Below, piece after piece: positions 1 through 64,000 of a DNA stretch of 64,000 bases. The notes under the pieces were generated by a model. It did no database searches, was not told where the DNA came from, and saw only the letters and a list, made by a program, of their open reading frames with translations. Source of the DNA: Rubrobacter aplysinae (GTDB lineage: Bacteria; Actinomycetota; Rubrobacteria; Rubrobacterales; Rubrobacteraceae); the NCBI RefSeq assembly GCF_001029505.1, contig NZ_LEKH01000010.1, positions 1 through 64,000 on the forward strand, in the 5' to 3' direction. A program made the position numbers and the translations under genes. Each line of letters starts with the position of its first letter. Position 1 is the stretch's first letter.

Positions 1-93
1 AACGGATCTCATCTGGTGGCGCTGGTTAGGGCCGGAGCGAAGTTCAGAAACGGAGAGCTGATAGAAGGAAGCGAGGAGAAGGTCGCCGCGTGA
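1..93 (+). CDS. C-terminal end of an unidentified protein (5' partial)
   Basis: The first 30 codons of the window form an open frame ending in TGA at 91-93, with actinobacterial-style codon use. The fragment begins inside the gene. The visible residues are a short hydrophobic strand (LVALVRAG) and a charged tail, which is not enough to name a family. It converges with the racemase gene on the other strand. The 113 bases between them hold nothing I can identify. Confidence 0.5.
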   Translation, partial: NGSHLVALVRAGAKFRNGELIEGSEEKVAA

Positions 94-206
94 CCCGACC
101 TCGATCCACAAGATTTGCAAATATCTCCCGCAAGAGCTCCGCAATAGATTTGCACTCTGCAATATCCGGCGCGCTGTGGAGAGACTCTGCGGCGGTCCTA
201 CCGAGC

Positions 207-1472
207 CTACAGATAGGGGACCGTCTGGGGACCCTCCGGCAGCACGCACAGCCGGGAGCCCGGGCCGGCCTCGTCGAGGGCCTCGCGGACCGTCTCTCCC
301 ACGTTCCAGGTCTTTTGCAGGTGGGCGGCTTCGAGGCGATCCTCTTCGAGAAAGTCGCTGTACACCAGCACCCGCGCCTTTTCCTGGACCTGGGCCTGGA
401 TCTGTACCTGCCACTGGTCCGGCTCGGTACGCTCGCGGCCCTCTATGGAGCGTAGCAGCCCGCCTATCGTGGAGCCGGAGCCCAGCATCCGGTCGTACTC
501 GCCGCCGTCGGGCAGGCCGTCGCGGCACTCGGCGGCGCAGACGATCACACCGCCTTCTTTGACCACTTTCTCGGCAGCGGACATGCCTTTCACGGCCTGG
601 TAGAGATTCTGGTCCAGCGGGTAGCCAGAGTTCGTGGTCAGTACCACGTCGAACGCCTCTTCTAGCTTTACCATCGCGATGTTCCGGGCGGCTCCGCAGG
701 CCGCGTCGTGCATGGCGAAAATCTCGCCGCCGAAAGCCGAAACGACGTGTTGCTCGCGGTTCAGGATCACATCCAGGGCGAAGTCCACCCCCGTAGCGGC
801 GGCGATAGCCCGCACGTCGTCGTGTACCGGATTGCCCTCGCGTACGCCCCACGTGGCCTCCGGACTCCCGATGCGGGCCGCGTCGTGCAGGGTAAGCACG
901 GTATCCAGCCCGGCCAGACCCGGCGCTACCATCTTCGGGCCGCCGGAAAACCCGGCAAAGAAGTGGGGCTCGACGAACCCGGTCGTGATCCGCACGTCGG
1001 CCCTGGCCCACTCCAGATTCAGCCACGTCGGCACCCCGCGCCCAAACTCGCCCATATACACCAGCGAGTACGAGTTGCGGCAGTCGTGGTTCACGACCCG
1101 TACCCGGCCGAGCAACTCCTCGCCGAGCATGTCCAAGAGCTCTTCGCGGGTGTTGCCCCGGTGGGTGCCGGTCGCGACCAGCACGACTACGTCCTCCGGC
1201 TCGACTATCCCGTCGAGCTCGTCGAGCACCACCTGCAGCATCACTTTCCGGGGCTGGGGCCGTGTAACGTCACAGATGGAGATCGCAACCTTCTGACCGG
1301 GGCGTACGAGATCCCGCAGGGGCGGCCCGGACACGGGTCTTTTCACGGCCTCGCGCAGGAGCCCGGCAGGGTCCTCAGCCCCGGGATGGTACTCGGGCTC
1401 TACCACGGTGGCCCGGTCCCCCGGCACCTCTACCGGTAGACCATCGGTGCCGTAGGCCAGCCTCACCTCCAC
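207..1472 (-). CDS. larA: LarA-family nickel-dependent lactate racemase (DUF2088)
   Basis: The 421-residue product matches the LarA/DUF2088 family, whose members racemise lactate or related 2-hydroxyacids with a nickel-pincer nucleotide cofactor. Visible family motifs are SICDVTRP (residues 65-72), TGTHR (101-105), and EPHFFAGFSGGPK (168-180). The lysine at 180 sits where LarA links the cofactor covalently, and His170 and the His in TGTHR fit the active-site histidines. Length is normal. The cofactor-maturation genes larB, larC and larE are not in this window, so either they lie elsewhere or this member has another substrate. An upstream gene on the same strand ends 76 bases away. Family is secure; the exact substrate is not. 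Confidence 0.85.
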   Translation of the reverse strand: MEVRLAYGTDGLPVEVPGDRATVVEPEYHPGAEDPAGLLREAVKRPVSGPPLRDLVRPGQKVAISICDVTRPQPRKVMLQVVLDELDGIVEPEDVVVLVATGTHRGNTREELLDMLGEELLGRVRVVNHDCRNSYSLVYMGEFGRGVPTWLNLEWARADVRITTGFVEPHFFAGFSGGPKMVAPGLAGLDTVLTLHDAARIGSPEATWGVREGNPVHDDVRAIAAATGVDFALDVILNREQHVVSAFGGEIFAMHDAACGAARNIAMVKLEEAFDVVLTTNSGYPLDQNLYQAVKGMSAAEKVVKEGGVIVCAAECRDGLPDGGEYDRMLGSGSTIGGLLRSIEGRERTEPDQWQVQIQAQVQEKARVLVYSDFLEEDRLEAAHLQKTWNVGETVREALDEAGPGSRLCVLPEGPQTVPYL

Positions 1473-1548
1473 GTCTCCTCCTTCCCGAGTATCTCCTCGT
1501 GCAGCAACGTGACTCTAGGCCAGGGCCCGCGCCCGCAGGCCGCCGGCT

Positions 1549-1857
1549 CTAATCCTCCTGACTATCGCGGACCGAGCGGACCATGTCTTCCTGGGAGCGC
1601 CCGGTCTCGTCCCGGCGGTCGTCCATCTTCAGGATGGTGTACACCCGCCCGGCGCCCTGACGAAACACCGCCTCCTGGGCGCCGGCAAGGGCCTCGAAGA
1701 GCTCCCCGGGTGAGTCGGCCTCCACACTGGTCCCGGTCGCGGTCAGGGTGACCCGGAGCCCGGACGCCTCCAGCTCCGAGACCGCCGCGGCCACGTACTC
1801 GCTGACGCTGGACGAGCCCGTCCCTATGGGTATTACGCTGATCTCCGCGTTGACCAT
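1549..1857 (-). CDS. UPF0045/MTH1187-family (thiamine-binding YqgV-like) protein
   Basis: A 102-residue protein beginning with MVNAEISVIPIGTG and containing ASGLRVTLTATGTSVE, the signature of the MTH1187/YkoF-related UPF0045 family. Members form a ferredoxin-like fold tetramer and bind thiamine or a similar ligand; the physiological role is unsettled. I chose the ATG at 1857 because a strong GGAGGAGG lies just upstream. The longer frame to 1899 adds 14 unconserved residues with no binding site. It lies 76 bases upstream of larA and 163 bases downstream of the antiporter gene, all on one strand. Nothing links it functionally to either neighbour. Confidence 0.78.
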   Translation of the reverse strand: MVNAEISVIPIGTGSSSVSEYVAAAVSELEASGLRVTLTATGTSVEADSPGELFEALAGAQEAVFRQGAGRVYTILKMDDRRDETGRSQEDMVRSVRDSQED

Positions 1858-2020
1858 GTCCCTCCTCCGAAGATTATTTAGGCGGGCATCCGGGCCCACC
1901 CGGCCCTCTTACCCACGGCCAGTTTATACTTTCCGGCGGCCCGGCGGTTCAGCGTCCGTTAGCCACGAGCTCCCCCAAAGACCGGTACGCACCGCCGGAG
2001 ACCGGCTCGGAAGGGGCGGC

Positions 2021-3244
2021 TCATCCATCCTGGCCACCCTCCGGCGTATCCCTCGATACACCCAGCCGGCGCGCGACCGGGGCGGCGCTCAGGCCATACA
2101 CGGCAACGGTTGCGAGGATGACGAGGAATGCCAGCGGCGCGAGCGCCTCCGCCCCGGGCACCCCGGCGGCCGAGAGCTTCAGCCCGAACACCGAGGCGAC
2201 GGAGGCGGCCACTATCCCGCGAGGCGCCATCCAGGAGAGGAAGGCCCGCTCGCGTCCGGAGAGGCCTGAGCGGTAGGTCGAAGCCAGGACCGCGAGCGGG
2301 CGCACCACGAGTACCAGCCCGAGCACGAAGAAGAGAGTGCCGAGGGTGGCCACGGCGCCCAGCTCCTCCAGACCCAGCCGGGCGGAGAGCAGGATGAAGA
2401 GTATCGCCAGAAACAGCTCCCGCAGCTCCTCCTTGAAGTCTATGATGCCCTCGACGGCGACCCTCCGCTGGTTGGCGAGCACCAGCCCCATGAGCGTAAC
2501 CGCAAGCAGCCCGGACTCGGCCCGGATCAGGTCGGAGACCGCGAAGGTTAGCAGCACTACCGCGAGCGTCACGCCGTTCCTCAGATGCTCCGGCACCCAT
2601 CCCCGTAGCAGGACCACGAACAAGAATCCCCCGCCCGCCGCCCCCGCGAGCAGGCCGGCGAGGACGGTCAGGGCGAAACCAGCCAGCAGGGACGCGGGCT
2701 CCTCCCCCGAGCTCGCCGCGAGGATGCCCTGGAAGACGAGCACCGCGAGTATCGCGCCTATCGGGTCCACGAGTATCCCCTCCCATTTCAGGGCGGAGTT
2801 GAGCCGCTCTCTGGGCCGCGCGTGCTCCAGCAACGGCAGCACCACCGTCGGGCCCGAGACCACGAGGAGAGCGCCGAGCAGCACCGAGACCTGTATCCCG
2901 AGCCCCAGCAAATAGTATGCGGCCACGGAGGTAAGGAGCCACGTCAGCAGCACCCCGACGCTTATCAGGCCCCGCACCGCCCTCCGCACACCGCGCACCT
3001 CCGCTACGCGAAGGTTCAGGCCGCCCTCAAACAGGATCACCGAGACCAGCAACGACGCCACGGGGGATAGAAGGTCGCCCAGCAAGGCATCGGGATCTAT
3101 TATCCCGGTAACCGGCCCGACCAGGAGCCCGACCAAGAGGAGACAAAGTATGGAGGGTATGCCCAGCCGCGCGGCGAGCCACTGGGCCCCGACCCCGGCC
3201 GCCACGACGCCGCCGAGCCCCAGCAGCGGTTCCGCTACGGCCAC
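2021..3244 (-). CDS. CPA1-family sodium/proton (or potassium/proton) antiporter, NhaP-like
   Basis: A 407-residue polytopic membrane protein with about 12 predicted hydrophobic segments from residue 5 to 395. Visible signatures include the unwound-helix region VSGPTVVLPLLEH (about 130-142) and EGILVDPIGA (about 154-163), with the Asp-Pro typical of CPA1 exchangers. It ends soon after the last membrane segment, so it lacks the TrkA/RCK nucleotide-binding domain found in longer NhaP2 or KefB-like members. The likely role is cytoplasmic pH and cation homeostasis. The start is a GTG with an AAGG about nine bases upstream. Ion selectivity cannot be read from the sequence. Confidence 0.85.
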   Translation of the reverse strand: MAVAEPLLGLGGVVAAGVGAQWLAARLGIPSILCLLLVGLLVGPVTGIIDPDALLGDLLSPVASLLVSVILFEGGLNLRVAEVRGVRRAVRGLISVGVLLTWLLTSVAAYYLLGLGIQVSVLLGALLVVSGPTVVLPLLEHARPRERLNSALKWEGILVDPIGAILAVLVFQGILAASSGEEPASLLAGFALTVLAGLLAGAAGGGFLFVVLLRGWVPEHLRNGVTLAVVLLTFAVSDLIRAESGLLAVTLMGLVLANQRRVAVEGIIDFKEELRELFLAILFILLSARLGLEELGAVATLGTLFFVLGLVLVVRPLAVLASTYRSGLSGRERAFLSWMAPRGIVAASVASVFGLKLSAAGVPGAEALAPLAFLVILATVAVYGLSAAPVARRLGVSRDTPEGGQDG

Positions 3245-3709
3245 GGTGTATGGCCTTTTCGTAGGGCTCCGTCGAGCGTGGCGGGGTGAGCCGTGGGTCT
3301 CCGGCAGGTTTCACCGGGCGGAGGCCGTCGAGCCTCCGGCGCGTCTGTCAGGGAGCCTGCTTCGGCCCGGAGCATATTGTTAGATCCGACCATGACGAAT
3401 ACGCAACCTCACGGCCCCGGCCTTTATGAGCTTTATGACGCTTCTCATTACGGTCATTATGGCTGACGCCGTTGAATCTGCACGCGGAGGCGCGTGGCGA
3501 ACGCGTGGCGGACACCCGGCTTCCCCGCGTCCAGGTTTTCCTATCCGGCTGGTAGCGGTTCAGCCAGAGACGAGGGTAAGCGCTTTATCTCCGCAAGTTA
3601 CCGCCACTACTAATCGTGAACCGAGGAGCACCCGTGCCCTGGCCGGAGAGCGCCGCGGCTGGATGACGCCTGGTTAATAGATGCCTGATCGGGGGCTGCG
3701 GCCCATCTC
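3245..3709. other. Intergenic region without a recognisable gene
   Basis: This 465-bp stretch must hold the antiporter promoter (minus strand) and the 3' flank of the HMCES gene. The part near 3420-3480 is noticeably richer in A and T, with TTTATGA repeated twice. On the minus strand TTGCGT and TAACAA stand 18 bases apart at about 3379-3408, a weak promoter candidate. GC-rich hairpins occur in the antiporter leader, for example GGAGGC/GGCCTCC near 3321-3337. I could not match it to a known riboswitch. Open frames here have poor coding character. Confidence 0.4.
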
Positions 3710-4399
3710 TCAGTACGAGAGGTCCACGGGCTCGACGCACGAGGCGTCGTCGTTTGCGGGCCGGTTGACGTGGGTGCTCACGGGATACGCCCGCATGCTC
3801 TCCGAGGCGTGGGGCGCCAGCAGGGGAAGTAGCTTCTCGGCGTCGCTGGTGCCGGGATCCAGCCACGGGCCGTAGTGCTCGGGGGAGAGTATCACGGGCA
3901 TCCTGTGGTGGATACCGCTCATCAGCTCGTTGGCCTCCGTCGTGATAATGGTCGTGCTCTGTATCTTCTCCCCCTCGGCGGACTCCCAGCTCTCCCACAG
4001 CCCGGCGAATGCGTAGGGTGAGCCGTCGGACATCTGGAGGTAGTACGGCTGTTTGGGGCCGGACTCCCCGGCTGCGGGACGTTGCCACTCGTAGAAGCCG
4101 TCGGCCGGGATCAGGCACCGCCTCCGCTTTAGCGCCGCCTTGAAGGCCGGCTTGCGGGCGACGCTCTCGGCGCGGGCGTTGATCATGCGCAGTCCTATGC
4201 CGGGGTCGTCGGCCCAGTGGGGAACCAGGCCCCAGCGCAGCTTTCTGAGCCTGCGTCGTCCCTCCGCATCCGCCCCGACGGCGGCTATATCGGCGCCCGG
4301 AGCCACGTTGAAGCTCGGGGCGAGCCGTGGCGACTCGCCCGAGACGCCGAAGCGTCCGGCGAGACCCTCCACCGTGGTAAGTGTAAACCTGCCGCACAT
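3710..4399 (-). CDS. HMCES/YedK-family SOS response-associated (SRAP) protein, abasic-site crosslinker
   Basis: A 229-residue SRAP protein starting MCGRFTLT. Cys2 becomes the N-terminal nucleophile after Met removal and forms a thiazolidine crosslink with abasic sites in single-stranded DNA. Other conserved parts are visible: INARAES (catalytic Asn), RCLIPADGFYEW (Glu), FAGLWESW and HHRMPVIL (His). Length and motif order match E. coli YedK and human HMCES. The start is fixed because Cys must be residue 2. It stands alone between unrelated genes. No clear LexA-type operator is seen upstream, so SOS control is not shown by the sequence. Confidence 0.93.
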   Translation of the reverse strand: MCGRFTLTTVEGLAGRFGVSGESPRLAPSFNVAPGADIAAVGADAEGRRRLRKLRWGLVPHWADDPGIGLRMINARAESVARKPAFKAALKRRRCLIPADGFYEWQRPAAGESGPKQPYYLQMSDGSPYAFAGLWESWESAEGEKIQSTTIITTEANELMSGIHHRMPVILSPEHYGPWLDPGTSDAEKLLPLLAPHASESMRAYPVSTHVNRPANDDASCVEPVDLSY

Positions 4400-4463
4400 A
4401 CGGAGATTATCCCCGTTTGCGCAGGCTTCTCAACCCGGATTCCAGAAGAGATCGTCTCATTAT

Positions 4464-6338
4464 CTACCTCACGAACTCCCGGAGGTTGTCCCAGAGTATG
4501 TACAGACCTATGGCGAGGACCGCGAAGACCACGATCTCCCAGAAGAACTGGTACAGCAGAAGCAGGGCCGCCACCACCGCGAGACCGGCGTTGGCGCTGC
4601 CGACCAGGCTGGTGAGCCTGCCCCGGAAACCGGCCTCCACGAACGCGAACAACGAGAAGCTCAACACCAGCGCCACCAGGATGTGATCCCGTTGGTAAGT
4701 CGCCACGACGACCAGCACGATAAGCATCAGCCCGACGCTCACCGCGGCCCACAGCTCGGCGATCCGGCCCGCCTTTATCTGCACCTCGGAGGCCGGTCGC
4801 TGGGGGTTCGCGACGTGTACGTCCACCGGCCCCCGCTCTCCCCGCCGGAGCCTCTCGGCGTGCCGGGCGAGGGAGCCTTCCACGAGCTCACCGGTCGCCA
4901 CCTCCTCCCGCAACCCTCTCGCCTCCGAGGACAATGCCTGGATGCGCTCCCGGCGCAGACGGTACGGGTCTTCGAGGTGCGAGAGGTCGCGCATGGCGGC
5001 GGCCTCCATCCCGAGCCGCTTGAGCTCGCGGTCCTTCGTCTCTATCTCCGCCCGCGCCGCCTCCCGGCGGGCACGGATCTCCTCCATCCTGTGGCTTATG
5101 GTCGCGGCCTCTTCGCCGATGGTCGGGACCTTGTCGAGCCCGGCCCAGCCCACGGGGTCATACCACTCGCGGCTGATGCCCTTGTCCCGGTCGTACATGG
5201 GCCCGGCGGGCGCGTCCTCGCCCTCGAACGGGTCCCGAGTGTACAGTCCCCACAGCCCCCGGTACTCCGACACCCATCCCGGCGGCGGGTCGCCCATCAC
5301 ACGGGGCTCGTCCCACTCGTGATCCCCTCCGGGGCCGACGGTCAGCCCGTCTCCCCTGGCGTAGTCCACGAACGGGATGCTGAAGCGTTTGAGCGGGTCA
5401 CGGTCCGTGTACTGGCGCAGGGCGTCGTTCCAGACCTTCTCGGCGGCGTCGCGGAGGCGCGCCAGGGGCTTGGGGGGCCGTATCTCTAGCTCCGTGAGGT
5501 ACTCGCCCCGGACGTACCGGCTGGCGTGGGAGCCGCTACACACGTAGACGACCGGATGATCGTCCACCGTCTCCAGCTCCGGGTCGTCCCACCGGCGGCG
5601 CAGGTCGTCGCCGGTCTCGTTGTGTGCCGAGTAGGCTGCCCACTCGGGCACCACCCCGCCGCTCTCGGTGCGCGAGAGGTAGACAAAGACCTTCTCCCAG
5701 TCGGCCTCGTGGTCGTTGGCACCGTAGTAACCCGAGCGCCAGTCGTTGAAGGCGTAGAACAGCCAGTACTGAAGCACGATCCAGCCGTTCTGCCGCACGA
5801 CCCGCCCGTGGTAGCGGTAGTGCTCGTCCTCGTGCATCGCCCGCCGGTACGTGTCGAGCGCCTCCTCGACGGCCTCGCCGGGGACGCGGCCCCGGGCCAG
5901 CAGGGCGAGCGAGTACAGGGCGTCGGCGAACCGGGAGACGTACCCGACCCGCGCCAGACGGCCCCGGCCGGGCCGGAAGAGCTTCCTGTGCCGGGCCAGG
6001 CTCTTGCGGTGATCCAGCCAGGGCCGCAAGGTCTGGTCCCTACGGCTCCTGTTGCCCTCGCCGGCGGAGTCGGTCACGATCAGGTAATGCACCGCGCCGA
6101 ACTCGTCGTCGGGCTGCTGGGCGAGCCGCTCCAAGTTTAGCTTGCCCCGGCTGGCGGCCCGCACCGCTTCCTCTCCGGGACGCTCGACCCACAGTGCGCA
6201 GGCCTCGACGTAGGGCTCGACGTCCATCGGGTAGAACCTCTCGCCCTTCGTGAACCGCAGCGCCGGCTCGTATCGCCGCAGGAGCTCCCGGTCCGTGGCG
6301 TCCGCCCCGACCTCCGCCCCGCTCGTGCGGCCAACCAC
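4464..6338 (-). CDS. Membrane-anchored protein with VPS62-like domain, coiled coil and C-terminal membrane helices
   Basis: The 624-residue product has no assigned function. Residues about 187-275 resemble the VPS62 family core: YWLFYAFNDW, NDHEADWEKVFVYL, WAAYSAHNETGDD and HPVVYVCSGSHASR occur in the order seen in eukaryotic Vps62-like proteins. Residues about 405-500 are charged and heptad-like, suggesting a coiled coil, and residues about 530-620 carry four hydrophobic helices. The GTG start at 6338 shares its first base with the TAG stop of the upstream gene, so the two are probably translationally coupled. The long in-frame extension to 6551 is a shadow of that upstream gene. What the VPS62 module does in bacteria is not established. 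Confidence 0.6.
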   Translation of the reverse strand: MVGRTSGAEVGADATDRELLRRYEPALRFTKGERFYPMDVEPYVEACALWVERPGEEAVRAASRGKLNLERLAQQPDDEFGAVHYLIVTDSAGEGNRSRRDQTLRPWLDHRKSLARHRKLFRPGRGRLARVGYVSRFADALYSLALLARGRVPGEAVEEALDTYRRAMHEDEHYRYHGRVVRQNGWIVLQYWLFYAFNDWRSGYYGANDHEADWEKVFVYLSRTESGGVVPEWAAYSAHNETGDDLRRRWDDPELETVDDHPVVYVCSGSHASRYVRGEYLTELEIRPPKPLARLRDAAEKVWNDALRQYTDRDPLKRFSIPFVDYARGDGLTVGPGGDHEWDEPRVMGDPPPGWVSEYRGLWGLYTRDPFEGEDAPAGPMYDRDKGISREWYDPVGWAGLDKVPTIGEEAATISHRMEEIRARREAARAEIETKDRELKRLGMEAAAMRDLSHLEDPYRLRRERIQALSSEARGLREEVATGELVEGSLARHAERLRRGERGPVDVHVANPQRPASEVQIKAGRIAELWAAVSVGLMLIVLVVVATYQRDHILVALVLSFSLFAFVEAGFRGRLTSLVGSANAGLAVVAALLLLYQFFWEIVVFAVLAIGLYILWDNLREFVR

Positions 6339-6814
6339 TATCCCACGCTCCCGGGCCAGAGCCGGATCGGGGCGTGCATTATGGTGCGGACGTCTCTGGA
6401 GTTCAGATACAGTATGGTGAGCACGCAGTAGGCCATCACCGGGTAGACAAAGGCCGGCGCGATCCCGGTGTACAGGAGCAGGCACGCCCCGAGACAGAGC
6501 CCCTGTGAGACGGACGCGACCACCCAGCCCTTGCGCCTGAGCAAGAACCACATGCCGGAGAGCAGCATCAGGGCGGCGGACGGTACGAACAGCACCACGA
6601 TCAGCGCACCCCCGCCCTCCGCGCCGCCGGAGAGCAGCCCCTCCACCACCTCACTCCAGCCGATGCCCTCGGCGAGGCTCTGCCGGCTCACCACCGCCAG
6701 CCAGTACAGAACCAGCCCGCCGAGCCCCAGAGCCTGTACCACGAGCAGCGTCCCGACTATCCTGACGGGCCGGTAATATGCCCGCTCCTCACTCACCGGG
6801 GCCAACCCGCGCAT
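6338..6814 (-). CDS. Small four-helix membrane protein coupled to the VPS62-like gene
   Basis: A 158-residue protein with four strongly hydrophobic segments (about residues 17-40, 67-90, 96-115 and 118-138) and short charged loops. I do not recognise the family. I chose the ATG at 6814; a GTG 18 bases further in is also possible. The upstream extension to 7165 overlaps the divergent glutaminase gene and is not coding. Its stop codon overlaps the start of the VPS62-like gene by one base, so the two products are likely made in a fixed ratio and may form one membrane complex (inference). Confidence 0.55.
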   Translation of the reverse strand: MRGLAPVSEERAYYRPVRIVGTLLVVQALGLGGLVLYWLAVVSRQSLAEGIGWSEVVEGLLSGGAEGGGALIVVLFVPSAALMLLSGMWFLLRRKGWVVASVSQGLCLGACLLLYTGIAPAFVYPVMAYCVLTILYLNSRDVRTIMHAPIRLWPGSVG

Positions 6815-7012
6815 CCCCCGGACGTCCCGTACGGACCCGGGCTCCCCGCCCAGGCACCGCCGTCTCTCTAATCTCTCTCGAATTCCGGGGACCGTGAAGC
6901 ATCCTGCGGGTGAGTCTACAGTAAACTCGTCTCCGGCGTCCGTACCCGGCAGGATGTCCGACAGGGAGCACCGGAGAGCCGGAAGACCAACGTACGAAAA
7001 AGGAGACTGCGG

Positions 7013-8005
7013 GTGGGTAAAGGGCACGTAGACCCTCGCATAGACGATAAGCTGGAAGAGCTCTACAGGCGGCACCTCGACGCCGAGGAGCCCACGCTCG
7101 CAAAATACTACACTCCCGGGCGCGGGTACTACCCTCCCGAACTGGCCGGGGAGGAGCGGGACCATTTCGGCGTCTGCCTGGTCTCCACCGACGGTCAGGT
7201 CTACGGGGCCGGCGACTACGAGCTACGCTTCGCGCTGCAGTCGCTCTCCAAGGTCTTCGTGTACGGCATGGCCCTCTGCGACCACGGCCGCGAGCGCGTC
7301 CTGGAGAACGTCGGCGTCGAGCCCAGCGGAAACGCCTTCAACTCCCTCGTCTTCGACGAGCGTTACAACCGCCCGTTCAACCCGATGGTCAACTCCGGCG
7401 CGCTCGCGACCACCGACCTGATCGCCGCCGAGGGCTACACGGAGGCCTGGGAGAGGATTCGCGGCACCTTCGGGGTGTACGCCGCCGACGACACCCTCGA
7501 GGCGGACGAGGAGATCTTCCGCGAGGAGATGCGCGACGCCGACCGCAACCGCGCGACCGCCTACCTCATGCGCAGCTACGGCATGATCGGACGCGAGGTG
7601 GAGAACACGCTAGCGCTGTATCTGAGGCAGTGCTCGATCCCGGTAAACTGCCAGGACCTGGCGACGATGGCCGCCACCCTAGCCAACGGCGGCACCAACC
7701 CCATAACCGGCAGGCAGGCCATCGAGCGTCCCTACGTGCGGGACATCCTGAGCGTGATGTACACCTGCGGCATGTACGACTTCGCCGGACAGTGGGCCTA
7801 CGAGGTCGGCATACCGGCCAAAAGCGGCGTGAGCGGCGGCATCCTCGCGGTCATCCCGGGCAAGTTCGGCATAGGGGTATTCTCACCGGGCCTCGACGTC
7901 CAGGGCAACAGCGTCCGGGGCATCGCCGTCTGCGAGGAACTGTCCGACCGTCTCGGGCTGCACGTGTTCGCCAACGAGAGCGAGGACGCGCTCCTGCAAG
8001 CATAG
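7013..8005 (+). CDS. glsA: Glutaminase
   Basis: A 330-residue serine-dependent glutaminase that hydrolyses glutamine to glutamate and ammonia. It has the beta-lactamase-like fold signature: Ser77-x-x-Lys80 in FALQSLSKVF, then FNPMVNSGAL, YLRQCSIPVNCQDLA, and KSGVSGGI near the C terminus. The start is GTG with an AAAGGAG eight to nine bases upstream. The gene is divergent from the membrane cassette, with 198 bases between the two starts. There is no ankyrin or STAS extension, so this is the short single-domain form. Confidence 0.93.
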   Translation: MGKGHVDPRIDDKLEELYRRHLDAEEPTLAKYYTPGRGYYPPELAGEERDHFGVCLVSTDGQVYGAGDYELRFALQSLSKVFVYGMALCDHGRERVLENVGVEPSGNAFNSLVFDERYNRPFNPMVNSGALATTDLIAAEGYTEAWERIRGTFGVYAADDTLEADEEIFREEMRDADRNRATAYLMRSYGMIGREVENTLALYLRQCSIPVNCQDLATMAATLANGGTNPITGRQAIERPYVRDILSVMYTCGMYDFAGQWAYEVGIPAKSGVSGGILAVIPGKFGIGVFSPGLDVQGNSVRGIAVCEELSDRLGLHVFANESEDALLQA

Positions 8006-8032
8006 GGAGTCGGGGAGGGAGTCAGCGGGGCG

Positions 8033-9655
8033 CTACTCGCCCTCCACCCGCTTCCACAGATAGGTCTGATCCCCGGTGCTGAGGTTTATCACGAGCCTGT
8101 CGTACTCCTCGCGGAAGCCCGGGGTGTTCGCGAGCTCCTTCTCGCTGGCGAAGGTGAACGGGGGTGTGATCTCGGGCACCATTATGTAGTCCGGCTCCCG
8201 GGAGAGGATGTACTCGCCGTCGCTGGTCTGGTGTCCCGGCTTCAGGCTCGGGTACTTCTCGCCGTGGTGGGCTATGTAGCTGTCGTTGAGCCCGAGCATG
8301 TCCACGAGACGCAGATCCGAGTAGTATCCGAACGCCCCGACCCCGTCCCTGGCTACCAGGGCATTCGGGGCATTCTCGTCGAACCAGTCGGCGGCGGCGT
8401 GCCGCCGCTCGGTCATGGACGCCAGATAATCGCCGTGCTTCTTCTCTTCCTTGACCTGATCCGGGACCCCGGACAGGAACACGGAGACCGCGAAGATCAG
8501 GGGCAGAGCCACGGAGACCGCCCCGAGGACGGATCTCGTGCGCGTCGAGGAGCCCGCCGCCGCGCGGAGCACCAGCCCGGACCCGACGACGGCCAGAGTG
8601 TACAGCACGGGCAACATCGGCTGTAAGAACCTGCCAAAAGGCATGTAGTCGCCCCCGGCGTAGACCACGTACGCCGCCCACACCGGCACGAGGCCTGTCA
8701 CGGCGAGGTTCCGCTTCAAGAACCCACGGTGCGCCACGGCCCCGGCAATGACCAGGACCCAGGCCACGGGAAACCAGTTTTCCTGGGCGGTCTCCACGAT
8801 GTACGGCACCCCCCAGCGCTCCATCACCTCCAGACCACCGGCCTTGGCGAACGCGGTATTCGGAATCGGGGAACCATAGTAGTAGAGCCGCCACAGCGTA
8901 ACCCCGGCGATCACGAGCCCGCCCGGCAACGCGGCGGCGAGCGTCCTGCGCCACCGGGCTCCGCCGGACCACAGGGCGTAAGCCGCCGCGGCGAAGAGGA
9001 GCACCAGTGCGCCCTCGGGACGGGTTATGGCCGCCGCGCCGAGCAGCAGGCTGCCCGAAACGGCACACCACAGCTTCCCCCCTCCCCTGAGAAAGTATAG
9101 CCCGGCCATCACGAGGAACCCGAAGAACACCACCTCCAGGCCGGAGGCCGCGTAGTAAGCAAAGCCGGGCGCTAGAGCCAGGAGGAAAGGCGCGCCCACG
9201 GCCCCGGTGGCGGCCATGGGCCGGGATACACCGCTCCCGAAGAGCTCCTCGAAGCCCCAGGCCCACGCCAGGAGCAGCGTAAGCACGCCGAAGATCAAAC
9301 CCAAAGCCACCGACACGGCGGGCAATCCGGCCCCGCTTATCCACGAGCCCACGGCTAGGGAGAGGGTCCACAGCAGGTTGGTGATCCCCTCGACCTGCTG
9401 GCCGTCGGGGTTGAACACCAGCCCCTCTCCGGCGAGCAGGTTCTGGGCGTAGCGAAACGAGATGTAGGCGTCCTCGTCCACGGCGCCCACGTTCGCGGCG
9501 CGAGACAGAAACAGGGCGACCGCCGCGGCCAACTCCGCGACTACGAGCACCGCCAGAGACACGACGCCCGCCAGCTCCGCCGGCTTTCTGGAGCATCCCG
9601 TCCTGATCCCGCCTCTCCCCGCCAGCTTCTCCGGGAAACCAACGCTTCGCTTCAT
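8033..9655 (-). CDS. GT-C-fold polyprenyl-phosphate-sugar glycosyltransferase (AftB/PMT-like)
   Basis: A 540-residue multispanning protein with a motif near the N terminus, VDEDAYISFRYAQNLLAGEG, of the type found in GT-C arabinofuranosyl- and mannosyltransferases; acidic residues in the first outer loop act in catalysis and metal binding. About ten hydrophobic helices follow. A C-terminal outer domain (about residues 415-540) has the pattern seen in such enzymes (AADWFDENAP, GYYSDLRLVDMLGL). It probably transfers a lipid-linked sugar onto a cell-envelope polymer or protein. I chose the ATG at 9655 because GGGAG lies six bases upstream. The 49-residue extension upstream is basic and non-conserved. 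Donor and acceptor cannot be inferred. Confidence 0.72.
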   Translation of the reverse strand: MKRSVGFPEKLAGRGGIRTGCSRKPAELAGVVSLAVLVVAELAAAVALFLSRAANVGAVDEDAYISFRYAQNLLAGEGLVFNPDGQQVEGITNLLWTLSLAVGSWISGAGLPAVSVALGLIFGVLTLLLAWAWGFEELFGSGVSRPMAATGAVGAPFLLALAPGFAYYAASGLEVVFFGFLVMAGLYFLRGGGKLWCAVSGSLLLGAAAITRPEGALVLLFAAAAYALWSGGARWRRTLAAALPGGLVIAGVTLWRLYYYGSPIPNTAFAKAGGLEVMERWGVPYIVETAQENWFPVAWVLVIAGAVAHRGFLKRNLAVTGLVPVWAAYVVYAGGDYMPFGRFLQPMLPVLYTLAVVGSGLVLRAAAGSSTRTRSVLGAVSVALPLIFAVSVFLSGVPDQVKEEKKHGDYLASMTERRHAAADWFDENAPNALVARDGVGAFGYYSDLRLVDMLGLNDSYIAHHGEKYPSLKPGHQTSDGEYILSREPDYIMVPEITPPFTFASEKELANTPGFREEYDRLVINLSTGDQTYLWKRVEGE

Positions 9656-9960
9656 ACACTCCCGTTCGACTCCGGGGTCCCGCCCGAAACCCCATGCCCG
9701 CCCGACAACCCGGAAACACGAGACCCGGCGCCCCATCCCGCATAGCCACGTGCCGGCGGGATAGCGCCCGTTCCGCCTTCCAGGGACCCTACCAATCTCC
9801 ACTAACGCCCAACGCTAACCGCGGACACTAGTGTACAGCGATCCAGGCGGCCGGATACGGCGTTTTACCCTCGATCGTGTGTACTCTTTAGAACTTTAGG
9901 GTATCTAGTGAGTACTGGTAAGGGGTGAAAGTTTGACGACACAAAGGGGATGGTAGCGAG
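9656..9960. other. Divergent intergenic region
   Basis: About 305 bases separate the glycosyltransferase (minus) from a small plus-strand gene. The part from 9830 to 9920 is relatively A+T-rich and should contain the plus-strand promoter. TATCTA at 9901-9906 is a possible -10 but lacks a good -35. A GGGTATCTAGTG stretch here recurs upstream of the asparaginase gene near 16109; I cannot tell whether this is meaningful. No further gene seen. Confidence 0.3.
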
Positions 9961-10395
9961 ATGGAGACCAGCACACGGACCCAAAAATCCACCGGACGGC
10001 CGCCGTACTGGGTGATCACCCACAGCGGTGGCCCTCCCGGCAGACGCCGGAGGAGAGAAGCCGCCTACCGCGACATCCTGACTCTGGAGACCGCCGGTAA
10101 CAAGATACTGCCGCTATTCGGCTCCGAGACGGCGGCTTCGGAGTTCGCCGGACTCTACGAGGCCCAAACGGGGATGTCCGGCTGGGGGGCGACTCAGGCC
10201 TGGTCCGGGGAGCTCCTGATGCTCCTCTCGGCCAGCGGCTCGGGGGTCGGGGCGTGTTCGGGGGTCGGCGCGGTGACCTTCGATCCTCCAGTGGAGGCTA
10301 TCGAGGATGACGGCCGGAGCCTCAAGCTCCTCGGGGTGCGCTGCTTCATGGATCAACTCCTGGGCCGCGGCGACCGGTGGTGGCGGAGCCGGTAA
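9961..10395 (+). CDS. Hypothetical protein, 144 residues
   Basis: An open frame with ATG start and an AAGGGG about ten bases upstream. No family recognised. The middle (residues about 40-65: LETAGNKILPLFGSE, SEFAGLY) reads like a small mixed alpha/beta domain, followed by a Gly/Ser-rich stretch and a basic tail. No signal peptide or membrane helix. It stands alone: divergent from the glycosyltransferase and convergent with the alkyltransferase gene. About 185 bases follow before the next gene end, with a small GGCCCT/AGGGCC hairpin near 10473-10488. Probably real, but weakly supported. Confidence 0.45.
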   Translation: METSTRTQKSTGRPPYWVITHSGGPPGRRRRREAAYRDILTLETAGNKILPLFGSETAASEFAGLYEAQTGMSGWGATQAWSGELLMLLSASGSGVGACSGVGAVTFDPPVEAIEDDGRSLKLLGVRCFMDQLLGRGDRWWRSR

Positions 10396-10581
10396 GAGGA
10401 GACCGCGTGCTGGCCTTTCTCATAGCCAGAGAGCCCGGCCATTACGAGGAACCCGGAGTCCACCGTCTCCGCCTCGGCCCTGGTGAGGGCCAGGGCGTTC
10501 CACCGGACCAATCCCGACCAGAGCCTTCTGGTGGCAGTGACTTTGCCGGTCTAGCGGCCGCCGGGTTCGGTCCCGCCACGG

Positions 10582-11385
10582 CTACCCGGAGACCACCGGG
10601 CGGCACACTTTGCAGGGTCTATAACCGGCCCGTACCGCCTCCGCCGCCGAGCGGAAGCGCCGGCGGTTTCCGGGCTTTATCTTCCTGGCGCTGCGGCAGG
10701 TGGCGTAACAGAAGATCGCCGTGGACGGAGACCCGAGGTACGGGGAACCAGAGATCTCCGCGACCGGCACACCCTCCCTTTCGAGTAGCCCAACCTTCTC
10801 TCCGGCTCCGAAAGCGTAGTCGCCGGTGGCACCGTCGTTACGGACCACCCGGTGGCAGGGGATGACCAGCGGCACCGGGTTACGCGCCATCACCGAGCCG
10901 ACGGCGCGCGAGGCTCTGGGCGAGCCGGCCTCGCGCGCAACCCAGGCGTAGGGCCGCACCTCGCCCCGGGGGATGCCGCCCACCACCCCCAGCACCCGCT
11001 TCTGGAAGGCCGTAGTGCGCGAAAGATCCGTCGGGACTTCCGGGGTCTCTACCTTCTCCACCCGCTCCCCGGCTATCGCGGCGGCTACTCTGCGGGCCAG
11101 GATGCGTGTCCTCTCGTCCGTGCCCCAGGAGAGGAGCCTCCCGAAACGCTCTCTGTATAGCCGGGCGAACTCCTCTGGCGAGGCGGCCTTGCCAAGAGAG
11201 CGCACTCCCAGGTCGCTCGCCCCGACGTAGACCTCGCCCAGGGGCGAAGCGCACGAGAAGAGGCGGTCCGTTCCGGCCGCGAGCGCACGGTCTACCGTCT
11301 CCTCCGACTCTCTCGCCGGCATCTGGCGCGCCGCGGACTCTCCGAGCAGATCCTCGACCCATCTCTCGCCGTGTTCGTCATTCAT
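10582..11385 (-). CDS. ogt: O6-alkylguanine-DNA alkyltransferase fused to a C-terminal Ada-like zinc module
   Basis: A 267-residue protein. The central and C-terminal Ogt domain carries the acceptor-cysteine motif IPCHRVV (Cys177) and the helix-turn-helix segment ASRAVGSVMARNP. This suicide enzyme moves alkyl groups from O6-alkylguanine in DNA to its own cysteine. After it, residues about 216-263 contain four cysteines (226, 230, 258, 261) in C-x3-C and C-x2-C pairs with SAAEAVRAGYRPCKVCRP, like the Ada zinc domain. In E. coli Ada that domain is N-terminal, so the order here is reversed. The ATG at 11385 has GGGAG eight bases upstream. The gene follows an ECF sigma factor by 16 bases, so the two are probably co-transcribed. 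Confidence 0.85.
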   Translation of the reverse strand: MNDEHGERWVEDLLGESAARQMPARESEETVDRALAAGTDRLFSCASPLGEVYVGASDLGVRSLGKAASPEEFARLYRERFGRLLSWGTDERTRILARRVAAAIAGERVEKVETPEVPTDLSRTTAFQKRVLGVVGGIPRGEVRPYAWVAREAGSPRASRAVGSVMARNPVPLVIPCHRVVRNDGATGDYAFGAGEKVGLLEREGVPVAEISGSPYLGSPSTAIFCYATCRSARKIKPGNRRRFRSAAEAVRAGYRPCKVCRPVVSG

Positions 11386-11401
11386 GTATTCTCCCGGTTC
11401 T

Positions 11402-12055
11402 CTAGCGTGCCTGATCCGGCCCCGCTTCATCGGCTAGAAGCGTGCCCAGCCTTCCGATACCCCGGCGCACCAGGGTCTTACAGGTGTTCTCCGGCCATCC
11501 GGTCGCCGCCGCAACCCCGGCGTACGGCAGATCCTCCAGATAGCGGAGCGCCACCGCGACCCGCTGCCGCTCGGGGAGCTTCGCCAGGGCATCTAGCGCG
11601 TCCATCCAGGACTCTTCCCGAGCCTCATCCCGAGCTCCGCCGGGACTCGGTGCAATCTCGGGGACGGAGCGCTCCCGGTCACCCTCGCGCCAGACATTGC
11701 GCACCACATTCAGGGTGATGCGGTACAGCCAGGGACGCAGAGACAGCGACTCGATGCGCTCTTCCGGGTATCCGCCAAGCGCGGCGAAAGCCCTCGAGAA
11801 GGCCTCCTGCACCGCATCCTCGGCGGCCTCCGGGCCGCCCAGCAGGGCCCGGGAGTAGCGAAAGAGCTCGGCGCGGTGCCGCTCCACCAGCTCCCGCGGG
11901 GCGGCGGGGTCTCCCCCCGCCAGCCGCCGCGAGAGAGACTCGGGGCTGCCCGCTTCGATTCCCGCCTCGCCTCTCACCTCGCCTCCCGCATCTACATCCA
12001 CCCCCGTGTAACACGCCGGGCGCCCGGAAAGTTTCACCCCGCCCGCTCCACGCAT
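11402..12055 (-). CDS. ECF-type RNA polymerase sigma factor
   Basis: Up to 217 residues. Region 2 is seen as ELVERHRAELFRYSRALLGG and EDAVQEAFSRAF, and region 4 as LPERQRVAVALRYLEDL followed by a helix-turn-helix (GVAAATGWPENTCKTLVRRG). Regions 1 and 3 are absent, as usual for ECF sigmas. The start is unsure: the ATG at 12055 has no good binding site, and GTG codons at about 12001 or 11974 would remove unconserved residues. No anti-sigma factor follows; the alkyltransferase-zinc fusion occupies the place where one is usual. Confidence 0.82.
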   Translation of the reverse strand: MRGAGGVKLSGRPACYTGVDVDAGGEVRGEAGIEAGSPESLSRRLAGGDPAAPRELVERHRAELFRYSRALLGGPEAAEDAVQEAFSRAFAALGGYPEERIESLSLRPWLYRITLNVVRNVWREGDRERSVPEIAPSPGGARDEAREESWMDALDALAKLPERQRVAVALRYLEDLPYAGVAAATGWPENTCKTLVRRGIGRLGTLLADEAGPDQAR

Positions 12056-12232
12056 AAAAGGGACGAGTCAGGGGCGCGTACACGAAGCTCACCCCACGCT
12101 GTAATGTAGATGCGGTGAAGGCGTGATGCAGGCTCCGCGTGCGGTAGCATAACCGGTTCGATCCGGGCGCCTGGGTGGCTCAGATAGCCTGGAGAGTTCG
12201 TGGCGGGTCAAGCGAGTGAGTCAGGAGTAGAG

Positions 12233-12691
12233 ATGCCGGGAACCGTGGAGGAGATCTACATAGCCCCCGAGGGTAGCGTGCAGATGCGGAGGGTGGAGTC
12301 AGCCAGCGCGCTCGCCGGATGCGGCCTGGACGGGGACCGTTACTGCGAGGGCACCGGATACTGGACGCCCATGGGTGACGTCTGCGAGGTAACCCTCATA
12401 GCCTCCGAGGACCTGGACTACATACAGACCGAGATCGGCCTGCGGGTAAAGAGCGGCGAGCACCGGCGTAACATCATCACCAGCGGCATAGACCTCTCCG
12501 GGCTCTCCGGCAAGCGATTCCGGGTCGGGGAAGCCATCCTACGCTACGACAGGCCGAGGCCACCCTGCAAGCACATCCAGGATCTCACGGAGCCCGGCAT
12601 GACCCGGGCGCTGGTTGGCCGGAGCGGACACTGCGCCAGGGTCGTGCAGGCCGGCACCATCCGCCCCGGGGATGGCATCAAGCCCGAGTAA
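12233..12691 (+). CDS. MOSC-domain protein
   Basis: A 152-residue single-domain MOSC protein, related to the C-terminal domain of molybdenum cofactor sulfurase and to YiiM. The conserved parts are visible: GLDGDRYCEGTGYW, EVTLIASEDLD, RRNIITSGIDLSGLSGKRF and the conserved cysteine in RPRPPCKHIQ. It is expected to carry sulfur or bind molybdenum cofactor; no other Moco gene lies nearby. I chose the ATG at 12233, which has AGGAG six bases upstream, over a GTG at 12200. Divergent from the sigma factor and convergent with msrA. Confidence 0.8.
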   Translation: MPGTVEEIYIAPEGSVQMRRVESASALAGCGLDGDRYCEGTGYWTPMGDVCEVTLIASEDLDYIQTEIGLRVKSGEHRRNIITSGIDLSGLSGKRFRVGEAILRYDRPRPPCKHIQDLTEPGMTRALVGRSGHCARVVQAGTIRPGDGIKPE

Positions 12692-12742
12692 TCCAAGGTA
12701 ACCTGGAGTGATATGGAGTAGGCCAGCGTAGCCGCGGACCGG

Positions 12743-13240
12743 CTACACCGGGCAGGAGGCTATACCCTTCTTCTCGAAGTAACGCTGGTGGTACTCCTCG
12801 GCCCGGTAGAATGGCCCGGCGGCCGTGATCTCCGTTGCTATCGACTTCCGGAGCGCGGACTGGGCCCGCTCCTTCGAGGCCTCGGCGCTCCGGAGCTGAT
12901 CCTCATCCTGGTAGAAGATCGCCGAGCGGTACTGGGTGCCGACGTCCGGGCCCTGGCGATTTTTCTGGGTGGGGTCGTGCAGACTCCAGAAAACGTCCAG
13001 AAGCTCGTCGTAGCTGACCTTCTCGGGATCGTACTCGACCTCTACCACCTCGGCGTGCCCCGTGCGACCGCTGCACACCTGCTCGTAGGATGGGTCGGCC
13101 ACACTGCCGCCCGAGTACCCGACAGGAGCGTCGATCACGCCCGGCACCTTCCGAAACGCCGACTCCACGCCCCAGAAGCATCCTGCCCCGAAGATCGCAC
13201 TCCGCGTACTGTTTGCCCCGGCACTACCGTTTTCCGACAT
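12743..13240 (-). CDS. msrA: Peptide methionine-(S)-S-oxide reductase MsrA
   Basis: A 165-residue MsrA, which repairs methionine-S-sulfoxide in proteins using thioredoxin. The active-site motif GAGCFWG lies at about residues 18-24, with [49 protein letters not shown] split across the fold as expected. A likely resolving cysteine lies at the extreme C terminus (ASCPV). No MsrB domain is attached. The start is ATG with GGAG upstream. A tiny membrane-peptide gene ends 67 bases upstream on the same strand. Confidence 0.95.
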
Positions 13241-13307
13241 ATCCCGCTCCTCTATAAAAGCTATTCGTCAGCAGTATCGTGCTCCGCGCCCGCCGTGCCT
13301 CCGTACC

Positions 13308-13394
13308 TTACTCCCCGGAGATTCCGATCAGTATCAGGGCGAACGGCACAATGGCCGTTAGAATCAGCACCGCGTACGGGATTATCTCCGCCAT
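13308..13394 (-). CDS. Putative 28-residue single-pass membrane peptide
   Basis: A short frame of 28 codons running from ATG at 13394 to TAA at 13308. The product begins MAEIIPYAVLILTAI, continues as a single hydrophobic helix and ends GISGE, giving one clear transmembrane segment with short charged ends. A very strong ribosome site (GAGGAGAAGGAGAG) precedes the ATG by about six bases, which is the main reason to believe it. A TAAAAT at 13470-13475 (minus strand) could be its -10 box. It may be a subunit or regulator of a membrane complex, but I do not recognise it. It lies upstream of msrA on the same strand. Confidence 0.5.
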   Translation of the reverse strand: MAEIIPYAVLILTAIVPFALILIGISGE

Positions 13395-13780
13395 CTCGAC
13401 TCTCCTTCTCCTCGCTTCTCCAGGCTCCGACTAGCATCTCGGCTCCGATGCTCCGGCTGTACCGGTATTTTACCCTGGTTACGGCCCGTCTTCCGCGTTT
13501 TCGGGGATCTCTTTCCACCTCCCCGCGCCTTCCAGCCACGGCCTCCACTTCATCGCATCGCCTGTCTCGGAAGGGAGCCGGGCGATCGGAACGCGTTAAA
13601 GTCCCAGCCTCTAGGAGACGACAAAGAGACGACGAAGAGACGACAAGCTGGTTGCCGCCCTCACACGGCACGACGAGGACGGTCGTGGGGAGGGCGTACG
13701 GGATCAGCCCGCGCGAGATTTCATAAGAAGAATAAGAAGGCGAGTCGCCGCCAGTGATAATCCCGGCGAAGGGAGAGATA
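13395..13780. other. Intergenic region between the membrane peptide and the exported peptidase
   Basis: About 386 bases with divergent promoters expected at each end. The minus-strand half holds the strong ribosome site and a -10-like TAAAAT for the peptide gene. The plus-strand half contains purine-rich repeats (GACGACAAAGAGACGACGAAGAGACGAC, split here only by single bases) at about 13617-13646. No further gene is seen. Confidence 0.35.
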
Positions 13781-15070
13781 GTGGACCAGAATGCTCGGAG
13801 AATGGGATCGTCCCCCGGCCTAGAGGCCCCGGGAACCTTGGAGGCTGAAACCCCGGGGACCGGGTTTAGCCGCCGGGACTTTTTGAAGATGAGCAGCGCC
13901 GGGGTGGCGGGGGCAGCGCTGCTGGCGACGCCCGGGGTGGCCTCGGCCCGGACCCGGCCTTACGTGGACTTCAACGAGCATCGCGGGGGCCACTTCGACA
14001 AGGGCAGGAAGCGGGGAGTCACCGTCAGAAACGGCGTCCTGCGGCTCTCGAACCCGATGAAGAGGGGTAGCAGATACATCGGTATCCTCACCTCGCGGCC
14101 GGTTCGCACCTCCGTGGGCTTCGACACCATGATCCCGTCCTGGGAGGCAAGGACGCCGCCGGGGACCCGGATGCTGGTGCTGGTCAGGGTCCGCTACGGC
14201 GGCCGCTGGAGCTCGTGGATGAACCTCGGCAACTACTCCGCGGCGGGCCGCAGCCGCAGCGCGAGCCCGGCCTACGGAAACTGGCGCGTCGCCGTGGACA
14301 CCATACAGTCGCGGCACGGGGAGCGGGCCGGAGCGTATCAGTATCAGTTGCGTTTGATCTCGTCCCGCAAGAACCGCAGCCCCGTAGTGCGGCGCTTCTC
14401 GACGGCTTCTTCCCAGGTCACGAACCACGGCAGGTTCATAGATTCTGGGAACCTGAAGCGCGCCTATGGTGAGAGCCTCCCCGTACCCCGCTTCTCCCAG
14501 TACGACTACGACCGGGGCGCGGCCTGGTGCAGCCCGACCTCCATGAGCATGGTGCTGGGCTACTGGAGCCGCCGCACGAATCGCAGAGGCTGGAGGCGGA
14601 CCCCGCCCCAGGTCGCCCCGCGCGTGTACGACGCCGGAGCCCGCCTGTGGGGCAACTGGCCCTTCAACACCGGATTCGCCGGACATCTAGGGCTGGAGTC
14701 CAGCGTGACCCGCTTCAACTCGTTGCAACAGGTCGAACGCTGGATAGACAAGGGTATACCCGTGATCGCGAGCGTCGCCTGGGACAACCGCTACCGCGGC
14801 CGGAGGCTGAACAACGCCTCCATACCCCGCGCCACCTACGGGCACCTGATGGTGATCGTGGGCTTCACGAACAGAGGAGACGTGATCGTCAACGACCCGG
14901 CCGCCTCCCCGCGCCGGACGGTGCGCCGGGTCTACGACCGGGGCCAGTTCCGCCGGGCCTGGCTGAACAGCGATCGCTGGCTGGGCGGACGCTCGGACGG
15001 CGTCGTGTACCTCGTGCATCCCAGAGGCTGGACCACGCCATACAACTACGCCTCCAACGGTAGCTGGTAG
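13781..15070 (+). CDS. Tat-exported C39-like cysteine peptidase domain protein
   Basis: A 429-residue protein with a twin-arginine signal (SRRDFLKMSSAG at about 30-41, then a hydrophobic helix ending GVASA). The middle is a beta-rich region with Arg/Ser repeats. The C-terminal part matches the C39_2-like papain fold: SQYDYDRGAAWCSPTSMSM places the nucleophile at Cys250, YGHLMVIVGF the histidine at 355, and VNDPA the third residue near 372. It probably acts outside the membrane on peptides or the cell wall. I chose the GTG at 13781 because GGGAG lies seven bases upstream; the ATG at 13802 is also possible. Substrate unknown. Confidence 0.72.
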   Translation: MDQNARRMGSSPGLEAPGTLEAETPGTGFSRRDFLKMSSAGVAGAALLATPGVASARTRPYVDFNEHRGGHFDKGRKRGVTVRNGVLRLSNPMKRGSRYIGILTSRPVRTSVGFDTMIPSWEARTPPGTRMLVLVRVRYGGRWSSWMNLGNYSAAGRSRSASPAYGNWRVAVDTIQSRHGERAGAYQYQLRLISSRKNRSPVVRRFSTASSQVTNHGRFIDSGNLKRAYGESLPVPRFSQYDYDRGAAWCSPTSMSMVLGYWSRRTNRRGWRRTPPQVAPRVYDAGARLWGNWPFNTGFAGHLGLESSVTRFNSLQQVERWIDKGIPVIASVAWDNRYRGRRLNNASIPRATYGHLMVIVGFTNRGDVIVNDPAASPRRTVRRVYDRGQFRRAWLNSDRWLGGRSDGVVYLVHPRGWTTPYNYASNGSW

Positions 15071-15078
15071 GCCGGAGA

Positions 15079-15498
15079 CTATCTTTCCAGAGTTTCCAGA
15101 GAACGCTGCATCCAGCGCGGGAACCTGGACCAGAAGACCCGCTGGGATAGCTCCCAAGCACCGGCGAAGGGGCCCCGGACGAGGCTATCGAGCTGTAGCG
15201 TGACCCCGGTACCGCCTCCGGGCTCGGGCTCCGCCCAGAACTGGAGCCTCGTCGGGCGGGACAGGCGCAGGCTCAGGGCGTAGCTTCCGTAGAAGTACTT
15301 GAGGTCCCGGTAGGCGACGCTCTGAGCCTCCGGGCCTTTTACCTCCCCGATCACCCCCGCGAAGTTGATAAACGGCCCGTGGTGGACGTTCAGGACTCCG
15401 GGCTCGAAGTCCCCGCCCACGAACTCGACCCTGAAGGGCCAGATCTGGCCCTCCGTGAATGTCGCCGGGTCGTTTAGCCAGCGCCACACCCTATCCAC
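15079..15498 (-). CDS. SRPBCC-fold (polyketide cyclase-like) protein with unresolved start
   Basis: A 139-residue product from the only canonical start, GTG at 15498. It has the helix-grip pattern of the SRPBCC superfamily (VWRWLNDPATFTE, GPFINFAGVIGEV, LQFWAEPEPGGGTGVTLQL). The conserved first strand and helix start upstream: codons reading VRHSYRKQFQTPYP lie in frame before this GTG. No ATG, GTG or TTG occurs between there and the TGA of the cupin gene at 15616-15618, which is in the same frame. The true start may be a non-standard codon (GTA at 15609, ACG at 15591), or this is a broken cupin-SRPBCC fusion. A ligand is not predictable. Confidence 0.55.
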   Translation of the reverse strand: MDRVWRWLNDPATFTEGQIWPFRVEFVGGDFEPGVLNVHHGPFINFAGVIGEVKGPEAQSVAYRDLKYFYGSYALSLRLSRPTRLQFWAEPEPGGGTGVTLQLDSLVRGPFAGAWELSQRVFWSRFPRWMQRSLETLER

Positions 15499-15615
15499 GG
15501 GGTACGGCGTCTGGAATTGCTTGCGGTAGGAGTGACGGACAAAACCGTCGGGCGCGCCGTTCGGCGCCTCCGGGACCCGCGGGCTAGGCGTACCGACGGC
15601 CGCCCCTACTCCTCG

Positions 15616-15960
15616 TCAGTCCTCGTCGCGGGACTCGACCTCGGCGGGCGGGCTGGTGGCCTCCACGGCGTTGAAGGTCTCCAGGATCTCGTACGTGTGA
15701 GAGGCACCTTTGGGCACGACCCAGGAGTCGCCGGGGTCGAGATCCACGACCTGTCCCTCCAGGTGGAGCCTTGCCCGGCCCCCGATCACGTACCCGACCG
15801 TCTCGTAGCTGCGCCGGGCCTCGGGCTTTGTCTCCCCGGGCTCTTCGCCGTCCCAGAGCCGCATGGAGACCGCCTTACCGTCGGCGAGATACTTCTGACC
15901 CATCTCGCCCCGGGGCGAGTGCTCTGAGTCAACCTTCTTGATGCTCTTGTCTTCGGACAC
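15616..15960 (-). CDS. Cupin-domain protein
   Basis: A 114-residue single cupin. The barrel is visible in YETVGYVIGGRARLHLEG and LDPGDSWVVPKGASHTYEI, with the motif-2 GDSWVVPKGASH close to consensus. Motif 1 lacks the usual HxH pair and has an ETVGYV sequence instead, so metal binding is doubtful. The start is GTG at 15960 with GGAGG close by. The TGA stop is followed by C, a leaky context, and the same frame continues into the SRPBCC sequence. Confidence 0.7.
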   Translation of the reverse strand: MSEDKSIKKVDSEHSPRGEMGQKYLADGKAVSMRLWDGEEPGETKPEARRSYETVGYVIGGRARLHLEGQVVDLDPGDSWVVPKGASHTYEILETFNAVEATSPPAEVESRDED

Positions 15961-16136
15961 GATCCTCCACTCCCATGCTCGCTTGCGCTCTTCTGTGCTC
16001 CTGCAACCCGTCTCGGTCTCACGATACCCACAAGACGGGGGATCTACTCTGGCGCGCCACAGACCCCGAGCCCGCGGGCGGCAGTCCCGGTATCATACCC
16101 ACCCGGACAGGGTATCTAGTGATAGGAGTTACCGTA

Positions 16137-17177
16137 ATGGGTGAGCACGAAGATACGGCGCAGGCGGAAGAGTTGAAGGATAGGCCGGAGGTCGTGCTGC
16201 TGGCCACCGGCGGTACGATAGCCTCGCGGCCGGACCCGGATGGCGGCGTCGTGGCCCGGGCTCCGGGAGAAGAGGTGCTCGACAGCGCCCCCCGGGTCCG
16301 GGAGCACGCACGGATCCGGGTGGAAGACGTGATGAACGTCGGGGCGTACCTGATGACCCCGGAGAGAATGATGACCGTCGCCGGACGCGTGAGGTCGGCG
16401 CTGGCCGACGAAGAGGTCGCCGGCGTCGTGGTTACCCACGGCACCGACACGATGGAGGAGACGGCCTACGTCGTGGATCTTCTACACGACGACGAGCGTC
16501 CCGTGGTCTTTACCGGGGCCCAGCGCAACGCAGCCGAGCCGGACACCGACGGCCCTCGCAACCTCACGGACGCCGTAAGGCTCGCCGCCTCTCCCCGGGC
16601 CCGCGGGATGGCTCCCACGATAATGATGTCCGGAAGCGTGGAGGCCGCCAGGGACGCGACCAAGGTGCACACCACGGCTCCCAGGGCTTTCGCCTCTCCG
16701 GGCCACGGGCCGCTGGGCGAGATAAACGACCGCGCGATCCACATCCCCCGCTCCCGGACGAGCCCGGACACCCTGGCCGGAGAGCCCCCGGAGTCCCCTC
16801 TGCCCCGCGTGGATCTCGTCAAGCTCTACGCTGGAGTGGACGGTCTCCTGGTACGCGCCTCGCGGGAGGCCGGAGCGGAAGGGGTCGTGATCGAGGGCTT
16901 CGGACTCGGCAACGCAAACCACGAGGTGATGGCCGAGGTAGAACGGTCCGTGGCAGCCGGCGTCACGGTAATGGTCGTCTCCCGTTGTGCCGAGGGACAC
17001 GCGGCACCGATCTACGGTAACGGCGGCGGCCACGACCTCGCGGTGGCCGGCGCGATCTTCGGCGGAGACCTCGGAGGACAGAAGGCCCGGCTACTCTTGA
17101 TGCTGGCGCTGGTCCGAGCCAGAGAAGGCGGCGCCTCAGACGTGCAGACCCTCCTCACGCCGCACCTGCAAGCCTGA
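16137..17177 (+). CDS. L-asparaginase
   Basis: A 346-residue class 1/2 L-asparaginase that hydrolyses asparagine to aspartate and ammonia. The two threonine signatures are clear: [10 protein letters not shown] with the nucleophile near Thr27, and [16 protein letters not shown] (about residues 95-110). [19 protein letters not shown] follows as in the family. I chose the ATG at 16137, preceded by ATAGGAG; upstream codons to 15975 are non-conserved. No signal peptide, so it is likely cytosolic. It may share a nitrogen-salvage role with the glutaminase 9 kb away, though nothing in the sequence links them. Confidence 0.9.
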
Positions 17178-17316
17178 ATCCCCGGGTCCCAACCTCCCGC
17201 GGCTCCCGTGGCTCCCGCGGCCAGCCGCCTCCCCGGCTCCGGGTTTGCGTTGCGCACCGGACGCGCCTCTAGCAGAATACCGCCCACGATCCGCGATCTT
17301 CCGAGAAGGAGGCCAG

Positions 17317-18210
17317 ATGGCTGAGAAGGAAATTCTTGTAGCGTACGGGGTGGATGTGGACGCCGTGGCCGGCTGGCTCGGCTCCTACAGCGGCGAGGAC
17401 TCACCCGACGACATCTCGCGCGGGCTGTTTGCCGGCGAGGTTGGCTCACAGAGGATGCTCGACCTCTTCGACCGCTACGGTATAAAGACGAGCTGGTTCA
17501 TCCCCGGCCACTCCATAGAGACCTTCCCGGGCGAGATGGCCGAGGTGGTACGGCGCGGCCACGAGGTCGGTGTTCACGGATACTCCCACGAGAACCCTAT
17601 AGCGATGACCGAAAAGCAGGAAGAGAACGTCCTCCTGCGCTCCATAGAGCTGATAACAGACCTCCGCGGCGACCGCCCCACCGGCTACGTCGCCCCGTGG
17701 TGGGAGTTCTCGAACATAACTAACGAGCTGCTCCTAAGAAACGGCATCAAGTACGACCACTCGCTGATGCACAACGACTTCTCCCCGTACTACGTGCGCG
17801 TCGGCGACTCGTGGACCAAGATAGATTACTCAAAGCCCGCCGCCAAGTGGATGGAGCCCCTCGTGCGCGGCGAGGAGACGGAGCTTATAGAGATACCGGC
17901 CAACTGGTACCTCGACGACCTGCCCCCGATGATGTTCATCAAGGGCAACCCCAACAGCCACGGCTTCGTGAACCCCAAGGACATAGAGGATCTGTGGCGC
18001 GAGCAGTTTGACTGGGTCTACCGTGAGCTCGACTACGCCGTGTTCACCATGACCGTCCACCCCGATGTCTCGGGCCGGCCACAGAACCTCTTGATGCACG
18101 AGCGACTCATCGAGCACATAAACTCTCACGATGGCGTGCGGTGGTGCACCTTCGACGAGATCGCCGACGACTACGCCAGCCGCAACCCGCACCCGGATGG
18201 CAAGGGCTAA
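17317..18210 (+). CDS. Polysaccharide deacetylase of the HpPgdA/PuuE-like subgroup
   Basis: A 297-residue NodB-like metal-dependent deacetylase. The N-terminal part ([30 protein letters not shown]) is characteristic of the subgroup containing Helicobacter pylori peptidoglycan deacetylase HP0310. It is followed by [27 protein letters not shown] with the metal-binding histidines, and [10 protein letters not shown]. There is no signal peptide. The start ATG has an AAGGAGG six bases upstream. It is followed two bases later by the HW-motif gene and then a CobW GTPase. Substrate is uncertain because the subgroup also includes allantoinase-like members. Confidence 0.85.
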
Positions 18211-18212
18211 CC

Positions 18213-18575
18213 GTGTGCGTCCTCTGCGGCGACTCCATTACCCACCTGCACTGGACCGAGGAGAGCCGCCACGCCTCTGCGGTGGGCGGCGCCCAGGAAG
18301 ATAGCCGAAACACGGACCCCCAGGGCAGTCTACGGCGCGAGCGGATAAACCGGGCCCGGTTGGCAGACACGCTGGTAAGGTTCTACGGGCTCAAGCTAAG
18401 GGAGACACCGGGCAGGGACTACCAGCTCTCGGACGGCAAAGGTCGCTCGGCCCTCGTCGGGGATCTAGGGGAGCTGTGGCCCGAGGCCGAGCGGCTCGCC
18501 GGGCGCCCCGTGGACCCGCTGGACCCCGCACTCGTCGCCTCTCTCGGAGAACCTTCGCGGAAGTCCGGGCCTTGA
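18213..18575 (+). CDS. Small cysteine/HW-motif protein in a deacetylase-CobW operon
   Basis: A 120-residue protein that starts two bases after the deacetylase stop with GTG. Its N terminus reads VCVLCGDSITHLHWTEE: a C-x2-C pair followed by His-x-His-Trp, which looks suited to binding a metal ion. I associate this N-terminal pattern with small proteins encoded beside CobW GTPases, from general recall only. The C-terminal half (RINRARLADTLVRFYGLKLRE, YQLSDGKGRSALVGDLGELW) is a small alpha/beta part that I cannot assign. The last base triplet overlaps the probable TTG start of the GTPase, indicating coupling. Confidence 0.6.
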   Translation: MCVLCGDSITHLHWTEESRHASAVGGAQEDSRNTDPQGSLRRERINRARLADTLVRFYGLKLRETPGRDYQLSDGKGRSALVGDLGELWPEAERLAGRPVDPLDPALVASLGEPSRKSGP

Positions 18576-19675
18576 ACGGGGATCTTGAAGCGTGCAGTCT
18601 CCACACTGACGATGCTAACGGTACCGGCGGCAAGCTACCGGTAACGGTCGTGACCGGGTTTCTCGGTAGCGGCAAGACCACTTTGCTCTCGCGAATCCTG
18701 CGAGACCCGGCGCTCGCGAACACGGCGGTGCTGGTGAACGAGATCGGTGAGATCGGGCTAGACCACCACCTCCTGGAGCGCGTGGACGAGACGACGGTGC
18801 TCCTGGAGAATGGCTGCGTGTGCTGTACCCGGCGCGGGGAGCTCGCGGATGCGCTGCGGGATCTCCTGGAGCGCGAGTCCAGAGGAGAGACCGGAGGGGG
18901 AGCATTAGAGCGCGTGGTCGTCGAGACCAGCGGCCTGGCGGACCCCTCCCCGATCCCCTACACCATCCTCTCAGACCCTGTGCTGCGGCACCATTACGCT
19001 CCGGGACGGGTTGTCGCAACCGCCGACGCGGTAAACGGGGCGCTCCACCTGCGGGACAACCCGGAGTCGGTAGCCCAGATCGCGGCCTCTGACACGGTCT
19101 GCATTACCAAGGGAGACCTGGCCGATGGACAGACCGTAGGAGATCTGGAGCCCAGCATCCAGAAGATAAACCCCCACGCCAGGCTGGTTTCAGCCGGTAG
19201 CCAGGTAGCCTCGGACGTCTTTGGCTCCCCGCAACCGCAACGGGACTCCACACCGGGGGACGCGCACCCGCAAACCGGTAGAGTCTCACACTCCGCCCAC
19301 CACCTCGCAGACAACCGTTCCGGTGGTCCAGGCAGCGTAGAGACACTCTCGCTGACCTTCGGTGAACCACTGGACTGGACGGCGTTCGGCGTGTGGCTCT
19401 CTGCTGTGTTGCACGCCCACGGCGAGAAGGTGCTTCGCGTAAAGGGACTGCTGGATGCGGGAGGCCCGGGACCGGTCTCGGTAAACGGCGTCCAGCACGT
19501 TATACACCCGCCGCATCACCTGGAGCACTGGCCCGGAGACGCCGGGGGAGATAGCGGCCCGCAGAGTTCATCAGAGCGCCGCTCCCACCTGGTATTCATA
19601 ACCCGGGACGTGGATACCGCCACGCTGGAGGAGTCGCTGAGAGCCTTTACAACGCTCGACCACCCGGCACCATAA
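18572..19675 (+). CDS. CobW/P47K (COG0523) G3E-family GTPase, probable metallochaperone
   Basis: About 367 residues. The N-terminal G domain has VTGFLGSGKTTL (Walker A, about 28-38), the CxCC metal motif GCVCCTRR (Cys 82, 84, 85), and ETSGLADPSP. The C-terminal CobW_C domain follows a variable His-rich linker (SHSAHHLAD, HPPHHLEHW). These GTPases deliver zinc or cobalt to client enzymes. The likely start is the TTG at 18572, overlapping the upstream TGA in TTGA; no canonical codon near it fits better. The neighbouring deacetylase is a metalloenzyme and a possible client (inference). A Fur-family gene converges 43 bases downstream. Confidence 0.85.
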   Translation: MNGDLEACSLHTDDANGTGGKLPVTVVTGFLGSGKTTLLSRILRDPALANTAVLVNEIGEIGLDHHLLERVDETTVLLENGCVCCTRRGELADALRDLLERESRGETGGGALERVVVETSGLADPSPIPYTILSDPVLRHHYAPGRVVATADAVNGALHLRDNPESVAQIAASDTVCITKGDLADGQTVGDLEPSIQKINPHARLVSAGSQVASDVFGSPQPQRDSTPGDAHPQTGRVSHSAHHLADNRSGGPGSVETLSLTFGEPLDWTAFGVWLSAVLHAHGEKVLRVKGLLDAGGPGPVSVNGVQHVIHPPHHLEHWPGDAGGDSGPQSSSERRSHLVFITRDVDTATLEESLRAFTTLDHPAP

Positions 19676-19718
19676 GATTAATAATAGCCTCTGCAAACCT
19701 CGCCAGCCCCATTAGCCG

Positions 19719-20150
19719 CTATTCCGTGGAGCATAGGGGGCACAGGCCGCCCAGCATGATGCTCTTGCGGTCCACGACAAACCCTCCGCCGCCAGAGACT
19801 CTCAGGCTATTCACGCCTTCAAGGTATACATCGTAAAGCCGGCCGCAAGAGCTGCACCGGAAGTGGTGATGCTCCGGGTCGAGGTTGGCATCGTACAGTA
19901 AGGCTCCTCGTACCTCTACCACCTGTAGTAGCCCGGCCCGGACGAGCTCAGATAGTGCGTTGTACACGGTGGCCCGTCCCAGGTCCGGCAACTGTTGCCG
20001 GGCCCGGTCGAACACCTGCTCGGCGGTCAGATGCCGCTCCGATTCCTCCGTAAAAGAGGACCACACCGCCCGGCGCTGGGCCGTAACCTTCATCCCGGCC
20101 CCGCGCAGCCGCTCCTCGGCCTCTAGTTCGTTCCGCCTCATACGGTGCAT
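19719..20150 (-). CDS. Fur-family metalloregulator (Zur, PerR or Fur not resolved)
   Basis: A 143-residue Fur-type repressor. The winged helix is seen in HLTAEQVFDRARQQLPDLGRATVYNALSEL (split over two helices), then the metal site DPEHHHFRCSSCGRLYDV and the structural zinc pair near the C terminus, CPLC. Both CxxC pairs are present. I chose the ATG at 20150; a TTG at 20156 and an ATG at 20141 are alternatives. It lies between a CobW GTPase and a manganese catalase, which fit Zur and PerR roles respectively. The PerR-like box in the catalase promoter favours PerR slightly. Confidence 0.85.
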   Translation of the reverse strand: MHRMRRNELEAEERLRGAGMKVTAQRRAVWSSFTEESERHLTAEQVFDRARQQLPDLGRATVYNALSELVRAGLLQVVEVRGALLYDANLDPEHHHFRCSSCGRLYDVYLEGVNSLRVSGGGGFVVDRKSIMLGGLCPLCSTE

Positions 20151-20261
20151 GTACAACCGTCCTATACCCCTCGCAAACAGATGTCTGAAACTCTACGCTA
20201 GCAGGCCTGTCCCCGTAAATACGAACACCGCGGCGGTTCGGACGTATTACATGGGCACCAG

Positions 20262-20304
20262 ACACAAAAACGCGGTACGGCGTCCTGGTGAACGCCGTAC
20301 CGCG
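20262..20304 (-). terminator. Rho-independent terminator of the manganese catalase gene
   Basis: A perfect 13-bp inverted repeat (CGCGGTACGGCGT with ACGCCGTACCGCG, loop of 8) at 20271-20304, followed on the minus strand by TTTTTG. It lies 55 bases beyond the catalase stop codon. It is the clearest intrinsic terminator in the left half of the window. Confidence 0.88.
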
Positions 20305-20358
20305 ACTCTGGCCCCTTATCCCGGGCCGCCTGGGACCCTCGGATCGTTTTGGAGGAGA

Positions 20359-21249
20359 CTAGCTTATGCCGAGCTTCTTGGCGATCTCGTTCACGTCCTC
20401 CTCGCTGACGCCGGGGGCAAAGACCTGCGGCTCCGCGTCGAGATCCGGCACAGGCCCACCCTCGGGGATCTGGTCCAGCACCTCGCGCTCCTCGCCGGTA
20501 TCCACCTGCGCGCCGTTCCAGATCTGGCCCATGTCGTTGTAGTCGTTCTGGCTGAACTTGTAGATAAACTTGTGGAAGCCCTTGTCCATGAACTTCTTGG
20601 CGTGCGGGAAGTTCTTGCTCTCGATCTCCGGGATCGGCAGCAGCTTGGTGGCGTCCACGCCGGTCAGGTCGCCGAGCGCCTTGGCGTAGGCTTCCTGATG
20701 CACGCCGCCCCGGCAGATGAGGTACCCGATCATCTCGCGCGCCACCGGGTTACTCGTGGCCTCGTAGACCCGGATCTTGCCCATCCTGGCGCCGCTCTCC
20801 AAGAAGAAATTGTGCAGCAGGTCGAGCCGGAGGTTGCCGCTGTTGAATACGTTGGAGCTGTCCCAAGGTATGCCGCCCGGGTCCATCGGGAAAGATGACT
20901 GACCGGTGAACAGAAAATGCGCCGGGTTGCCGGCCTGCTTGGCGGCCGAGAGCGGCTCGCCGTCGGTGGCACCGTACGCCTCCGAGCCACCACTGAGCAT
21001 CAGGTTGATCGTGTTCGCAACCAGCTCGACGTGACCGAGCTCCTCCGCGGCGATGTTGGCGATGAGGTCATAGTAGGGCTTGACCTTGCTCTTGGCCCTC
21101 ATGTTGAAGGACTGGTGCATGTAGTTCATCAGGGTGGACATCTCGCCGAAACGTCCGCCCATGAGATCCTGCACGACCGCAGCCGCGTCGGGATCCGCCT
21201 CCTTGGGCTGCGGCAGCTCTACCTGTAGCTTGTCTATGCGGAGAAACAT
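20359..21249 (-). CDS. Manganese (non-heme) catalase
   Basis: A 296-residue dimanganese catalase that converts hydrogen peroxide to water and oxygen. The ferritin-like four-helix core is visible: GRFGEMSTLMNYMHQSF (Glu36), IAAEELGHVELV with the E-x2-H pair (Glu70, His73), and RICRGGVHQEAYA-type sequence near the second pair (read as LICRGGVHQE). Length matches the KatN/YdbD group. Start ATG has GGAGG upstream. It has its own promoter, operator and terminator. It is presumably part of oxidative stress defence, and consistent with the radiation- and desiccation-tolerant lifestyle known for Rubrobacter (inference). Confidence 0.95.
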   Translation of the reverse strand: MFLRIDKLQVELPQPKEADPDAAAVVQDLMGGRFGEMSTLMNYMHQSFNMRAKSKVKPYYDLIANIAAEELGHVELVANTINLMLSGGSEAYGATDGEPLSAAKQAGNPAHFLFTGQSSFPMDPGGIPWDSSNVFNSGNLRLDLLHNFFLESGARMGKIRVYEATSNPVAREMIGYLICRGGVHQEAYAKALGDLTGVDATKLLPIPEIESKNFPHAKKFMDKGFHKFIYKFSQNDYNDMGQIWNGAQVDTGEEREVLDQIPEGGPVPDLDAEPQVFAPGVSEEDVNEIAKKLGIS

Positions 21250-21389
21250 ACCCCTCCTTCTAAACCGGTTGCCCGGTACTCGTTAGATGCCCTTCCAACT
21301 CCACTAACTCCGTGTCTGGATTACCCCCAGACACCGGCCATAAAAACCATCCACCGACGATTTTTCGCGCCGTCATCCCGTAACCGTTA

Positions 21390-21404
21390 TCTTAACGATT
21401 ATGA
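21390..21404 (-). promoter_or_regulatory. Candidate PerR/Fur-type operator at the manganese catalase promoter
   Basis: On the minus strand TCATAAT-C-GTTAAGA forms an imperfect 7-1-7 palindrome (5 of 7 pairs) matching 10 of 14 defined positions of the PerR consensus TTATAATNATTATAA. It lies six bases downstream of the -10 box, about where repressors block initiation. A Fur-family gene is next to the catalase gene. Confidence 0.4.
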
Positions 21405-21409
21405 TTCCT

Positions 21410-21438
21410 AATTTAGACGACGTCCAAACAAAGGTCAA
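21410..21438 (-). promoter_or_regulatory. Promoter of the manganese catalase gene
   Basis: TTGACC (21433-21438) and TAAATT (21410-21415) are separated by exactly 17 bases on the minus strand, close to the sigma-70/SigA consensus. The start codon is about 160 bases downstream. The -35 box abuts the terminator hairpin of pckA. Confidence 0.68.
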
Positions 21439-21464
21439 GCCGGGAGGGTTGCCCCCCTCCCGGC
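21439..21464 (-). terminator. Hairpin downstream of pckA
   Basis: GCCGGGAGGG and CCCTCCCGGC form a perfect 10-bp stem with a 6-base loop, about 80 bases beyond the pckA stop. On the minus strand it is followed by TTGACCTTTGTTTGG rather than a pure T-run, so termination strength is uncertain. The sequence after the stem is also the -35 region of the catalase promoter. Confidence 0.6.
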
Positions 21465-21541
21465 CCGATACGCTTCGCATCTTCTCCTGCTCCCTCTGGG
21501 CTTCCGCCCAGCTCGGGTAAGCTCGGGTACTTCCGGGATTC

Positions 21542-23140
21542 TCAGGCCGAGGGTCCGGCCTCCATTACCTCCCGGTCCACCTCGCCTTCGAACTTCAGGA
21601 AGTTCTCCCGGAAGAGTGAGGCGAGACGTTCGGCCTGTTTATCGTAGGCCTCTTTGTCGGTCCAGGTCGCACGGGGGTCCAGTATCTCGGTCGGCACGCC
21701 CGGCACCTCCTCGGGGATGTTGAGCCCGAAGAACGGCTCGGTGCGGGTGCTACCGGGCTCTAGTCTGCCCTGTATTACCGCCCGGACCATCTCACGGGTT
21801 GCGGCTATGTCTATACGCTCGCCTTCACCGTAGGGGCCGCCGGACCAGCCGGTGTTGATCAGGTAGCACCGGCTGCCGTACTCCCTCAGCTTCTCCGAGA
21901 GCATCCGGGAGTAGGTGGTCGCCGGCAGTGGCAGGAAAGGAGCCCCGAAGCAGGTGGAGAAGGTGGCCTCGACCTCCGACTCCATATCCGCCTCGGTTCC
22001 GGCGAGCTTTGCGGTGTAGCCGGAGAGGAAGTAGTAGGCGGCCTGCTCCGGCGATAGCTCACTGATAGGGGGCAACACACCGAAGGCGTCGGCGGTCAGG
22101 AAGAGGACGGCGGACGGATGGCCGCCCTGACCGCTCTGTACGGCGCCGTCTATGTGCTCCAGCGGGTATGCCACGCGGGTGTTCTCGGTTATGGAGCCGT
22201 CCGTGTAGTCGACCTCGCGGGTCTTGCGGTCAATGCCCACGTTCTCCAGCACCGCGCCGAAGCGTATGGCGTGGTAGATCTGGGGCTCTTTCTCTTCGGA
22301 GAGGTCTATGGTCTTGGCGTAGCATCCGCCCTCGAAGTTGAAGATCCCAGTCTCCGACCAGCCGTGCTCGTCGTCGCCGATGAGGTAACGCGACGGGTCG
22401 GCGGAGAGCGTGGTCTTGCCGGTGCCGGAGAGGCCGAAGAAGAGCGCCACGTCCCCCTCCTCGCCCATGTTCGCCGAGCAGTGCATCGGGAATACGCCCT
22501 GGTCCGCCGGCAACACGAAGTTGAGGACCCCGAAGATGGATTTCTTGATCTCACCCGCATAAGCCGTGCCACACACCAGCACGACCTTTCGAGAGAAGTC
22601 CAGCCCCACGAAGGTCTCCGAGGCCGTCCCGTCTCTCTCGGGATCGCAGAGGAAACCGGGTACGCTGATAACGGTCCAGTCCGGCTCGAACTCGTCGAGC
22701 TCTTCTCTTTTCGGCCTGCGGAAAAGCTGCTGGGCGAACAGCGCCTGCCAGGCGTTCTCGGCGACCACCTGCACCCCGAGGCTGTATTCGGGGTCCGCGC
22801 CGGCGTGGGCGTCTACCACGTACAGCTCGTCGAGGTTCTCCAGGTAAGAGGTCGCCCTGCGGAGTATCCTGTCGAAGGCCTCGGAAGAGAAAGGCTGGTT
22901 CACCGCGCCCCAGCCCACCGTGTCGCGGGTCGCCTCATCCTCCACGATAAAACGGTCCTTGGGCGAACGCCCGGTGCGTTTTCCGGTCTTTGCCGCCAGG
23001 GCGCCATTCCCCGCCAACAAGCCTTCTCTCCTGCGCACCGCCGCTTCCACGAGGCGCGCTGGGGGCAGGTTCTCGTGTACCGCCCCGAGGTGCATGAGAC
23101 CGAACCTCTCCAAGGTTCTCTTGCGAGCCGCTACGTCCAT
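21542..23140 (-). CDS. pckA: Phosphoenolpyruvate carboxykinase (ATP)
   Basis: A 532-residue ATP-dependent PEP carboxykinase, converting oxaloacetate and ATP to PEP, carbon dioxide and ADP in gluconeogenesis. Visible motifs are KTGKRTGRSPKDRFIV, FGVLNFVLPADQGVFPMHCSANM, the kinase-1a loop FFGLSGTGKTTLSADP, and the metal-binding GDDEHGWSE. Length is typical. Most actinobacteria use the GTP enzyme, so the ATP type is notable for this phylum. The start ATG is preceded by GTGAGGGAAAG. It is monocistronic, with 255 bases to the upstream macrodomain gene. Confidence 0.97.
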   Translation of the reverse strand: MDVAARKRTLERFGLMHLGAVHENLPPARLVEAAVRRREGLLAGNGALAAKTGKRTGRSPKDRFIVEDEATRDTVGWGAVNQPFSSEAFDRILRRATSYLENLDELYVVDAHAGADPEYSLGVQVVAENAWQALFAQQLFRRPKREELDEFEPDWTVISVPGFLCDPERDGTASETFVGLDFSRKVVLVCGTAYAGEIKKSIFGVLNFVLPADQGVFPMHCSANMGEEGDVALFFGLSGTGKTTLSADPSRYLIGDDEHGWSETGIFNFEGGCYAKTIDLSEEKEPQIYHAIRFGAVLENVGIDRKTREVDYTDGSITENTRVAYPLEHIDGAVQSGQGGHPSAVLFLTADAFGVLPPISELSPEQAAYYFLSGYTAKLAGTEADMESEVEATFSTCFGAPFLPLPATTYSRMLSEKLREYGSRCYLINTGWSGGPYGEGERIDIAATREMVRAVIQGRLEPGSTRTEPFFGLNIPEEVPGVPTEILDPRATWTDKEAYDKQAERLASLFRENFLKFEGEVDREVMEAGPSA

Positions 23141-23395
23141 CTTTCCCTCACCCCTTTTTGAATGGCCTGTAAACCTCTCACCCCAAAGCCTCGGGAGGAT
23201 ACGCTACGAGAAGTACATCTCGGACGTGAAGTCTAACAAACTACCCCGCTAACCGCCGTGAGGGTACACGGCCGACTCCCGGCCCGACGTCGGCCATCAG
23301 CATGGCAGAAAAGAAGGGTTTTCCACCCCGTTTTCCCGCACCAGAATATCGTCATGCGGAAACTCTTCTACCGGATTCATTAACGGGCGGGCGCC

Positions 23396-23932
23396 TCAGC
23401 CGTCCACGAGCCGCAGGAGGGTCTGCTCGTGGACGGCGAGCCCCCGGTCGGAGAAGAGCACGAAGCGGACCAGGGAGACACTGTTCAGCCGGACCGTCTC
23501 GCCGAGCACCGCGTCGAGCGCGACGCCGGCCGCCTCCTCCAGTGGGTAGCCGAATGCCCCGGTAGACAGCGCGGGGAACGCTATGGAGCTAACACCTAGC
23601 CCTTCGGCGCGGGCCAGAGAGCCCAGGTAGCAGCGGGCTAGCAGCTCGGCCTCCGGCCGGTCCGAGCCGTAGACGGGGCCCAGGGCGTGTATCACGTACC
23701 GGTTCGGGAGGCCGTGGGCCCCGGTCACGGCGGTCTCGCCAGGTGAGATCGGGGCCAGCGGCCGGCACTCTCGCTCGAGACCGGGACCCGCCGCCCGGTG
23801 GATGGCTCCGGCCACGCCGCCCCCGGTCACAAGCTCCGCGTTCGCGGCGTTTACGACGGCGTCCACGTCGGGCTGGTAGGCGATGTCAGCCTTTACGCAC
23901 TCGACCGTTACTCCCCGCAATGATCTCCGCAC
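23396..23932 (-). CDS. Macrodomain protein (O-acetyl-ADP-ribose deacetylase/ADP-ribosylhydrolase type)
   Basis: A 178-residue stand-alone macrodomain. The ADP-ribose-binding features are present: ADIAYQPDVDAVVNAANAEL, TGGGVAGAIHRAAG, and FPALSTGAFGYPLEEAA. This is the MacroD/YmdB type, which removes ADP-ribose or acetyl groups from ADP-ribosylated substrates. It is the last gene of the rny-miaA-hflX run, 36 bases after the RibD-like gene. No ADP-ribosyltransferase or sirtuin is nearby. Confidence 0.88.
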   Translation of the reverse strand: MRRSLRGVTVECVKADIAYQPDVDAVVNAANAELVTGGGVAGAIHRAAGPGLERECRPLAPISPGETAVTGAHGLPNRYVIHALGPVYGSDRPEAELLARCYLGSLARAEGLGVSSIAFPALSTGAFGYPLEEAAGVALDAVLGETVRLNSVSLVRFVLFSDRGLAVHEQTLLRLVDG

Positions 23933-23968
23933 GACCCTTACCTCCCGCTACTCGGCCTCGACGACGCC

Positions 23969-24610
23969 TCAACCACGTTGCAGAGAGTACCTGAGATACA
24001 GCTCGCCACCGGACTCGTAGACGGAGATCAGCCGCATACCGGCCGGAGCTTCTAGAGCCTCTCCCGTGAGTATGTTCGCGGCCTCTCCCGCGGCGAGCTT
24101 AGGGGCGAAGGTCAGGAACAGCTCGTCGACCTTGCCGGCCCCGATCAGGCCCCGGTTCAGGCCGGGACCGCCCTCGACGAGCAGCCGCCTAACGCCGTAC
24201 TCCTGCCGCAGCACCGCGAGCGTCGTGCCGTATCCGGCGTCTTCCGGTATCCTCCGGGCCTCGCCTCTAGTAGAGAGTGTCTCCACAGCCTCGTCCGGGG
24301 CACCTTCCGAGATCAGGAACAGCAGCCGCTCCCCGGCGTTGTGGACGAGGTTATCCAGGGGCACCTGGCCGCTGCCGCTGATCACGACCCCCAGGAGGTC
24401 TCTTTCAGACATTTCGGGCATTTCGGGCACCATCCCGCGCAGGTCTTGCGGGAGCCCGAGGTTGATCTTCTCTTCCCTTACGGTACCGGCTCCGACCATA
24501 ACGGCGTCTACGCGGGAGCGCAGCAGGCGCATCACCAGCCGGTCAACCTGCCCGCCGATACCGCCCGCGCGGCCGTCCACCGTGATCTTGCCGTCTGCGG
24601 TGGAGACCAT
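23969..24610 (-). CDS. RibD C-terminal-type reductase domain protein (start unresolved)
   Basis: From the first canonical start (ATG 24610) the product has 213 residues. It shows MVSTADGKITVDGR, DAVMVGAGTVREE, LLVEGGPGLNRGLI and DELFLTFAPKLAAGE, the pattern of the RibD_C/dihydrofolate reductase-like fold (NADPH-dependent pyrimidine reductase of riboflavin synthesis). No deaminase domain is attached. The open frame continues upstream as RRLLPEPAELRAEEIYGG and RPCVALN, which looks like the family's real N terminus, to a GTA at 24715, ten bases after the hflX stop. No ATG, GTG or TTG occurs in that stretch. Function as true riboflavin enzyme is unproven. Confidence 0.75.
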   Translation of the reverse strand: MVSTADGKITVDGRAGGIGGQVDRLVMRLLRSRVDAVMVGAGTVREEKINLGLPQDLRGMVPEMPEMSERDLLGVVISGSGQVPLDNLVHNAGERLLFLISEGAPDEAVETLSTRGEARRIPEDAGYGTTLAVLRQEYGVRRLLVEGGPGLNRGLIGAGKVDELFLTFAPKLAAGEAANILTGEALEAPAGMRLISVYESGGELYLRYSLQRG

Positions 24611-24725
24611 GTTCAGCGCGACGCAGGGCCTTTCCGGCGGGGGCTCCGGAAACTGGAGGCCGCCGTAGATCTCCTCCGCCCTGAGCTCTGCCGGCTCTGG
24701 AAGTAGCCGCCTTACGAGCGGGTTT

Positions 24726-26123
24726 CTAGGAGACCCTGAAATCGTCGTACTCGTCCGCGATGGAATCCGGCAGCGTTACGTCCATGAGCGTACCCTCGAG
24801 GGTGCTCTCGGAGTCGTGTATCTCGGCCCGGCCGTACAGGCTCGCCGCCTTGCCATACTCCTGGTGCGGGATGAGTATCCTGATCCTGCGCCGGTCGCGG
24901 GAGATCGCGGCGTATACCCTGTCGAGCAGCGGGCTCACGTCGTGGTAGGCGCTGATCGTCACCGCCTCCGGGTACTCTTCCAAGAGGTCCGCGAGCGTCT
25001 CCGAGCGGATCAGATCTCCCTTGTTCAGACACACGATAACGCGGGGCCCGGCCTCCGCATTCTCCGCGCCACTTTCCCCATCGGCCGCCTCATCCGCGCC
25101 GTTCGAGCCGAGATAGTCAGCTATGGTACGCCTGACGGTGCTTATCTCGTCGTGGAGCTCCTCGCTGGAGGCGTCGGCGCAGAGCACTATAACGTCGGCG
25201 TCGCGGGTGGCCTCCAGGGTGCTGGCGAACGAGTGCACGAGCTGGGTCGGCAGCTTGCGGATAAACCCGACGGTGTCAGTAACTATAAAATCCGGCCTGA
25301 CGGTGTCCGCGAGGCCGTTGCGCCGGGCCTTTGCCGCCCCGGAGGTTTCGGCTACCCCCGTGGTCTGACCGTTGTTCGGCGCGTCGTGTCTATCGCGGCC
25401 GTCGTTGCCGTGCTCGGAGCCGCCGGGGATTCTCCGGGTGGTCGTCTCCAGGGTCTCGAAGAGTCTGTCGTCTGTCGAGCGTTCCGCTCCGCTCAGGGCG
25501 TTTAGTATGGTGGTCTTGCCGGCGTTGGTGTAACCGACGAGCGCCACCTTGGGCGGCCCGCTCTCGCGGCGGCGGGCGGACCGGACCTCGCGGGCGGAGC
25601 GTTCTTCGTCCAGCTTGCGCCGGAGCACGTCCATGCGCTCCCGGATCATGCGCCGGTCGTACTCTAGCTGCTGCTCGCCCGGTCCACGGGCCGCGCCCCG
25701 GGCGCTGGCCCCGACGCCGCCGATACGGCCGAGGGCCGTGCGGCGTCCCTTGACCCTCGGCAGCCGGTACTCGAGCTCGGCAAACTCGACCTCCAGACGG
25801 CTCGCCCGGTCACTGGCGTGGGACTCGAAGATGCGGATGATCAGCTCCGTCCGGTCCACCACCGTGCCTCCGGCGACCCGCTCCAGGTTCCGCGCCTGCG
25901 AGGCGGTCAGCTCGTCGTCGGTGATAACGAGATCCGCCTCTAGCTCCCCGACAAGCCCGGCGAGCTCCTCGCGCTTGCCGCGTCCCACGTAGGCGGCGTT
26001 ATCGCGGCGGTTTTGCTCCAGGCTGCCCACGACCAGGACGCCCAGGGTATCCGCCAGGCGCGCTAACTCCTGCATGTGGCGGTTCTCGCCCGCACCGACG
26101 AGCACCGCTCTCTCTAATCCCAT
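24726..26123 (-). CDS. hflX: Ribosome-associated GTPase HflX
   Basis: A 465-residue HflX, which binds 50S subunits and splits stalled or hibernating ribosomes. The N-terminal HflX domain has YVGRGKREEL, ELTASQARNLE and DRTELIIRIFESHA. The G domain has GYTNAGKTTILN (Walker A, about 197-208), DTVGFI (G3, 283-288) and LNKGD (G4). Two low-complexity inserts are unusual: about 233-276, between switch I and G3, rich in Gly, Asn and Asp, and another Glu/Gly-rich one before G4. The start overlaps the miaA stop by about 10 bases. Confidence 0.95.
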   Translation of the reverse strand: MGLERAVLVGAGENRHMQELARLADTLGVLVVGSLEQNRRDNAAYVGRGKREELAGLVGELEADLVITDDELTASQARNLERVAGGTVVDRTELIIRIFESHASDRASRLEVEFAELEYRLPRVKGRRTALGRIGGVGASARGAARGPGEQQLEYDRRMIRERMDVLRRKLDEERSAREVRSARRRESGPPKVALVGYTNAGKTTILNALSGAERSTDDRLFETLETTTRRIPGGSEHGNDGRDRHDAPNNGQTTGVAETSGAAKARRNGLADTVRPDFIVTDTVGFIRKLPTQLVHSFASTLEATRDADVIVLCADASSEELHDEISTVRRTIADYLGSNGADEAADGESGAENAEAGPRVIVCLNKGDLIRSETLADLLEEYPEAVTISAYHDVSPLLDRVYAAISRDRRRIRILIPHQEYGKAASLYGRAEIHDSESTLEGTLMDVTLPDSIADEYDDFRVS

Positions 26124-26989
26124 AGACCGATCATACCACGCATGTAACCCGTGGCTTTTTCTCCGCCCGCCCGCTCCGCGACCGTGACCCCGGCGCTCTC
26201 GGGGAGGCTATCGCAGAGCTTGTCGAACCAGCGCATCTGACGCCGGGCCAGCCTCCGGGTGCGGGTATTTATCTTCTCTTCCGCCCACTCCAGGCTCGCC
26301 TCGCCGCTCACGTACAAGGCCATCTCCTTGAAGCCTACGGACTGCTTGACGGAGTCGTTCGGCTCCACTCCGAGATCCCGCCAGCGGCGCAGCACCTCCG
26401 CCACCTCTTCGGCCCCGTCCCGGACTATGCGCCGGGCTCTCTGCCGTATCCGGAGATCGAGCTCATCGCGGGGCGGTCTGATGTACAGGAGCGAGGTCGT
26501 GTACCTGAGACCGCCATCCCAGATAGACCTTCTCTCCTCCGCCCCGGCCAGATCCAGCTCTATCCTTCTCGCCTCACGGCGCGGGTTCGCCTTTTCTCCA
26601 ACCTCTCCCCCTGCCTCCTCCACCCTACTCACGGCCTCGGCCCGGATCTCCCCCGGCACCCTCGGGGCCAGGTCCACCTCGAGGAGGATGGCGTTCAGAT
26701 ACATCCCGGTACCCGCGTCCAGCACGAAAGGACCGTCTGCGGCCCGGATCTCCGCTTCGGCCGCCGCCCTGTGGCGCGCGACCGTCCACTCTTCCGAGAC
26801 CGGCACGATTCCAGTAAGTCTCGCGGGACGCTCCCTGTGCTGGTTCGTCACGACGGGCAGCTCCCGGTACACCTGCATGGAATCCACCACGATTGACGGA
26901 ACCTCTAGCCCGCTCGCCCGGGAAAGGCCGCCAGAGAGACTGTCCGCCACCCCGCTCTTCCCGCTTGCCGTCGGACCACACACCACCAT
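26114..26989 (-). CDS. miaA: tRNA dimethylallyltransferase MiaA
   Basis: A 291-residue enzyme that adds a dimethylallyl group to A37 of tRNAs reading U-starting codons. Visible are the P-loop GPTASGKSGVA at the N terminus, DSMQVYRELPVVTNQ, LDAGTGMYLNAIL and QSVGFKEMALYVSGE followed by RTRRLARRQMRWF. I chose the ATG at 26989, just before the P-loop; the frame to 27103 overlaps the upstream gene and is not conserved. The dimethylallyl diphosphate donor comes from the pathway to which ispG and dxr in this window belong. Confidence 0.93.
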   Translation of the reverse strand: MVVCGPTASGKSGVADSLSGGLSRASGLEVPSIVVDSMQVYRELPVVTNQHRERPARLTGIVPVSEEWTVARHRAAAEAEIRAADGPFVLDAGTGMYLNAILLEVDLAPRVPGEIRAEAVSRVEEAGGEVGEKANPRREARRIELDLAGAEERRSIWDGGLRYTTSLLYIRPPRDELDLRIRQRARRIVRDGAEEVAEVLRRWRDLGVEPNDSVKQSVGFKEMALYVSGEASLEWAEEKINTRTRRLARRQMRWFDKLCDSLPESAGVTVAERAGGEKATGYMRGMIGLWD

Positions 26990-27017
26990 AGCTCGTGAAG
27001 CTTCTGGCGAGCTCTTC

Positions 27018-27971
27018 CTAATCTTCGTACTCCTCCTCTGCCTCGTAGATCCTCGCCCGGATGATGATCTCACCCTCCCGGCTCTCGCAGCCGATCTCCC
27101 CAACCTCGAGATAACTCTCGCCGGCCGCCCGCTCCACGATGCTCCTTATCTGCGAGAGATCCCGCTCATCCAGGGTAAGTCTGCCGCCTCCGAAGGCTCG
27201 CGAAGGCTCACTCTCCGCCCTGGAGTCTCCGCCACTCTTCTTCGCCTCCTCCCGCTTGACGACCCGCTCCGCCGGCGCCACCAGACCCTTCCTCACCCGC
27301 TGCAAGGTCCTCTTGGATAATCCGCCCCCAAGATTCTCCTCACACCACGAATCAAGCTCCGCTATACTCGAAGCTTCTTGTATTATATGGTTATGCACCA
27401 TCAGGGATGTCACGCTCGCGGGGGAGCCGTAGAAGATTCCGGGGGCCCCGGGAGTTGAGGCCAGGTCTTCGAGCGTGGCCCACAGGTTGCTGCGAGAGTT
27501 CCGGCGCGGTTTTTTGGAATCGTGGCCGGACTGCAGGGAGCGTTCGGGCAGCGTGCGGGTGTTGAAGACCGTCCTGATCGAGGTCGGAGAGCCGGTAGAC
27601 CCGGTAGACAGGACCTCGGCGGAGAGCGCCGCCTCTTTGATGTGGTGCAGGGAGAGACCGGCGCCGTGGGTGCGGCCGGCGAGCCGCGAGGGGGATAGGT
27701 GCCGGGTGGTAACCCCGGGCTCGAAGATCGTCTCCCGGTACTGCTCCGGAATTCCCTCCCCGTCGTCGAGGACGATCAGCTCCCGGTAACGCCGGGCGTG
27801 GAGTACGGAGGCGACATATACGTTCCCGGCCCCCGAGTCCACGGCGTTGCGCACGAGCTCCAGGAGAGCATCCTCTACCGTTTCTATGCGGGAAGGGGCA
27901 CGACGGACGCCTTCCACACCGGTCAGCCGGGCGAAGCCCTCGCCGAGATCCCTGTACGGCCCTTCAGACAC
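27018..27971 (-). CDS. Stand-alone GHKL-type ATPase in the rny-miaA interval
   Basis: A 317-residue protein with a histidine-kinase/MutL-like ATP-binding domain: N box DALLELVRNAVDSGAG (Asn42), G1 box LDDGEGIP (about 68-75), and G2 box GRTHGAGLSLHHI (99-111). There is no dimerisation/phosphoacceptor histidine domain, membrane segment or MutL transducer motif. The C-terminal half is charged and unassigned, ending in a possible beta-domain (SYLEVGEIGCESREGEIIIRA) and an acidic tail. It lies 18 bases after rny and just before miaA and hflX, where mutL sits in many other bacteria. It may be a remodelled MutL-like or HSP90-like protein; function unknown. Confidence 0.65.
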   Translation of the reverse strand: MSEGPYRDLGEGFARLTGVEGVRRAPSRIETVEDALLELVRNAVDSGAGNVYVASVLHARRYRELIVLDDGEGIPEQYRETIFEPGVTTRHLSPSRLAGRTHGAGLSLHHIKEAALSAEVLSTGSTGSPTSIRTVFNTRTLPERSLQSGHDSKKPRRNSRSNLWATLEDLASTPGAPGIFYGSPASVTSLMVHNHIIQEASSIAELDSWCEENLGGGLSKRTLQRVRKGLVAPAERVVKREEAKKSGGDSRAESEPSRAFGGGRLTLDERDLSQIRSIVERAAGESYLEVGEIGCESREGEIIIRARIYEAEEEYED

Positions 27972-27989
27972 GGATATTCAAACCAGGAG

Positions 27990-29546
<1,557 letters not shown>

Positions 29547-29748
29547 TGATTTTCCTCCAAAGGCCGCCCTCTCTGTGGCGGTGAGCCGCTATACAGGCCG
29601 CTGGCTAACCCGGCATGCTACTGCGGCTTTATCCACGATCCACGCTGCGAAACGCTACGAACCTCCACAACGGCGGCCGGATAGTACCGGTGTATATCTA
29701 CAAGCCTTTACAGATCTTTACAGATCACGTGGCTCCGGCGAGAGGAGA

Positions 29749-30360
29749 TCACTCTCCCCGGCGGTACTCCCGGGCTACCTCCGTACAAACCCCGGGTGAA
29801 TAGCCCCGCCGCGCCAGAAAGCCGTGGACCCGGCGCGCGAGCGCGTCAGATCCTTCCTCGGTATTATAACGCCGCTCGGCGGCGGAACGCGCGGCCTCCA
29901 ACTCCGAGAGTTCGGAAAACTCCTCGTCCACGGCCTGCCGGGCTATGCTGTCGTCTACGCCGCTACGCCACAGATCGGATAGAACCCTTCTCGGACCATA
30001 CTTGCCGGACCTCTCGGAGGCGAGATCCCTGGCGAAACGCCAGTCATCGAGGTAGCCGAGCTCCCGCAAACGCTCTACCACCTCCCCGACGGTGCGCTCG
30101 CCGTAACCATACCGGAAAAGGCGTTCCTCGACCTCTCCCACGGATCGTGCCCGATATCCGAGGTAATGGAAAGCCCGGCTCATCGCCAGCGCCTTTTCCC
30201 CGGCTAGCCGGGCTTCCTCTAACTCTTCTTGTGAAAGAGAGAGGCCCTTGTACAGCCCGTAGTCCAGCACCGCTCCGGGGTCGATCTCGGCGAAGAAATC
30301 ACCGTCCACGTACAGCCGGGCGCGATTGCGCTTCTCGCTTATACCCGTTATCTCCGGCAT
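29749..30360 (-). CDS. recX: Regulatory protein RecX
   Basis: A 203-residue RecX, which caps or disassembles RecA filaments. Several three-helix RecX repeats are visible: ALAMSRAFHYLGYRARSVGEVEERL, LRELGYLDDWRFARDLASER, and YGPRRVLSDLWRSGVDDSI, each read in separate short parts. An N-terminal strand domain (ARLYVDGDFFAEI) is typical of gram-positive and actinobacterial RecX. It starts 74 bases after recA and is probably transcribed with it. Confidence 0.92.
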   Translation of the reverse strand: MPEITGISEKRNRARLYVDGDFFAEIDPGAVLDYGLYKGLSLSQEELEEARLAGEKALAMSRAFHYLGYRARSVGEVEERLFRYGYGERTVGEVVERLRELGYLDDWRFARDLASERSGKYGPRRVLSDLWRSGVDDSIARQAVDEEFSELSELEAARSAAERRYNTEEGSDALARRVHGFLARRGYSPGVCTEVAREYRRGE

Positions 30361-30434
30361 CTAGCAGGCTCCGGGGCGACGCCCTGAAAGACGACGCCCG
30401 CGGTCTCTTGTCCTGTTAGAGGACCTGTCAGAGG

Positions 30435-31517
30435 CTATACGGCGCGCTCGGAGCCCTCCATCCGGCCTCCTGGCAGATCATCCTCGAATGCAGCTTCCTC
30501 GGAAGGCGACTCTTCCGGCTCCTCCTGGGGCTCCTGATCCAACCCCAGCTTCTGGTGGATGTCCCTGACTATCCTGTCGCGGACATCCTCGTTCTCCTTG
30601 AGGAATATCTTGGCTTTCTCACGCCCCTGGCCCAAGCGCTCGTCGCCGTACGCGAACCAGGCCCCGCTCTTCTGTACCACCTCGTTCTCGATACCGATGT
30701 CCAAGAGACTCCCCTCGCGGGAGATGCCTTCCCCGTACATGATGTCGAACTCCACCTGCTTGAAAGGCGGCGCGACCTTGTTCTTGGCAACCTTTACCCG
30801 CGTCTGGTTACCCACCGTGTCGTTGCCATCCTTAAGAGCCCCGATACGACGCACATCCAGCCTGACGCTTGAGTAGAACTTCAAAGCACGTCCACCCGGC
30901 GTCGTCTCCGGCGATCCAAAGGTGACCCCGATCTTCTCCCGGAGCTGATTGATGAAGATCGCCGTGGTTCCCGAGCGGCTCAGGGAGCCGGAGAGCTTTC
31001 TCAAGGCCTGGCTCATCAAGCGAGCCTGGAGTCCTACGTGAGAGTCTCCCATCTCACCCTCTATCTCAGCTTTAGGCACTAGGGCGGCGACGGAGTCCAC
31101 GACCACGATATCGAGGGCGCCGGAACGGACCAGGGTGTCGGCGATCTCCAGGGCCTGCTCGCCGTTGTCCGGCTGTGAGAAGTACAGGTTTTCGAGGTCT
31201 ACCCCGATAGCCTGGGCGTAGATCGGATCCAGGGCGTGCTCGGCGTCTATAAACGCGGCGAGGCCACCTGCTTTCTGGGCCTCGGCGAGCACGTGCAGCG
31301 CCAGGGTGGTCTTGCCGCTGGACTCCGGGCCGTAGATCTCGACGATCCTGCCTCTCGGCACCCCGCCCACGCCAAGGGCGAGGTCGAGCGAGAGCGCGCC
31401 GGTAGAGATCGACTCTATCTTGCGCTGGGTTTCATCGCCCATGCGCATGATCGAACCCTTACCGAACTGCTTCTCTATCTGGGACACGGCCGCGCCCATG
31501 GCCTTGCTCTTATCCAA
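30435..31517 (-). CDS. recA: Recombinase RecA
   Basis: A 360-residue RecA that forms filaments on single-stranded DNA for homologous repair and SOS signalling. The sequence shows [13 protein letters not shown] (Walker A), [22 protein letters not shown] (Walker B), loop L1/L2 sequence around [17 protein letters not shown] and [20 protein letters not shown], and an acidic C-terminal tail. There is no intein. The start ATG has GGAGGAGCATTGG-like purine sequence upstream. A promoter of its own lies 100 bases upstream, right after rodZ. Confidence 0.98.
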
Positions 31518-31618
31518 TGCTCCTCCAATTTGGTGTCTCTCGCCTCATACGTGGAGGCGTGTTTTCAGCACAGCGTCAGCAGCTCTACGGTGGAAGTGCT
31601 TGCCTCGAACTTGCCCCG

Positions 31619-31647
31619 ATTATACTTTAGCCGTCGCCGCCTCCCAA
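31619..31647 (-). promoter_or_regulatory. Promoter of recA
   Basis: TTGGGA (31642-31647) and a perfect TATAAT (31619-31624) are 17 bases apart on the minus strand, about 100 bases before the recA ATG. Just downstream is AAGTTCGAGG, which contains half of the actinobacterial SOS box (GTTCGA), but no matching second half, so LexA control is only possible, not shown. Confidence 0.72.
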
Positions 31648-31674
31648 CACGGCGATATTGATGTCTCTTCCTTC

Positions 31675-32541
31675 TCACTCTCGTTTCAGGGTAAAGCTTC
31701 TGGAGCGAACCTCTCCGCTCTCACCTAGGGTCCCGTACTCCAGGCCGTTGATCCTGAGCTCCACGGCTCCGGCGTTCCCGGTGGTTATCCTGAGCCCCTC
31801 ATCGGAGTCGAAGCTCCGGGAGAATCCGGGCTGCGCAACGCCCGTGTACTCGACCCTGCCATCCGACTCCACGCTGATCCAGGACTCCGCCCCCCGCACG
31901 ACCACCCTCGCCCGGAGCCTCTCTGCCTGTGATGGAGACCCGCTCCCCGCCTCTTCTTCAAGCGTGGGGGTCGGCTCGGCGGTCGTGCTCCTAGCCTCGC
32001 CCGGGCCTCCGCCGCCGGGAGAGCTCTCCACGGGGTTACCGTCACCCTCCATGGGAGCGCCGGACAGTACGGTCTCGTTCTGTAGTAGATAAAGGGTCGT
32101 TACAACGAGGCCGAGAGACAGCACTATCAGCGAAACCAAGAGCAGGGCGCCACCATTCAACCCTCTACGGCGGGCCCAGGATAAAGCGGTCTGGTCACTC
32201 TCAGACTGTGATTTCCGGGTCGGAGACAAACGATTTCCTGCGGGAGAGCTCCTCCTCACCCGCCGCTTGTTATCCCTTTCGTGGCTCCCGAGGCTCCGGG
32301 TGAGCTCTTCTGCATCTAGCCCGAGGAACTCGGCGTAGGCGCGCAGAAAGCCTTGCGTATACCTCCGGCCCGGAAGCTCGGTGGGGTCCTCGCGTTCCAA
32401 CCCTTCCAGATAACGCCACCGGATACTGGTGTACTTCTCGGCCTCTTTCAGAGAGACTCCGCGCCTCTGCCGGGCCTCCTTCAGGAGAGGCCCAATCTCG
32501 CCGTTCCAGGCTCCGGCCCTCGTTTCTCGGCGTCCCTTCAT
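31675..32541 (-). CDS. RodZ-like helix-turn-helix membrane protein
   Basis: A 288-residue protein with a cytoplasmic Xre-like helix-turn-helix (GPLLKEARQRRGVSLKEAEK and KYTSIRWRYLEGLERE, with TQGFLRAYAEFLGLDAEEL), one membrane helix at about 130-152, a Pro/Ser/Glu-rich linker, and a C-terminal beta-domain of DUF4115 type (RVVVRGAESWISVESDGR). This layout is that of RodZ, which links MreB to the elongation machinery. Here it lies between ftsK and recA, as in many gram-positives. No mreB is in the window. The recA -35 box lies only 28 bases beyond its end. Confidence 0.8.
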   Translation of the reverse strand: MKGRRETRAGAWNGEIGPLLKEARQRRGVSLKEAEKYTSIRWRYLEGLEREDPTELPGRRYTQGFLRAYAEFLGLDAEELTRSLGSHERDNKRRVRRSSPAGNRLSPTRKSQSESDQTALSWARRRGLNGGALLLVSLIVLSLGLVVTTLYLLQNETVLSGAPMEGDGNPVESSPGGGGPGEARSTTAEPTPTLEEEAGSGSPSQAERLRARVVVRGAESWISVESDGRVEYTGVAQPGFSRSFDSDEGLRITTGNAGAVELRINGLEYGTLGESGEVRSRSFTLKRE

Positions 32542-32581
32542 CTCAGGCTAAAGCCTGGCCGGAAGGCTCCACGCCTCCGGC

Positions 32582-35185
32582 CTAGCTCCCTCCTCCGGTA
32601 CCAGGCTCGTCCGTGGGACCTTTCGATCTATCCGGCCGCGGCTCGACTACGCTCCCGGAGCTTCCTCTCTCGACGGAGCCCAGCCGGGATCTTGAGAAGG
32701 CGTTCTCGCCGGCTCCGTCAGAGGGCGGCGGTGGAGCCTGCTCTTCGGTCTCCGGCTCGTCTTCACCATCTTCCGTACCTTCTTCCGGAGGGCTGAATAT
32801 TCTTTGTAGGTCCATCTCCGTAGCCGATATGGAGCGGGCCTTGGAGCCCTCGTAGGGTCCGACCACACCCTTGCGCTCCAGGGCATCCACGATGCGTCCA
32901 GCCCGGGAGTAGCCGACCCGGAAACGCCGCTGCACCGCGCTAACCGAGGCCTGCTGGCTGGAGACCACGAAGCTCGCCGCCTCGGGTAGGAGATCATCCT
33001 CCGGCTCCTCCTTGGACTCGCGGTGGTCCGGGGTGCCCTCGGTGACCTCTTCCACGTAGCGGGCCTGCGCGCTGCCGGTAGAGGCCTTGACTATCTCTTC
33101 CACCTCTCTCTCCGTGATGTACGCGCCCTGCACCCGGGAAGACCTCAGGGAGGTGACGGGCTTGAACAGCATGTCGCCGCTGCCCAGCAGGGCCTCGGCA
33201 CCCGGAGTGTCCAGGATAACCCGCGAGTCCACCTGACTGGAGACGGCGAAGGCGATGCGGGACGGGATGTTCGCCTTGATCATGCCCGTTATCACGTCCA
33301 CGCTGGGCCTCTGGGTGGCGACCACGAGGTGTATCCCCACGGCTCGCGCCTTCTGGGCGAGCCGGATCACGGCGTCCTCCACCTTGGAGGCGGCGGCCAT
33401 CATCAGGTCCGCCAGCTCGTCTATAACCACCACGACGTAGGGCATCTGCTGCTCGAATCGCTCGTTGTAGCCGTCAAGCGAGCGTGCGCCGTGCTTCTCG
33501 AGCATCTCGTAGCGCCGCTCCATCTCGGCCACCGCCCACGAAAGCGCATTAGCAGCCTTCTTTACGTCCGTCACGACCGGCGTGATGAGATGCGGTATCT
33601 TGCCGAACTGACTGAGCTCCACCCGCTTGGGGTCTATCAGGACCAGCTTCACCCGCCGCGGGTCGGCGGTCAGGATCAGGGAGGTAAGTAGGTTGTTCAG
33701 CATGACGCTCTTACCGCTTCCCGTGGTGCCGGCGACCAGCAGATGCGGCATCTCGGCGAGATCCAAGAACACGGGCTTGCCGGATATGTCCTTGCCGAGG
33801 CCAACCGGCAGCGCCCAGTCGTTACCTGCCGGGTACTCCTGGAACACGTCGCCGAGGGTTACGGTCGCGGGCTTGGTATTCGGGACCTCTACCCCTACCG
33901 CGCTCTTGCCCGGTATCGGCGCGAGTATGCGCACCTCCGTCGCGGCCAGCGCATAGGCTATATCCTGCTGGAGGTTGCGGATCTTGCCGACCTTGATGCC
34001 CGAACCCAGCCTGAGCTCGTAGCGCGTGACCCGCGGCCCGACGATGGCCCTCAGCACGTGTGCCTCGACTCCGAGGTCGGATAGCGCCCGCGTTAGCCTC
34101 TCGCTGGTCTGCTCGGCGTCGTGCTCGGGGTCCCCCTTACCGGTCTTGAGCATGGACATCGGGGGCGCGGAGTAATCGCCGGATACGATCTCCCGGCCGG
34201 CCTCGACCTCCTCGAACGAGGTCTGCTTACGACTCTCCGGCAAGACCACCTCGAAACCACCCCGAGGCTCCTCATCCTGACCGGACGCCGGCGCCACCTC
34301 GCCGTTGGACGGCTCCGGATGGGGCCCACGAGGCTCCTTCTCGAACTCTATGGTCTCGCTCTCGTCTTCCAGGGCGACGCCCGAGTCAGCTCCGCCCGTC
34401 CGGGGCTCGGGCCGGGGGGCCCGTTTCACGCTCCCGCCTTCTTTCCCCAGGACCCGGGTACCCTCCTGGTTTCGGGCTTCCGCGCGAGCCCGGCGCCTCT
34501 CGCCCTGCTTTTCACGCAGGGCCGACGCGCCATCCATCAGTCCCGAGCCTGAGCTGCCCAGAAATTCCCGTGACTTTAGTAGAGCCTGCTCGGCCGTTAC
34601 CCCGGTCAGTAACAATAGGCCGGCCACGTACAGCAGGACTAGTAACAGCACGGCCCCGATAATCCCGGCGACGCTATATACCGCCGCGTACACCAGGCTG
34701 CCGACGAGGCCTCCGTGCTGCATGTACGTCCCCGGCTCGAAGCGTTCTCCGGCTGTCATGGGAGCGGCCAGCGTAGAAGCTGCGGCCACGAACAGCAGAG
34801 AGGCCCCGGCCAACCTCCGGTAATCCGGCGGGCCTACGAGGAGCAGAATTCCGGCGACGGCCATCGCGGGCGGCACGAAAAGCCCCGCCGCGCCCATGAG
34901 ATACCGGAACCCGGTCATCCCGCTCTCTCCGAGAACCGCTCCACGCCCCGTTATGAAAGCCGCCGTCAGGAATAGCCCGACCACGAGCAAAACCACACCC
35001 AGCGCCTTGCGGGTCAGAAGCGGGTTCGGCGTCGGCTCCTTCTTCGAGGCGTGACCGCCCCTGGCGGCGGGCTTCCTCCCACCGCCGGAGGCTCCCTTCG
35101 GCCGGGCCCCGCTCTTGTGAGTCTTGGACGCCTTGCTCCCGCCGCCCGCACCGGATTTTGCCCGCGAACTCTTGTTCGTAGCCAT
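32582..35185 (-). CDS. ftsK: DNA translocase FtsK/SpoIIIE
   Basis: An 867-residue translocase that moves chromosomal DNA during division. A basic N terminus is followed by four membrane helices (about residues 55-205), a charged linker, the RecA-like motor with AGTTGSGKSVMLNNLL (Walker A) and YVVVVIDELADLMM (Walker B), and a C-terminal winged-helix gamma domain (RRFRVGYSRAGRIVDALERKG, split) that reads polar DNA motifs. An acidic Pro-rich tail follows the gamma domain. It is 65 bases after rnj and 40 bases before rodZ, in one direction. Confidence 0.96.
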   Translation of the reverse strand: MATNKSSRAKSGAGGGSKASKTHKSGARPKGASGGGRKPAARGGHASKKEPTPNPLLTRKALGVVLLVVGLFLTAAFITGRGAVLGESGMTGFRYLMGAAGLFVPPAMAVAGILLLVGPPDYRRLAGASLLFVAAASTLAAPMTAGERFEPGTYMQHGGLVGSLVYAAVYSVAGIIGAVLLLVLLYVAGLLLLTGVTAEQALLKSREFLGSSGSGLMDGASALREKQGERRRARAEARNQEGTRVLGKEGGSVKRAPRPEPRTGGADSGVALEDESETIEFEKEPRGPHPEPSNGEVAPASGQDEEPRGGFEVVLPESRKQTSFEEVEAGREIVSGDYSAPPMSMLKTGKGDPEHDAEQTSERLTRALSDLGVEAHVLRAIVGPRVTRYELRLGSGIKVGKIRNLQQDIAYALAATEVRILAPIPGKSAVGVEVPNTKPATVTLGDVFQEYPAGNDWALPVGLGKDISGKPVFLDLAEMPHLLVAGTTGSGKSVMLNNLLTSLILTADPRRVKLVLIDPKRVELSQFGKIPHLITPVVTDVKKAANALSWAVAEMERRYEMLEKHGARSLDGYNERFEQQMPYVVVVIDELADLMMAAASKVEDAVIRLAQKARAVGIHLVVATQRPSVDVITGMIKANIPSRIAFAVSSQVDSRVILDTPGAEALLGSGDMLFKPVTSLRSSRVQGAYITEREVEEIVKASTGSAQARYVEEVTEGTPDHRESKEEPEDDLLPEAASFVVSSQQASVSAVQRRFRVGYSRAGRIVDALERKGVVGPYEGSKARSISATEMDLQRIFSPPEEGTEDGEDEPETEEQAPPPPSDGAGENAFSRSRLGSVERGSSGSVVEPRPDRSKGPTDEPGTGGGS

Positions 35186-35250
35186 GCCCTTAGTTTAGCG
35201 CAGCGTCCGCCGCGCCATAAGCCGGGGCCTCATGTAGTGGTCCCCGCCGG

Positions 35251-36930
35251 CTACACCTCAACTATTAGCGGCAGTATTATGGGTCGCTTCTGGGTACGCT
35301 GGTTCAGGAAGCCCGAGAGGTCGCGCCGGATCTCGGTTTTGAGGTCGCCCCAGTCCGTGATCTGCTTCTTGGCGGTCCGGTCCAGGGTCTTGGAGACGAC
35401 GCCTATGGAATCGCCGACCAGCCCGTTCGCCTCCTGCTGGTTTACGAAGCCGCGCGAGATCACGTCCGGCTCCCCGAGCAGCTGCCCGTTCTGGGCGTTA
35501 ATTCTGGCTATGACGATGAACATTCCGTCTTCGGAGAGCTGCTGGCGCTCGCGCATTATGGAGTCCGAGGTGTCGCCGAACGTCGCGCCGTCCACCAGGA
35601 ACATACCCGCCGCGACGTTGTCTATCTGGCGGGCCTGGCCGTCACCGTAGAACTCCACGCAGCCGCCGTTTTCGAGCACGAAGATGTTCTCTTCCGGGAT
35701 GCCCATGGACTTCGCGGTCTGGACGTGATGGAACTGGTGCTTGTACTCGCCGTGTACCGGCACGAGATACTTCGGGTTCAGCAGAGACAGCATGGTCTTC
35801 TGCTCCTCCTGGGAGGCGTGGCCGGAGACGTGCACCGCCTCCAGCGGGCTGTAGTGGACGTGCGCGCCGCGCTTCATCAGGTTGTTTATCGTGCGGGACA
35901 CGCCCTTCTCGTTACCCGGTATGGGGTGGGCGGCGATTATTACCGTGTCGCCGTCGCCGGCCTCTATGGTCTTGTGCGCGCCGTTCGCTACGCGGGAGAG
36001 CGCGGCCAGCGGCTCGCCCTGGGAGCCGGTCATCAATATTACGATGTCCGAGTCCGGGACGTTTGCGATGTCGCGTCCCTCGACCATCATCGAGGACGGC
36101 AGATCTATGTAGCCGAGCTCGCGGGCTATACCGACGTTACGCACCATCGAGCGCCCGGCGACCCCGACGAGGCGGCCGTGACGCTTCGCCGCCTCGACGA
36201 CCTGCGAGATCCTGTGCAGGTGAGACGCGAACGAGGCCACGATCACACGCCCCTCGGCCCCGGCTATGAGACGATCCAGCGTAGCCGCAACGTTCTGCTC
36301 CGAAGGGGTGTGGCCGGGACGTTCGCTGTTGGTCGAGTCGCCGAAGTAGGCGAGCACGCCCTCGTTGCCGATACCGGCGAGGCGGGCGAGGTCCATCCGG
36401 CGGCCGTCTATCGGGGTATGGTCTATCTTGTAGTCGCCCGAGAAGACCAGGGTGCCCTGATCCGTCTTTATGGAGACGGCGCAGGCGTCCGGGATGGAGT
36501 GGTTGACCTCTATGAACTCCAACCCGAAGCCGGCGAGCCGCTGCTTGTCGCCGCCCTTGACCTCGCGCAGGTCACCTTTCTTTATGCCGAACTCCTGGAG
36601 CTTGGATCTTATGATGCCGAGTGTGAGCTTGGTCGCGTACACCGGCACGTTGAACTCGCGCAACAGGTACGGGATCGCACCCACGTGGTCCTCATGGCCG
36701 TGGGTTACGACTATGCCCTTGAACTCCTGCGAGTGCTCCCGGATGTAACTAAAGTCCGGCAGTACCAGGTCTATGCCGGGCATCTCCTCGTCCGGAAACG
36801 ACATCCCGGCGTCCACCAGAATCATGCCGCTATCCTGCCGCACGGCGGTCATGTTCTTGCCGATCTCCCCCAGACCTCCCAGGGGCATTACCTGTACGTT
36901 CTTGCTCTTGCCGTTTCTTTCGTTTGCCAC
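35251..36930 (-). CDS. rnj: Ribonuclease J
   Basis: A 559-residue metallo-beta-lactamase/beta-CASP nuclease with 5'-3' exonuclease and endonuclease activity. The zinc motif is THGHEDHVGAIPYLL (about 75-89), and the later motifs SGDYKIDHTP, YFGDSTNSERPG, MTGSQGEP, VHVSGHA and VPVHGEYKH are in order. A C-terminal domain completes the usual length. The start is GTG with an AAAGGAGG about 11 bases upstream. The product works with RNase Y and PNPase on mRNA decay and rRNA maturation. Confidence 0.96.
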   Translation of the reverse strand: MANERNGKSKNVQVMPLGGLGEIGKNMTAVRQDSGMILVDAGMSFPDEEMPGIDLVLPDFSYIREHSQEFKGIVVTHGHEDHVGAIPYLLREFNVPVYATKLTLGIIRSKLQEFGIKKGDLREVKGGDKQRLAGFGLEFIEVNHSIPDACAVSIKTDQGTLVFSGDYKIDHTPIDGRRMDLARLAGIGNEGVLAYFGDSTNSERPGHTPSEQNVAATLDRLIAGAEGRVIVASFASHLHRISQVVEAAKRHGRLVGVAGRSMVRNVGIARELGYIDLPSSMMVEGRDIANVPDSDIVILMTGSQGEPLAALSRVANGAHKTIEAGDGDTVIIAAHPIPGNEKGVSRTINNLMKRGAHVHYSPLEAVHVSGHASQEEQKTMLSLLNPKYLVPVHGEYKHQFHHVQTAKSMGIPEENIFVLENGGCVEFYGDGQARQIDNVAAGMFLVDGATFGDTSDSIMRERQQLSEDGMFIVIARINAQNGQLLGEPDVISRGFVNQQEANGLVGDSIGVVSKTLDRTAKKQITDWGDLKTEIRRDLSGFLNQRTQKRPIILPLIVEV

Positions 36931-37121
36931 TATCTCTATTGCCTCCTTTGCGAGCGCAAAGGCCGCAGCGCATCATGCGCTAATGTCGGGTTACGACCCG
37001 GGCACCGGAACGCCATCCCACTCTTGTACGGCGGGACATAGCGTTTCCCGGCTCCGGATCGCAACCGGCCTCCGCTTCGCTAGTTTTCGTCAGTTCTTAT
37101 TCAGCTCTTTTGGCTCTTTAT

Positions 37122-38417
37122 TTAGTTCTCGTTCAAGAAACGTCCGAGGTCGAGCTCTTCCGGTCCGACCGCGGAGAGATACATCCTCTCCGGCTTCAGG
37201 TGCTCCCTGGCAAGACGCTGTATATCCTCCGCCGTTACGGACTCTATGCGGTTCGAGATCTCCTCGGGTGTGAGAAGCTCCGCGCCCGTGATTACGCTCC
37301 GCCCCATGCGCGTCATGCGGGCCGAGGTGTTTTCGAGCGCCATTAGAGTCTGGCTCTTGAGCTGCTCGCGGGTGCGCCTGAGCTCTTCCTCGCCGATCTT
37401 CTCCTCCTGGATGCCCCGGAGCTGCTCGGCTATGACCTGTACCGCCTCCTCGACGTTCCCTGTCGTGGAGCCGACGTAGATCTTGTTCGCCCCGGCGTCC
37501 GAGAAGCCCTCGTGGAACGAGAATACCGCGTATGCCAGGCCGCGCTTCTCGCGCACCTCCTGGAACAGCCGGCTCGACATCCCGCCCCCGAGCACGTTGT
37601 TCAGCGCCGCCATCGCGTAGCGGTCCTCGCTCTTGGCGGGTAGCCCGAGAGAACCGAGCGCCACGTGGTACTGTTCGGTGTCCTTATACTTGTAGAAGAA
37701 GCGGCTATCCGGCTTTTCGACCCGCGATCCCCGGTGCGAGGACTCGCCCTGCGGCAGACCGCCGAGGCTCTCCTCCGCCATCCTTTCGAGCTCTTCGGGA
37801 TCGAGGTTGCCCGCCGCCACGACGAACACGTTGGAGCCGTTATAGGTATTGTCGTGGAAGCTCATCAAGGTGTCGTGGTCCACGCCGCGCACCGTCTCCG
37901 CAGAGCCGATTATGGACTTTCCGAGGCCGTCGCCGTGGAACACGAGGCTCGCGAGGTACTCGTCGGCCATCTGGTCCGGCCGGTCCTCGTACATGCGAAT
38001 CTCCTCGACTATGACCTCGCGCTCGCGTTCGAGGTCAGCGAGGGTCGGGCGCCGGATCATGTCTGACATGATCTCCATCGCCGAGCCCACGTGCTCGGGC
38101 AGGAAACGGGCGAAGAGCATCGTGTACTCCTCGCCGGTCGCGGCGTTCTCCTGCGCGCCAATGCCCTCGAACTCCTGGGCTATCTTCAAGGCGTCACGGT
38201 CGGGGGTACCCTTGAACAGCATATGCTCCATGAGGTGCGTGATCCCGGCGACCTCGTCCCGCTCGTCGCGGCTTCCGGCCCGGATCCAGACCCCGAGCGC
38301 AACGCTGGTTGCGCCCGGCATCCTTTCCGACAACACCCTCACGCCGTTTGGCAGGGTCTTTACCCTGACCCCGCCTCCGGCGTCCGCCGCTCCGTTGGAA
38401 CCACTACTCTGAGCCAT
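37122..38417 (-). CDS. M16-family zinc peptidase (mitochondrial processing peptidase-like)
   Basis: A 431-residue pitrilysin-type peptidase. The inverted zinc motif HLMEHMLFKG (HxxEH, about 62-71) is intact, with the downstream Glu in ATGEEYTM. The second half (VLGGGMSSRLFQEVREKRGLAY) is the standard R/Y-containing substrate-binding region. It begins two bases after the pnp stop codon, a common arrangement in gram-positives and actinobacteria. The substrate is not known. It is the last gene of the rimP-pnp run; 190 bases separate it from rnj. Confidence 0.93.
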   Translation of the reverse strand: MAQSSGSNGAADAGGGVRVKTLPNGVRVLSERMPGATSVALGVWIRAGSRDERDEVAGITHLMEHMLFKGTPDRDALKIAQEFEGIGAQENAATGEEYTMLFARFLPEHVGSAMEIMSDMIRRPTLADLEREREVIVEEIRMYEDRPDQMADEYLASLVFHGDGLGKSIIGSAETVRGVDHDTLMSFHDNTYNGSNVFVVAAGNLDPEELERMAEESLGGLPQGESSHRGSRVEKPDSRFFYKYKDTEQYHVALGSLGLPAKSEDRYAMAALNNVLGGGMSSRLFQEVREKRGLAYAVFSFHEGFSDAGANKIYVGSTTGNVEEAVQVIAEQLRGIQEEKIGEEELRRTREQLKSQTLMALENTSARMTRMGRSVITGAELLTPEEISNRIESVTAEDIQRLAREHLKPERMYLSAVGPEELDLGRFLNEN

Positions 38418-38419
38418 CT

Positions 38420-40483
38420 CTAGCTTTCCACCCGCTCTAGCGAGATCTTCTTGTTCTTGTCTATCTCCAGCACCCGGACTTTGATGGCATCGCCCTCGCT
38501 GACCACGTCCTCGACGTTCTCCACGCGCTCGTTGCCCGGCGCGAGCCGCGAGATGTGCAAGAGCCCGTCCCGTCCCGGCGTAAGCTCCACGAAGCAGCCG
38601 AAGTTGGTGATCTTTACGACCTTGCCGTTGTAGATGTCTCCGGCCTCGACGTCCTTGGTCATCGCGTTGATGGCCGAGATCGCCTCCTTCGCCGACACGC
38701 CGTCCACGCCCGCGACGTACACCGTGCCGTCGTTCTCGACGGAGATGTTGACGCCGTAGTTCTCCTGCAGGGAGTTTATGGTCTTGCCGCCGGGACCGAT
38801 GAGCATCCCGATCTTGTCCGTGTCGATCTTGAACACCTCGACGCGCGGCGCATAGTCCGACACCTCCTCGCGGGGCTCTGCGATGGCCTCGTGCATGGTG
38901 TCCAGGATCTCCAGGCGGCCCCTCTTGGCCTGATCCAGCGCCTCCTGCAAGAGCTGCGCCGAGACGCCCGTGATCTTCATGTCCATCTGTAGCGCGGTGA
39001 TGCCGTCCCGCGTACCGGCGACCTTGAAGTCCATGTCGCCGAGGTGGTCCTCCAGGCCCTGGATGTCGGTGACGATCACGTAATCGTCGCCTTCCTTGAC
39101 CAGCCCCATCGCAACGCCCGCCACGGGGGCCTTGATCGGCACACCGCCGTCCATCAGCGCCAGAGTCGAGCCGCAGACGCTCGCCATCGAGGAGGAGCCG
39201 TTTGACTCCAGCACCTCAGAGATGATGCGCAGCGCGTACGGGAACTCCTCGTCCGAGGGCAGCACAGGCACGATTGCCCGCTCGGCCAGCGCGCCGTGGC
39301 CGATCTCCCGCCGCCGCGGCGGCCCGAGACGCCCGGCCTCGCCGGTTGAGTACGGCGGGAAGTTGTAGTGGTGCATGTAACGCTTGGTCGTGTCCGGCTC
39401 CAGCGTGTCGAGCTTCTGGGACAGGCCAAGATCCGCCAGCGCGAGCGAGGAGAGAACCTGTGTCTCACCGCGGCTGAACAGCCCGGTGCCGTGGACCCGC
39501 GGCAGCACGTCCGTCTCGGCGGAGGTCGGCCGGATCTCGTCGAACGCCCGCAGGTCGGTGCGCTTGCGGTCCTCAAGCATCAGCGACCGGAACGCCTCTT
39601 TCTTTAGCGTATCCAGCGCGTCCTTTACCTGAGGGACCTCTTCTTCCTCGCGGCCTTCCACGAGCTCGTCCTCCAGGTCGTCCAGCGCGGTGCGCCGCGC
39701 CCGGCGGTCGGTGTTGACGATCGCTTCCTTGATGCGGTCGAAGTGGCCATTACGCAGCTCGTCCACGAACGGGTTGGCCCCGGCCCCGGTCTCGAACTGC
39801 TGCTTGGGCTTGCCGTGCTCGGCGGCCCAGCCTTCTATGGCCTCGACCTGCGAGGTGATGGTCTGCTGCGCGAGCTGCAGGGCCTCCACCATGACGTCCT
39901 CGGTTACCTCGTTGGCCCCGGCCTCGACCATCGTGATGGCTTCCTTGGTGCCGGCTACGACGAGGTCCAGATCGCTCTCGCCGATCTCCTCGTAGGTCGG
40001 GTTCAGCACGAACCCGCCGTCGGGCTTGCGCCCGACGCGCACGGCCCCGATCGGGCCGTCATACGGTATGTCCGAGAGCGCGAGCGCGGCCGAGGCCCCG
40101 ACCATGCTCACGGTGTCGAACGGGATGCTCTGGTCGGCGACGAGGACCGTGCCGATCACCTGTATGTCGTAGTAGTAGTTCTTAGGGAACAGCGGCCGCA
40201 GAGGGCGGTCGGTAAGCCGCGCCGTGAGCGTACCCCGCTCCGAGGGCCGGCCCTCACGCTTGATGAAACCGCCCGGGATCTTGCCCGCCGACGACATCCT
40301 CTCCTCTACGTCAACGCTCAGGGGCAGGAAAGTGGCCCCCGGTCGCGGCGACTCCGAACGGGTCGCGGTGGTAAGCAGCATGGTGTCGCCGAGCCGGGCC
40401 GTGACGGAGCCGCCGGCTTGCTTGGCAAGCTTACCGGTCTCCAGCACTAGCGTCCGCTCGCCGACGGGTATCTCTAGACGCAT
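38420..40483 (-). CDS. pnp: Polyribonucleotide nucleotidyltransferase (PNPase)
   Basis: A 687-residue phosphorolytic 3'-5' exoribonuclease. Two RNase PH domains are present (first with DRPLRPLFP, second with the [14 protein letters not shown]-type motif read here as [16 protein letters not shown]), joined by an all-helical domain. They are followed by a KH domain ([15 protein letters not shown]) and an S1 domain ([20 protein letters not shown]). Length is typical. It follows rpsO by 94 bases, as in most bacteria, and precedes an M16 peptidase. Confidence 0.97.
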
Positions 40484-40577
40484 ATTCTTTTTCTCCTGTT
40501 TACTTCGTGTAATTCGTTTACTGCGATGTTCGGTTCAGACAGACTTCTAAAGATTCTGATGGTGCTTCTAGTACCCG

Positions 40578-40844
40578 TTAGCGGCGCAGCCCGAGGCGTG
40601 CGATCAGGGCGCGATACTGCTCCACGTCGTTGCGCTGGATGTACTGCAACAGCCGCTTGCGGCGGCCTACCAGCTTCAAAAGGCCCCTGCGGGAATGATA
40701 ATCGTGCTTGTGGGTGCGCAGGTGCTCTGTGAGGGACTTGATCCTCTCGGTGAGCAGCGCGACCTGGACCTCCGAGGAGCCCGTGTCTCCCTCGTGGGCC
40801 TGATACTGCTGAATGGTCGATTCCTTGTTTTCCGCTACCGCCAA
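40578..40844 (-). CDS. rpsO: 30S ribosomal protein S15
   Basis: An 88-residue S15 of standard length, binding 16S rRNA early in 30S assembly. Recognised from [38 protein letters not shown] and [16 protein letters not shown], split here. An 84-base gap separates it from ribF. The usual rpsO-pnp order is kept. Confidence 0.98.
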
Positions 40845-40928
40845 CTTCCTGCTCCTCTTCTTACTCTCTTCGTTTGCTTTGTCTAAACAGTCTCTAGATT
40901 ATGCGTATGCTACCACAGGTATCAAACC

Positions 40929-41849
40929 CTAGGGTGCCCCCTCCTCCAGTTCCCGGGCCCGCTCCACGTCGCGTGAGATCTGGGTCTTTAGCTCCTCTAA
41001 TCCCGAGAACCTCTGCTCCCCCCTGAGCCTCCCGGTAAAACCCACCTCAACCGTCTCACCGTACAGGTCGCCGTCGAAGTCCAGCAGATGGGCCTCGATG
41101 CGATTCTCCCGGCGGTCGAAGGTGGGCGCGGTCCCGACGTTGGTGCAGGCCCCGTAACGCTCTCCGCCGGGTAATTTCGCATACCCGGCATACACTCCGC
41201 GAGCGGGGACGAGAACTCTCGGGTCAGGGGCCAGATTCGCGGTGGGGAAACCTATAGTGGCCCCGCGCTGGTCTCCGGTTACCACCTCGCCCCGCACGGC
41301 ATACGCGCGGCCCAGGAGGCGCGAGGCACCGAGAACGTCTCCCTCCGAGACCAGCTCTCTTATGCGGGAAGAGCTGATCTCGCCTCCATCCCCTCCCCAG
41401 GCGTGCATCGGCACAGGGTAGGCGTCGCCGCCGCTTTTCTGGAGGCTTCCCGCAAGCTCCCGTATCCCGCCCGACGCCTTGTGGCCGAAGCGGAAGTTCT
41501 CCCCGACCACGACCGCCGAGGCCCCGAGACCGCCGACCAGCACGTCCTCCACGAACTCCTCCGGCCCCTTCCGGGATAGCTCGGCGTCGAACGGGATCAC
41601 GAACACCTCGTCTACTCCACAACCCAGAAGTAGCTCGCGTCTAGTCTCGGGCGCAGTTAGCAGCCAGGGCTCGGTGCCGGGCCGGATTACGGCCCTCGGA
41701 TGGGGATCGAATGTCGCCGCCACGACCCTCCTGCCGCTCTCGCGGCCAACCTCTAGCGCCCGCCGAATAACGGCCTGATGTCCGAGATGTACCCCGTCGA
41801 AGTTCCCGAGGGCGACCACCACGCTCCCGACCCGATCTACCCCGCGCAA
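40929..41849 (-). CDS. ribF: Bifunctional riboflavin kinase/FAD synthetase
   Basis: A 306-residue enzyme making FMN and FAD from riboflavin. The N-terminal nucleotidyltransferase has ALGNFDGVHLGHQAVI (with the HxGH motif) and SSSRIRELVSEG; the C-terminal flavokinase has GDQRGATIGFPTANLAP and RGVYAGYAKLPGGERYGACTNVG, split here. Its start overlaps the truB end by 13 bases. ATG/GTG choice is not critical to the conserved regions. Confidence 0.95.
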   Translation of the reverse strand: MRGVDRVGSVVVALGNFDGVHLGHQAVIRRALEVGRESGRRVVAATFDPHPRAVIRPGTEPWLLTAPETRRELLLGCGVDEVFVIPFDAELSRKGPEEFVEDVLVGGLGASAVVVGENFRFGHKASGGIRELAGSLQKSGGDAYPVPMHAWGGDGGEISSSRIRELVSEGDVLGASRLLGRAYAVRGEVVTGDQRGATIGFPTANLAPDPRVLVPARGVYAGYAKLPGGERYGACTNVGTAPTFDRRENRIEAHLLDFDGDLYGETVEVGFTGRLRGEQRFSGLEELKTQISRDVERARELEEGAP

Positions 41850-42742
41850 AGCACCGCTTCGGGCCGGGCCGTTCCCTCTTGCGCGCGGTAGATCGCGAGT
41901 AGCTCCCCGGCGTGCTCGACGCGGAGCGCCTCTCCCTCTCCGGCAGGGCCGGCGCCCGCGAGTGGCTTCCCGTCGGCAACCCGGTGGCAGTCACCGGCGT
42001 CCACCTCCATCGCCGGCAGGTGAGATACCACCTCCCGCATGGGCCTCAGCCGGGCCGGGACCTCCTTATCGGACAGCTCGTCCGGCGTAACCGCGTCCCT
42101 CACGCCCAATTTGCCGACCGTGGTGCGGCGCAGCGCGGTGAGGTAGGCATCCGAGCCCGCTGCCTGGACGAGGTCCGAGATCAGGGTCCGCACATAGGTC
42201 CCGCTGCCGCAAGAGACCTCGAAGGTCGCGGTGCTCTCGGCAGCGTCGTAGGCGGTAAGTTGTATGGAGTACACGGTTGCCGTCCGGACCTCACGCTCGA
42301 CGGTCTCCCCCCGGCGATGCGCTTTATACAATCGCTCCCCACCGACCTTCACGGCGGAAGCCATCGGCGGAAGCTGCCGTATCTCGCCGGTAAACTCCGG
42401 CAGCATGGCCCGTATCTCGGCCTCCGTCGGAACAGAGCCACCTAGCTCGGTGACCTCGCCGTCAGCATCGAGGCTGTCCGAAGCCGCCCCGAGCCTCGCC
42501 GTGGCCGTATAGGACTTATCCAGGTCTGTGACGTAACGTGAGAGTCGGGTCGCCCGGCCTAATAGCAGCACCTGGAGCCCCGAGGCCATCGGGTCCAGCG
42601 TGCCGGTGTGCCCGATCTTGACGCCCTTTTTCTTCGGCAGCAGACGCTTCACCAGGGCGACCGCCTTCGCGCTACTAACTCCAGTTGGCTTGTCCAGTAG
42701 GAGCGCCCCGGTATACGCCGCTATCTCGGCGGTGTCCGCTAC
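41837..42742 (-). CDS. truB: tRNA pseudouridine(55) synthase TruB (start codon unresolved)
   Basis: TruB makes pseudouridine 55 in the T-loop of tRNAs. The catalytic Asp is in GHTGTLDPMASG, and the PUA-like C-terminal part is present. The first canonical start (GTG at 42652) would delete the conserved N-terminal GALLLDKPTGVSSAKAVAL, which is encoded in frame upstream. In that open stretch (from TAA at 42754) there is no ATG, GTG or TTG. The best candidate is GTA at 42742, which overlaps the nrnA stop as GTAG and has AAGGGG five bases upstream; ATA at 42724 is another. I give the coordinates to the GTA. Confidence 0.88.
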   Translation of the reverse strand, partial: VADTAEIAAYTGALLLDKPTGVSSAKAVALVKRLLPKKKGVKIGHTGTLDPMASGLQVLLLGRATRLSRYVTDLDKSYTATARLGAASDSLDADGEVTELGGSVPTEAEIRAMLPEFTGEIRQLPPMASAVKVGGERLYKAHRRGETVEREVRTATVYSIQLTAYDAAESTATFEVSCGSGTYVRTLISDLVQAAGSDAYLTALRRTTVGKLGVRDAVTPDELSDKEVPARLRPMREVVSHLPAMEVDAGDCHRVADGKPLAGAGPAGEGEALRVEHAGELLAIYRAQEGTARPEAVLCAG

Positions 42743-43716
42743 CTCGACCCCTTACCGTCCAAGTTCACCACGCCGTCGAGCTTCTCAAGGAGCTCTTCGC
42801 GGGCCTCGGCGGGCGTTTTAGGGGTGGTGTAACCGGCTGCGAGCCGGTGCCCGCCACCGCCGAAGGTGCGCGCGATCTCGGCCACGTCCACACTCTCCGA
42901 GCGGAGGCTGCCCTTGGTGCCCTCGGGAACCTGGCGCAGGTGGGCGACCAACTCGACGCCCTGCACCTTGCGCAGGCTGTCTATGGACTCCTTGGAGTCA
43001 AGCTCTGTGGCCCCGGCCCGCTCGTAGTCACCGTCGTCCACGGTCGAGATCAAGGCTTCCCCGTAGCGCCGGGCGTTGGCCATAGAGAGCCCGACTATGT
43101 TGACCTGCTGTATGGTGCCGGTGCGGTTGATCCTGTCGTCCACCTCGGCGGGCACGACCCCGGCGCGCAAGAGCTCGGCGACCAGCTCGTGCATCGCGGG
43201 GGAGGTATTGCGAAAGCGGAAGCCGCCCGTATCCGTATACACCCCGGCGTAGATCGCCTCGGCGGCATCGCGCTCGATCTCCACGCCGAGCAGCGGGTAC
43301 AGGCTCGCCACGACCTCGGCGCTACCGGCGGCGTTGGCGTTTACCAGGTTATAGTCGCCGTAGAGCGGGTTGTCCTCGTGGTGGTCGAGGTTCAGCCCGA
43401 CGTGCTCGTGGTCCACCCCAACCCTATCCTGCCGGGAGGTATCCGTCACGAGCAAGGTACGGCCGTCGTCCGGCAACTCGGTCAGGACCTCGTCCGGCGG
43501 CAGCCAGCTAAGGTAGCCCGGGACGGGCTCGCGGTGGCAGATCACGGCGTCTGCCCCCAGGGCGCGCATCAGGTACAGCATTGCCACAGACGAGCCGATG
43601 GCGTCGCCATCCGCCCCGACGTGGGTGCTGATGGCGACCTTGTCCAGCTCGCGCAGGTAGTCGGCTACCTCCTGCGGCGCGTTACTCGCTACTGCCTGCT
43701 GCGTCCTCTCCTGCAT
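42739..43716 (-). CDS. DHH-family nanoRNase/pAp phosphatase NrnA
   Basis: A 325-residue DHH-DHHA1 phosphoesterase that degrades oligoribonucleotides of 2-5 nt and may hydrolyse 3'-phosphoadenosine phosphate. Motifs visible are STHVGADGDAIGS, LVTDTSRQD, NLDHHEDN (DHH), and the DHHA1 glycine-rich loop TFGGGGHRLAAGY. It starts within the end of rbfA (about 35 bases overlap), and its TAG stop overlaps the proposed start of truB. The order rbfA-nrnA-truB is widespread in gram-positive bacteria. Confidence 0.93.
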   Translation of the reverse strand: MQERTQQAVASNAPQEVADYLRELDKVAISTHVGADGDAIGSSVAMLYLMRALGADAVICHREPVPGYLSWLPPDEVLTELPDDGRTLLVTDTSRQDRVGVDHEHVGLNLDHHEDNPLYGDYNLVNANAAGSAEVVASLYPLLGVEIERDAAEAIYAGVYTDTGGFRFRNTSPAMHELVAELLRAGVVPAEVDDRINRTGTIQQVNIVGLSMANARRYGEALISTVDDGDYERAGATELDSKESIDSLRKVQGVELVAHLRQVPEGTKGSLRSESVDVAEIARTFGGGGHRLAAGYTTPKTPAEAREELLEKLDGVVNLDGKGSR

Positions 43717-44068
43717 CTTCTCTAACCTCCCTGAGGGCTTCGTCTATCCTGGTGGCGTGCTCGACCGCCGGGTCCGGCTCGAACGAGATCCGGGGCGTCC
43801 GCCTGAGGCGTGTCCGCGACCCGACCGCGGATTGTAGCCGTCCGGCGGAGCTTTGCAGCCCCTCTGCAACCTCCCGCTCGTCGCCGCCGGAGAGCGTGCT
43901 GTAGTAGACCTTCGCGTGTGCCAGGTCCGGGCTGACCTGCACCCCGGTAACGGTGACGAGGCCCTGTATCCTGGGGTCGGAGAGGCCGTCGAGGTGGTCT
44001 CCGGCGATCTCCTTGATCTGGGACTCTATCTTTCTCGTGCGGCTCGACCCCGCCCCCGAGGCGCTCAT
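43682..44068 (-). CDS. rbfA: 30S ribosome-binding factor A
   Basis: A 128-residue RbfA, a KH-fold factor for late 16S maturation and cold adaptation. Seen in RTRKIESQIKEIAGDHL, DPRIQGLVTVTGVQVSPDL, AKVYYSTL and RRTPRISFEPDPAVEHATRI, read as separate blocks. I chose the ATG at 44068, which overlaps the ylxP stop in ATGA. The frame to 44092 is not conserved. The C-terminal tail is acidic. Confidence 0.94.
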   Translation of the reverse strand: MSASGAGSSRTRKIESQIKEIAGDHLDGLSDPRIQGLVTVTGVQVSPDLAHAKVYYSTLSGGDEREVAEGLQSSAGRLQSAVGSRTRLRRTPRISFEPDPAVEHATRIDEALREVREDAGEDAAGSSE

Positions 44069-44346
44069 AGCTTCACGAACTCCTCTCGCCACTCAACTAT
44101 CGCCAGGTCGTCGTAGTTCAACAGCGCCCGGCGCACCTCCTCGCGCTTCTCCTCGGCGGAGCCGCGGTCCACAGCCGCCACGGCCAGCTCAACCGAGGCC
44201 CGCTGCCAGGATTCCTGGTGATCCGACTCCACCAGCGAGACGTTCTTGCGCCGCAGACGGTCCTTGACCGAGCGGATGATCTTTCGCTTCTCCTTGAGGC
44301 TGGAGGCGAAGGGCAGTTCTAACTCCAGCCTCACGACACAGAACAC
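44065..44346 (-). CDS. ylxP: DUF503 family protein (YlxP-like)
   Basis: A 93-residue DUF503 protein, recognised from LPFASSLKEKRKIIRSVKDR, LRRKNVSLVES, QRASVELAVAAVDR and its fixed place between infB and rbfA. Its function is unclear; a role in ribosome assembly has been suggested for the family from gene context. Start is GTG at 44346, 30 bases after the infB stop. The end overlaps rbfA by four bases. Confidence 0.9.
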   Translation of the reverse strand: MFCVVRLELELPFASSLKEKRKIIRSVKDRLRRKNVSLVESDHQESWQRASVELAVAAVDRGSAEEKREEVRRALLNYDDLAIVEWREEFVKL

Positions 44347-44376
44347 TCGGTCTCTCTAGCGTACGCTGCCGGCAGC

Positions 44377-46707
44377 CTACCGCTCTATCTCGATCATCTC
44401 GAAGAACTCCAGCATGTCGCCCTCTTTGAGGTCGTTGAAGTTCTCGACGCCGATGCCGCACTCGAACTCCTGGCGCACGGAGCGCACGTCGTCCTTGTAC
44501 CGCTTGAGCGAGGAGAGCGTGCCGGTGTAGATCACGGCCCCGTCGCGCACGACGCGCACGCGGTCGTTGCGGTGGATCTCACCGCTCGTCACGTAGCTAC
44601 CCGCGATAACGCCGGCGTTCGGCACCCGGAACAGGGCGCGCACCTCGGCAGTACCGTTATCCTGCTCGGCGATTTCCGGCGCGAGCATGCCCTTCATGGC
44701 GGCCTCGATGTCTTCGAGCGCCTTGTAGATCACGTCGTAGGTTCGGATCTCCACCTTCTCGCGCTCGGCGACCTGCTTTGCCGTGGTCGTCGGCCTTACG
44801 GAGAAACCGATCAGGATCCCGTCGCTGGCCGAAGCCAGCATCACGTCAGAGTCGGTCAGCGCACCCACTCCTGAGCGCACGATGTTGACCCGCACTTCCT
44901 CGGTGGAGAGCTTGGTGAGAGACTCCTTGAGAGCCTCGACCGAGCCCGCGACGTCCGCCTTGATGACCAGGTTCAGGTCCTGGACGCCGCTGTCGCTGAC
45001 AAGCTGCTCCAGCGAGCGGCGCGGACCGGCCTCGGCAAGCTCCTGACGCCTGAGCGCGGCCTCGGCCTGCTCGGCCCTGCCACGGGCCTCCCGCTCGTGC
45101 TCCACGACCTCGAACCGGGTACCCGCCTCCGGAACACCGGAGAGACCCAGTATCTCCACGGGAGACCCCGGCACCGCCTCTTTCACCCGAGCCCCGGTGT
45201 AGTCGAGCATCGCCCTGACCCGCCCGTAAGAGGAGCCCGCGAGCACCACGTCGCCTTTCTGGAGGGTCCCGCGGTTCACGAGCAGTGTCGCAACCGGACC
45301 CCGGCCCGGGTCCCGCTCACCCTCTATGACGTACCCGCTGGCCTCGGCCTTGGGGTTCGCCTTCAGGTCCTCGAGCTCGGCCACGATCAGGAGGTTTTCG
45401 ACGAGGTCTTCTATCCCCTCGCCGGTCTTGGCGGAGACGGCCACGGTCACCGTGTCGCCGCCGTAGGCCTCCGGCACGAGCTCACGCTCGGATAGCTCAC
45501 CGTACACCCTATCCGGGTTGGCGTTCGGGACGTCTATCTTGTTCAGCGCCACCACTATCGGCACGCCGGCGGCCCGGGAGTGCTCTATGGCCTCCTCGGT
45601 CTGGGGCATGATACCGTCGTCGGCGGCGACCACGAGCACGACCACGTCGGTGACCCGCGCGCCACGCGCCCGCATCTCGGTGAACGCCTCGTGGCCCGAC
45701 GTGTCTATGAAGGTGACCCGCTTGCCGTTGCTCTCGGCCTGGTACGCGCCGATGTGCTGCGTGATGCCTCCGGCCTCGCCCTCGGCCACGGCCTCGCGCC
45801 GGATACGGTCCAGGAGCGAGGTCTTGCCGTGGTCCACGTGGCCCATGACGGTAACGACCGGCGGCTTCTCTTCGAGGTCCTCCGGCGAATCCTCGACGAC
45901 CTCCTCGGGCACCGGGTCGGATACGGCCCCGATCTCCACCTCCGCGCCGAGTTCATTCGCCACCAGCTCGATCTCATCCGGCGAGAGAGTCTGGGTGACG
46001 GTCTTCATCTCGCCCAGGGAGAAGAGTATGGAGACGATCCTGGCCGGAGCCACGCCCAGAGCATCCCCGATGTCGGAGACGGTCGCGCCGGGCTCTACCC
46101 GCACGGCGCTCGAAGGGGCTTCCGCAGGCTCCTCCGCCTCCGGCCTCTCGCTCTTGGCGGCGGGCTCCTGCCCCGGGTCCTTCGGGGCTGCGGGGGCCGC
46201 GGCCGCCTTGGGGGACCGGTTGGTGGCGCTGGAGTCTATGACCACCCTGCGCCGCTTGCGGCCCTTGTCTTTCTGGCCTTTCTGGCCGCTCTGGCTTTTC
46301 TGGCCGCTCCCGTCCGACGGCGTCGCGGGCTGCTGCGCCTCCGCGGCGGCCTGCTCCTCGACGGACGCCTCGTTCGGAGACTCTTCCAACTTGCCTACAC
46401 GCTCGGCCTTCTGGGCCTTCTCGGCCTCTTTCTGCTGGGCCGTGGTTCGCCCATTACCGGCGGCGTCCTGCCGGTCCGTGTCGGGCTTTACGGCCTGATG
46501 CACGGTCTCTTCGTCGTCCAGCGTGGTGGCACCGTTCGGCCCATTGTCGGCCGGCTCGCCATCCGTCCCGAACAACCTGGCATAGGTATCGTCCTCGACG
46601 GTGGCGAAGTGGTTCTTCACCTCTATACCGGCATCTTGCAGCCGTCCCATGACCTCTTTGGTACCAAGGGACTGTTCTTTTGCTATCTCGTATACGCGCT
46701 TACTCAT
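44377..46707 (-). CDS. infB: Translation initiation factor IF-2
   Basis: A 776-residue IF-2 that places initiator tRNA on the 30S subunit. An N-terminal IF2_N module ([20 protein letters not shown]) is followed by an acidic/basic linker rich in Ala, Gln and Pro. A second IF2_N-like part comes next, then the G domain with [14 protein letters not shown] (G1), DTSGHEAF (G3) and LNKIDV (G4), and finally the C-terminal domains II-IV. The ATG overlaps the nusA stop by eight bases (ATGAGTAA), so synthesis of the two is linked. No ylxR gene lies between nusA and infB. Confidence 0.98.
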
Positions 46708-47836
46708 CCGCTACCCCCTGCGAACCTTCGACCAGGCCCTCAAACTCGACGGCCTGAGCCTGGTGAGAGGGTATACCGCAGAACAGTGAACCGGCCAGCG
46801 CGGTGTTGGCGCAGCGCCGGCCGTTTGATAGGACCGCCCTGCAACGGTGCAGCGCGGAGTCCTCCTCGGGCTCCCAGCCCTCCTCCTCGGTCTCGTAGTC
46901 TGTGGCCTGGCTTTCGGGTTTTATGTCTATCTTCCAGTCGGAGAGCTTGACGGCGAGGCGGGCATTCTGCCCCTCTCTGCCGATGGCGAGCGAGAGCTGA
47001 TCGTCCGGGACGATAACCTCGGCCTGCTGCTCTTCCTCATCCAGGTAGACCTCACGCACCCGAGCCGGTGAGAGCGCCTTGGCTATAAAGCGCGCCGGGT
47101 CCGGGTCCCACTGGATTATGTCTATCTTCTCGTTACGTAGCTCGCTCACGACCGCCCTCACGCGGCTGCCGCGCGGCCCGACGCAGGCTCCGACCGGGTC
47201 TACCCCGGTCTCGTTGGAGTGTACGGCGACCTTCGAGCGCAGCCCCGCCTCGCGGGCCACGGCCTTGACCTCCACGAGCCCGTCGTGGATCTCGGGCACC
47301 TCGAGCTCGAAGAGCCCCTGGAGTAGCCCCTCGTGGCGGCGGCTAACGGTGAGCGACGGCCCGCGGCCGGGCTCCCGGATCTCCAGCAGGTACACCTTTA
47401 TGCGCTGGCCGTTCTCGTAGCGCTCGGTCGGGACCTGCTCGCCCGGAGGCAGCATGGCCTCTACGCGGCCGAGGTCCACCAGCGTCATCCGCCGGTGTGA
47501 CTGCTGCACGATGCCGGTGACGATGGCGCCCATGCGGCCGCCATACTCCTCCATGAGCTGCTCGTTGTGGATCTCGTTCAGCCGCTGGTAGAAGTTCTGG
47601 CGCATGACGTTGGCCAGCATCCGGGTGAGGTCTGGCGGGGTAACGTCCTCGCCGTCTTTCGTCACCACCATGTGGCCGGTCTCGTCGTCTATCGTGACCT
47701 CTGCGCCCTCGACGGCGTCCTCACGGTTCTCGTAAGCCGCCAGCAGCGACTCCTCCAAGACGCTCCGCACCGTCTCGAAGGGTATACCCTTGTCTCGTTC
47801 TATCTCTTGTAGTGCGCCTAGTAACGCTGTGTTCAT
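46700..47836 (-). CDS. nusA: Transcription termination/antitermination factor NusA with C-terminal Cys/His motif
   Basis: A 378-residue NusA that modulates pausing, termination and antitermination. It has the N-terminal RNA-polymerase-binding domain (residues 1-125), S1 (about 130-200, GAIVTGIVQQSHRR), KH1 (DPVGACVGPRGSRVR) and KH2 (LSLAIGREGQNARLAVKL). After residue 310 there is an acidic linker and a short motif with Cys332, Cys342, Cys353 and His358 (HRCRAVLSNGRRC, then LFCGIPSHQ), resembling a minimal zinc-binding knuckle. This tail is not part of ordinary NusA. The start overlaps rimP in ATGA. Confidence 0.96.
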   Translation of the reverse strand: MNTALLGALQEIERDKGIPFETVRSVLEESLLAAYENREDAVEGAEVTIDDETGHMVVTKDGEDVTPPDLTRMLANVMRQNFYQRLNEIHNEQLMEEYGGRMGAIVTGIVQQSHRRMTLVDLGRVEAMLPPGEQVPTERYENGQRIKVYLLEIREPGRGPSLTVSRRHEGLLQGLFELEVPEIHDGLVEVKAVAREAGLRSKVAVHSNETGVDPVGACVGPRGSRVRAVVSELRNEKIDIIQWDPDPARFIAKALSPARVREVYLDEEEQQAEVIVPDDQLSLAIGREGQNARLAVKLSDWKIDIKPESQATDYETEEEGWEPEEDSALHRCRAVLSNGRRCANTALAGSLFCGIPSHQAQAVEFEGLVEGSQGVADE

Positions 47837-48270
47837 GCTTGTATGTCCTCTCTGAGGTAAGCCCGGGTTACGGAGCCGAACGGCAACTCCACTTCCGCTC
47901 CCCCCTCCAAGAGTTTTAGGACGAAGCTCGACTCCCCGGTTCTGTGTATCGTGCCGGTGAAGTTACGCTGTCCGTTTATGGGCTCGCCGACCTTTATCTT
48001 TGCCTCGTGTCCCTCGAAACGCCTGAAGTGATCCGGCTTGGTCAGCGGCCGCTCTATGCCGGGAGAGGAGATCTCGACCGGCCCGTCGAATCCGGCCCCG
48101 TCGAGCGCCGGTCCGACCGTGGAGGCGAGCCGGGAGCAGTACTCGTGGTCCACCTCGCCGCCTTCCCGGTCGACGAGCAGCGTCAACGCGGGACCCCCGG
48201 AGAAACGAGCCTCTACGAGCTCCGCCTCCTCGGGCAACGACTCTTCGACGACCTGAGCCAGCCTCTCCAA
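47833..48270 (-). CDS. rimP: Ribosome maturation factor RimP
   Basis: A 145-residue RimP for 30S maturation. Seen in AELVEARFSGGPALTLLVD, EVDHEYCSRLASTVGPAL, VEISSPGIERPLTKPDHF and the C-terminal Sm-like strand set. The start is TTG at 48270, with an AGGTGAGAAGG about 10 bases upstream. It is the first gene of the long translation operon; the leader carries a promoter and a terminator-like hairpin. Confidence 0.92.
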   Translation of the reverse strand: MERLAQVVEESLPEEAELVEARFSGGPALTLLVDREGGEVDHEYCSRLASTVGPALDGAGFDGPVEISSPGIERPLTKPDHFRRFEGHEAKIKVGEPINGQRNFTGTIHRTGESSFVLKLLEGGAEVELPFGSVTRAYLREDIQA

Positions 48271-48351
48271 CCGTGCCGTACCTTCTCACCTCGCTTTTCG
48301 GGATCTTCGTGATCCGCTTTGATCCGCTTCTAACCACCGTTTTCAGACGTT

Positions 48352-48381
48352 AAAAAAGCAACGGGTCCGAAGACCCCTTGC
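48352..48381 (-). terminator. Intrinsic terminator/attenuator in the rimP-nusA-infB leader
   Basis: On the minus strand GCAAGGGGTC-TTCG-GACCCGTTGC forms a 10-bp stem with one mismatch, capped by a stable UUCG tetraloop and followed directly by six T's. It stands 82 bases before the rimP start and about 10 bases after the predicted start of transcription from the promoter at 48398-48425. It could end the ispG operon, attenuate the rimP operon, or do both. Confidence 0.85.
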
Positions 48382-48397
48382 TCCGTCCAACGCTTAG

Positions 48398-48425
48398 ATT
48401 ATACAGCAGCGGCACCCAGTTACAA
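48398..48425 (-). promoter_or_regulatory. Promoter of the rimP-nusA-infB operon
   Basis: TTGTAA (48420-48425) and a perfect TATAAT (48398-48403) are 16 bases apart on the minus strand, with a TG element just before the -10 box. Transcription would start near 48391 and run directly into the terminator hairpin at 48381-48352. Confidence 0.72.
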
Positions 48426-48503
48426 TGAGGCGGGACACTACAGAGCGCACGGCCCGAAGCTACGTCATAGCCGGTTCGCCCGCTACCGTTATCCCCCTAG
48501 GGG

Positions 48504-48617
48504 CTACTTCCAGCCGTCCTTCTCTATCTCCTCGAAGAGGGCGTCGAAGACCTCGTCGGGCTTTACCTTGCGGAGTTCCTGGCCCTTGGTGAATATGAGG
48601 CCGTAGTCTTTGCCGCC
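48504..48617 (-). pseudogene. Orphan 3' fragment of ispG
   Basis: This stretch encodes the last 37 codons and stop of an IspG protein (GKDYGLIFTKGQELRKVK then PDEVFDALFEEIEKDGWK). There is no upstream gene body: the frame is cut off at 48617, two bases from the stop of the DUF2283 gene. It is 108 of 113 bases identical to the end of the intact ispG at 49123-49235. It is likely the original ispG terminus, displaced by an insertion, or a duplicate left by recombination. Confidence 0.88.
48505..48617. repeat. Direct repeat, copy A (ispG 3' end)
   Basis: One of two 113-bp direct repeats, ungapped, with five mismatches (about 96% identity) and a period of 618 bp. The two copies bracket the DUF4258/DUF2283 gene pair exactly. 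Confidence 0.93.
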
Positions 48618-48619
48618 AG

Positions 48620-48856
48620 CTAGGCGGGGCTCAAGAACGAATCCGCGCCGGTCACCTTCTCCGGCACGTTAAGGGTGCCGTGCCTCTTCATCCACTCATC
48701 GAAGGCCGCGAGCGCGACGAACTCCAGACCTAGGGGATGATCCTCCGCGTCCAGGTCGGCGTAGACGCCTTCTTCCAACTCTATAGTTCGGCTCACCCGG
48801 CCATCATCGAGCCTTATATACAGTGCATCGGCCTCGTTATCGAACTCGAACCTCAC
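48620..48856 (-). CDS. DUF2283 protein, probable antitoxin partner
   Basis: A 78-residue DUF2283 protein, recognised from FEFDNEADALYIRLDDGRV and EEGVYADLDAEDHPLGLEFV, split here. Members are found beside DUF4258 or RelE-like proteins and are regarded as putative antitoxins. The start overlaps the end of the DUF4258 gene by 20 bases. The stop lies two bases from the ispG fragment. A role is inferred from pairing only. Confidence 0.8.
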   Translation of the reverse strand: MRFEFDNEADALYIRLDDGRVSRTIELEEGVYADLDAEDHPLGLEFVALAAFDEWMKRHGTLNVPEKVTGADSFLSPA

Positions 48857-49103
48857 GAGCCTGACCTTCCTCCAAGTCTATTGCACTAACAATTCTAGCA
48901 TCGGTTTCAGTCTCAAGGGTGTCTACGAAGACTATACGTAGGAGCCTTCCACCTTCAAACACGTCCTCTGAGACTCGTTTGCCGTAACTCGGGTAGGTGA
49001 GATCGGGGTTATTCAGCACACGTAGAACGTCCGATTCCTGAACACCCCGCTCCTCCATCCGTATCAGCGCATGGCGAGTGTAGCTCAGCCGCTCATACGC
49101 CAC
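48837..49103 (-). CDS. DUF4258 protein, probable toxin partner
   Basis: An 88-residue DUF4258 protein with YTRHALIRMEERGVQESDVL and a beta-rich C-terminal half (RLLRIVFVD, DARIVSAIDLEEGQ). The His-x4-Arg-Met-x2-Arg pattern is typical, and the fold is thought to resemble RelE/ParE toxins. The start is GTG at 49103, 18 bases after the ispG stop, with AGAGG about ten bases upstream. The order, toxin-like gene first then the antitoxin-like gene with overlap, is unlike most type II systems, where the antitoxin leads. Toxicity is not established. Confidence 0.78.
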   Translation of the reverse strand: MAYERLSYTRHALIRMEERGVQESDVLRVLNNPDLTYPSYGKRVSEDVFEGGRLLRIVFVDTLETETDARIVSAIDLEEGQAREVRVR

Positions 49104-49121
49104 GGCTAAGGGGCCTCTGGC

Positions 49122-50195
49122 TTACTTCCAGCCGTCCTTCTCTATCTCCTCGAAGAGGGCGTCGAAGACCTCATCGCGCTTTACCTTGCGCAGTTCCTGG
49201 CCCTTGGTGAATATGAGGCCGTCGTCCTTGCCGCCGGCAACGCCGTAGTCCGCGTCCCGGGCCTCGCCGGGACCGTTCACGATGCAGCCCATCACGGCGA
49301 CGGTGAAGTGATCCTCGTAGTGCTTGAGCTTCTCCTCGACCTGCGCTGCGACGCCTATTACGTCGAAGCCCAAGGTGCGGGCGCAGGAGGGGCAAGCTAT
49401 GACGTTCGGGCCCCGGTGCCGGAGGTCGAGCGCGCCCAGAATCTGGTACGCGACCGGTATCTCCTCGACCGGGTCCTCGGCGAGCGAGATGCGGATGGTA
49501 TCCCCGATACCGTAGGGCAGGAGCTGACCCAGGGCCGCCGAGCTCTTTATAGCGCCGGGCAGCTTGGTGCCGGCCTCCGTGACGCCGAGGTGGAGCGGGG
49601 CGTCCGAGTGCTCGCGGAAGCGGCGGTTGGCCTCGACCATCTCCGGGACGTGGCTGGCCTTCAGCGAAACCTTGAATTCGTAGAAGCCCATCTCCTCGGC
49701 GATCTCGACCTTGTGGAGCGCGCTGGTTACCAGCGCCTCCTCCTTGGGTAGATCCCAGTACCGCTTCTCGACCGAGCCGGAGTTGACCCCGATGCGCATC
49801 GCCGTACCGGTCTCCTGACACTTCTCTATGACCTGGCGGTAGCGGTCGTCCTTGCCGATGTTACCGGGGTTTATGCGCACGCAGGCCGCGCCCGCGTCGG
49901 CCGCGCCGAGGGCCATCCGGTAGTCGAAGTGGATGTCGGCTATCAGGGGGACCGGGGAGCGGTGTACGATCTCCCGGAAGCCTTCGAGCGCCTTGGAACC
50001 GTTTACCGAGACGCGCACAAGCTCGGCCCCGGCGGAGTTCATGTCGTAGATCTGCTGCACCGTGGCCTCTACGTCGTTGGTCATGGTGTTTGTCATGGTC
50101 TGCACCGCGACCTGCGCGCCACCCCCGATGGGCACTCCGCCGACCGAGATCTGACGGCTCGTTACCGGCCTCTCGCGTACCGCTGTCTCAGACAT
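49122..50195 (-). CDS. ispG: 4-hydroxy-3-methylbut-2-enyl-diphosphate synthase IspG
   Basis: A 357-residue iron-sulfur enzyme of the MEP isoprenoid pathway. It has a TIM-barrel N-terminal part (QTMTNTMTNDVEATVQQI, ADIHFDYRMAL, RINPGNIG) and a [4Fe-4S] part with CPSCAR and GCIVNGPGEA. The last 37 codons are duplicated 618 bp downstream. Dxr lies two genes upstream on the same run, so two MEP-pathway enzymes are encoded together. The start ATG is preceded by GGAGAGAG. Confidence 0.97.
   Translation of the reverse strand: MSETAVRERPVTSRQISVGGVPIGGGAQVAVQTMTNTMTNDVEATVQQIYDMNSAGAELVRVSVNGSKALEGFREIVHRSPVPLIADIHFDYRMALGAADAGAACVRINPGNIGKDDRYRQVIEKCQETGTAMRIGVNSGSVEKRYWDLPKEEALVTSALHKVEIAEEMGFYEFKVSLKASHVPEMVEANRRFREHSDAPLHLGVTEAGTKLPGAIKSSAALGQLLPYGIGDTIRISLAEDPVEEIPVAYQILGALDLRHRGPNVIACPSCARTLGFDVIGVAAQVEEKLKHYEDHFTVAVMGCIVNGPGEARDADYGVAGGKDDGLIFTKGQELRKVKRDEVFDALFEEIEKDGWK
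49123..49235. repeat. Direct repeat, copy B (3' end of intact ispG)
   Basis: The copy that forms the end of the intact gene. It differs from copy A by five substitutions; two change residues (Asp to Tyr and Arg to Pro in copy A). Confidence 0.93.
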
Positions 50196-50227
50196 CTCTC
50201 TCCTCGAATGCGCTTATCAGGGGGTTT

Positions 50228-51427
50228 CTACTGCGGAATGAACGGCTGTCCCGTAATAATTTTACTAATATCCGCGTAGGTTGCGAACAAGAACAACGTC
50301 ACGAACAGCATCAGCCCGACCGTGGCGACCTTGTTCATCGTCTCCTCGGTTATGGGCTTGCCTCTGAGCTTCTCCGCGGCTATGAACAGCAGATGCCCGC
50401 CGTCGAGCGGCAGTACGGGTAGCAGGTTCATTATTCCCAGAACGATGCTGATTATCCCGAGGAACGTTAGCGCGTTGAGGGTTCCGATGGAGATCACCTC
50501 GCTGCCGACCGCCGTAATCCCCACGGGGCCGTTGATGTTATTGAAGAAGTCGAGCTGGCCCGTGGCAAGCTGATACAGCCCGTTGAGGTAGGTGACTATG
50601 AAGTCGCCGGTCATCTGGGTGCCCTGCCAGAGTGCGACAAACGGGGAATGACTGACCTCGGTGGCGGTGGGCCTTATGCCGACTAGCGCCTCGTCCGAGG
50701 CCTTGGAGACGGCTCCGAGCTCTCCGGTAACGGTGTTACGCTCGCCGGCGCGCACGTATGTCAGGGAAACCTCTTCGCCGGCGCTCCGGGAGCTCAGGGC
50801 CTCGTTGAACCCCTCCCAGTTCTGGAAGCTCTGGCCGTCAAGAGCAACGACGCGGTCCTGTTTCTCCAGCCCGACCTCTTCGGCCATCGTGCCCGCCTGT
50901 ACCTGGCTTACTTCTGGCTCGATCTGCGTGGGCACGCCCTGAATGGCCTGCAGGCCCGAGAAAAGTAACAACGCGAAAAGCAGGTTCACGCCGGGCCCGG
51001 CGAAGATGATCAAGGCTCGCTTCCACCCGGCCTTCGCATAGTAGGTGTCCGGGGCAGGCTCCGCGTCCCCCCCGTCCCTCTCCGGTTCCGGCGGCACGAA
51101 GTCTTCCTCACCCTCCAGCCACGTCATGCTCCCGGAGTGGGCCTCCTGGGAGCCGGCCTTCCGGGAACGGGCCTCCTCGAAACGCGAGTCCCGACGGTCA
51201 CTCGGAACCTCGCTATCTCCCATCCCGGCTATCTTGGCAAAGCCTCCCAGGAGTATTAGGCGAAAAGAGTAGGTGGTCTTGCCGAGCTTTTTCTGCACCA
51301 GCGGGGGGCCGAAGCCGATTGCGAACTCCGGGACGCGGACGCCGAAGGCTTTGGCGACGAGCATGTGGCCCATCTCGTGGATGAAGATCAAGAATATAAG
51401 GCCCAGAATGGCTACGACTATGGTCAT
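50228..51427 (-). CDS. rseP: Site-2 protease RseP (M50 family)
   Basis: A 399-residue intramembrane zinc protease. The first helix has FIHEMGHMLVAKAFGVRV (HExxH), later sequence contains AGPGVNLLFALLL, a PDZ domain (about 200-270) and the LPVLPLDGGHLLF motif with the third zinc ligand. A charged insert of about 60 residues (about 78-135) between the HExxH helix and the next helix is longer than usual. The start overlaps the dxr stop in ATGA. The order dxr-rseP-ispG is common. Confidence 0.95.
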   Translation of the reverse strand: MTIVVAILGLIFLIFIHEMGHMLVAKAFGVRVPEFAIGFGPPLVQKKLGKTTYSFRLILLGGFAKIAGMGDSEVPSDRRDSRFEEARSRKAGSQEAHSGSMTWLEGEEDFVPPEPERDGGDAEPAPDTYYAKAGWKRALIIFAGPGVNLLFALLLFSGLQAIQGVPTQIEPEVSQVQAGTMAEEVGLEKQDRVVALDGQSFQNWEGFNEALSSRSAGEEVSLTYVRAGERNTVTGELGAVSKASDEALVGIRPTATEVSHSPFVALWQGTQMTGDFIVTYLNGLYQLATGQLDFFNNINGPVGITAVGSEVISIGTLNALTFLGIISIVLGIMNLLPVLPLDGGHLLFIAAEKLRGKPITEETMNKVATVGLMLFVTLFLFATYADISKIITGQPFIPQ

Positions 51428-52653
51428 CGGCGCGCCTCTCCGCGGCTCTCGCGCAGCGGGGTGCTTTCGAGCGCGGCCTCGCGGGCGCGGCGGTCTATCT
51501 CGTTTACCGCCTGCAGGCTCTTCAGGTTGTCCGCGCTACCAAAGTTCGGCACCCGCTCAAGTACCTCCTCGATCACGTCCGCTATCTCGGGGAATTCTAA
51601 CGCGCCGTCCAGGAACCTCTCCACGGCGACCTCGTTGGCGGCGTTCAGGGCGACCGGGTAGGCTCCGCCGGCCTTTCCGGCCTCGACCGCGAGCGGCAGG
51701 CACCGGAACACGTCGCTGCGGGGCTCGGCGAAGGTCCAGGTCGCCTCGAAAGAGACCGGCTCCGCGCCAACGTCCGCCCGCTCCGGGTAGAGCATGCCGT
51801 AGGAGATCGGGAGCCTCATATCCGGCTGGGCGGCGTGGAGAACCGCCGAGCCGTCCTCGAATACGACGCCGCCATGGACCACGGACTGCCGGTGTACGAC
51901 GACCTTCACCCTATCGTACGGCACGCCGAAGAGGTGATGGGCCTCCATTACCTCCAGGCCCTTGTTCATCATCGTCGCCGAGTCTATGGTCACCTTGCGG
52001 CCCATCTCCCAGGTCGGGTGCTTGAGGGCATCTTCCGGCCCCGCGTGGTTCAGCCTCTCCTGGGGCGTCTCGAAGAACGGGCCGCCGGAGGCGGTCAGCA
52101 GGATCTGGCTCACCTCCCTCTCGTGCGTCCCGTGCAGGCACTGAAAGATGGCGGAGTGCTCGGAGTCCACGGGGATCAGACGGCTCTCAGGGCTCCCGGC
52201 GGGGCCTCCCGCGAGCTCCATGACCCACTCCCCGGCGGCGACGAGCGACTCCTTGTTGGCAAGCGCCACCGTATTCCCGCTCTCAAGGGCTTCCACGGTG
52301 GCGGCGAGCCCGGCGAAGCCGACGATGCCGTTCAGGACCACGTCCACGTCCAGGCTGGCGAGGCGCACCGCGGAGCCGGGTCCGAGGGCGGCGCGGTAGC
52401 TCATGGCATCGAGGTCCGAAGGCGAGCCCTTTTCGAGCGCGACGTACTGCGGGGAGAACTCCTCGGCCTGGGAGCGCAACAGCTCTGCGTTGGAGTGTGC
52501 GGCGAGCGCGACCACCTCGAAAAGGTCAGGGTGGGTCCGGATCACATCCAGCGCCTGCCGGCCTATGGAACCAGTCGAGCCGAGTATGGCGACGCGGCGC
52601 TTCAGCTTGCCACCGGATCTGTCTCGTGTAGGTAGGGAAGATAGCTCATACAA
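51424..52653 (-). CDS. dxr: 1-deoxy-D-xylulose 5-phosphate reductoisomerase
   Basis: A 409-residue NADPH-dependent enzyme, the committed step of the MEP pathway. Seen in RVAILGSTGSIGRQALDVI, ALANKESLVAAGEWVM, PVDSEHSAIFQCL, SGGPF and MGRKVTIDSATMMNKGLEVMEA, read in blocks. The start appears to be TTG at 52653, overlapping the cdsA stop by eight bases with no clear ribosome site, so coupling to cdsA is likely. A few N-terminal residues before GKLKRR are non-conserved. Confidence 0.95.
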   Translation of the reverse strand: MYELSSLPTRDRSGGKLKRRVAILGSTGSIGRQALDVIRTHPDLFEVVALAAHSNAELLRSQAEEFSPQYVALEKGSPSDLDAMSYRAALGPGSAVRLASLDVDVVLNGIVGFAGLAATVEALESGNTVALANKESLVAAGEWVMELAGGPAGSPESRLIPVDSEHSAIFQCLHGTHEREVSQILLTASGGPFFETPQERLNHAGPEDALKHPTWEMGRKVTIDSATMMNKGLEVMEAHHLFGVPYDRVKVVVHRQSVVHGGVVFEDGSAVLHAAQPDMRLPISYGMLYPERADVGAEPVSFEATWTFAEPRSDVFRCLPLAVEAGKAGGAYPVALNAANEVAVERFLDGALEFPEIADVIEEVLERVPNFGSADNLKSLQAVNEIDRRAREAALESTPLRESRGEARR

Positions 52654-53416
52654 GCAGGAAGATGTAGTATACCGCGGGCGCGGTAAAGAGCAGGCTATCT
52701 ATCCGGTCCAGCATGCCGCCGTGCCCGGGCAGGGTGTTTCCGAGATCCTTTATCTCCATCATGCGTTTCAACAAGGACTCGAACAGGTCTCCGCTCTGGG
52801 AAAACACCGAGACCAGGGCCCCGGCGAGGACCGCCTGTAGCGGCGACAGCCCCAGCGCGTAGTAGCCGACGACCCCGACGGCCCCCATCGTGAGCACCAG
52901 ACCTCCGAGGCCTCCCTCGATGGTCTTTTTGGGGCTGAGACTCGGGAACATGGCGTGGCGTCCGAACAGACGCCCGGCGAAGTAGGCGCCGGAGTCCGAG
53001 ACCCAGGGGCCGACGACGGCGATCAGGATCAGGATCACCCCATCCTCGGCGCGGACGATGAGCGCGGCCATCGCCATCGGGGCCCCGACCCACAAAGCCA
53101 TCAACATTAAAGCCAGCAGGGCGCGCAGCGTGCGGGCCTCTGGACGCCCGGCAAGACAGAGAAGCGTCCAGGGCAGGACGAGCACCACCCCGCCGAGCAC
53201 ACCGCCGGCCCCGAAGGGCACGGTGAGCGCCACCGGAAAGATCCCGGCGCCCAGCGCCGCGGTAAACGGCAGGGGGTTGAGGGCCTGCGAAAGCTCGTAA
53301 GCGGCGAGCGCCACGACCACCAGCACTAGCGCGAGCACCGTCCACCGTCCGAGCAGCAGGGCCCCGAGTACCACCGGAGCGAGGATAAGAGCGGTGGCTA
53401 TTCGCCACCTCAGCAC
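52646..53416 (-). CDS. cdsA: Phosphatidate cytidylyltransferase
   Basis: A 256-residue integral membrane enzyme making CDP-diacylglycerol. About seven hydrophobic helices are seen, and the C-terminal signature is GRLFGRHAMFPSLSPKKTIEGGLGG followed by SVFSQSGDLFESLLKRMMEIKDLGNTLPGHGGMLDRIDS, given here by its parts: SPKKTIEG, SQSGDLFES and KDLGNTLPGHGG. It lies between uppS and dxr in the usual order. Confidence 0.95.
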   Translation of the reverse strand: MLRWRIATALILAPVVLGALLLGRWTVLALVLVVVALAAYELSQALNPLPFTAALGAGIFPVALTVPFGAGGVLGGVVLVLPWTLLCLAGRPEARTLRALLALMLMALWVGAPMAMAALIVRAEDGVILILIAVVGPWVSDSGAYFAGRLFGRHAMFPSLSPKKTIEGGLGGLVLTMGAVGVVGYYALGLSPLQAVLAGALVSVFSQSGDLFESLLKRMMEIKDLGNTLPGHGGMLDRIDSLLFTAPAVYYIFLLV

Positions 53417-53478
53417 CTCTGAAACCTCTCAAACTTCTCAAAACCCTCAAGAACTTCAAGCACCCCACTCCACCCGCG

Positions 53479-54237
53479 CTAGACCCCTCCCCGGCGCCGG
53501 GACCGGGAGGCGTAGGACTCGATGGCCGTGAGGAACTCCTCGGCTGAGAAGTCCGGCCACAGGGTCTCGGTTATGTAGAACTCGGCGTAGGCTATCTGCC
53601 ACAGGAGGAAGTTTGAGACCCGGAGCTCACCGCTGGTGCGGATCACGAGGTCCATCTCGGACGCCTCGGGGGCGTACAGGTAGCTCGCGAAGGTCTCCTC
53701 GTCCACCTCCGAAGGGTCTATGCCGGCGGACATCATGCGCCGCGTGGCGTCCACGAGCTCCGAGCGCCCGCCGTAGTTGAGCGCGATGTAGACGTCGAGG
53801 TCCTGGTTTGCGGCGGTCATCTCCTCGGCCTCGCGGGCGGAGGTGCGGATCCTCTCCGGGAGCCGGTCGGTCCGCCCGACGAACCTCAGGCGCGCGCCGC
53901 GCTCGTGCAGCTCGGGGACCTTGGTCTTCGCCTTCTCTATAAACAGGCTCATCAGCCCGGAGACCTCGTCCTCGGGACGGGTCCAGTTTTCGGTCGAGAA
54001 CGCGTACAGGGTCAGGGAGCGCACCCCGGCCCGCCCGGCGGCCTCCAGCACCGGGGTCAAGACCTCCACCCCGGCCCGGTGCCCCGCAGAGCGCGGCAGC
54101 CAGCGCTTTCTCGCCCAGCGGCCGTTGCCGTCCATTATGAGGGCGACGTGCCGGGGCACGTTTGCGCGCTCGATGCGACTCAGCACCCTCTCTGCGGGCT
54201 CCGGGAGCTCTGGACGATTCTTGCGGGTGGACTCCAC
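53479..54237 (-). CDS. uppS: Isoprenyl transferase (undecaprenyl diphosphate synthase-like)
   Basis: A 252-residue cis-prenyltransferase building the lipid carrier for cell-wall synthesis. The active-site block ALIMDGNGRWARKR lies at about 32-45, followed by HRAGVEVL, LTLYAFSTENWTRP, YIALNYGGRSELVDA and DLVIRTSGELRVSNFLLWQ in order. The start is GTG, one base after the frr stop. The signature is that of long-chain Z-prenyl synthases; chain length is not determined. Confidence 0.95.
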   Translation of the reverse strand: MESTRKNRPELPEPAERVLSRIERANVPRHVALIMDGNGRWARKRWLPRSAGHRAGVEVLTPVLEAAGRAGVRSLTLYAFSTENWTRPEDEVSGLMSLFIEKAKTKVPELHERGARLRFVGRTDRLPERIRTSAREAEEMTAANQDLDVYIALNYGGRSELVDATRRMMSAGIDPSEVDEETFASYLYAPEASEMDLVIRTSGELRVSNFLLWQIAYAEFYITETLWPDFSAEEFLTAIESYASRSRRRGGV

Positions 54238-54238
54238 C

Positions 54239-54799
54239 CTACACCTCCGAGAGCTCTGACTCTTTGTCGGAGAGAGCCTCGTCTATGCGGGAGACGTACT
54301 TGTTGGTGAGCCTCTGCAACTCCTCCCCGGCGCGACGCTCCTCGTCCTCGGAGATGTCGCCCTCCCGGGAAAGCTCGGAGATGTCCTTGAGCTCATCACG
54401 GCGGACGTTACGCACCGACACCCGCGTGTCCTCGGCCATGCCGCGGGCGCGTTTGATCATGTCCTTGCGCCGCTCCTCGGTGAGCTCCGGGATCGGGAGG
54501 CGGATGATCTTGCCGTCATTCTGCGGGTTCAGACCGAGATCCGCGTTCTCGATGGCCCGCTCTATGTCCTTGGAGGTGGAGGGGTCGAACGGGGTAACGG
54601 TCAGCAGCCGCGCCTCGGGGACGCTGATGTTGGCGACGGTGTTCAGGGGCATGCGGGAGCCGTAAGCCTCCACCTCCACCCGGTCGAGTATGGAAGAGTT
54701 CGCCCTGCCGGTGCGGATGCTGGCGAAATCCCGCCGCAAGGACTCCATCGCCCCCTGCATCCGGCGCTCGGCGGCCGTAAGGTCAACGTTCTCCGACAT
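54239..54799 (-). CDS. frr: Ribosome recycling factor
   Basis: A 186-residue RRF of normal length that splits post-termination ribosomes with EF-G. The three-helix bundle and hook are seen in RRDFASIRTGRANSSILDRV, YGSRMPLNTVANISVPEAR, LGLNPQNDGKIIRLPIPELTEERR (read in parts). It lies between pyrH and uppS in the widely kept rpsB-tsf-pyrH-frr order. Confidence 0.97.
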   Translation of the reverse strand: MSENVDLTAAERRMQGAMESLRRDFASIRTGRANSSILDRVEVEAYGSRMPLNTVANISVPEARLLTVTPFDPSTSKDIERAIENADLGLNPQNDGKIIRLPIPELTEERRKDMIKRARGMAEDTRVSVRNVRRDELKDISELSREGDISEDEERRAGEELQRLTNKYVSRIDEALSDKESELSEV

Positions 54800-54848
54800 A
54801 TCAACCTCTCCTGTTCAGACTGGGCCCGTCTATCGCGCCTATCCGCAC

Positions 54849-55595
54849 CTAGCCGTCGCTCACGTCTTTAGCGTCCTTGGTGTCTCCTGGGCTCCAGACC
54901 AGAGATCCCACCTGCTCACCTTCGAGTATCCGGCGTAGATTGCCCTGCTTCAGTATATCGAAAACGACTATCGGGAGCCGCTCCCCGGAGAGCAGCGTGG
55001 CGGCCGTGTGATCCATGACGGCGAGGTTCTTCGAGAGCAGATCCATATACGATAGCCGGGCGATGTGCGTCGCGTCATCGTGGATTCGGGGGTCGCGGTC
55101 GTAGACGCCGTCCACCCGGTTCTTGGCCATGAGCATCGCATCGGCCCCGATCTCCAGAGCCCTAAGAGCCGCCCCCGTGTCGGTGGTAAAGAAAGGGTTT
55201 CCGGTGCCGGAGGCGAAGATCACGACCCGCCCCTTCTCCAGGTGCCGTATGGCCCGGCGGCGAATGTAGGTCTCGGCGACCTCCTGGATCTGGATCGCAG
55301 ACTGCACCCGCGTGTCCACGTTCCGGCCTTCGAGCGCGGCCTGCAGGGCGAGCGCGTTTATCACCGTCCCGAGCATCGCCATGTAGTCGGCGGTTGCGTC
55401 CTCGATGCCGAGGCTCGACGCGACCTGAGAGCCCCGGAATATGTTTCCGCCGCCGACGACCACGGCAAGCTCCGCGCCGGCCTCCACGCCCTCCATGATC
55501 TGGACCGCCGTGGAGTCCAGGGAGCCGGGGTCTATGCCGTAGCCCTCCGGCGGCGCCAGGCTCTCGCCCGAGATCTTCAGCACCACCCGACGCAT
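54849..55595 (-). CDS. pyrH: UMP kinase
   Basis: A bacterial-type uridylate kinase of about 248 residues from the ATG at 55595, starting RRVVLKISGESLAP. Other parts are VVVGGGNIFRG, DYMAMLGTVINALALQ, TGNPFFTTDTGAALRALEI and TLLSGERLPIVVFD. A longer frame goes to a TTG at 55652 and a GTG at 55622 lies within it; the extra residues are Gly/Glu-rich and not conserved. It supplies UDP and is often GTP-regulated in this family. Confidence 0.94.
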   Translation of the reverse strand: MRRVVLKISGESLAPPEGYGIDPGSLDSTAVQIMEGVEAGAELAVVVGGGNIFRGSQVASSLGIEDATADYMAMLGTVINALALQAALEGRNVDTRVQSAIQIQEVAETYIRRRAIRHLEKGRVVIFASGTGNPFFTTDTGAALRALEIGADAMLMAKNRVDGVYDRDPRIHDDATHIARLSYMDLLSKNLAVMDHTAATLLSGERLPIVVFDILKQGNLRRILEGEQVGSLVWSPGDTKDAKDVSDG

Positions 55596-55700
55596 CGCAC
55601 CGGGCGAGCCTCCGCCCTCCACCTCGTCTCCCCGCAGAGTCTCCCCGCTCAACTCCCGTCGTCCCCGCTCTCGCTGCTCTCGCTGCTCGCGATACTTTTA

Positions 55701-56288
55701 CTACAGCTCGTAGCGGACGAAGCGGCGGATAACGACGTTCTCGCCCACGGCGGCGATGGTCTCCTGCAGAAGCTCGCCGACCGTATTGTCCTCGTCCTTG
55801 ACGTACGGCTGGGTCAGAAGGGCGCGCTCGGCGATCCACTTGTCCATCCGCCCGTCAACGATCTTCTGGGTCACGTTCTCGGGCTTGCCCATCTCGGCGG
55901 CCTGCTTCTCGACCGCCGAACGCTCTTCGGAGAGCTGATCCTCCGGTATATCCTCCGGCGCGACGCAGAGGGGGTTCATGGAGGCGATGTGCAGGGCCAC
56001 GTTCTTGACGAAGCCCCTGAACTGCTCCGTGCGGGCGACGAAGTCCGTCTCGCAGTCCACCTCCACCAGCACCCCGACCTTGCCGTTGAAGTGGATGTAG
56101 GACTCTATTAGGCCCTCGTGTACCTCACGGGAGCTCTTCTTTGCGGCGGTCGCCTTGCCTTTCTCCTTGAGCGACTTCCGCGCACCGTCAAGATCCCCGT
56201 CGGACTCCTCCAGGGCGTTCTTGACGTCCATCATCCCGGCGGAGGTCTCCTCCCGGAGCTGCTTTATCTTCTCCATCGTGCTAGCCAT
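55701..56288 (-). CDS. tsf: Elongation factor Ts (short form)
   Basis: A 195-residue EF-Ts, the guanine nucleotide exchange factor of EF-Tu. The UBA-like N-terminal helix set (IKQLREETSAGMMDVKNALEE, in parts) and the core motif VEVDCETDFVARTEQF are present. It is about 80-100 residues shorter than most actinobacterial EF-Ts and near the length of the Thermus form, so it has one core subdomain rather than two. It is 12 bases after rpsB. Confidence 0.95.
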   Translation of the reverse strand: MASTMEKIKQLREETSAGMMDVKNALEESDGDLDGARKSLKEKGKATAAKKSSREVHEGLIESYIHFNGKVGVLVEVDCETDFVARTEQFRGFVKNVALHIASMNPLCVAPEDIPEDQLSEERSAVEKQAAEMGKPENVTQKIVDGRMDKWIAERALLTQPYVKDEDNTVGELLQETIAAVGENVVIRRFVRYEL

Positions 56289-56299
56289 GTATCAGAAAC

Positions 56300-57433
56300 C
56301 TAGCCCTTCTCGTTCTCTTCCGCCCCGGCGTTCTCCTCGCCGTCCTCGCTACTCTCATCGGTTCCGCCACTCTCGTCAGTTACGCCGGCTCCGTCTGTTC
56401 CGTCGGTTTCAGAGGTCTTGGAATCCTCGGAAGCCTCGCCGCTGGTTTCCTCGCCTATGGGCGGGACCTCTGATTCTCCCACCTCGGGATCGGCCTGCTG
56501 CTCGGCGACCACCTCGCTGTCCGGCTTGGCCGGGGCGCTCTGGACACCGCCGACGTCCGCCGGGTCTCCGCCTAGGGGCCCGGTGCCTCCGGGGCGCTCG
56601 GCCTCGTCTTGGACGTAGGAGGCGCGGGCGCTGGCGCTGACCTCGTCCTCCTCGGTGGCCGAGCTCTGATCGGCGACGCTCTCACTGACGAGTGCGGCCT
56701 CGACGGCCGGCGGGATGGGCCGGTCCTCGGCCGGTACCTCGTCCTCTCCCTTGCCTTCTAGCACCGCGTTGGCCACCAGCTTGGCTATAAGGTTTATGGA
56801 CCGGATCGCGTCGTCGTTGCCCGGGATCACGTAGTCCACGACCTCGGGGTCGCAGTTGGTGTCCGTCAGCCCTATAACCGGTATGCGCAACCGGTTGGCC
56901 TCCTTGACCATCAGCTCCTCGCGCTTGGGGTCTATCACGAACAGCGCGCCCGGCAGCCGCTCCATCGTGGTCAGACCGGCGAAGTTGCGCCGCAGCTTCT
57001 GGTACTCGCGGTTAAGCGCGAACCAGTCGCGGCCAGACCGCTGCTCCTCGGGGGTCTCCTCGACCCGGTTCGCGAGGTTAACGAAGTACCTTATGCGCGG
57101 CTGGATGGTCTGGAAGTTCGTCAGCATCCCGCCGATGTAACGTTCCGCCACATATGGCTGGCCGGAGCGCATCGCTTGCTCGGCGAGCGTGAGCTGCGCC
57201 TGCTTCTTGGTCCCGACGAACATCACGTCCCGGTCCGCGGCAGCTATGTCCCGCACGAACGAGAGCGCCCGGTCCAGGAGGGTAATGCTCTGATCCAGGT
57301 CTATTATGTGTATGCCGGCGCGCTCGGCGAAGATGTAACGGTGCATCTTGGGGTTCCACCGCTTTGCCTGGTGCCCGAAATGCACGCCAGCTTCCAGGAG
57401 TTCCCGGACGCCGACCTGCTGCGTTGTCGTCAT
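56300..57433 (-). CDS. rpsB: 30S ribosomal protein S2 with long acidic C-terminal extension
   Basis: A 377-residue S2. The S2 core ends near residue 245 (ELLEAGVHFGHQAKRWNPKM, YIGGMLTNFQTI, PVIGLTDTNCDPEVVDYVIPGNDDAIRSI, in parts). About 130 further residues are a low-complexity tail rich in Glu, Asp, Ser, Gly and Thr with no motif that I recognise. S2 in most bacteria is about 240-260 residues. The ATG at 57433 has GGAG six bases upstream; a TTG at 57442 overlaps that site. Confidence 0.96.
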   Translation of the reverse strand: MTTTQQVGVRELLEAGVHFGHQAKRWNPKMHRYIFAERAGIHIIDLDQSITLLDRALSFVRDIAAADRDVMFVGTKKQAQLTLAEQAMRSGQPYVAERYIGGMLTNFQTIQPRIRYFVNLANRVEETPEEQRSGRDWFALNREYQKLRRNFAGLTTMERLPGALFVIDPKREELMVKEANRLRIPVIGLTDTNCDPEVVDYVIPGNDDAIRSINLIAKLVANAVLEGKGEDEVPAEDRPIPPAVEAALVSESVADQSSATEEDEVSASARASYVQDEAERPGGTGPLGGDPADVGGVQSAPAKPDSEVVAEQQADPEVGESEVPPIGEETSGEASEDSKTSETDGTDGAGVTDESGGTDESSEDGEENAGAEENEKG

Positions 57434-57571
57434 GCTCTCCAAATCTACTTCCTTTCAGGTGGTTGATCCTCCGCCCGCCTATCGCAATCCGCCGAGTCTT
57501 TTGACTTCGCGGACCACCACCTGGGCCCTCCGGGGACCCTTCTACGGGCGTGTGTAGTAGAAACCTGGCAG

Positions 57572-57602
57572 ATGGTAGCACAACCCACCGCGACGCTTCC
57601 AA
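57572..57602 (-). promoter_or_regulatory. Weak candidate promoter of rpsB-tsf
   Basis: TTGGAA (57597-57602) and TGC-TACCAT (57572-57577, extended -10) are 19 bases apart on the minus strand, giving a leader of about 130 bases. The leader contains a GGGTCCC-type GC-rich hairpin near 57520-57540, which could take part in S2 autoregulation, but no known leader motif is matched. Confidence 0.35.
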
Positions 57603-57711
57603 GACTCTCCCAAGATATTCGGATGATATTCGACTTGCTTGACCCATGTCCGGCTGCGCCCGGTCTACGAGGGAGTGTCCCGAGCGAGATAGGAGAGGGT
57701 TACGCCAAGGA

Positions 57712-58548
57712 TCATCCGCTCCGCAGGAGCTGACGGTCCATGAGCCTGTCGCGGAGCTTTTTGAGCGCCTGGCTCAGTATCTGGGAGATTCGGCCTTCGG
57801 TAAGCTCCAGGGCGCGGCCTATCTCCTTGAGGGTAAGCCCCTCGTAGAAGTAGAAGGTGGCCACGATCCGCTCCTGCTCTTTGAGCCCCTCGATGGCTCG
57901 TGAGAGCTGCTCGCGGAGGTCGGCCCGCTCCGCCTCCGACTGGGGGTCACGGGCTCCGTGGTCGATGACGAAGGTCTGGAACTCGGCCCCGAGCCCCCCG
58001 TCCACCTCCAGCCTGGAGTCCAGGGAGGAAACCTGCGCCCGGGAATGCTGCCGGAGAAAGTCCCGGTACTCAACGAGACTTACACCGAGCTCGTCTGCTA
58101 TCTCGCCTTCGGCCGGCGCCCGTCTCAGGCTCTGGCTGAGGCTCGCCTTCACGCGCTCGGCCTCCTGGGCCTTCATCCTGATCCTGCGCGGGACCCAGTC
58201 CTCCCGGCGGAGCTCGTCCAGCATCGCCCAGCGGATCTTGGAGATGGCGTAGGTCTCGAACTTGGTGTTACGTCCGGGGTCGTAGGTCTCCACGGCGTCC
58301 AGCAGACCCGGGAAGCCCCACGCATACAGATCTTCGTGCCCGATCACGCCGGGCGACCTCGCATATACCCTGCCCGCCACGTACTTCACCAGCGGGGAGT
58401 AGTTCACCACCAGCCGATCCCGCAGCCCCTCGACGCGGCGCTCCAGCACGCGGCCCGGGCTCTCCCGGCCATCGAGATCCAGCGCATACAGCTCGCCGCG
58501 GATCTCCAGGTACTGCTTCCAGAGCCTGCCCAGAGTATGCTCTCTCAC
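57712..58548 (-). CDS. Sigma factor of the FliA/WhiG/SigB group
   Basis: A 278-residue group 3 sigma factor with region 2 (LVVNYSPLVKYVAGRVYARS, DLYAWGFPGLLDAVETYDP, FETYAISKIRWAMLDELRRE, in parts), region 3 (EGEIADELGVSLVEYRDFL) and region 4 (LTLKEIGRALELTEGRISQILSQALKKL, in parts). The pattern is closest to WhiG/FliA. No flagellar or sporulation gene lies nearby and no anti-sigma gene follows. It lies seven bases after dprA, in the dprA-whiG-rpsB order known from actinomycetes. Confidence 0.9.
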   Translation of the reverse strand: MREHTLGRLWKQYLEIRGELYALDLDGRESPGRVLERRVEGLRDRLVVNYSPLVKYVAGRVYARSPGVIGHEDLYAWGFPGLLDAVETYDPGRNTKFETYAISKIRWAMLDELRREDWVPRRIRMKAQEAERVKASLSQSLRRAPAEGEIADELGVSLVEYRDFLRQHSRAQVSSLDSRLEVDGGLGAEFQTFVIDHGARDPQSEAERADLREQLSRAIEGLKEQERIVATFYFYEGLTLKEIGRALELTEGRISQILSQALKKLRDRLMDRQLLRSG

Positions 58549-58555
58549 GCCTCTT

Positions 58556-59728
58556 TCACCTTCCCCTCCTCACGAAGGCTCCAGCGGAGTCCCGAGAGAC
58601 GTAACCCTTCAACTCCAGCATGGAGAGCGCGGACAGTAGCTCCTCTATCCCGACGCCGCTACGCCGGGAGACCTCATCGGCCCGAGAGGGCTCGAAACCC
58701 ACCCCCCGCAATGCTTGAGACTCCATATCCCGCAAAGGTTCTCCGTCTCCGGTCGCATCAAGCTGTACTCTGTTTACTCCGTCTACCTCACCCGCTCCGC
58801 CCGCTCCGGCCATCTGGAGCCCGGGCTCGAGGGGCGCAATCTCCTCCAAGAACTCCGGTATATCCCACAACACCCCCACGCCGTCGCCTAGCAGCCTGTT
58901 CGACCCCCGACACTCGGCCACGCCTATCGGTCCCGGCACGGCCCACACGTCCCTTCCGGACTCGGCCGCGTGACGGGCGGTTATTAGAGCCCCGCTCTTC
59001 TCCGCAGCCTCAACCACTACTACGGCCTGGGAGAGTCCCGAGATCACCCGATTCCGGGCCGGGAACCTCCACTGTAAAGGTGCCTCCCCGAGGTAATACT
59101 CCGAGACCAGCGCCCCTTTCAGCCTCATCTGCTCGAAAAGCGGGCGGTGCTTTCTGGGGTACACGACGTCTATACCGCAACCCAGCACCCCGACCGCCGG
59201 ACCACCCGCCGCCAGCGCGCCCTCGTGCGCGGCGGCGTCTATGCCGAGGGCGAGCCCGCTGCCCACGCACACTCCCCGCTCGCCCAGGGCGCGCCCGATC
59301 CGGCGCGCGTTGTCTATGCCCGTGGCCGAGGCCCTCCGGGAGCCGACCAGGGACACGACGGGTCCTTCCGGCAGCGCGCCGTCCACGTACAGGGCGGGCG
59401 GCGGGTCGGGGATCTCGCGCAGCCGCTCCGGGTACTCTCCGTCGCCCAGGGTAACGGCCCAGATACCGCGCTCATGCAGCGGGGCGAGCATCTCCCGGGC
59501 GTCGAACCCGTCCCGAATCTCCTCGAAACCCTGCCGGGCCTTCTGGCTCAGCCTGGCCCGCTCGGCCACCTCTGAGGCCCCCATGCGCGGAACCTCCTCT
59601 AACGGGGTCTCCCCGAGCCGGGAGACGAGGCTGGCCCCGGTACGCGCCTGCACGAGCGAGATCAGAAGACACGCCTCCCGCAGCCGGTCGTTCCCGCCGA
59701 CCGTTTCTCTTCCGGCGTTAGTGGTCAA
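58556..59728 (-). CDS. dprA: DNA-processing protein DprA
   Basis: A 390-residue DprA that protects incoming single-stranded DNA and loads RecA during transformation. An N-terminal helix-hairpin region is followed by the Rossmann-like core: YPERLREIPDPPPALYVDG, VSLVGSRRASATGIDNARR, SGLALGIDAAAHEGAL, GCGIDVVYPRKH and RFPARNRVISGLSQAVVVVEA, in parts. A winged helix lies at the end. The start overlaps comM by 11 bases. With comM it suggests natural competence genes may exist elsewhere. Confidence 0.95.
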   Translation of the reverse strand: MTTNAGRETVGGNDRLREACLLISLVQARTGASLVSRLGETPLEEVPRMGASEVAERARLSQKARQGFEEIRDGFDAREMLAPLHERGIWAVTLGDGEYPERLREIPDPPPALYVDGALPEGPVVSLVGSRRASATGIDNARRIGRALGERGVCVGSGLALGIDAAAHEGALAAGGPAVGVLGCGIDVVYPRKHRPLFEQMRLKGALVSEYYLGEAPLQWRFPARNRVISGLSQAVVVVEAAEKSGALITARHAAESGRDVWAVPGPIGVAECRGSNRLLGDGVGVLWDIPEFLEEIAPLEPGLQMAGAGGAGEVDGVNRVQLDATGDGEPLRDMESQALRGVGFEPSRADEVSRRSGVGIEELLSALSMLELKGYVSRDSAGAFVRRGR

Positions 59729-61244
59729 CGAAGCCAGAGCTCCTGTAGTTCAGCGACTCGGCGAGGTGCGCGGCGGAGATGTCTTCCTCGCCGGAGAGAT
59801 CCGCCACGGTGCGCGCCACGCGCAGCACCCGATCATGGCCCCGGCCCGAGAGCCCCATGCGATCTATGGCGCGGGCGAAGAGCGTCTCGGCGTCGCCGCG
59901 CAGGGCGCACGCCTCCTTGAGCGCCCGGCCAGCGAGCGCGGCGTTCGTCACACCCTGACGCCGATGCTGGCGCTCGCGGGAGTCGGAGACCCGCTCCCGG
60001 ATTCTCTCCGATGACTCCGCGGGCTCCTCGTCCCGGAGCTCCTCGCGCGTCAGGCGCGGCACGTCCACGAAGAGGTCTATCCGGTCCAAAAGCGGCCCGG
60101 AGATGCGTCCCTGGTAACGCTCGATCTGGCCCGCCGAGCACCGGCACTGCCGTCGGCGGTCGCCGGAGTAACCGCACGGGCACGGGTTCATGGAGCAGAC
60201 CAACGTTACCCGCGCCGGATAGGTTAGCGTCGCCGAGACCCGGGAGATGGTCACCTCGCCGTCTTCGAGCGGCTGCCTCAGCACCTCCAGGGTGTTGCGC
60301 GAGAACTCCGGGAACTCGTCCAGAAACAGCACGCCCCGGTGAGACAGAGAGACCTCGCCCGGGCTCGGGTTCGTCCCCCCGCCGGCGAGCCCCGAGGTGG
60401 AGATGGTGTGGTGCGGTGCCCTGAACGGCCTCTCTCTCACCAGACGTCCGACACCTTCTCCGGCGGCGCTCCGCACCTTCGTGACCTCGACGCTCTCCTC
60501 TACCCTAAGGGGCGGCAGTACCCCCGGGAGCCTGCGCGCCAGCATCGTCTTCCCCGAGCCGGGAGGCCCCGTGAGCAGGACGTTGTGCCCGCCGGCAGCG
60601 GTCACCTCCAGGGCGCGCTTAGCGTAGCCCTGACCGGCCACGTCGGCGAAGTCCTCGCCTATCTTCGGCATCCCGGCCGAGCCGTTCTCCTCTGGCCGCG
60701 GGCCGGCGGCACCATACGTGGGTACCGTGTCATCGTCCGAGAGCACTCCCACCGCATCCTCCAGGCGATCCACGCCGTACACATCCACGCCGGTTATAGA
60801 GGCCGCCTCGGCGGCGTTGCGCAGCGGCAGTAGCAGGCTCCCCAGCCCCTGCATCCGGGTGGACTCGGAGATGGAGAGCGCGCCCCGCACGCCGCGCAGC
60901 CCGCCGTCCAGCGAAAGCTCTCCGACCACCGCCACCGTCTCTAGCCGCTCGACCGGGACCACCCCCGAGGCGGCCAGAATCGCCAGGGCTATCGGCAGGT
61001 CGAACGCGGGCCCTTCCTTGCGGATGCTCGCCGGGGCGAGGTTTACGATCACCTTCTTGCTGGGAAACTTGAACCCGCTGTTGGAGATCGCGACCCGAAC
61101 CCGCTCCCGGGCCTCCTGCACGGCGGCGTCGGGCAGACCGACGATCGAGAACCCCGGCAGACCGTCGCCGACGTCCACCTCCACCTCAACGGGCAGCGCG
61201 TCTATACCAACCAGCGCGAGGCTCCGCGCCCGGCACACGGCCAT
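59718..61244 (-). CDS. comM: ComM/YifB-family magnesium chelatase-like AAA+ ATPase
   Basis: A 508-residue ComM-type helicase subunit that aids branch migration during transformation. The N-terminal ChlI-like domain (GIDALPVEVEVDVGDGLPGF, IVGLPDAAVQEARERVR) is followed by the AAA+ core (LLTGPPGSGKTMLARRLPG, LFLDEFPEF) and a C-terminal part with four cysteines typical of the family (MNPCPCGYSGDRRRQCRC). All key motifs are intact. Its promoter candidate is at 61318-61346. Confidence 0.95.
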   Translation of the reverse strand: MAVCRARSLALVGIDALPVEVEVDVGDGLPGFSIVGLPDAAVQEARERVRVAISNSGFKFPSKKVIVNLAPASIRKEGPAFDLPIALAILAASGVVPVERLETVAVVGELSLDGGLRGVRGALSISESTRMQGLGSLLLPLRNAAEAASITGVDVYGVDRLEDAVGVLSDDDTVPTYGAAGPRPEENGSAGMPKIGEDFADVAGQGYAKRALEVTAAGGHNVLLTGPPGSGKTMLARRLPGVLPPLRVEESVEVTKVRSAAGEGVGRLVRERPFRAPHHTISTSGLAGGGTNPSPGEVSLSHRGVLFLDEFPEFSRNTLEVLRQPLEDGEVTISRVSATLTYPARVTLVCSMNPCPCGYSGDRRRQCRCSAGQIERYQGRISGPLLDRIDLFVDVPRLTREELRDEEPAESSERIRERVSDSRERQHRRQGVTNAALAGRALKEACALRGDAETLFARAIDRMGLSGRGHDRVLRVARTVADLSGEEDISAAHLAESLNYRSSGFVDH

Positions 61245-61619
61245 TAAGACAGCCTCCCTGCGTGTCCGGCGCGGCGCATACTAGCCTCTGGCCACCTTCT
61301 ACAACACATATAATTCATAATTATCGCATGCATTGTAAAGCAACAATTTCCGGAAGACTAATGTGAGGTTTTACTAAACGTATGCCACGGGGCTTTACGT
61401 CTCTCGCTTCACTACAAGCCCGTCCACACCTGGAGCAGCCCGGGATAAGCATTGATGAACGGTGTCAATGGATAATCCAGCGTAGCCTGGACGACCATGA
61501 AAGCCTGTAAACGTCTGTAAGTGCCTGTATTCCAGGCTCTCCGCAACCACCTCGCCGGTAACTCATAATGCTCTGGCTCGGCCCACCACCGCCAGAGGAA
61601 GACATACCGGCGGACAGCT
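61245..61619. other. A+T-rich intergenic region upstream of comM
   Basis: A 375-bp stretch between the yraN stop and the comM start. It is one of the most A+T-rich segments in the window, especially 61305-61380. It carries the comM promoter candidate and several small inverted repeats (TCCAGCGTAGCCTGGA at about 61480-61495; GCATGC at 61326). A triple run of near repeats (AGCCTGTAAACG, GTCTGTAAGTG, GCCTGTATTCC) lies at 61501-61534. I see no gene or RNA that I can name. Confidence 0.45.
61318..61346 (-). promoter_or_regulatory. Candidate promoter of comM-dprA
   Basis: TTGTTG (61341-61346) and TAATTA (61318-61323) are 17 bases apart on the minus strand, about 70 bases before the comM start, in an A+T-rich tract. 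Alternative -10 positions overlap within a few bases. Confidence 0.42.
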
Positions 61620-61988
61620 CTAGAATGCGCCTTCGATGTGCCGCACCTCCGGCTCCGCTCCGCCTTCCTGTATACCCACGACGTCGAAACGGACTTCCTC
61701 GAAGCCGGGCTCGCGCTCGGCTATGTACTGCTCGGCGACGGCCCTGATGATCTGTTGCTTACGCGGGGTCACCGCCTCCACCGGCTCGCCAAAGCCCGTC
61801 CCCCGGCGCAGCTTGACCTCCAGGAAAACCAGACAATCGCCGTCGCGTAGGATCAGGTCTATCTCCCCGTAGCGAGTGCGGTAGTTGCGCTCGACCAGCT
61901 CGTAACCCCGGGCGAGCAGCCTCTGGAGCGCGATGCTCTCGCCCCGGTCCCCGACCCCTCTGGTGCCCCGGCTAGCCGACGTCGCCCG
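61620..61988 (-). CDS. YraN/UPF0102-family predicted endonuclease-fold protein (start codon unresolved)
   Basis: A conserved UPF0102 protein, with sequence DRGESIALQRLLARGYELVE, RNYRTRYGEIDLILRDGDCL, VFLEVKLRRGTGFGEPVEAV and RKQQIIRAVAEQYIA as separate blocks. The Asp, Glu and Lys of IDLI...FLEVK are those of the restriction-endonuclease-like fold. The open frame runs from after a TAG at 61991 to the stop at 61620, but contains no ATG, GTG or TTG before the family's core. Candidates include ACG at 61982. It lies between rnhB and comM, the usual place. The coordinates give the maximal open frame, so the true protein is about 115-120 residues. Confidence 0.8.
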   Translation of the reverse strand, partial: RATSASRGTRGVGDRGESIALQRLLARGYELVERNYRTRYGEIDLILRDGDCLVFLEVKLRRGTGFGEPVEAVTPRKQQIIRAVAEQYIAEREPGFEEVRFDVVGIQEGGAEPEVRHIEGAF

Positions 61989-62616
61989 CTACCTCCAGGG
62001 CAGCACGTACGGGCGACCAGCTAAGACGATGCGACCTGCAAGGCCCGAACTCCGCCAGCGCCAGCCGGTGCTGGGGCGCCCCATAGCCCTTGTGGCGCTC
62101 GAAGCCGTATCCTGTCCTCTCGGCGGCGAGGCTGCGCATCGCGCCGTCTCGCAGCACCTTGGCGACCACGCTCGCCGCCGCGACCGCCGCACTCGACCCG
62201 TCCGCCCGTGGGAGAGACTCTATGTTCTCCCCCAGCCGCAGGTTGCCGTCGGCGAGGGCGCAGCCAGAGCCGCCCGCGCGCTCTATGGCCTCTATGGCCC
62301 CGCGCAAAGCCTCTTTGTTCGCCGCTCCGACCCCGTGGCGGTCGATCCACCACGCCGGCAGGCTAACCACGGATACCATCTCGGAGGCCGAGATCACCCA
62401 CGGCAAAAGACCCTCTCTCTTGCGGGGAGAGAGGGTCTTAGAGTCATTCAACCCTTCTATTTCGGTGGCGCTGAGCACCACTGCCGAGGCCAGCAAAGGA
62501 CCAGCCCACGAGCCTCGCCCCGCCTCATCCGCCCCCGCGAGCGGCGGCCGACGACCATCCCCTACGACCCACGCGGCGTCAAAGGCGTAGAGCGGGCCGC
62601 TGTCGGCGAGCCCCAA
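61972..62616 (-). CDS. rnhB: Ribonuclease HII
   Basis: A 214-residue RNase HII that cuts RNA in RNA-DNA hybrids and at single ribonucleotides. The catalytic set is visible in LAGADEAGRGSWAGPL (Asp, Glu), ALADGNLRLG (Asp), and AASVVAKVLRDGAM (Asp). The start is TTG at 62616; its ribosome site is poor. The end overlaps the yraN frame by a few bases. The order rplS-rnhB-yraN-comM-dprA is well kept in actinobacteria. Confidence 0.94.
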   Translation of the reverse strand: MGLADSGPLYAFDAAWVVGDGRRPPLAGADEAGRGSWAGPLLASAVVLSATEIEGLNDSKTLSPRKREGLLPWVISASEMVSVVSLPAWWIDRHGVGAANKEALRGAIEAIERAGGSGCALADGNLRLGENIESLPRADGSSAAVAAASVVAKVLRDGAMRSLAAERTGYGFERHKGYGAPQHRLALAEFGPCRSHRLSWSPVRAALEVAGDVG

Positions 62617-62669
62617 GTGATCAGGCCGGGAGCTGACGGGCTACCAGGCTCTACTCCGCTCTGGCGGTC

Positions 62670-62996
62670 CTACTTGGCCTTCTTGACGCGGGCCTTCTTG
62701 CCGACCTTCTCCCGGATGTAGTAGATCTTGGACTGCCGCACGTCGCCGCGCGAGACGACCTCGATGCTGGAGATCATGGGCGAATGTATCGGGAAGACGC
62801 GCTCCACCGACACGCCAAAGGAGTTCTTGCGCACTATGAAGGTCTCGTTTATGCCCGAGCCCTTACGGCCCAGACACAGACCCTCGAAGCTCTGTATGCG
62901 TTCGCGGTTACCCTCGGTAACGCGCTGGTTCACCCGAACCGTGTCGCCGGGACGGAACTGTACGACGTTCTGCTTGAGATTCTCACTCGTTATCAT
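62670..62996 (-). CDS. rplS: 50S ribosomal protein L19
   Basis: A 108-residue L19 at the 30S-50S interface. Seen in [54 protein letters not shown] and the C-terminal [13 protein letters not shown] chose the ATG at 62996, which has GAGAGGAGCC upstream; the longer frame to 63089 is not conserved. The usual trmD-rplS order is kept. Confidence 0.97.
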
Positions 62997-63095
62997 TGTG
63001 TAAGGCTCCTCTCGCCGATGCTCTGATACTTTAGGGTATTCCCTGCTGCTTTTTCGTGACCGCTCACGCGATGTAACGTCCTGAATCAACCTCCA

Positions 63096-63824
63096 TCAGG
63101 ACGTCCTCGTACCTTGCTCCGAGCCAACAGAGCGCCGGCGGGATTCGTCCTCGCGCCAGCGCTGGATCTCGGCATGATTGCCGGATAATAGCACGGCGGG
63201 CACTCCGGCTCCATCCCACTGGGCGGGCCGGGTGTACTGCGGCGGCCCGAGCGATCCGGGCTCCGCCTCCGAGAAAGACTCTCCCACGAGGCTTTCGGAG
63301 TTGCCGAGCACGCCGTCCAGCAGGCGTATTACAGAGTCGGAGACGGCGGCCGCGGCGATCTCACCACCCGAGAGCACGAAGTCGCCGACGGACACGGCCC
63401 CGCTCGATAGCTCCGTCCTGACCCGCTCGTCCAGGCCGCCGTAACGGCCGCAGATCATGGTCAGCCCCCGCCCGCCGGAGAGGCCGCCGGCAAGCTCCCG
63501 GGCGTACTCCTGATCGAAGGTGCGACCCCCGGGCTCCGTTACCAGTACCTCGCGGTGCTCGCGAACCTCGCGCGCCCTCACGCCGTAGGCATCCTCCAGG
63601 GCGCGGGCGATCACGTCGGCTCGCATCACCATCCCGGCGCCCCCGCCGTATGGCATGTCGTCAATACGGCCATCCGGCGCGTGCTCCCGCAGATCGAAGC
63701 ACCGCAGACCGGCCGTGCCGCGCTCCACCGCGCGTCCAACCACCCCGACCCCGAGCATCGCCCGTACGGCCTCCGGGAAAACGCAGAACACGTCTATATT
63801 GGCTGTAACATTTGCGGGTCGCAC
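63096..63824 (-). CDS. trmD: tRNA (guanine-N1)-methyltransferase TrmD
   Basis: A 242-residue SPOUT methyltransferase that makes m1G37 in tRNA. The deep-knot motifs are present: DDMPYGGGAGMVMRADV, LTMICGRYGGLDERV, SVGDFVLSGGEIAA and YTRPAQWDGAGVPAVLLSGNH, in parts. Length is normal. It follows rimM by 67 bases and precedes rplS by about 100 bases. Confidence 0.97.
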   Translation of the reverse strand: MRPANVTANIDVFCVFPEAVRAMLGVGVVGRAVERGTAGLRCFDLREHAPDGRIDDMPYGGGAGMVMRADVIARALEDAYGVRAREVREHREVLVTEPGGRTFDQEYARELAGGLSGGRGLTMICGRYGGLDERVRTELSSGAVSVGDFVLSGGEIAAAAVSDSVIRLLDGVLGNSESLVGESFSEAEPGSLGPPQYTRPAQWDGAGVPAVLLSGNHAEIQRWREDESRRRSVGSEQGTRTS

Positions 63825-63891
63825 TAGATAGAAGCCTTACTCGGGGCTTACGAGGGTGGTCCGTGAGTGCCGGTGATGACCTTTGATGAGG

Positions 63892-64000
63892 CTACTCGGG
63901 CGTATCGCGCGGGTCGTCGGGCTCCGGCGGGCGCACCACGACCTTCCCCTCTTCTACCTCCACCTCGGGGACGTGTTCGAGGGTAAACGGCACGAGCGTT
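63892..64000 (-). CDS. rimM: C-terminal end of ribosome maturation factor RimM (5' partial)
   Basis: The last 35 codons and TAG stop of a minus-strand gene that continues beyond the window. The residues LVPFTLEHVPEVEVEEGK and VVVRPPE match the end of the RimM PRC-barrel domain. Its position before trmD and rplS supports the call. Confidence 0.82.
   Translation of the reverse strand, partial: TLVPFTLEHVPEVEVEEGKVVVRPPEPDDPRDTPE

Follow-up and report, generated by a model that had tools for sequence, protein, structure and literature searches.

Why should the gene behind an ECF sigma factor, where an anti-sigma factor is usually found, encode a DNA alkyltransferase? The question is raised by two genes in the 64,000 nt of Rubrobacter aplysinae DNA analysed here (GCF_001029505.1, contig NZ_LEKH01000010.1, positions 1 to 64,000, forward strand; hereafter the window). 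A preliminary description, made from the sequence, had reported a sigma gene and, 16 nt behind it, the gene of an Ogt protein; this arrangement was confirmed on the minus strand, with the sigma gene ending at 11402 and the ATG of the Ogt gene at 11385 (Table 1). The pair seems to be a novel means of detecting DNA methylation damage and inducing its repair.

The mechanically called sigma ORF spans 11402-12055 (minus strand), and Pfam finds only Sigma70_r2 and Sigma70_r4_2 in it; having regions 2 and 4 alone, the product is an ECF (group IV sigma70) factor, and the sigma factor of a close relative has a fold matching SigW and CnrH. The ATG at 12055 lies upstream of a conserved promoter, so the gene probably starts at the GTG at 12001 instead, and since this codon is about 5 nt after the -10 element, the sigma mRNA is probably leaderless. 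In the mechanical Ogt ORF, the ATG at 11430 overlaps the sigma gene and the ATG at 11385 fits the relatives. The Ogt gene is present in a single copy in the genome.

Table 1. Features of the sigma/alkyltransferase locus (window coordinates).
Feature	Position	Strand	Remarks
ECF sigma factor CDS	11402..12001	(-)	Pfam Sigma70_r2 and Sigma70_r4_2; probable GTG start, from promoter position
Ogt-Ada_Zn fusion protein, 267 aa	10582..11385	(-)	16 nt downstream of sigma stop
N-terminal helical leader, residues 1-46	11248..11385	(-)	ZAS anti-sigma domain here in divergent homologues
PF01035 O6-alkylguanine-DNA alkyltransferase domain	10768..11010	(-)	residues 126-206, E 1.1e-27
Acceptor Cys177 (PCHR) of PF01035 domain	10855-10857	(-)	86/86 aligned paired proteins
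PF02805 Ada metal-binding module	10597..10752	(-)	residues 212-263; Cys226, Cys230, Cys258, Cys261
Putative autoregulatory ECF promoter, TGAAAC(-35)-N17-TGTTACA(-10)	12007..12036	(-)	conserved upstream of sigma in Rubrobacteraceae

The downstream protein, hereafter Ogt-Ada, has the PF01035 domain with the PCHR acceptor cysteine that defines Ogt/AGT enzymes. Its C-terminal C-x3-C and C-x2-C pairs, earlier likened to the Ada zinc domain, belong to a genuine PF02805 match (E 4.6e-10, 39.8 bits against a cut-off of 23), and C226-x3-C230 and C258-x2-C261 are in register with E. coli N-Ada (PDB 1adn, E 1.7e-6). The tail begins at profile position 14, with the first 13 positions absent and the zinc site kept. 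By profile and register it has the four zinc cysteines of an Ada metal-binding domain, the first of them the predicted methyl acceptor, and each is retained in 78-79 of about 79 tail-bearing paired proteins. A Pfam scan found no AraC-type DNA-binding HTH in Ogt-Ada.

The preliminary description had staked its idea on the co-occurrence of the two genes in relatives, and in this respect the idea survived strongly. Among 102 homologous loci, collected by querying with the Ogt protein alone, a sigma homologue lies directly upstream on the same strand in 78 of the 81 nonredundant loci with an Ada tail, from about six phyla; the remaining three (L054, L061, L084) are cut by contig ends, which leaves 78/78 testable loci with the sigma gene. 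Solo Ogts had a sigma neighbor in 0/9 cases, also when searched with an HMM of the paired sigmas. In most pairs the sigma stop and Ogt start overlap (mostly as ATGA) or abut. Hosts include Rubrobacteraceae, Nonomuraea, Thermobifida, Acidimicrobiia, Chloroflexota, Thermomicrobiales, Latescibacterota/Gemmatimonadota, and Rokubacteria. The Ada tail is missing from some sigma-paired Ogts (L022-L024, L099-L102). Three of these (L022, L023, L024; same phylum, other families) combine an ECF sigma with a short tail-less Ogt that groups with the solo Ogts in the tree, and are perhaps an independent sigma-Ogt pairing. A further candidate, L223, was rejected as a sigma-Ogt pair, its ECF sigma with a similar promoter adjoining a HEAT-repeat-like protein and not an Ogt.

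A promoter motif common to pair-bearing relatives, for which a search had been proposed, was found as well. In Rubrobacteraceae the sigma gene is preceded by TGAAACtttcc...GTGTTrTA, and the site in the window is the only one in this genome with at most one mismatch to TGAAACTTT-N14-TGTTNTA. Across the family, sites within one mismatch occur once per genome and always at the operon, in 11/14 operon-bearing genomes and 0/9 others; in one operon-bearing genome (G022) the contig ends inside sigma. Across phyla, a site of the type TG[AC]AAC-N17-TGTTnTA precedes sigma in 44/86 paired loci under strict matching, 41 of them with exactly N17, against an expectation of 0.12 from mononucleotide shuffles; many other paired loci are near misses to the consensus. 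Nonomuraea genomes, although 10-14 Mb in size, have the exact site at most once, at the operon, and a pattern with the spacing one base off gave background counts only (an unplanned control). The simplest reading of these sequences is that of an autoregulatory ECF promoter; no second conserved box was seen in the promoter region. Linkage, promoter and the full set of four cysteines are found again in different phyla, which is more than chance.

The N-terminal segment of the partner is where a link to anti-sigma factors appears. Paired proteins have an extension ahead of the Ogt fold without counterpart in solved AGT/OGT chains; in a structure comparison of a sigma-Ogt model (L002), model residue 247 corresponds to residues 1-6 of those chains. 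Most paired proteins have a short helical leader here, with a motif resembling aPxgLxxxVxxR at its end. In a sigma-paired Ogt of Zixibacteria (L097) the extension is a zf-HC2 domain (26.6 bits against a Pfam cut-off of 22.2), and a Rokubacteria locus (L242), with a sigma gene upstream, encodes a complete zf-HC2-Ogt-Ada protein, its zf-HC2 above cut-off at 22.4 bits and its Ada tail sub-threshold at 17.0 bits with C-x3-C and C-x2-C kept. The motif H-x3-C-x2-C is also visible by eye in L057, L247, L255, and L099-L101, where Pfam matches are sub-threshold or absent in those scanned. In a quick tree (weak support, midpoint rooting), most H-x3-C-x2-C/zf-HC2 partners either branch at the base of the large paired clade or lie outside it. 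The window protein has no ZAS motif H-x3-C-x2-C (zf-HC2) in its sequence or by Pfam; its leader may be a reduced anti-sigma domain. The earlier idea that a repair protein has taken the usual anti-sigma position thus gains support from the ZAS domains on divergent partners.

Promoter-type sites also point to repair genes in some genomes. In a Ktedonobacterales genome (G070), allowing up to one mismatch gives four sites, which lie ahead of the operon, a second Ogt-Ada without sigma, AlkA, and a small ORF. Elsewhere such a site precedes an alkyltransferase-like gene (G096) and, in an Acidimicrobiia genome (G082), a PF09859 'damaged DNA' oxygenase. Where the operon is absent, genomes yield about as many hits to the forward as to the reversed pattern, so single sites elsewhere are candidates only. 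Rubrobacteraceae showed no regulon other than the operon itself, and a larger regulon in the R. aplysinae genome was rejected, its other sites within one mismatch matching the reversed-pattern control (7 against 5). Behind a sigma-type promoter, two Ktedonobacterales loci (L132 in G070, L216 in G083) share a conserved ORF of 80-98 aa with no convincing Pfam match, a putative regulon member. In four Nonomuraea species (L164-L167), one and the same SDR gene has a sigma-like site, TGCAACCG-N-CGGTGTT, in front of it; the -10 of this site overlaps an inverted repeat, CGGTGTTC..GAACACCG, possibly the operator of a repressor. These extra sites, all before one SDR gene, were left out of the regulon because the -10 lies within that possible operator.

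Within Rubrobacteraceae, the pair and the classical AraC-type Ada almost exclude each other. Among 36 genomes, 16 have the pair only, 14 classical Ada only, 1 both, and 5 neither (Fisher p 3.9e-5, phylogeny ignored and absence calls in drafts being soft). The pair is thus present in 17 of the 36; full-length Ada_Zn, at about 100 bits and mostly in long frames, is present in 15, and one classical frame checked by Pfam reads Ada_Zn-AraC HTH-AlkA. The sole genome with both systems (G035) is a draft with 6% contamination. Genera g3 and g12 each contain both types, so the two interchange.

These findings make it probable, in our judgment, that the locus is a sigma-factor-based adaptive response to DNA alkylation, with Ogt-Ada as repair enzyme, sensor, and a sigma-holding partner released or activated by alkylation. 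From what is known of its families, Ogt-Ada would irreversibly take methyl groups onto Cys177 (from O6-alkylguanine) and Cys226 (from methylphosphotriesters). Its N-terminal segment (zf-HC2/ZAS in deep lineages, a two-helix leader here) would hold the co-translated ECF sigma; alkylation of Ogt-Ada, or its contact with damaged DNA, would then release or activate sigma, which would transcribe its own operon from TG[AC]AAC-N17-TGTTnTA and, in certain lineages, further genes of alkylation repair. Either Cys177 or Cys226 is plausible as the switch, since methylation of the PCHR cysteine activates Cada2 of Caulobacter and E. coli Ada (EcAda) is switched by Cys38 methylation (PMC10957082). We count in favor the linkage, the coupled stop and start, the ZAS partners, the promoter, the regulon, the near exclusion of Ada, and the Cada2 precedent; against it stand the missing ZAS motif in the window protein, its leader of only 46 residues, and the lack of a Rubrobacteraceae regulon beyond the operon. 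An AlphaFold model of sigma fused through its TAG stop to Ogt (L002; mean pLDDT 88.7, pTM 0.70) has sigma closed and anti-sigma-bound-like, as in SigW-RsiW and CnrH-CnrY; it was rejected as docking evidence, because sigma alone folds equally closed and the closed form therefore says nothing on docking. Of the alternative adaptive response proposed in the preliminary description, the linkage, the promoter, the candidate repair regulon in some genomes, and the near exclusion of Ada stand as observed; sigma-Ogt-Ada binding, the direction of control (an anti-sigma role and not a co-activating one), and the alkylation switch with its cysteine are what we infer. Most likely, Ogt-Ada would be an anti-sigma factor releasing sigma upon its own alkylation.

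How does such a system compare with known ones? A 2024 survey compared three regulators, EcAda, Cada2, and AdaA, all transcription factors with their own DNA-binding region (PMC10957082). E. coli Ada/AdaA-AlkA shares with the present locus an Ada zinc domain and alkyltransferase in one protein or regulon, methyl-accepting cysteines, and autoregulation; however, E. coli-type Ada has Ada_Zn at its N-terminus followed by the AraC HTH, whereas here the module is C-terminal, there is no such HTH, and the ECF sigma is separate. Cada2 likewise has a PF01035 Ogt domain as likely sensor in an adaptive-response regulator, but with its own HTH region (B-box/RLHD motif) and no Ada zinc domain; the window protein has an Ada tail, a sigma partner, and no HTH by Pfam scan. 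ZAS anti-sigma factors (RsiW, ChrR, RsrA type) resemble Ogt-Ada in their place after the sigma gene and in the zf-HC2 of divergent partners, yet the window protein has no zinc ligands there, and its sensor would be a suicidal DNA-repair enzyme in place of a redox or membrane module. The bare linkage of an ECF sigma with an adjoining methyltransferase is on record for one ECF group, ECF122, listed with 6-O-methylguanine DNA methyltransferase neighbors and without anti-sigma factor or mechanism (Casas-Pastor et al. 2021, reviewed in PMC8999054). The window pair has this neighbor, although assignment to the group itself goes by a group-specific HMM, and the ECF122 entry of the review makes no mention of the Ada tail, ZAS fusions, promoter, or regulon (PMC8999054). 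The literature searched contained no published sigma-based adaptive response, nor, the primary ECF classification paper aside, the Ada tail, ZAS fusions, promoter, regulon, or Ada exclusion. We lean slightly toward a bolder reading, that the suicidal alkyltransferase-Ada is itself the anti-sigma factor, each repair event being counted as one released sigma, in a fourth class of adaptive response that spans several phyla (Actinomycetota, Chloroflexota, Thermomicrobiota, Latescibacterota/Gemmatimonadota, Rokubacteria, Zixibacteria) and, in Rubrobacteraceae, takes the place of AraC-type Ada. If true, irreversible protein alkylation would control a sigma factor, a different logic, which would provide a mechanism for an ECF group that has none on record and make sense of genomes without classical Ada. 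The promoter is defined, there are two candidate switch cysteines, and hosts are available in culture (Thermobifida, Nonomuraea, Thermogemmatispora), so the system is directly testable.

The foremost alternative, unlikely though to be taken seriously, makes Ogt-Ada a co-activator: sigma would be present at a low level and unsequestered, and methylated Ogt-Ada would bind the promoter or RNA polymerase with sigma and stimulate transcription. EcAda and Cada2 are activators (PMC10957082), the equivalent of Ada Cys38 and its surroundings are conserved, and the window protein is without ZAS cysteines; yet Ogt-Ada has no AraC-type HTH, the promoter offers no second conserved box, and the ZAS domains on divergent partners point to sequestration. 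It is more doubtful still that the alkyltransferase is a mere target of a sigma sensing some other stress, general or oxidative, with a partner that does not regulate it. Sigma does appear to target its own operon, and ECF122 is reviewed, in its entry, as being without a cognate anti-sigma factor (PMC8999054), but this leaves aside the fixed gene order, the tight coupling with no other regulator, the ZAS fusions, and the alkylation-repair targets in other genomes. Finally, the alternative raised at the outset, that the four cysteines form a generic zinc- or DNA-binding tail without sensing role and incidental to the pairing, is very improbable: some sigma-paired Ogts are tail-less, but the tail is a PF02805 domain above cut-off whose methyl-accepting cysteine is kept and lines up with that of E. 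coli Ada, and the pairing holds in every testable locus across phyla.

Around the sigma/Ogt-Ada pair, the window also has a glutaminase gene (PF04960, 7013-8005, plus strand) and an asparaginase gene (PF00710, 15975-17177, plus strand), about 8 kb apart. Between them, 13754-15070 (plus strand) encodes a protein predicted to be secreted; it has a C39-like peptidase domain, and its match to a TAT signal is borderline.
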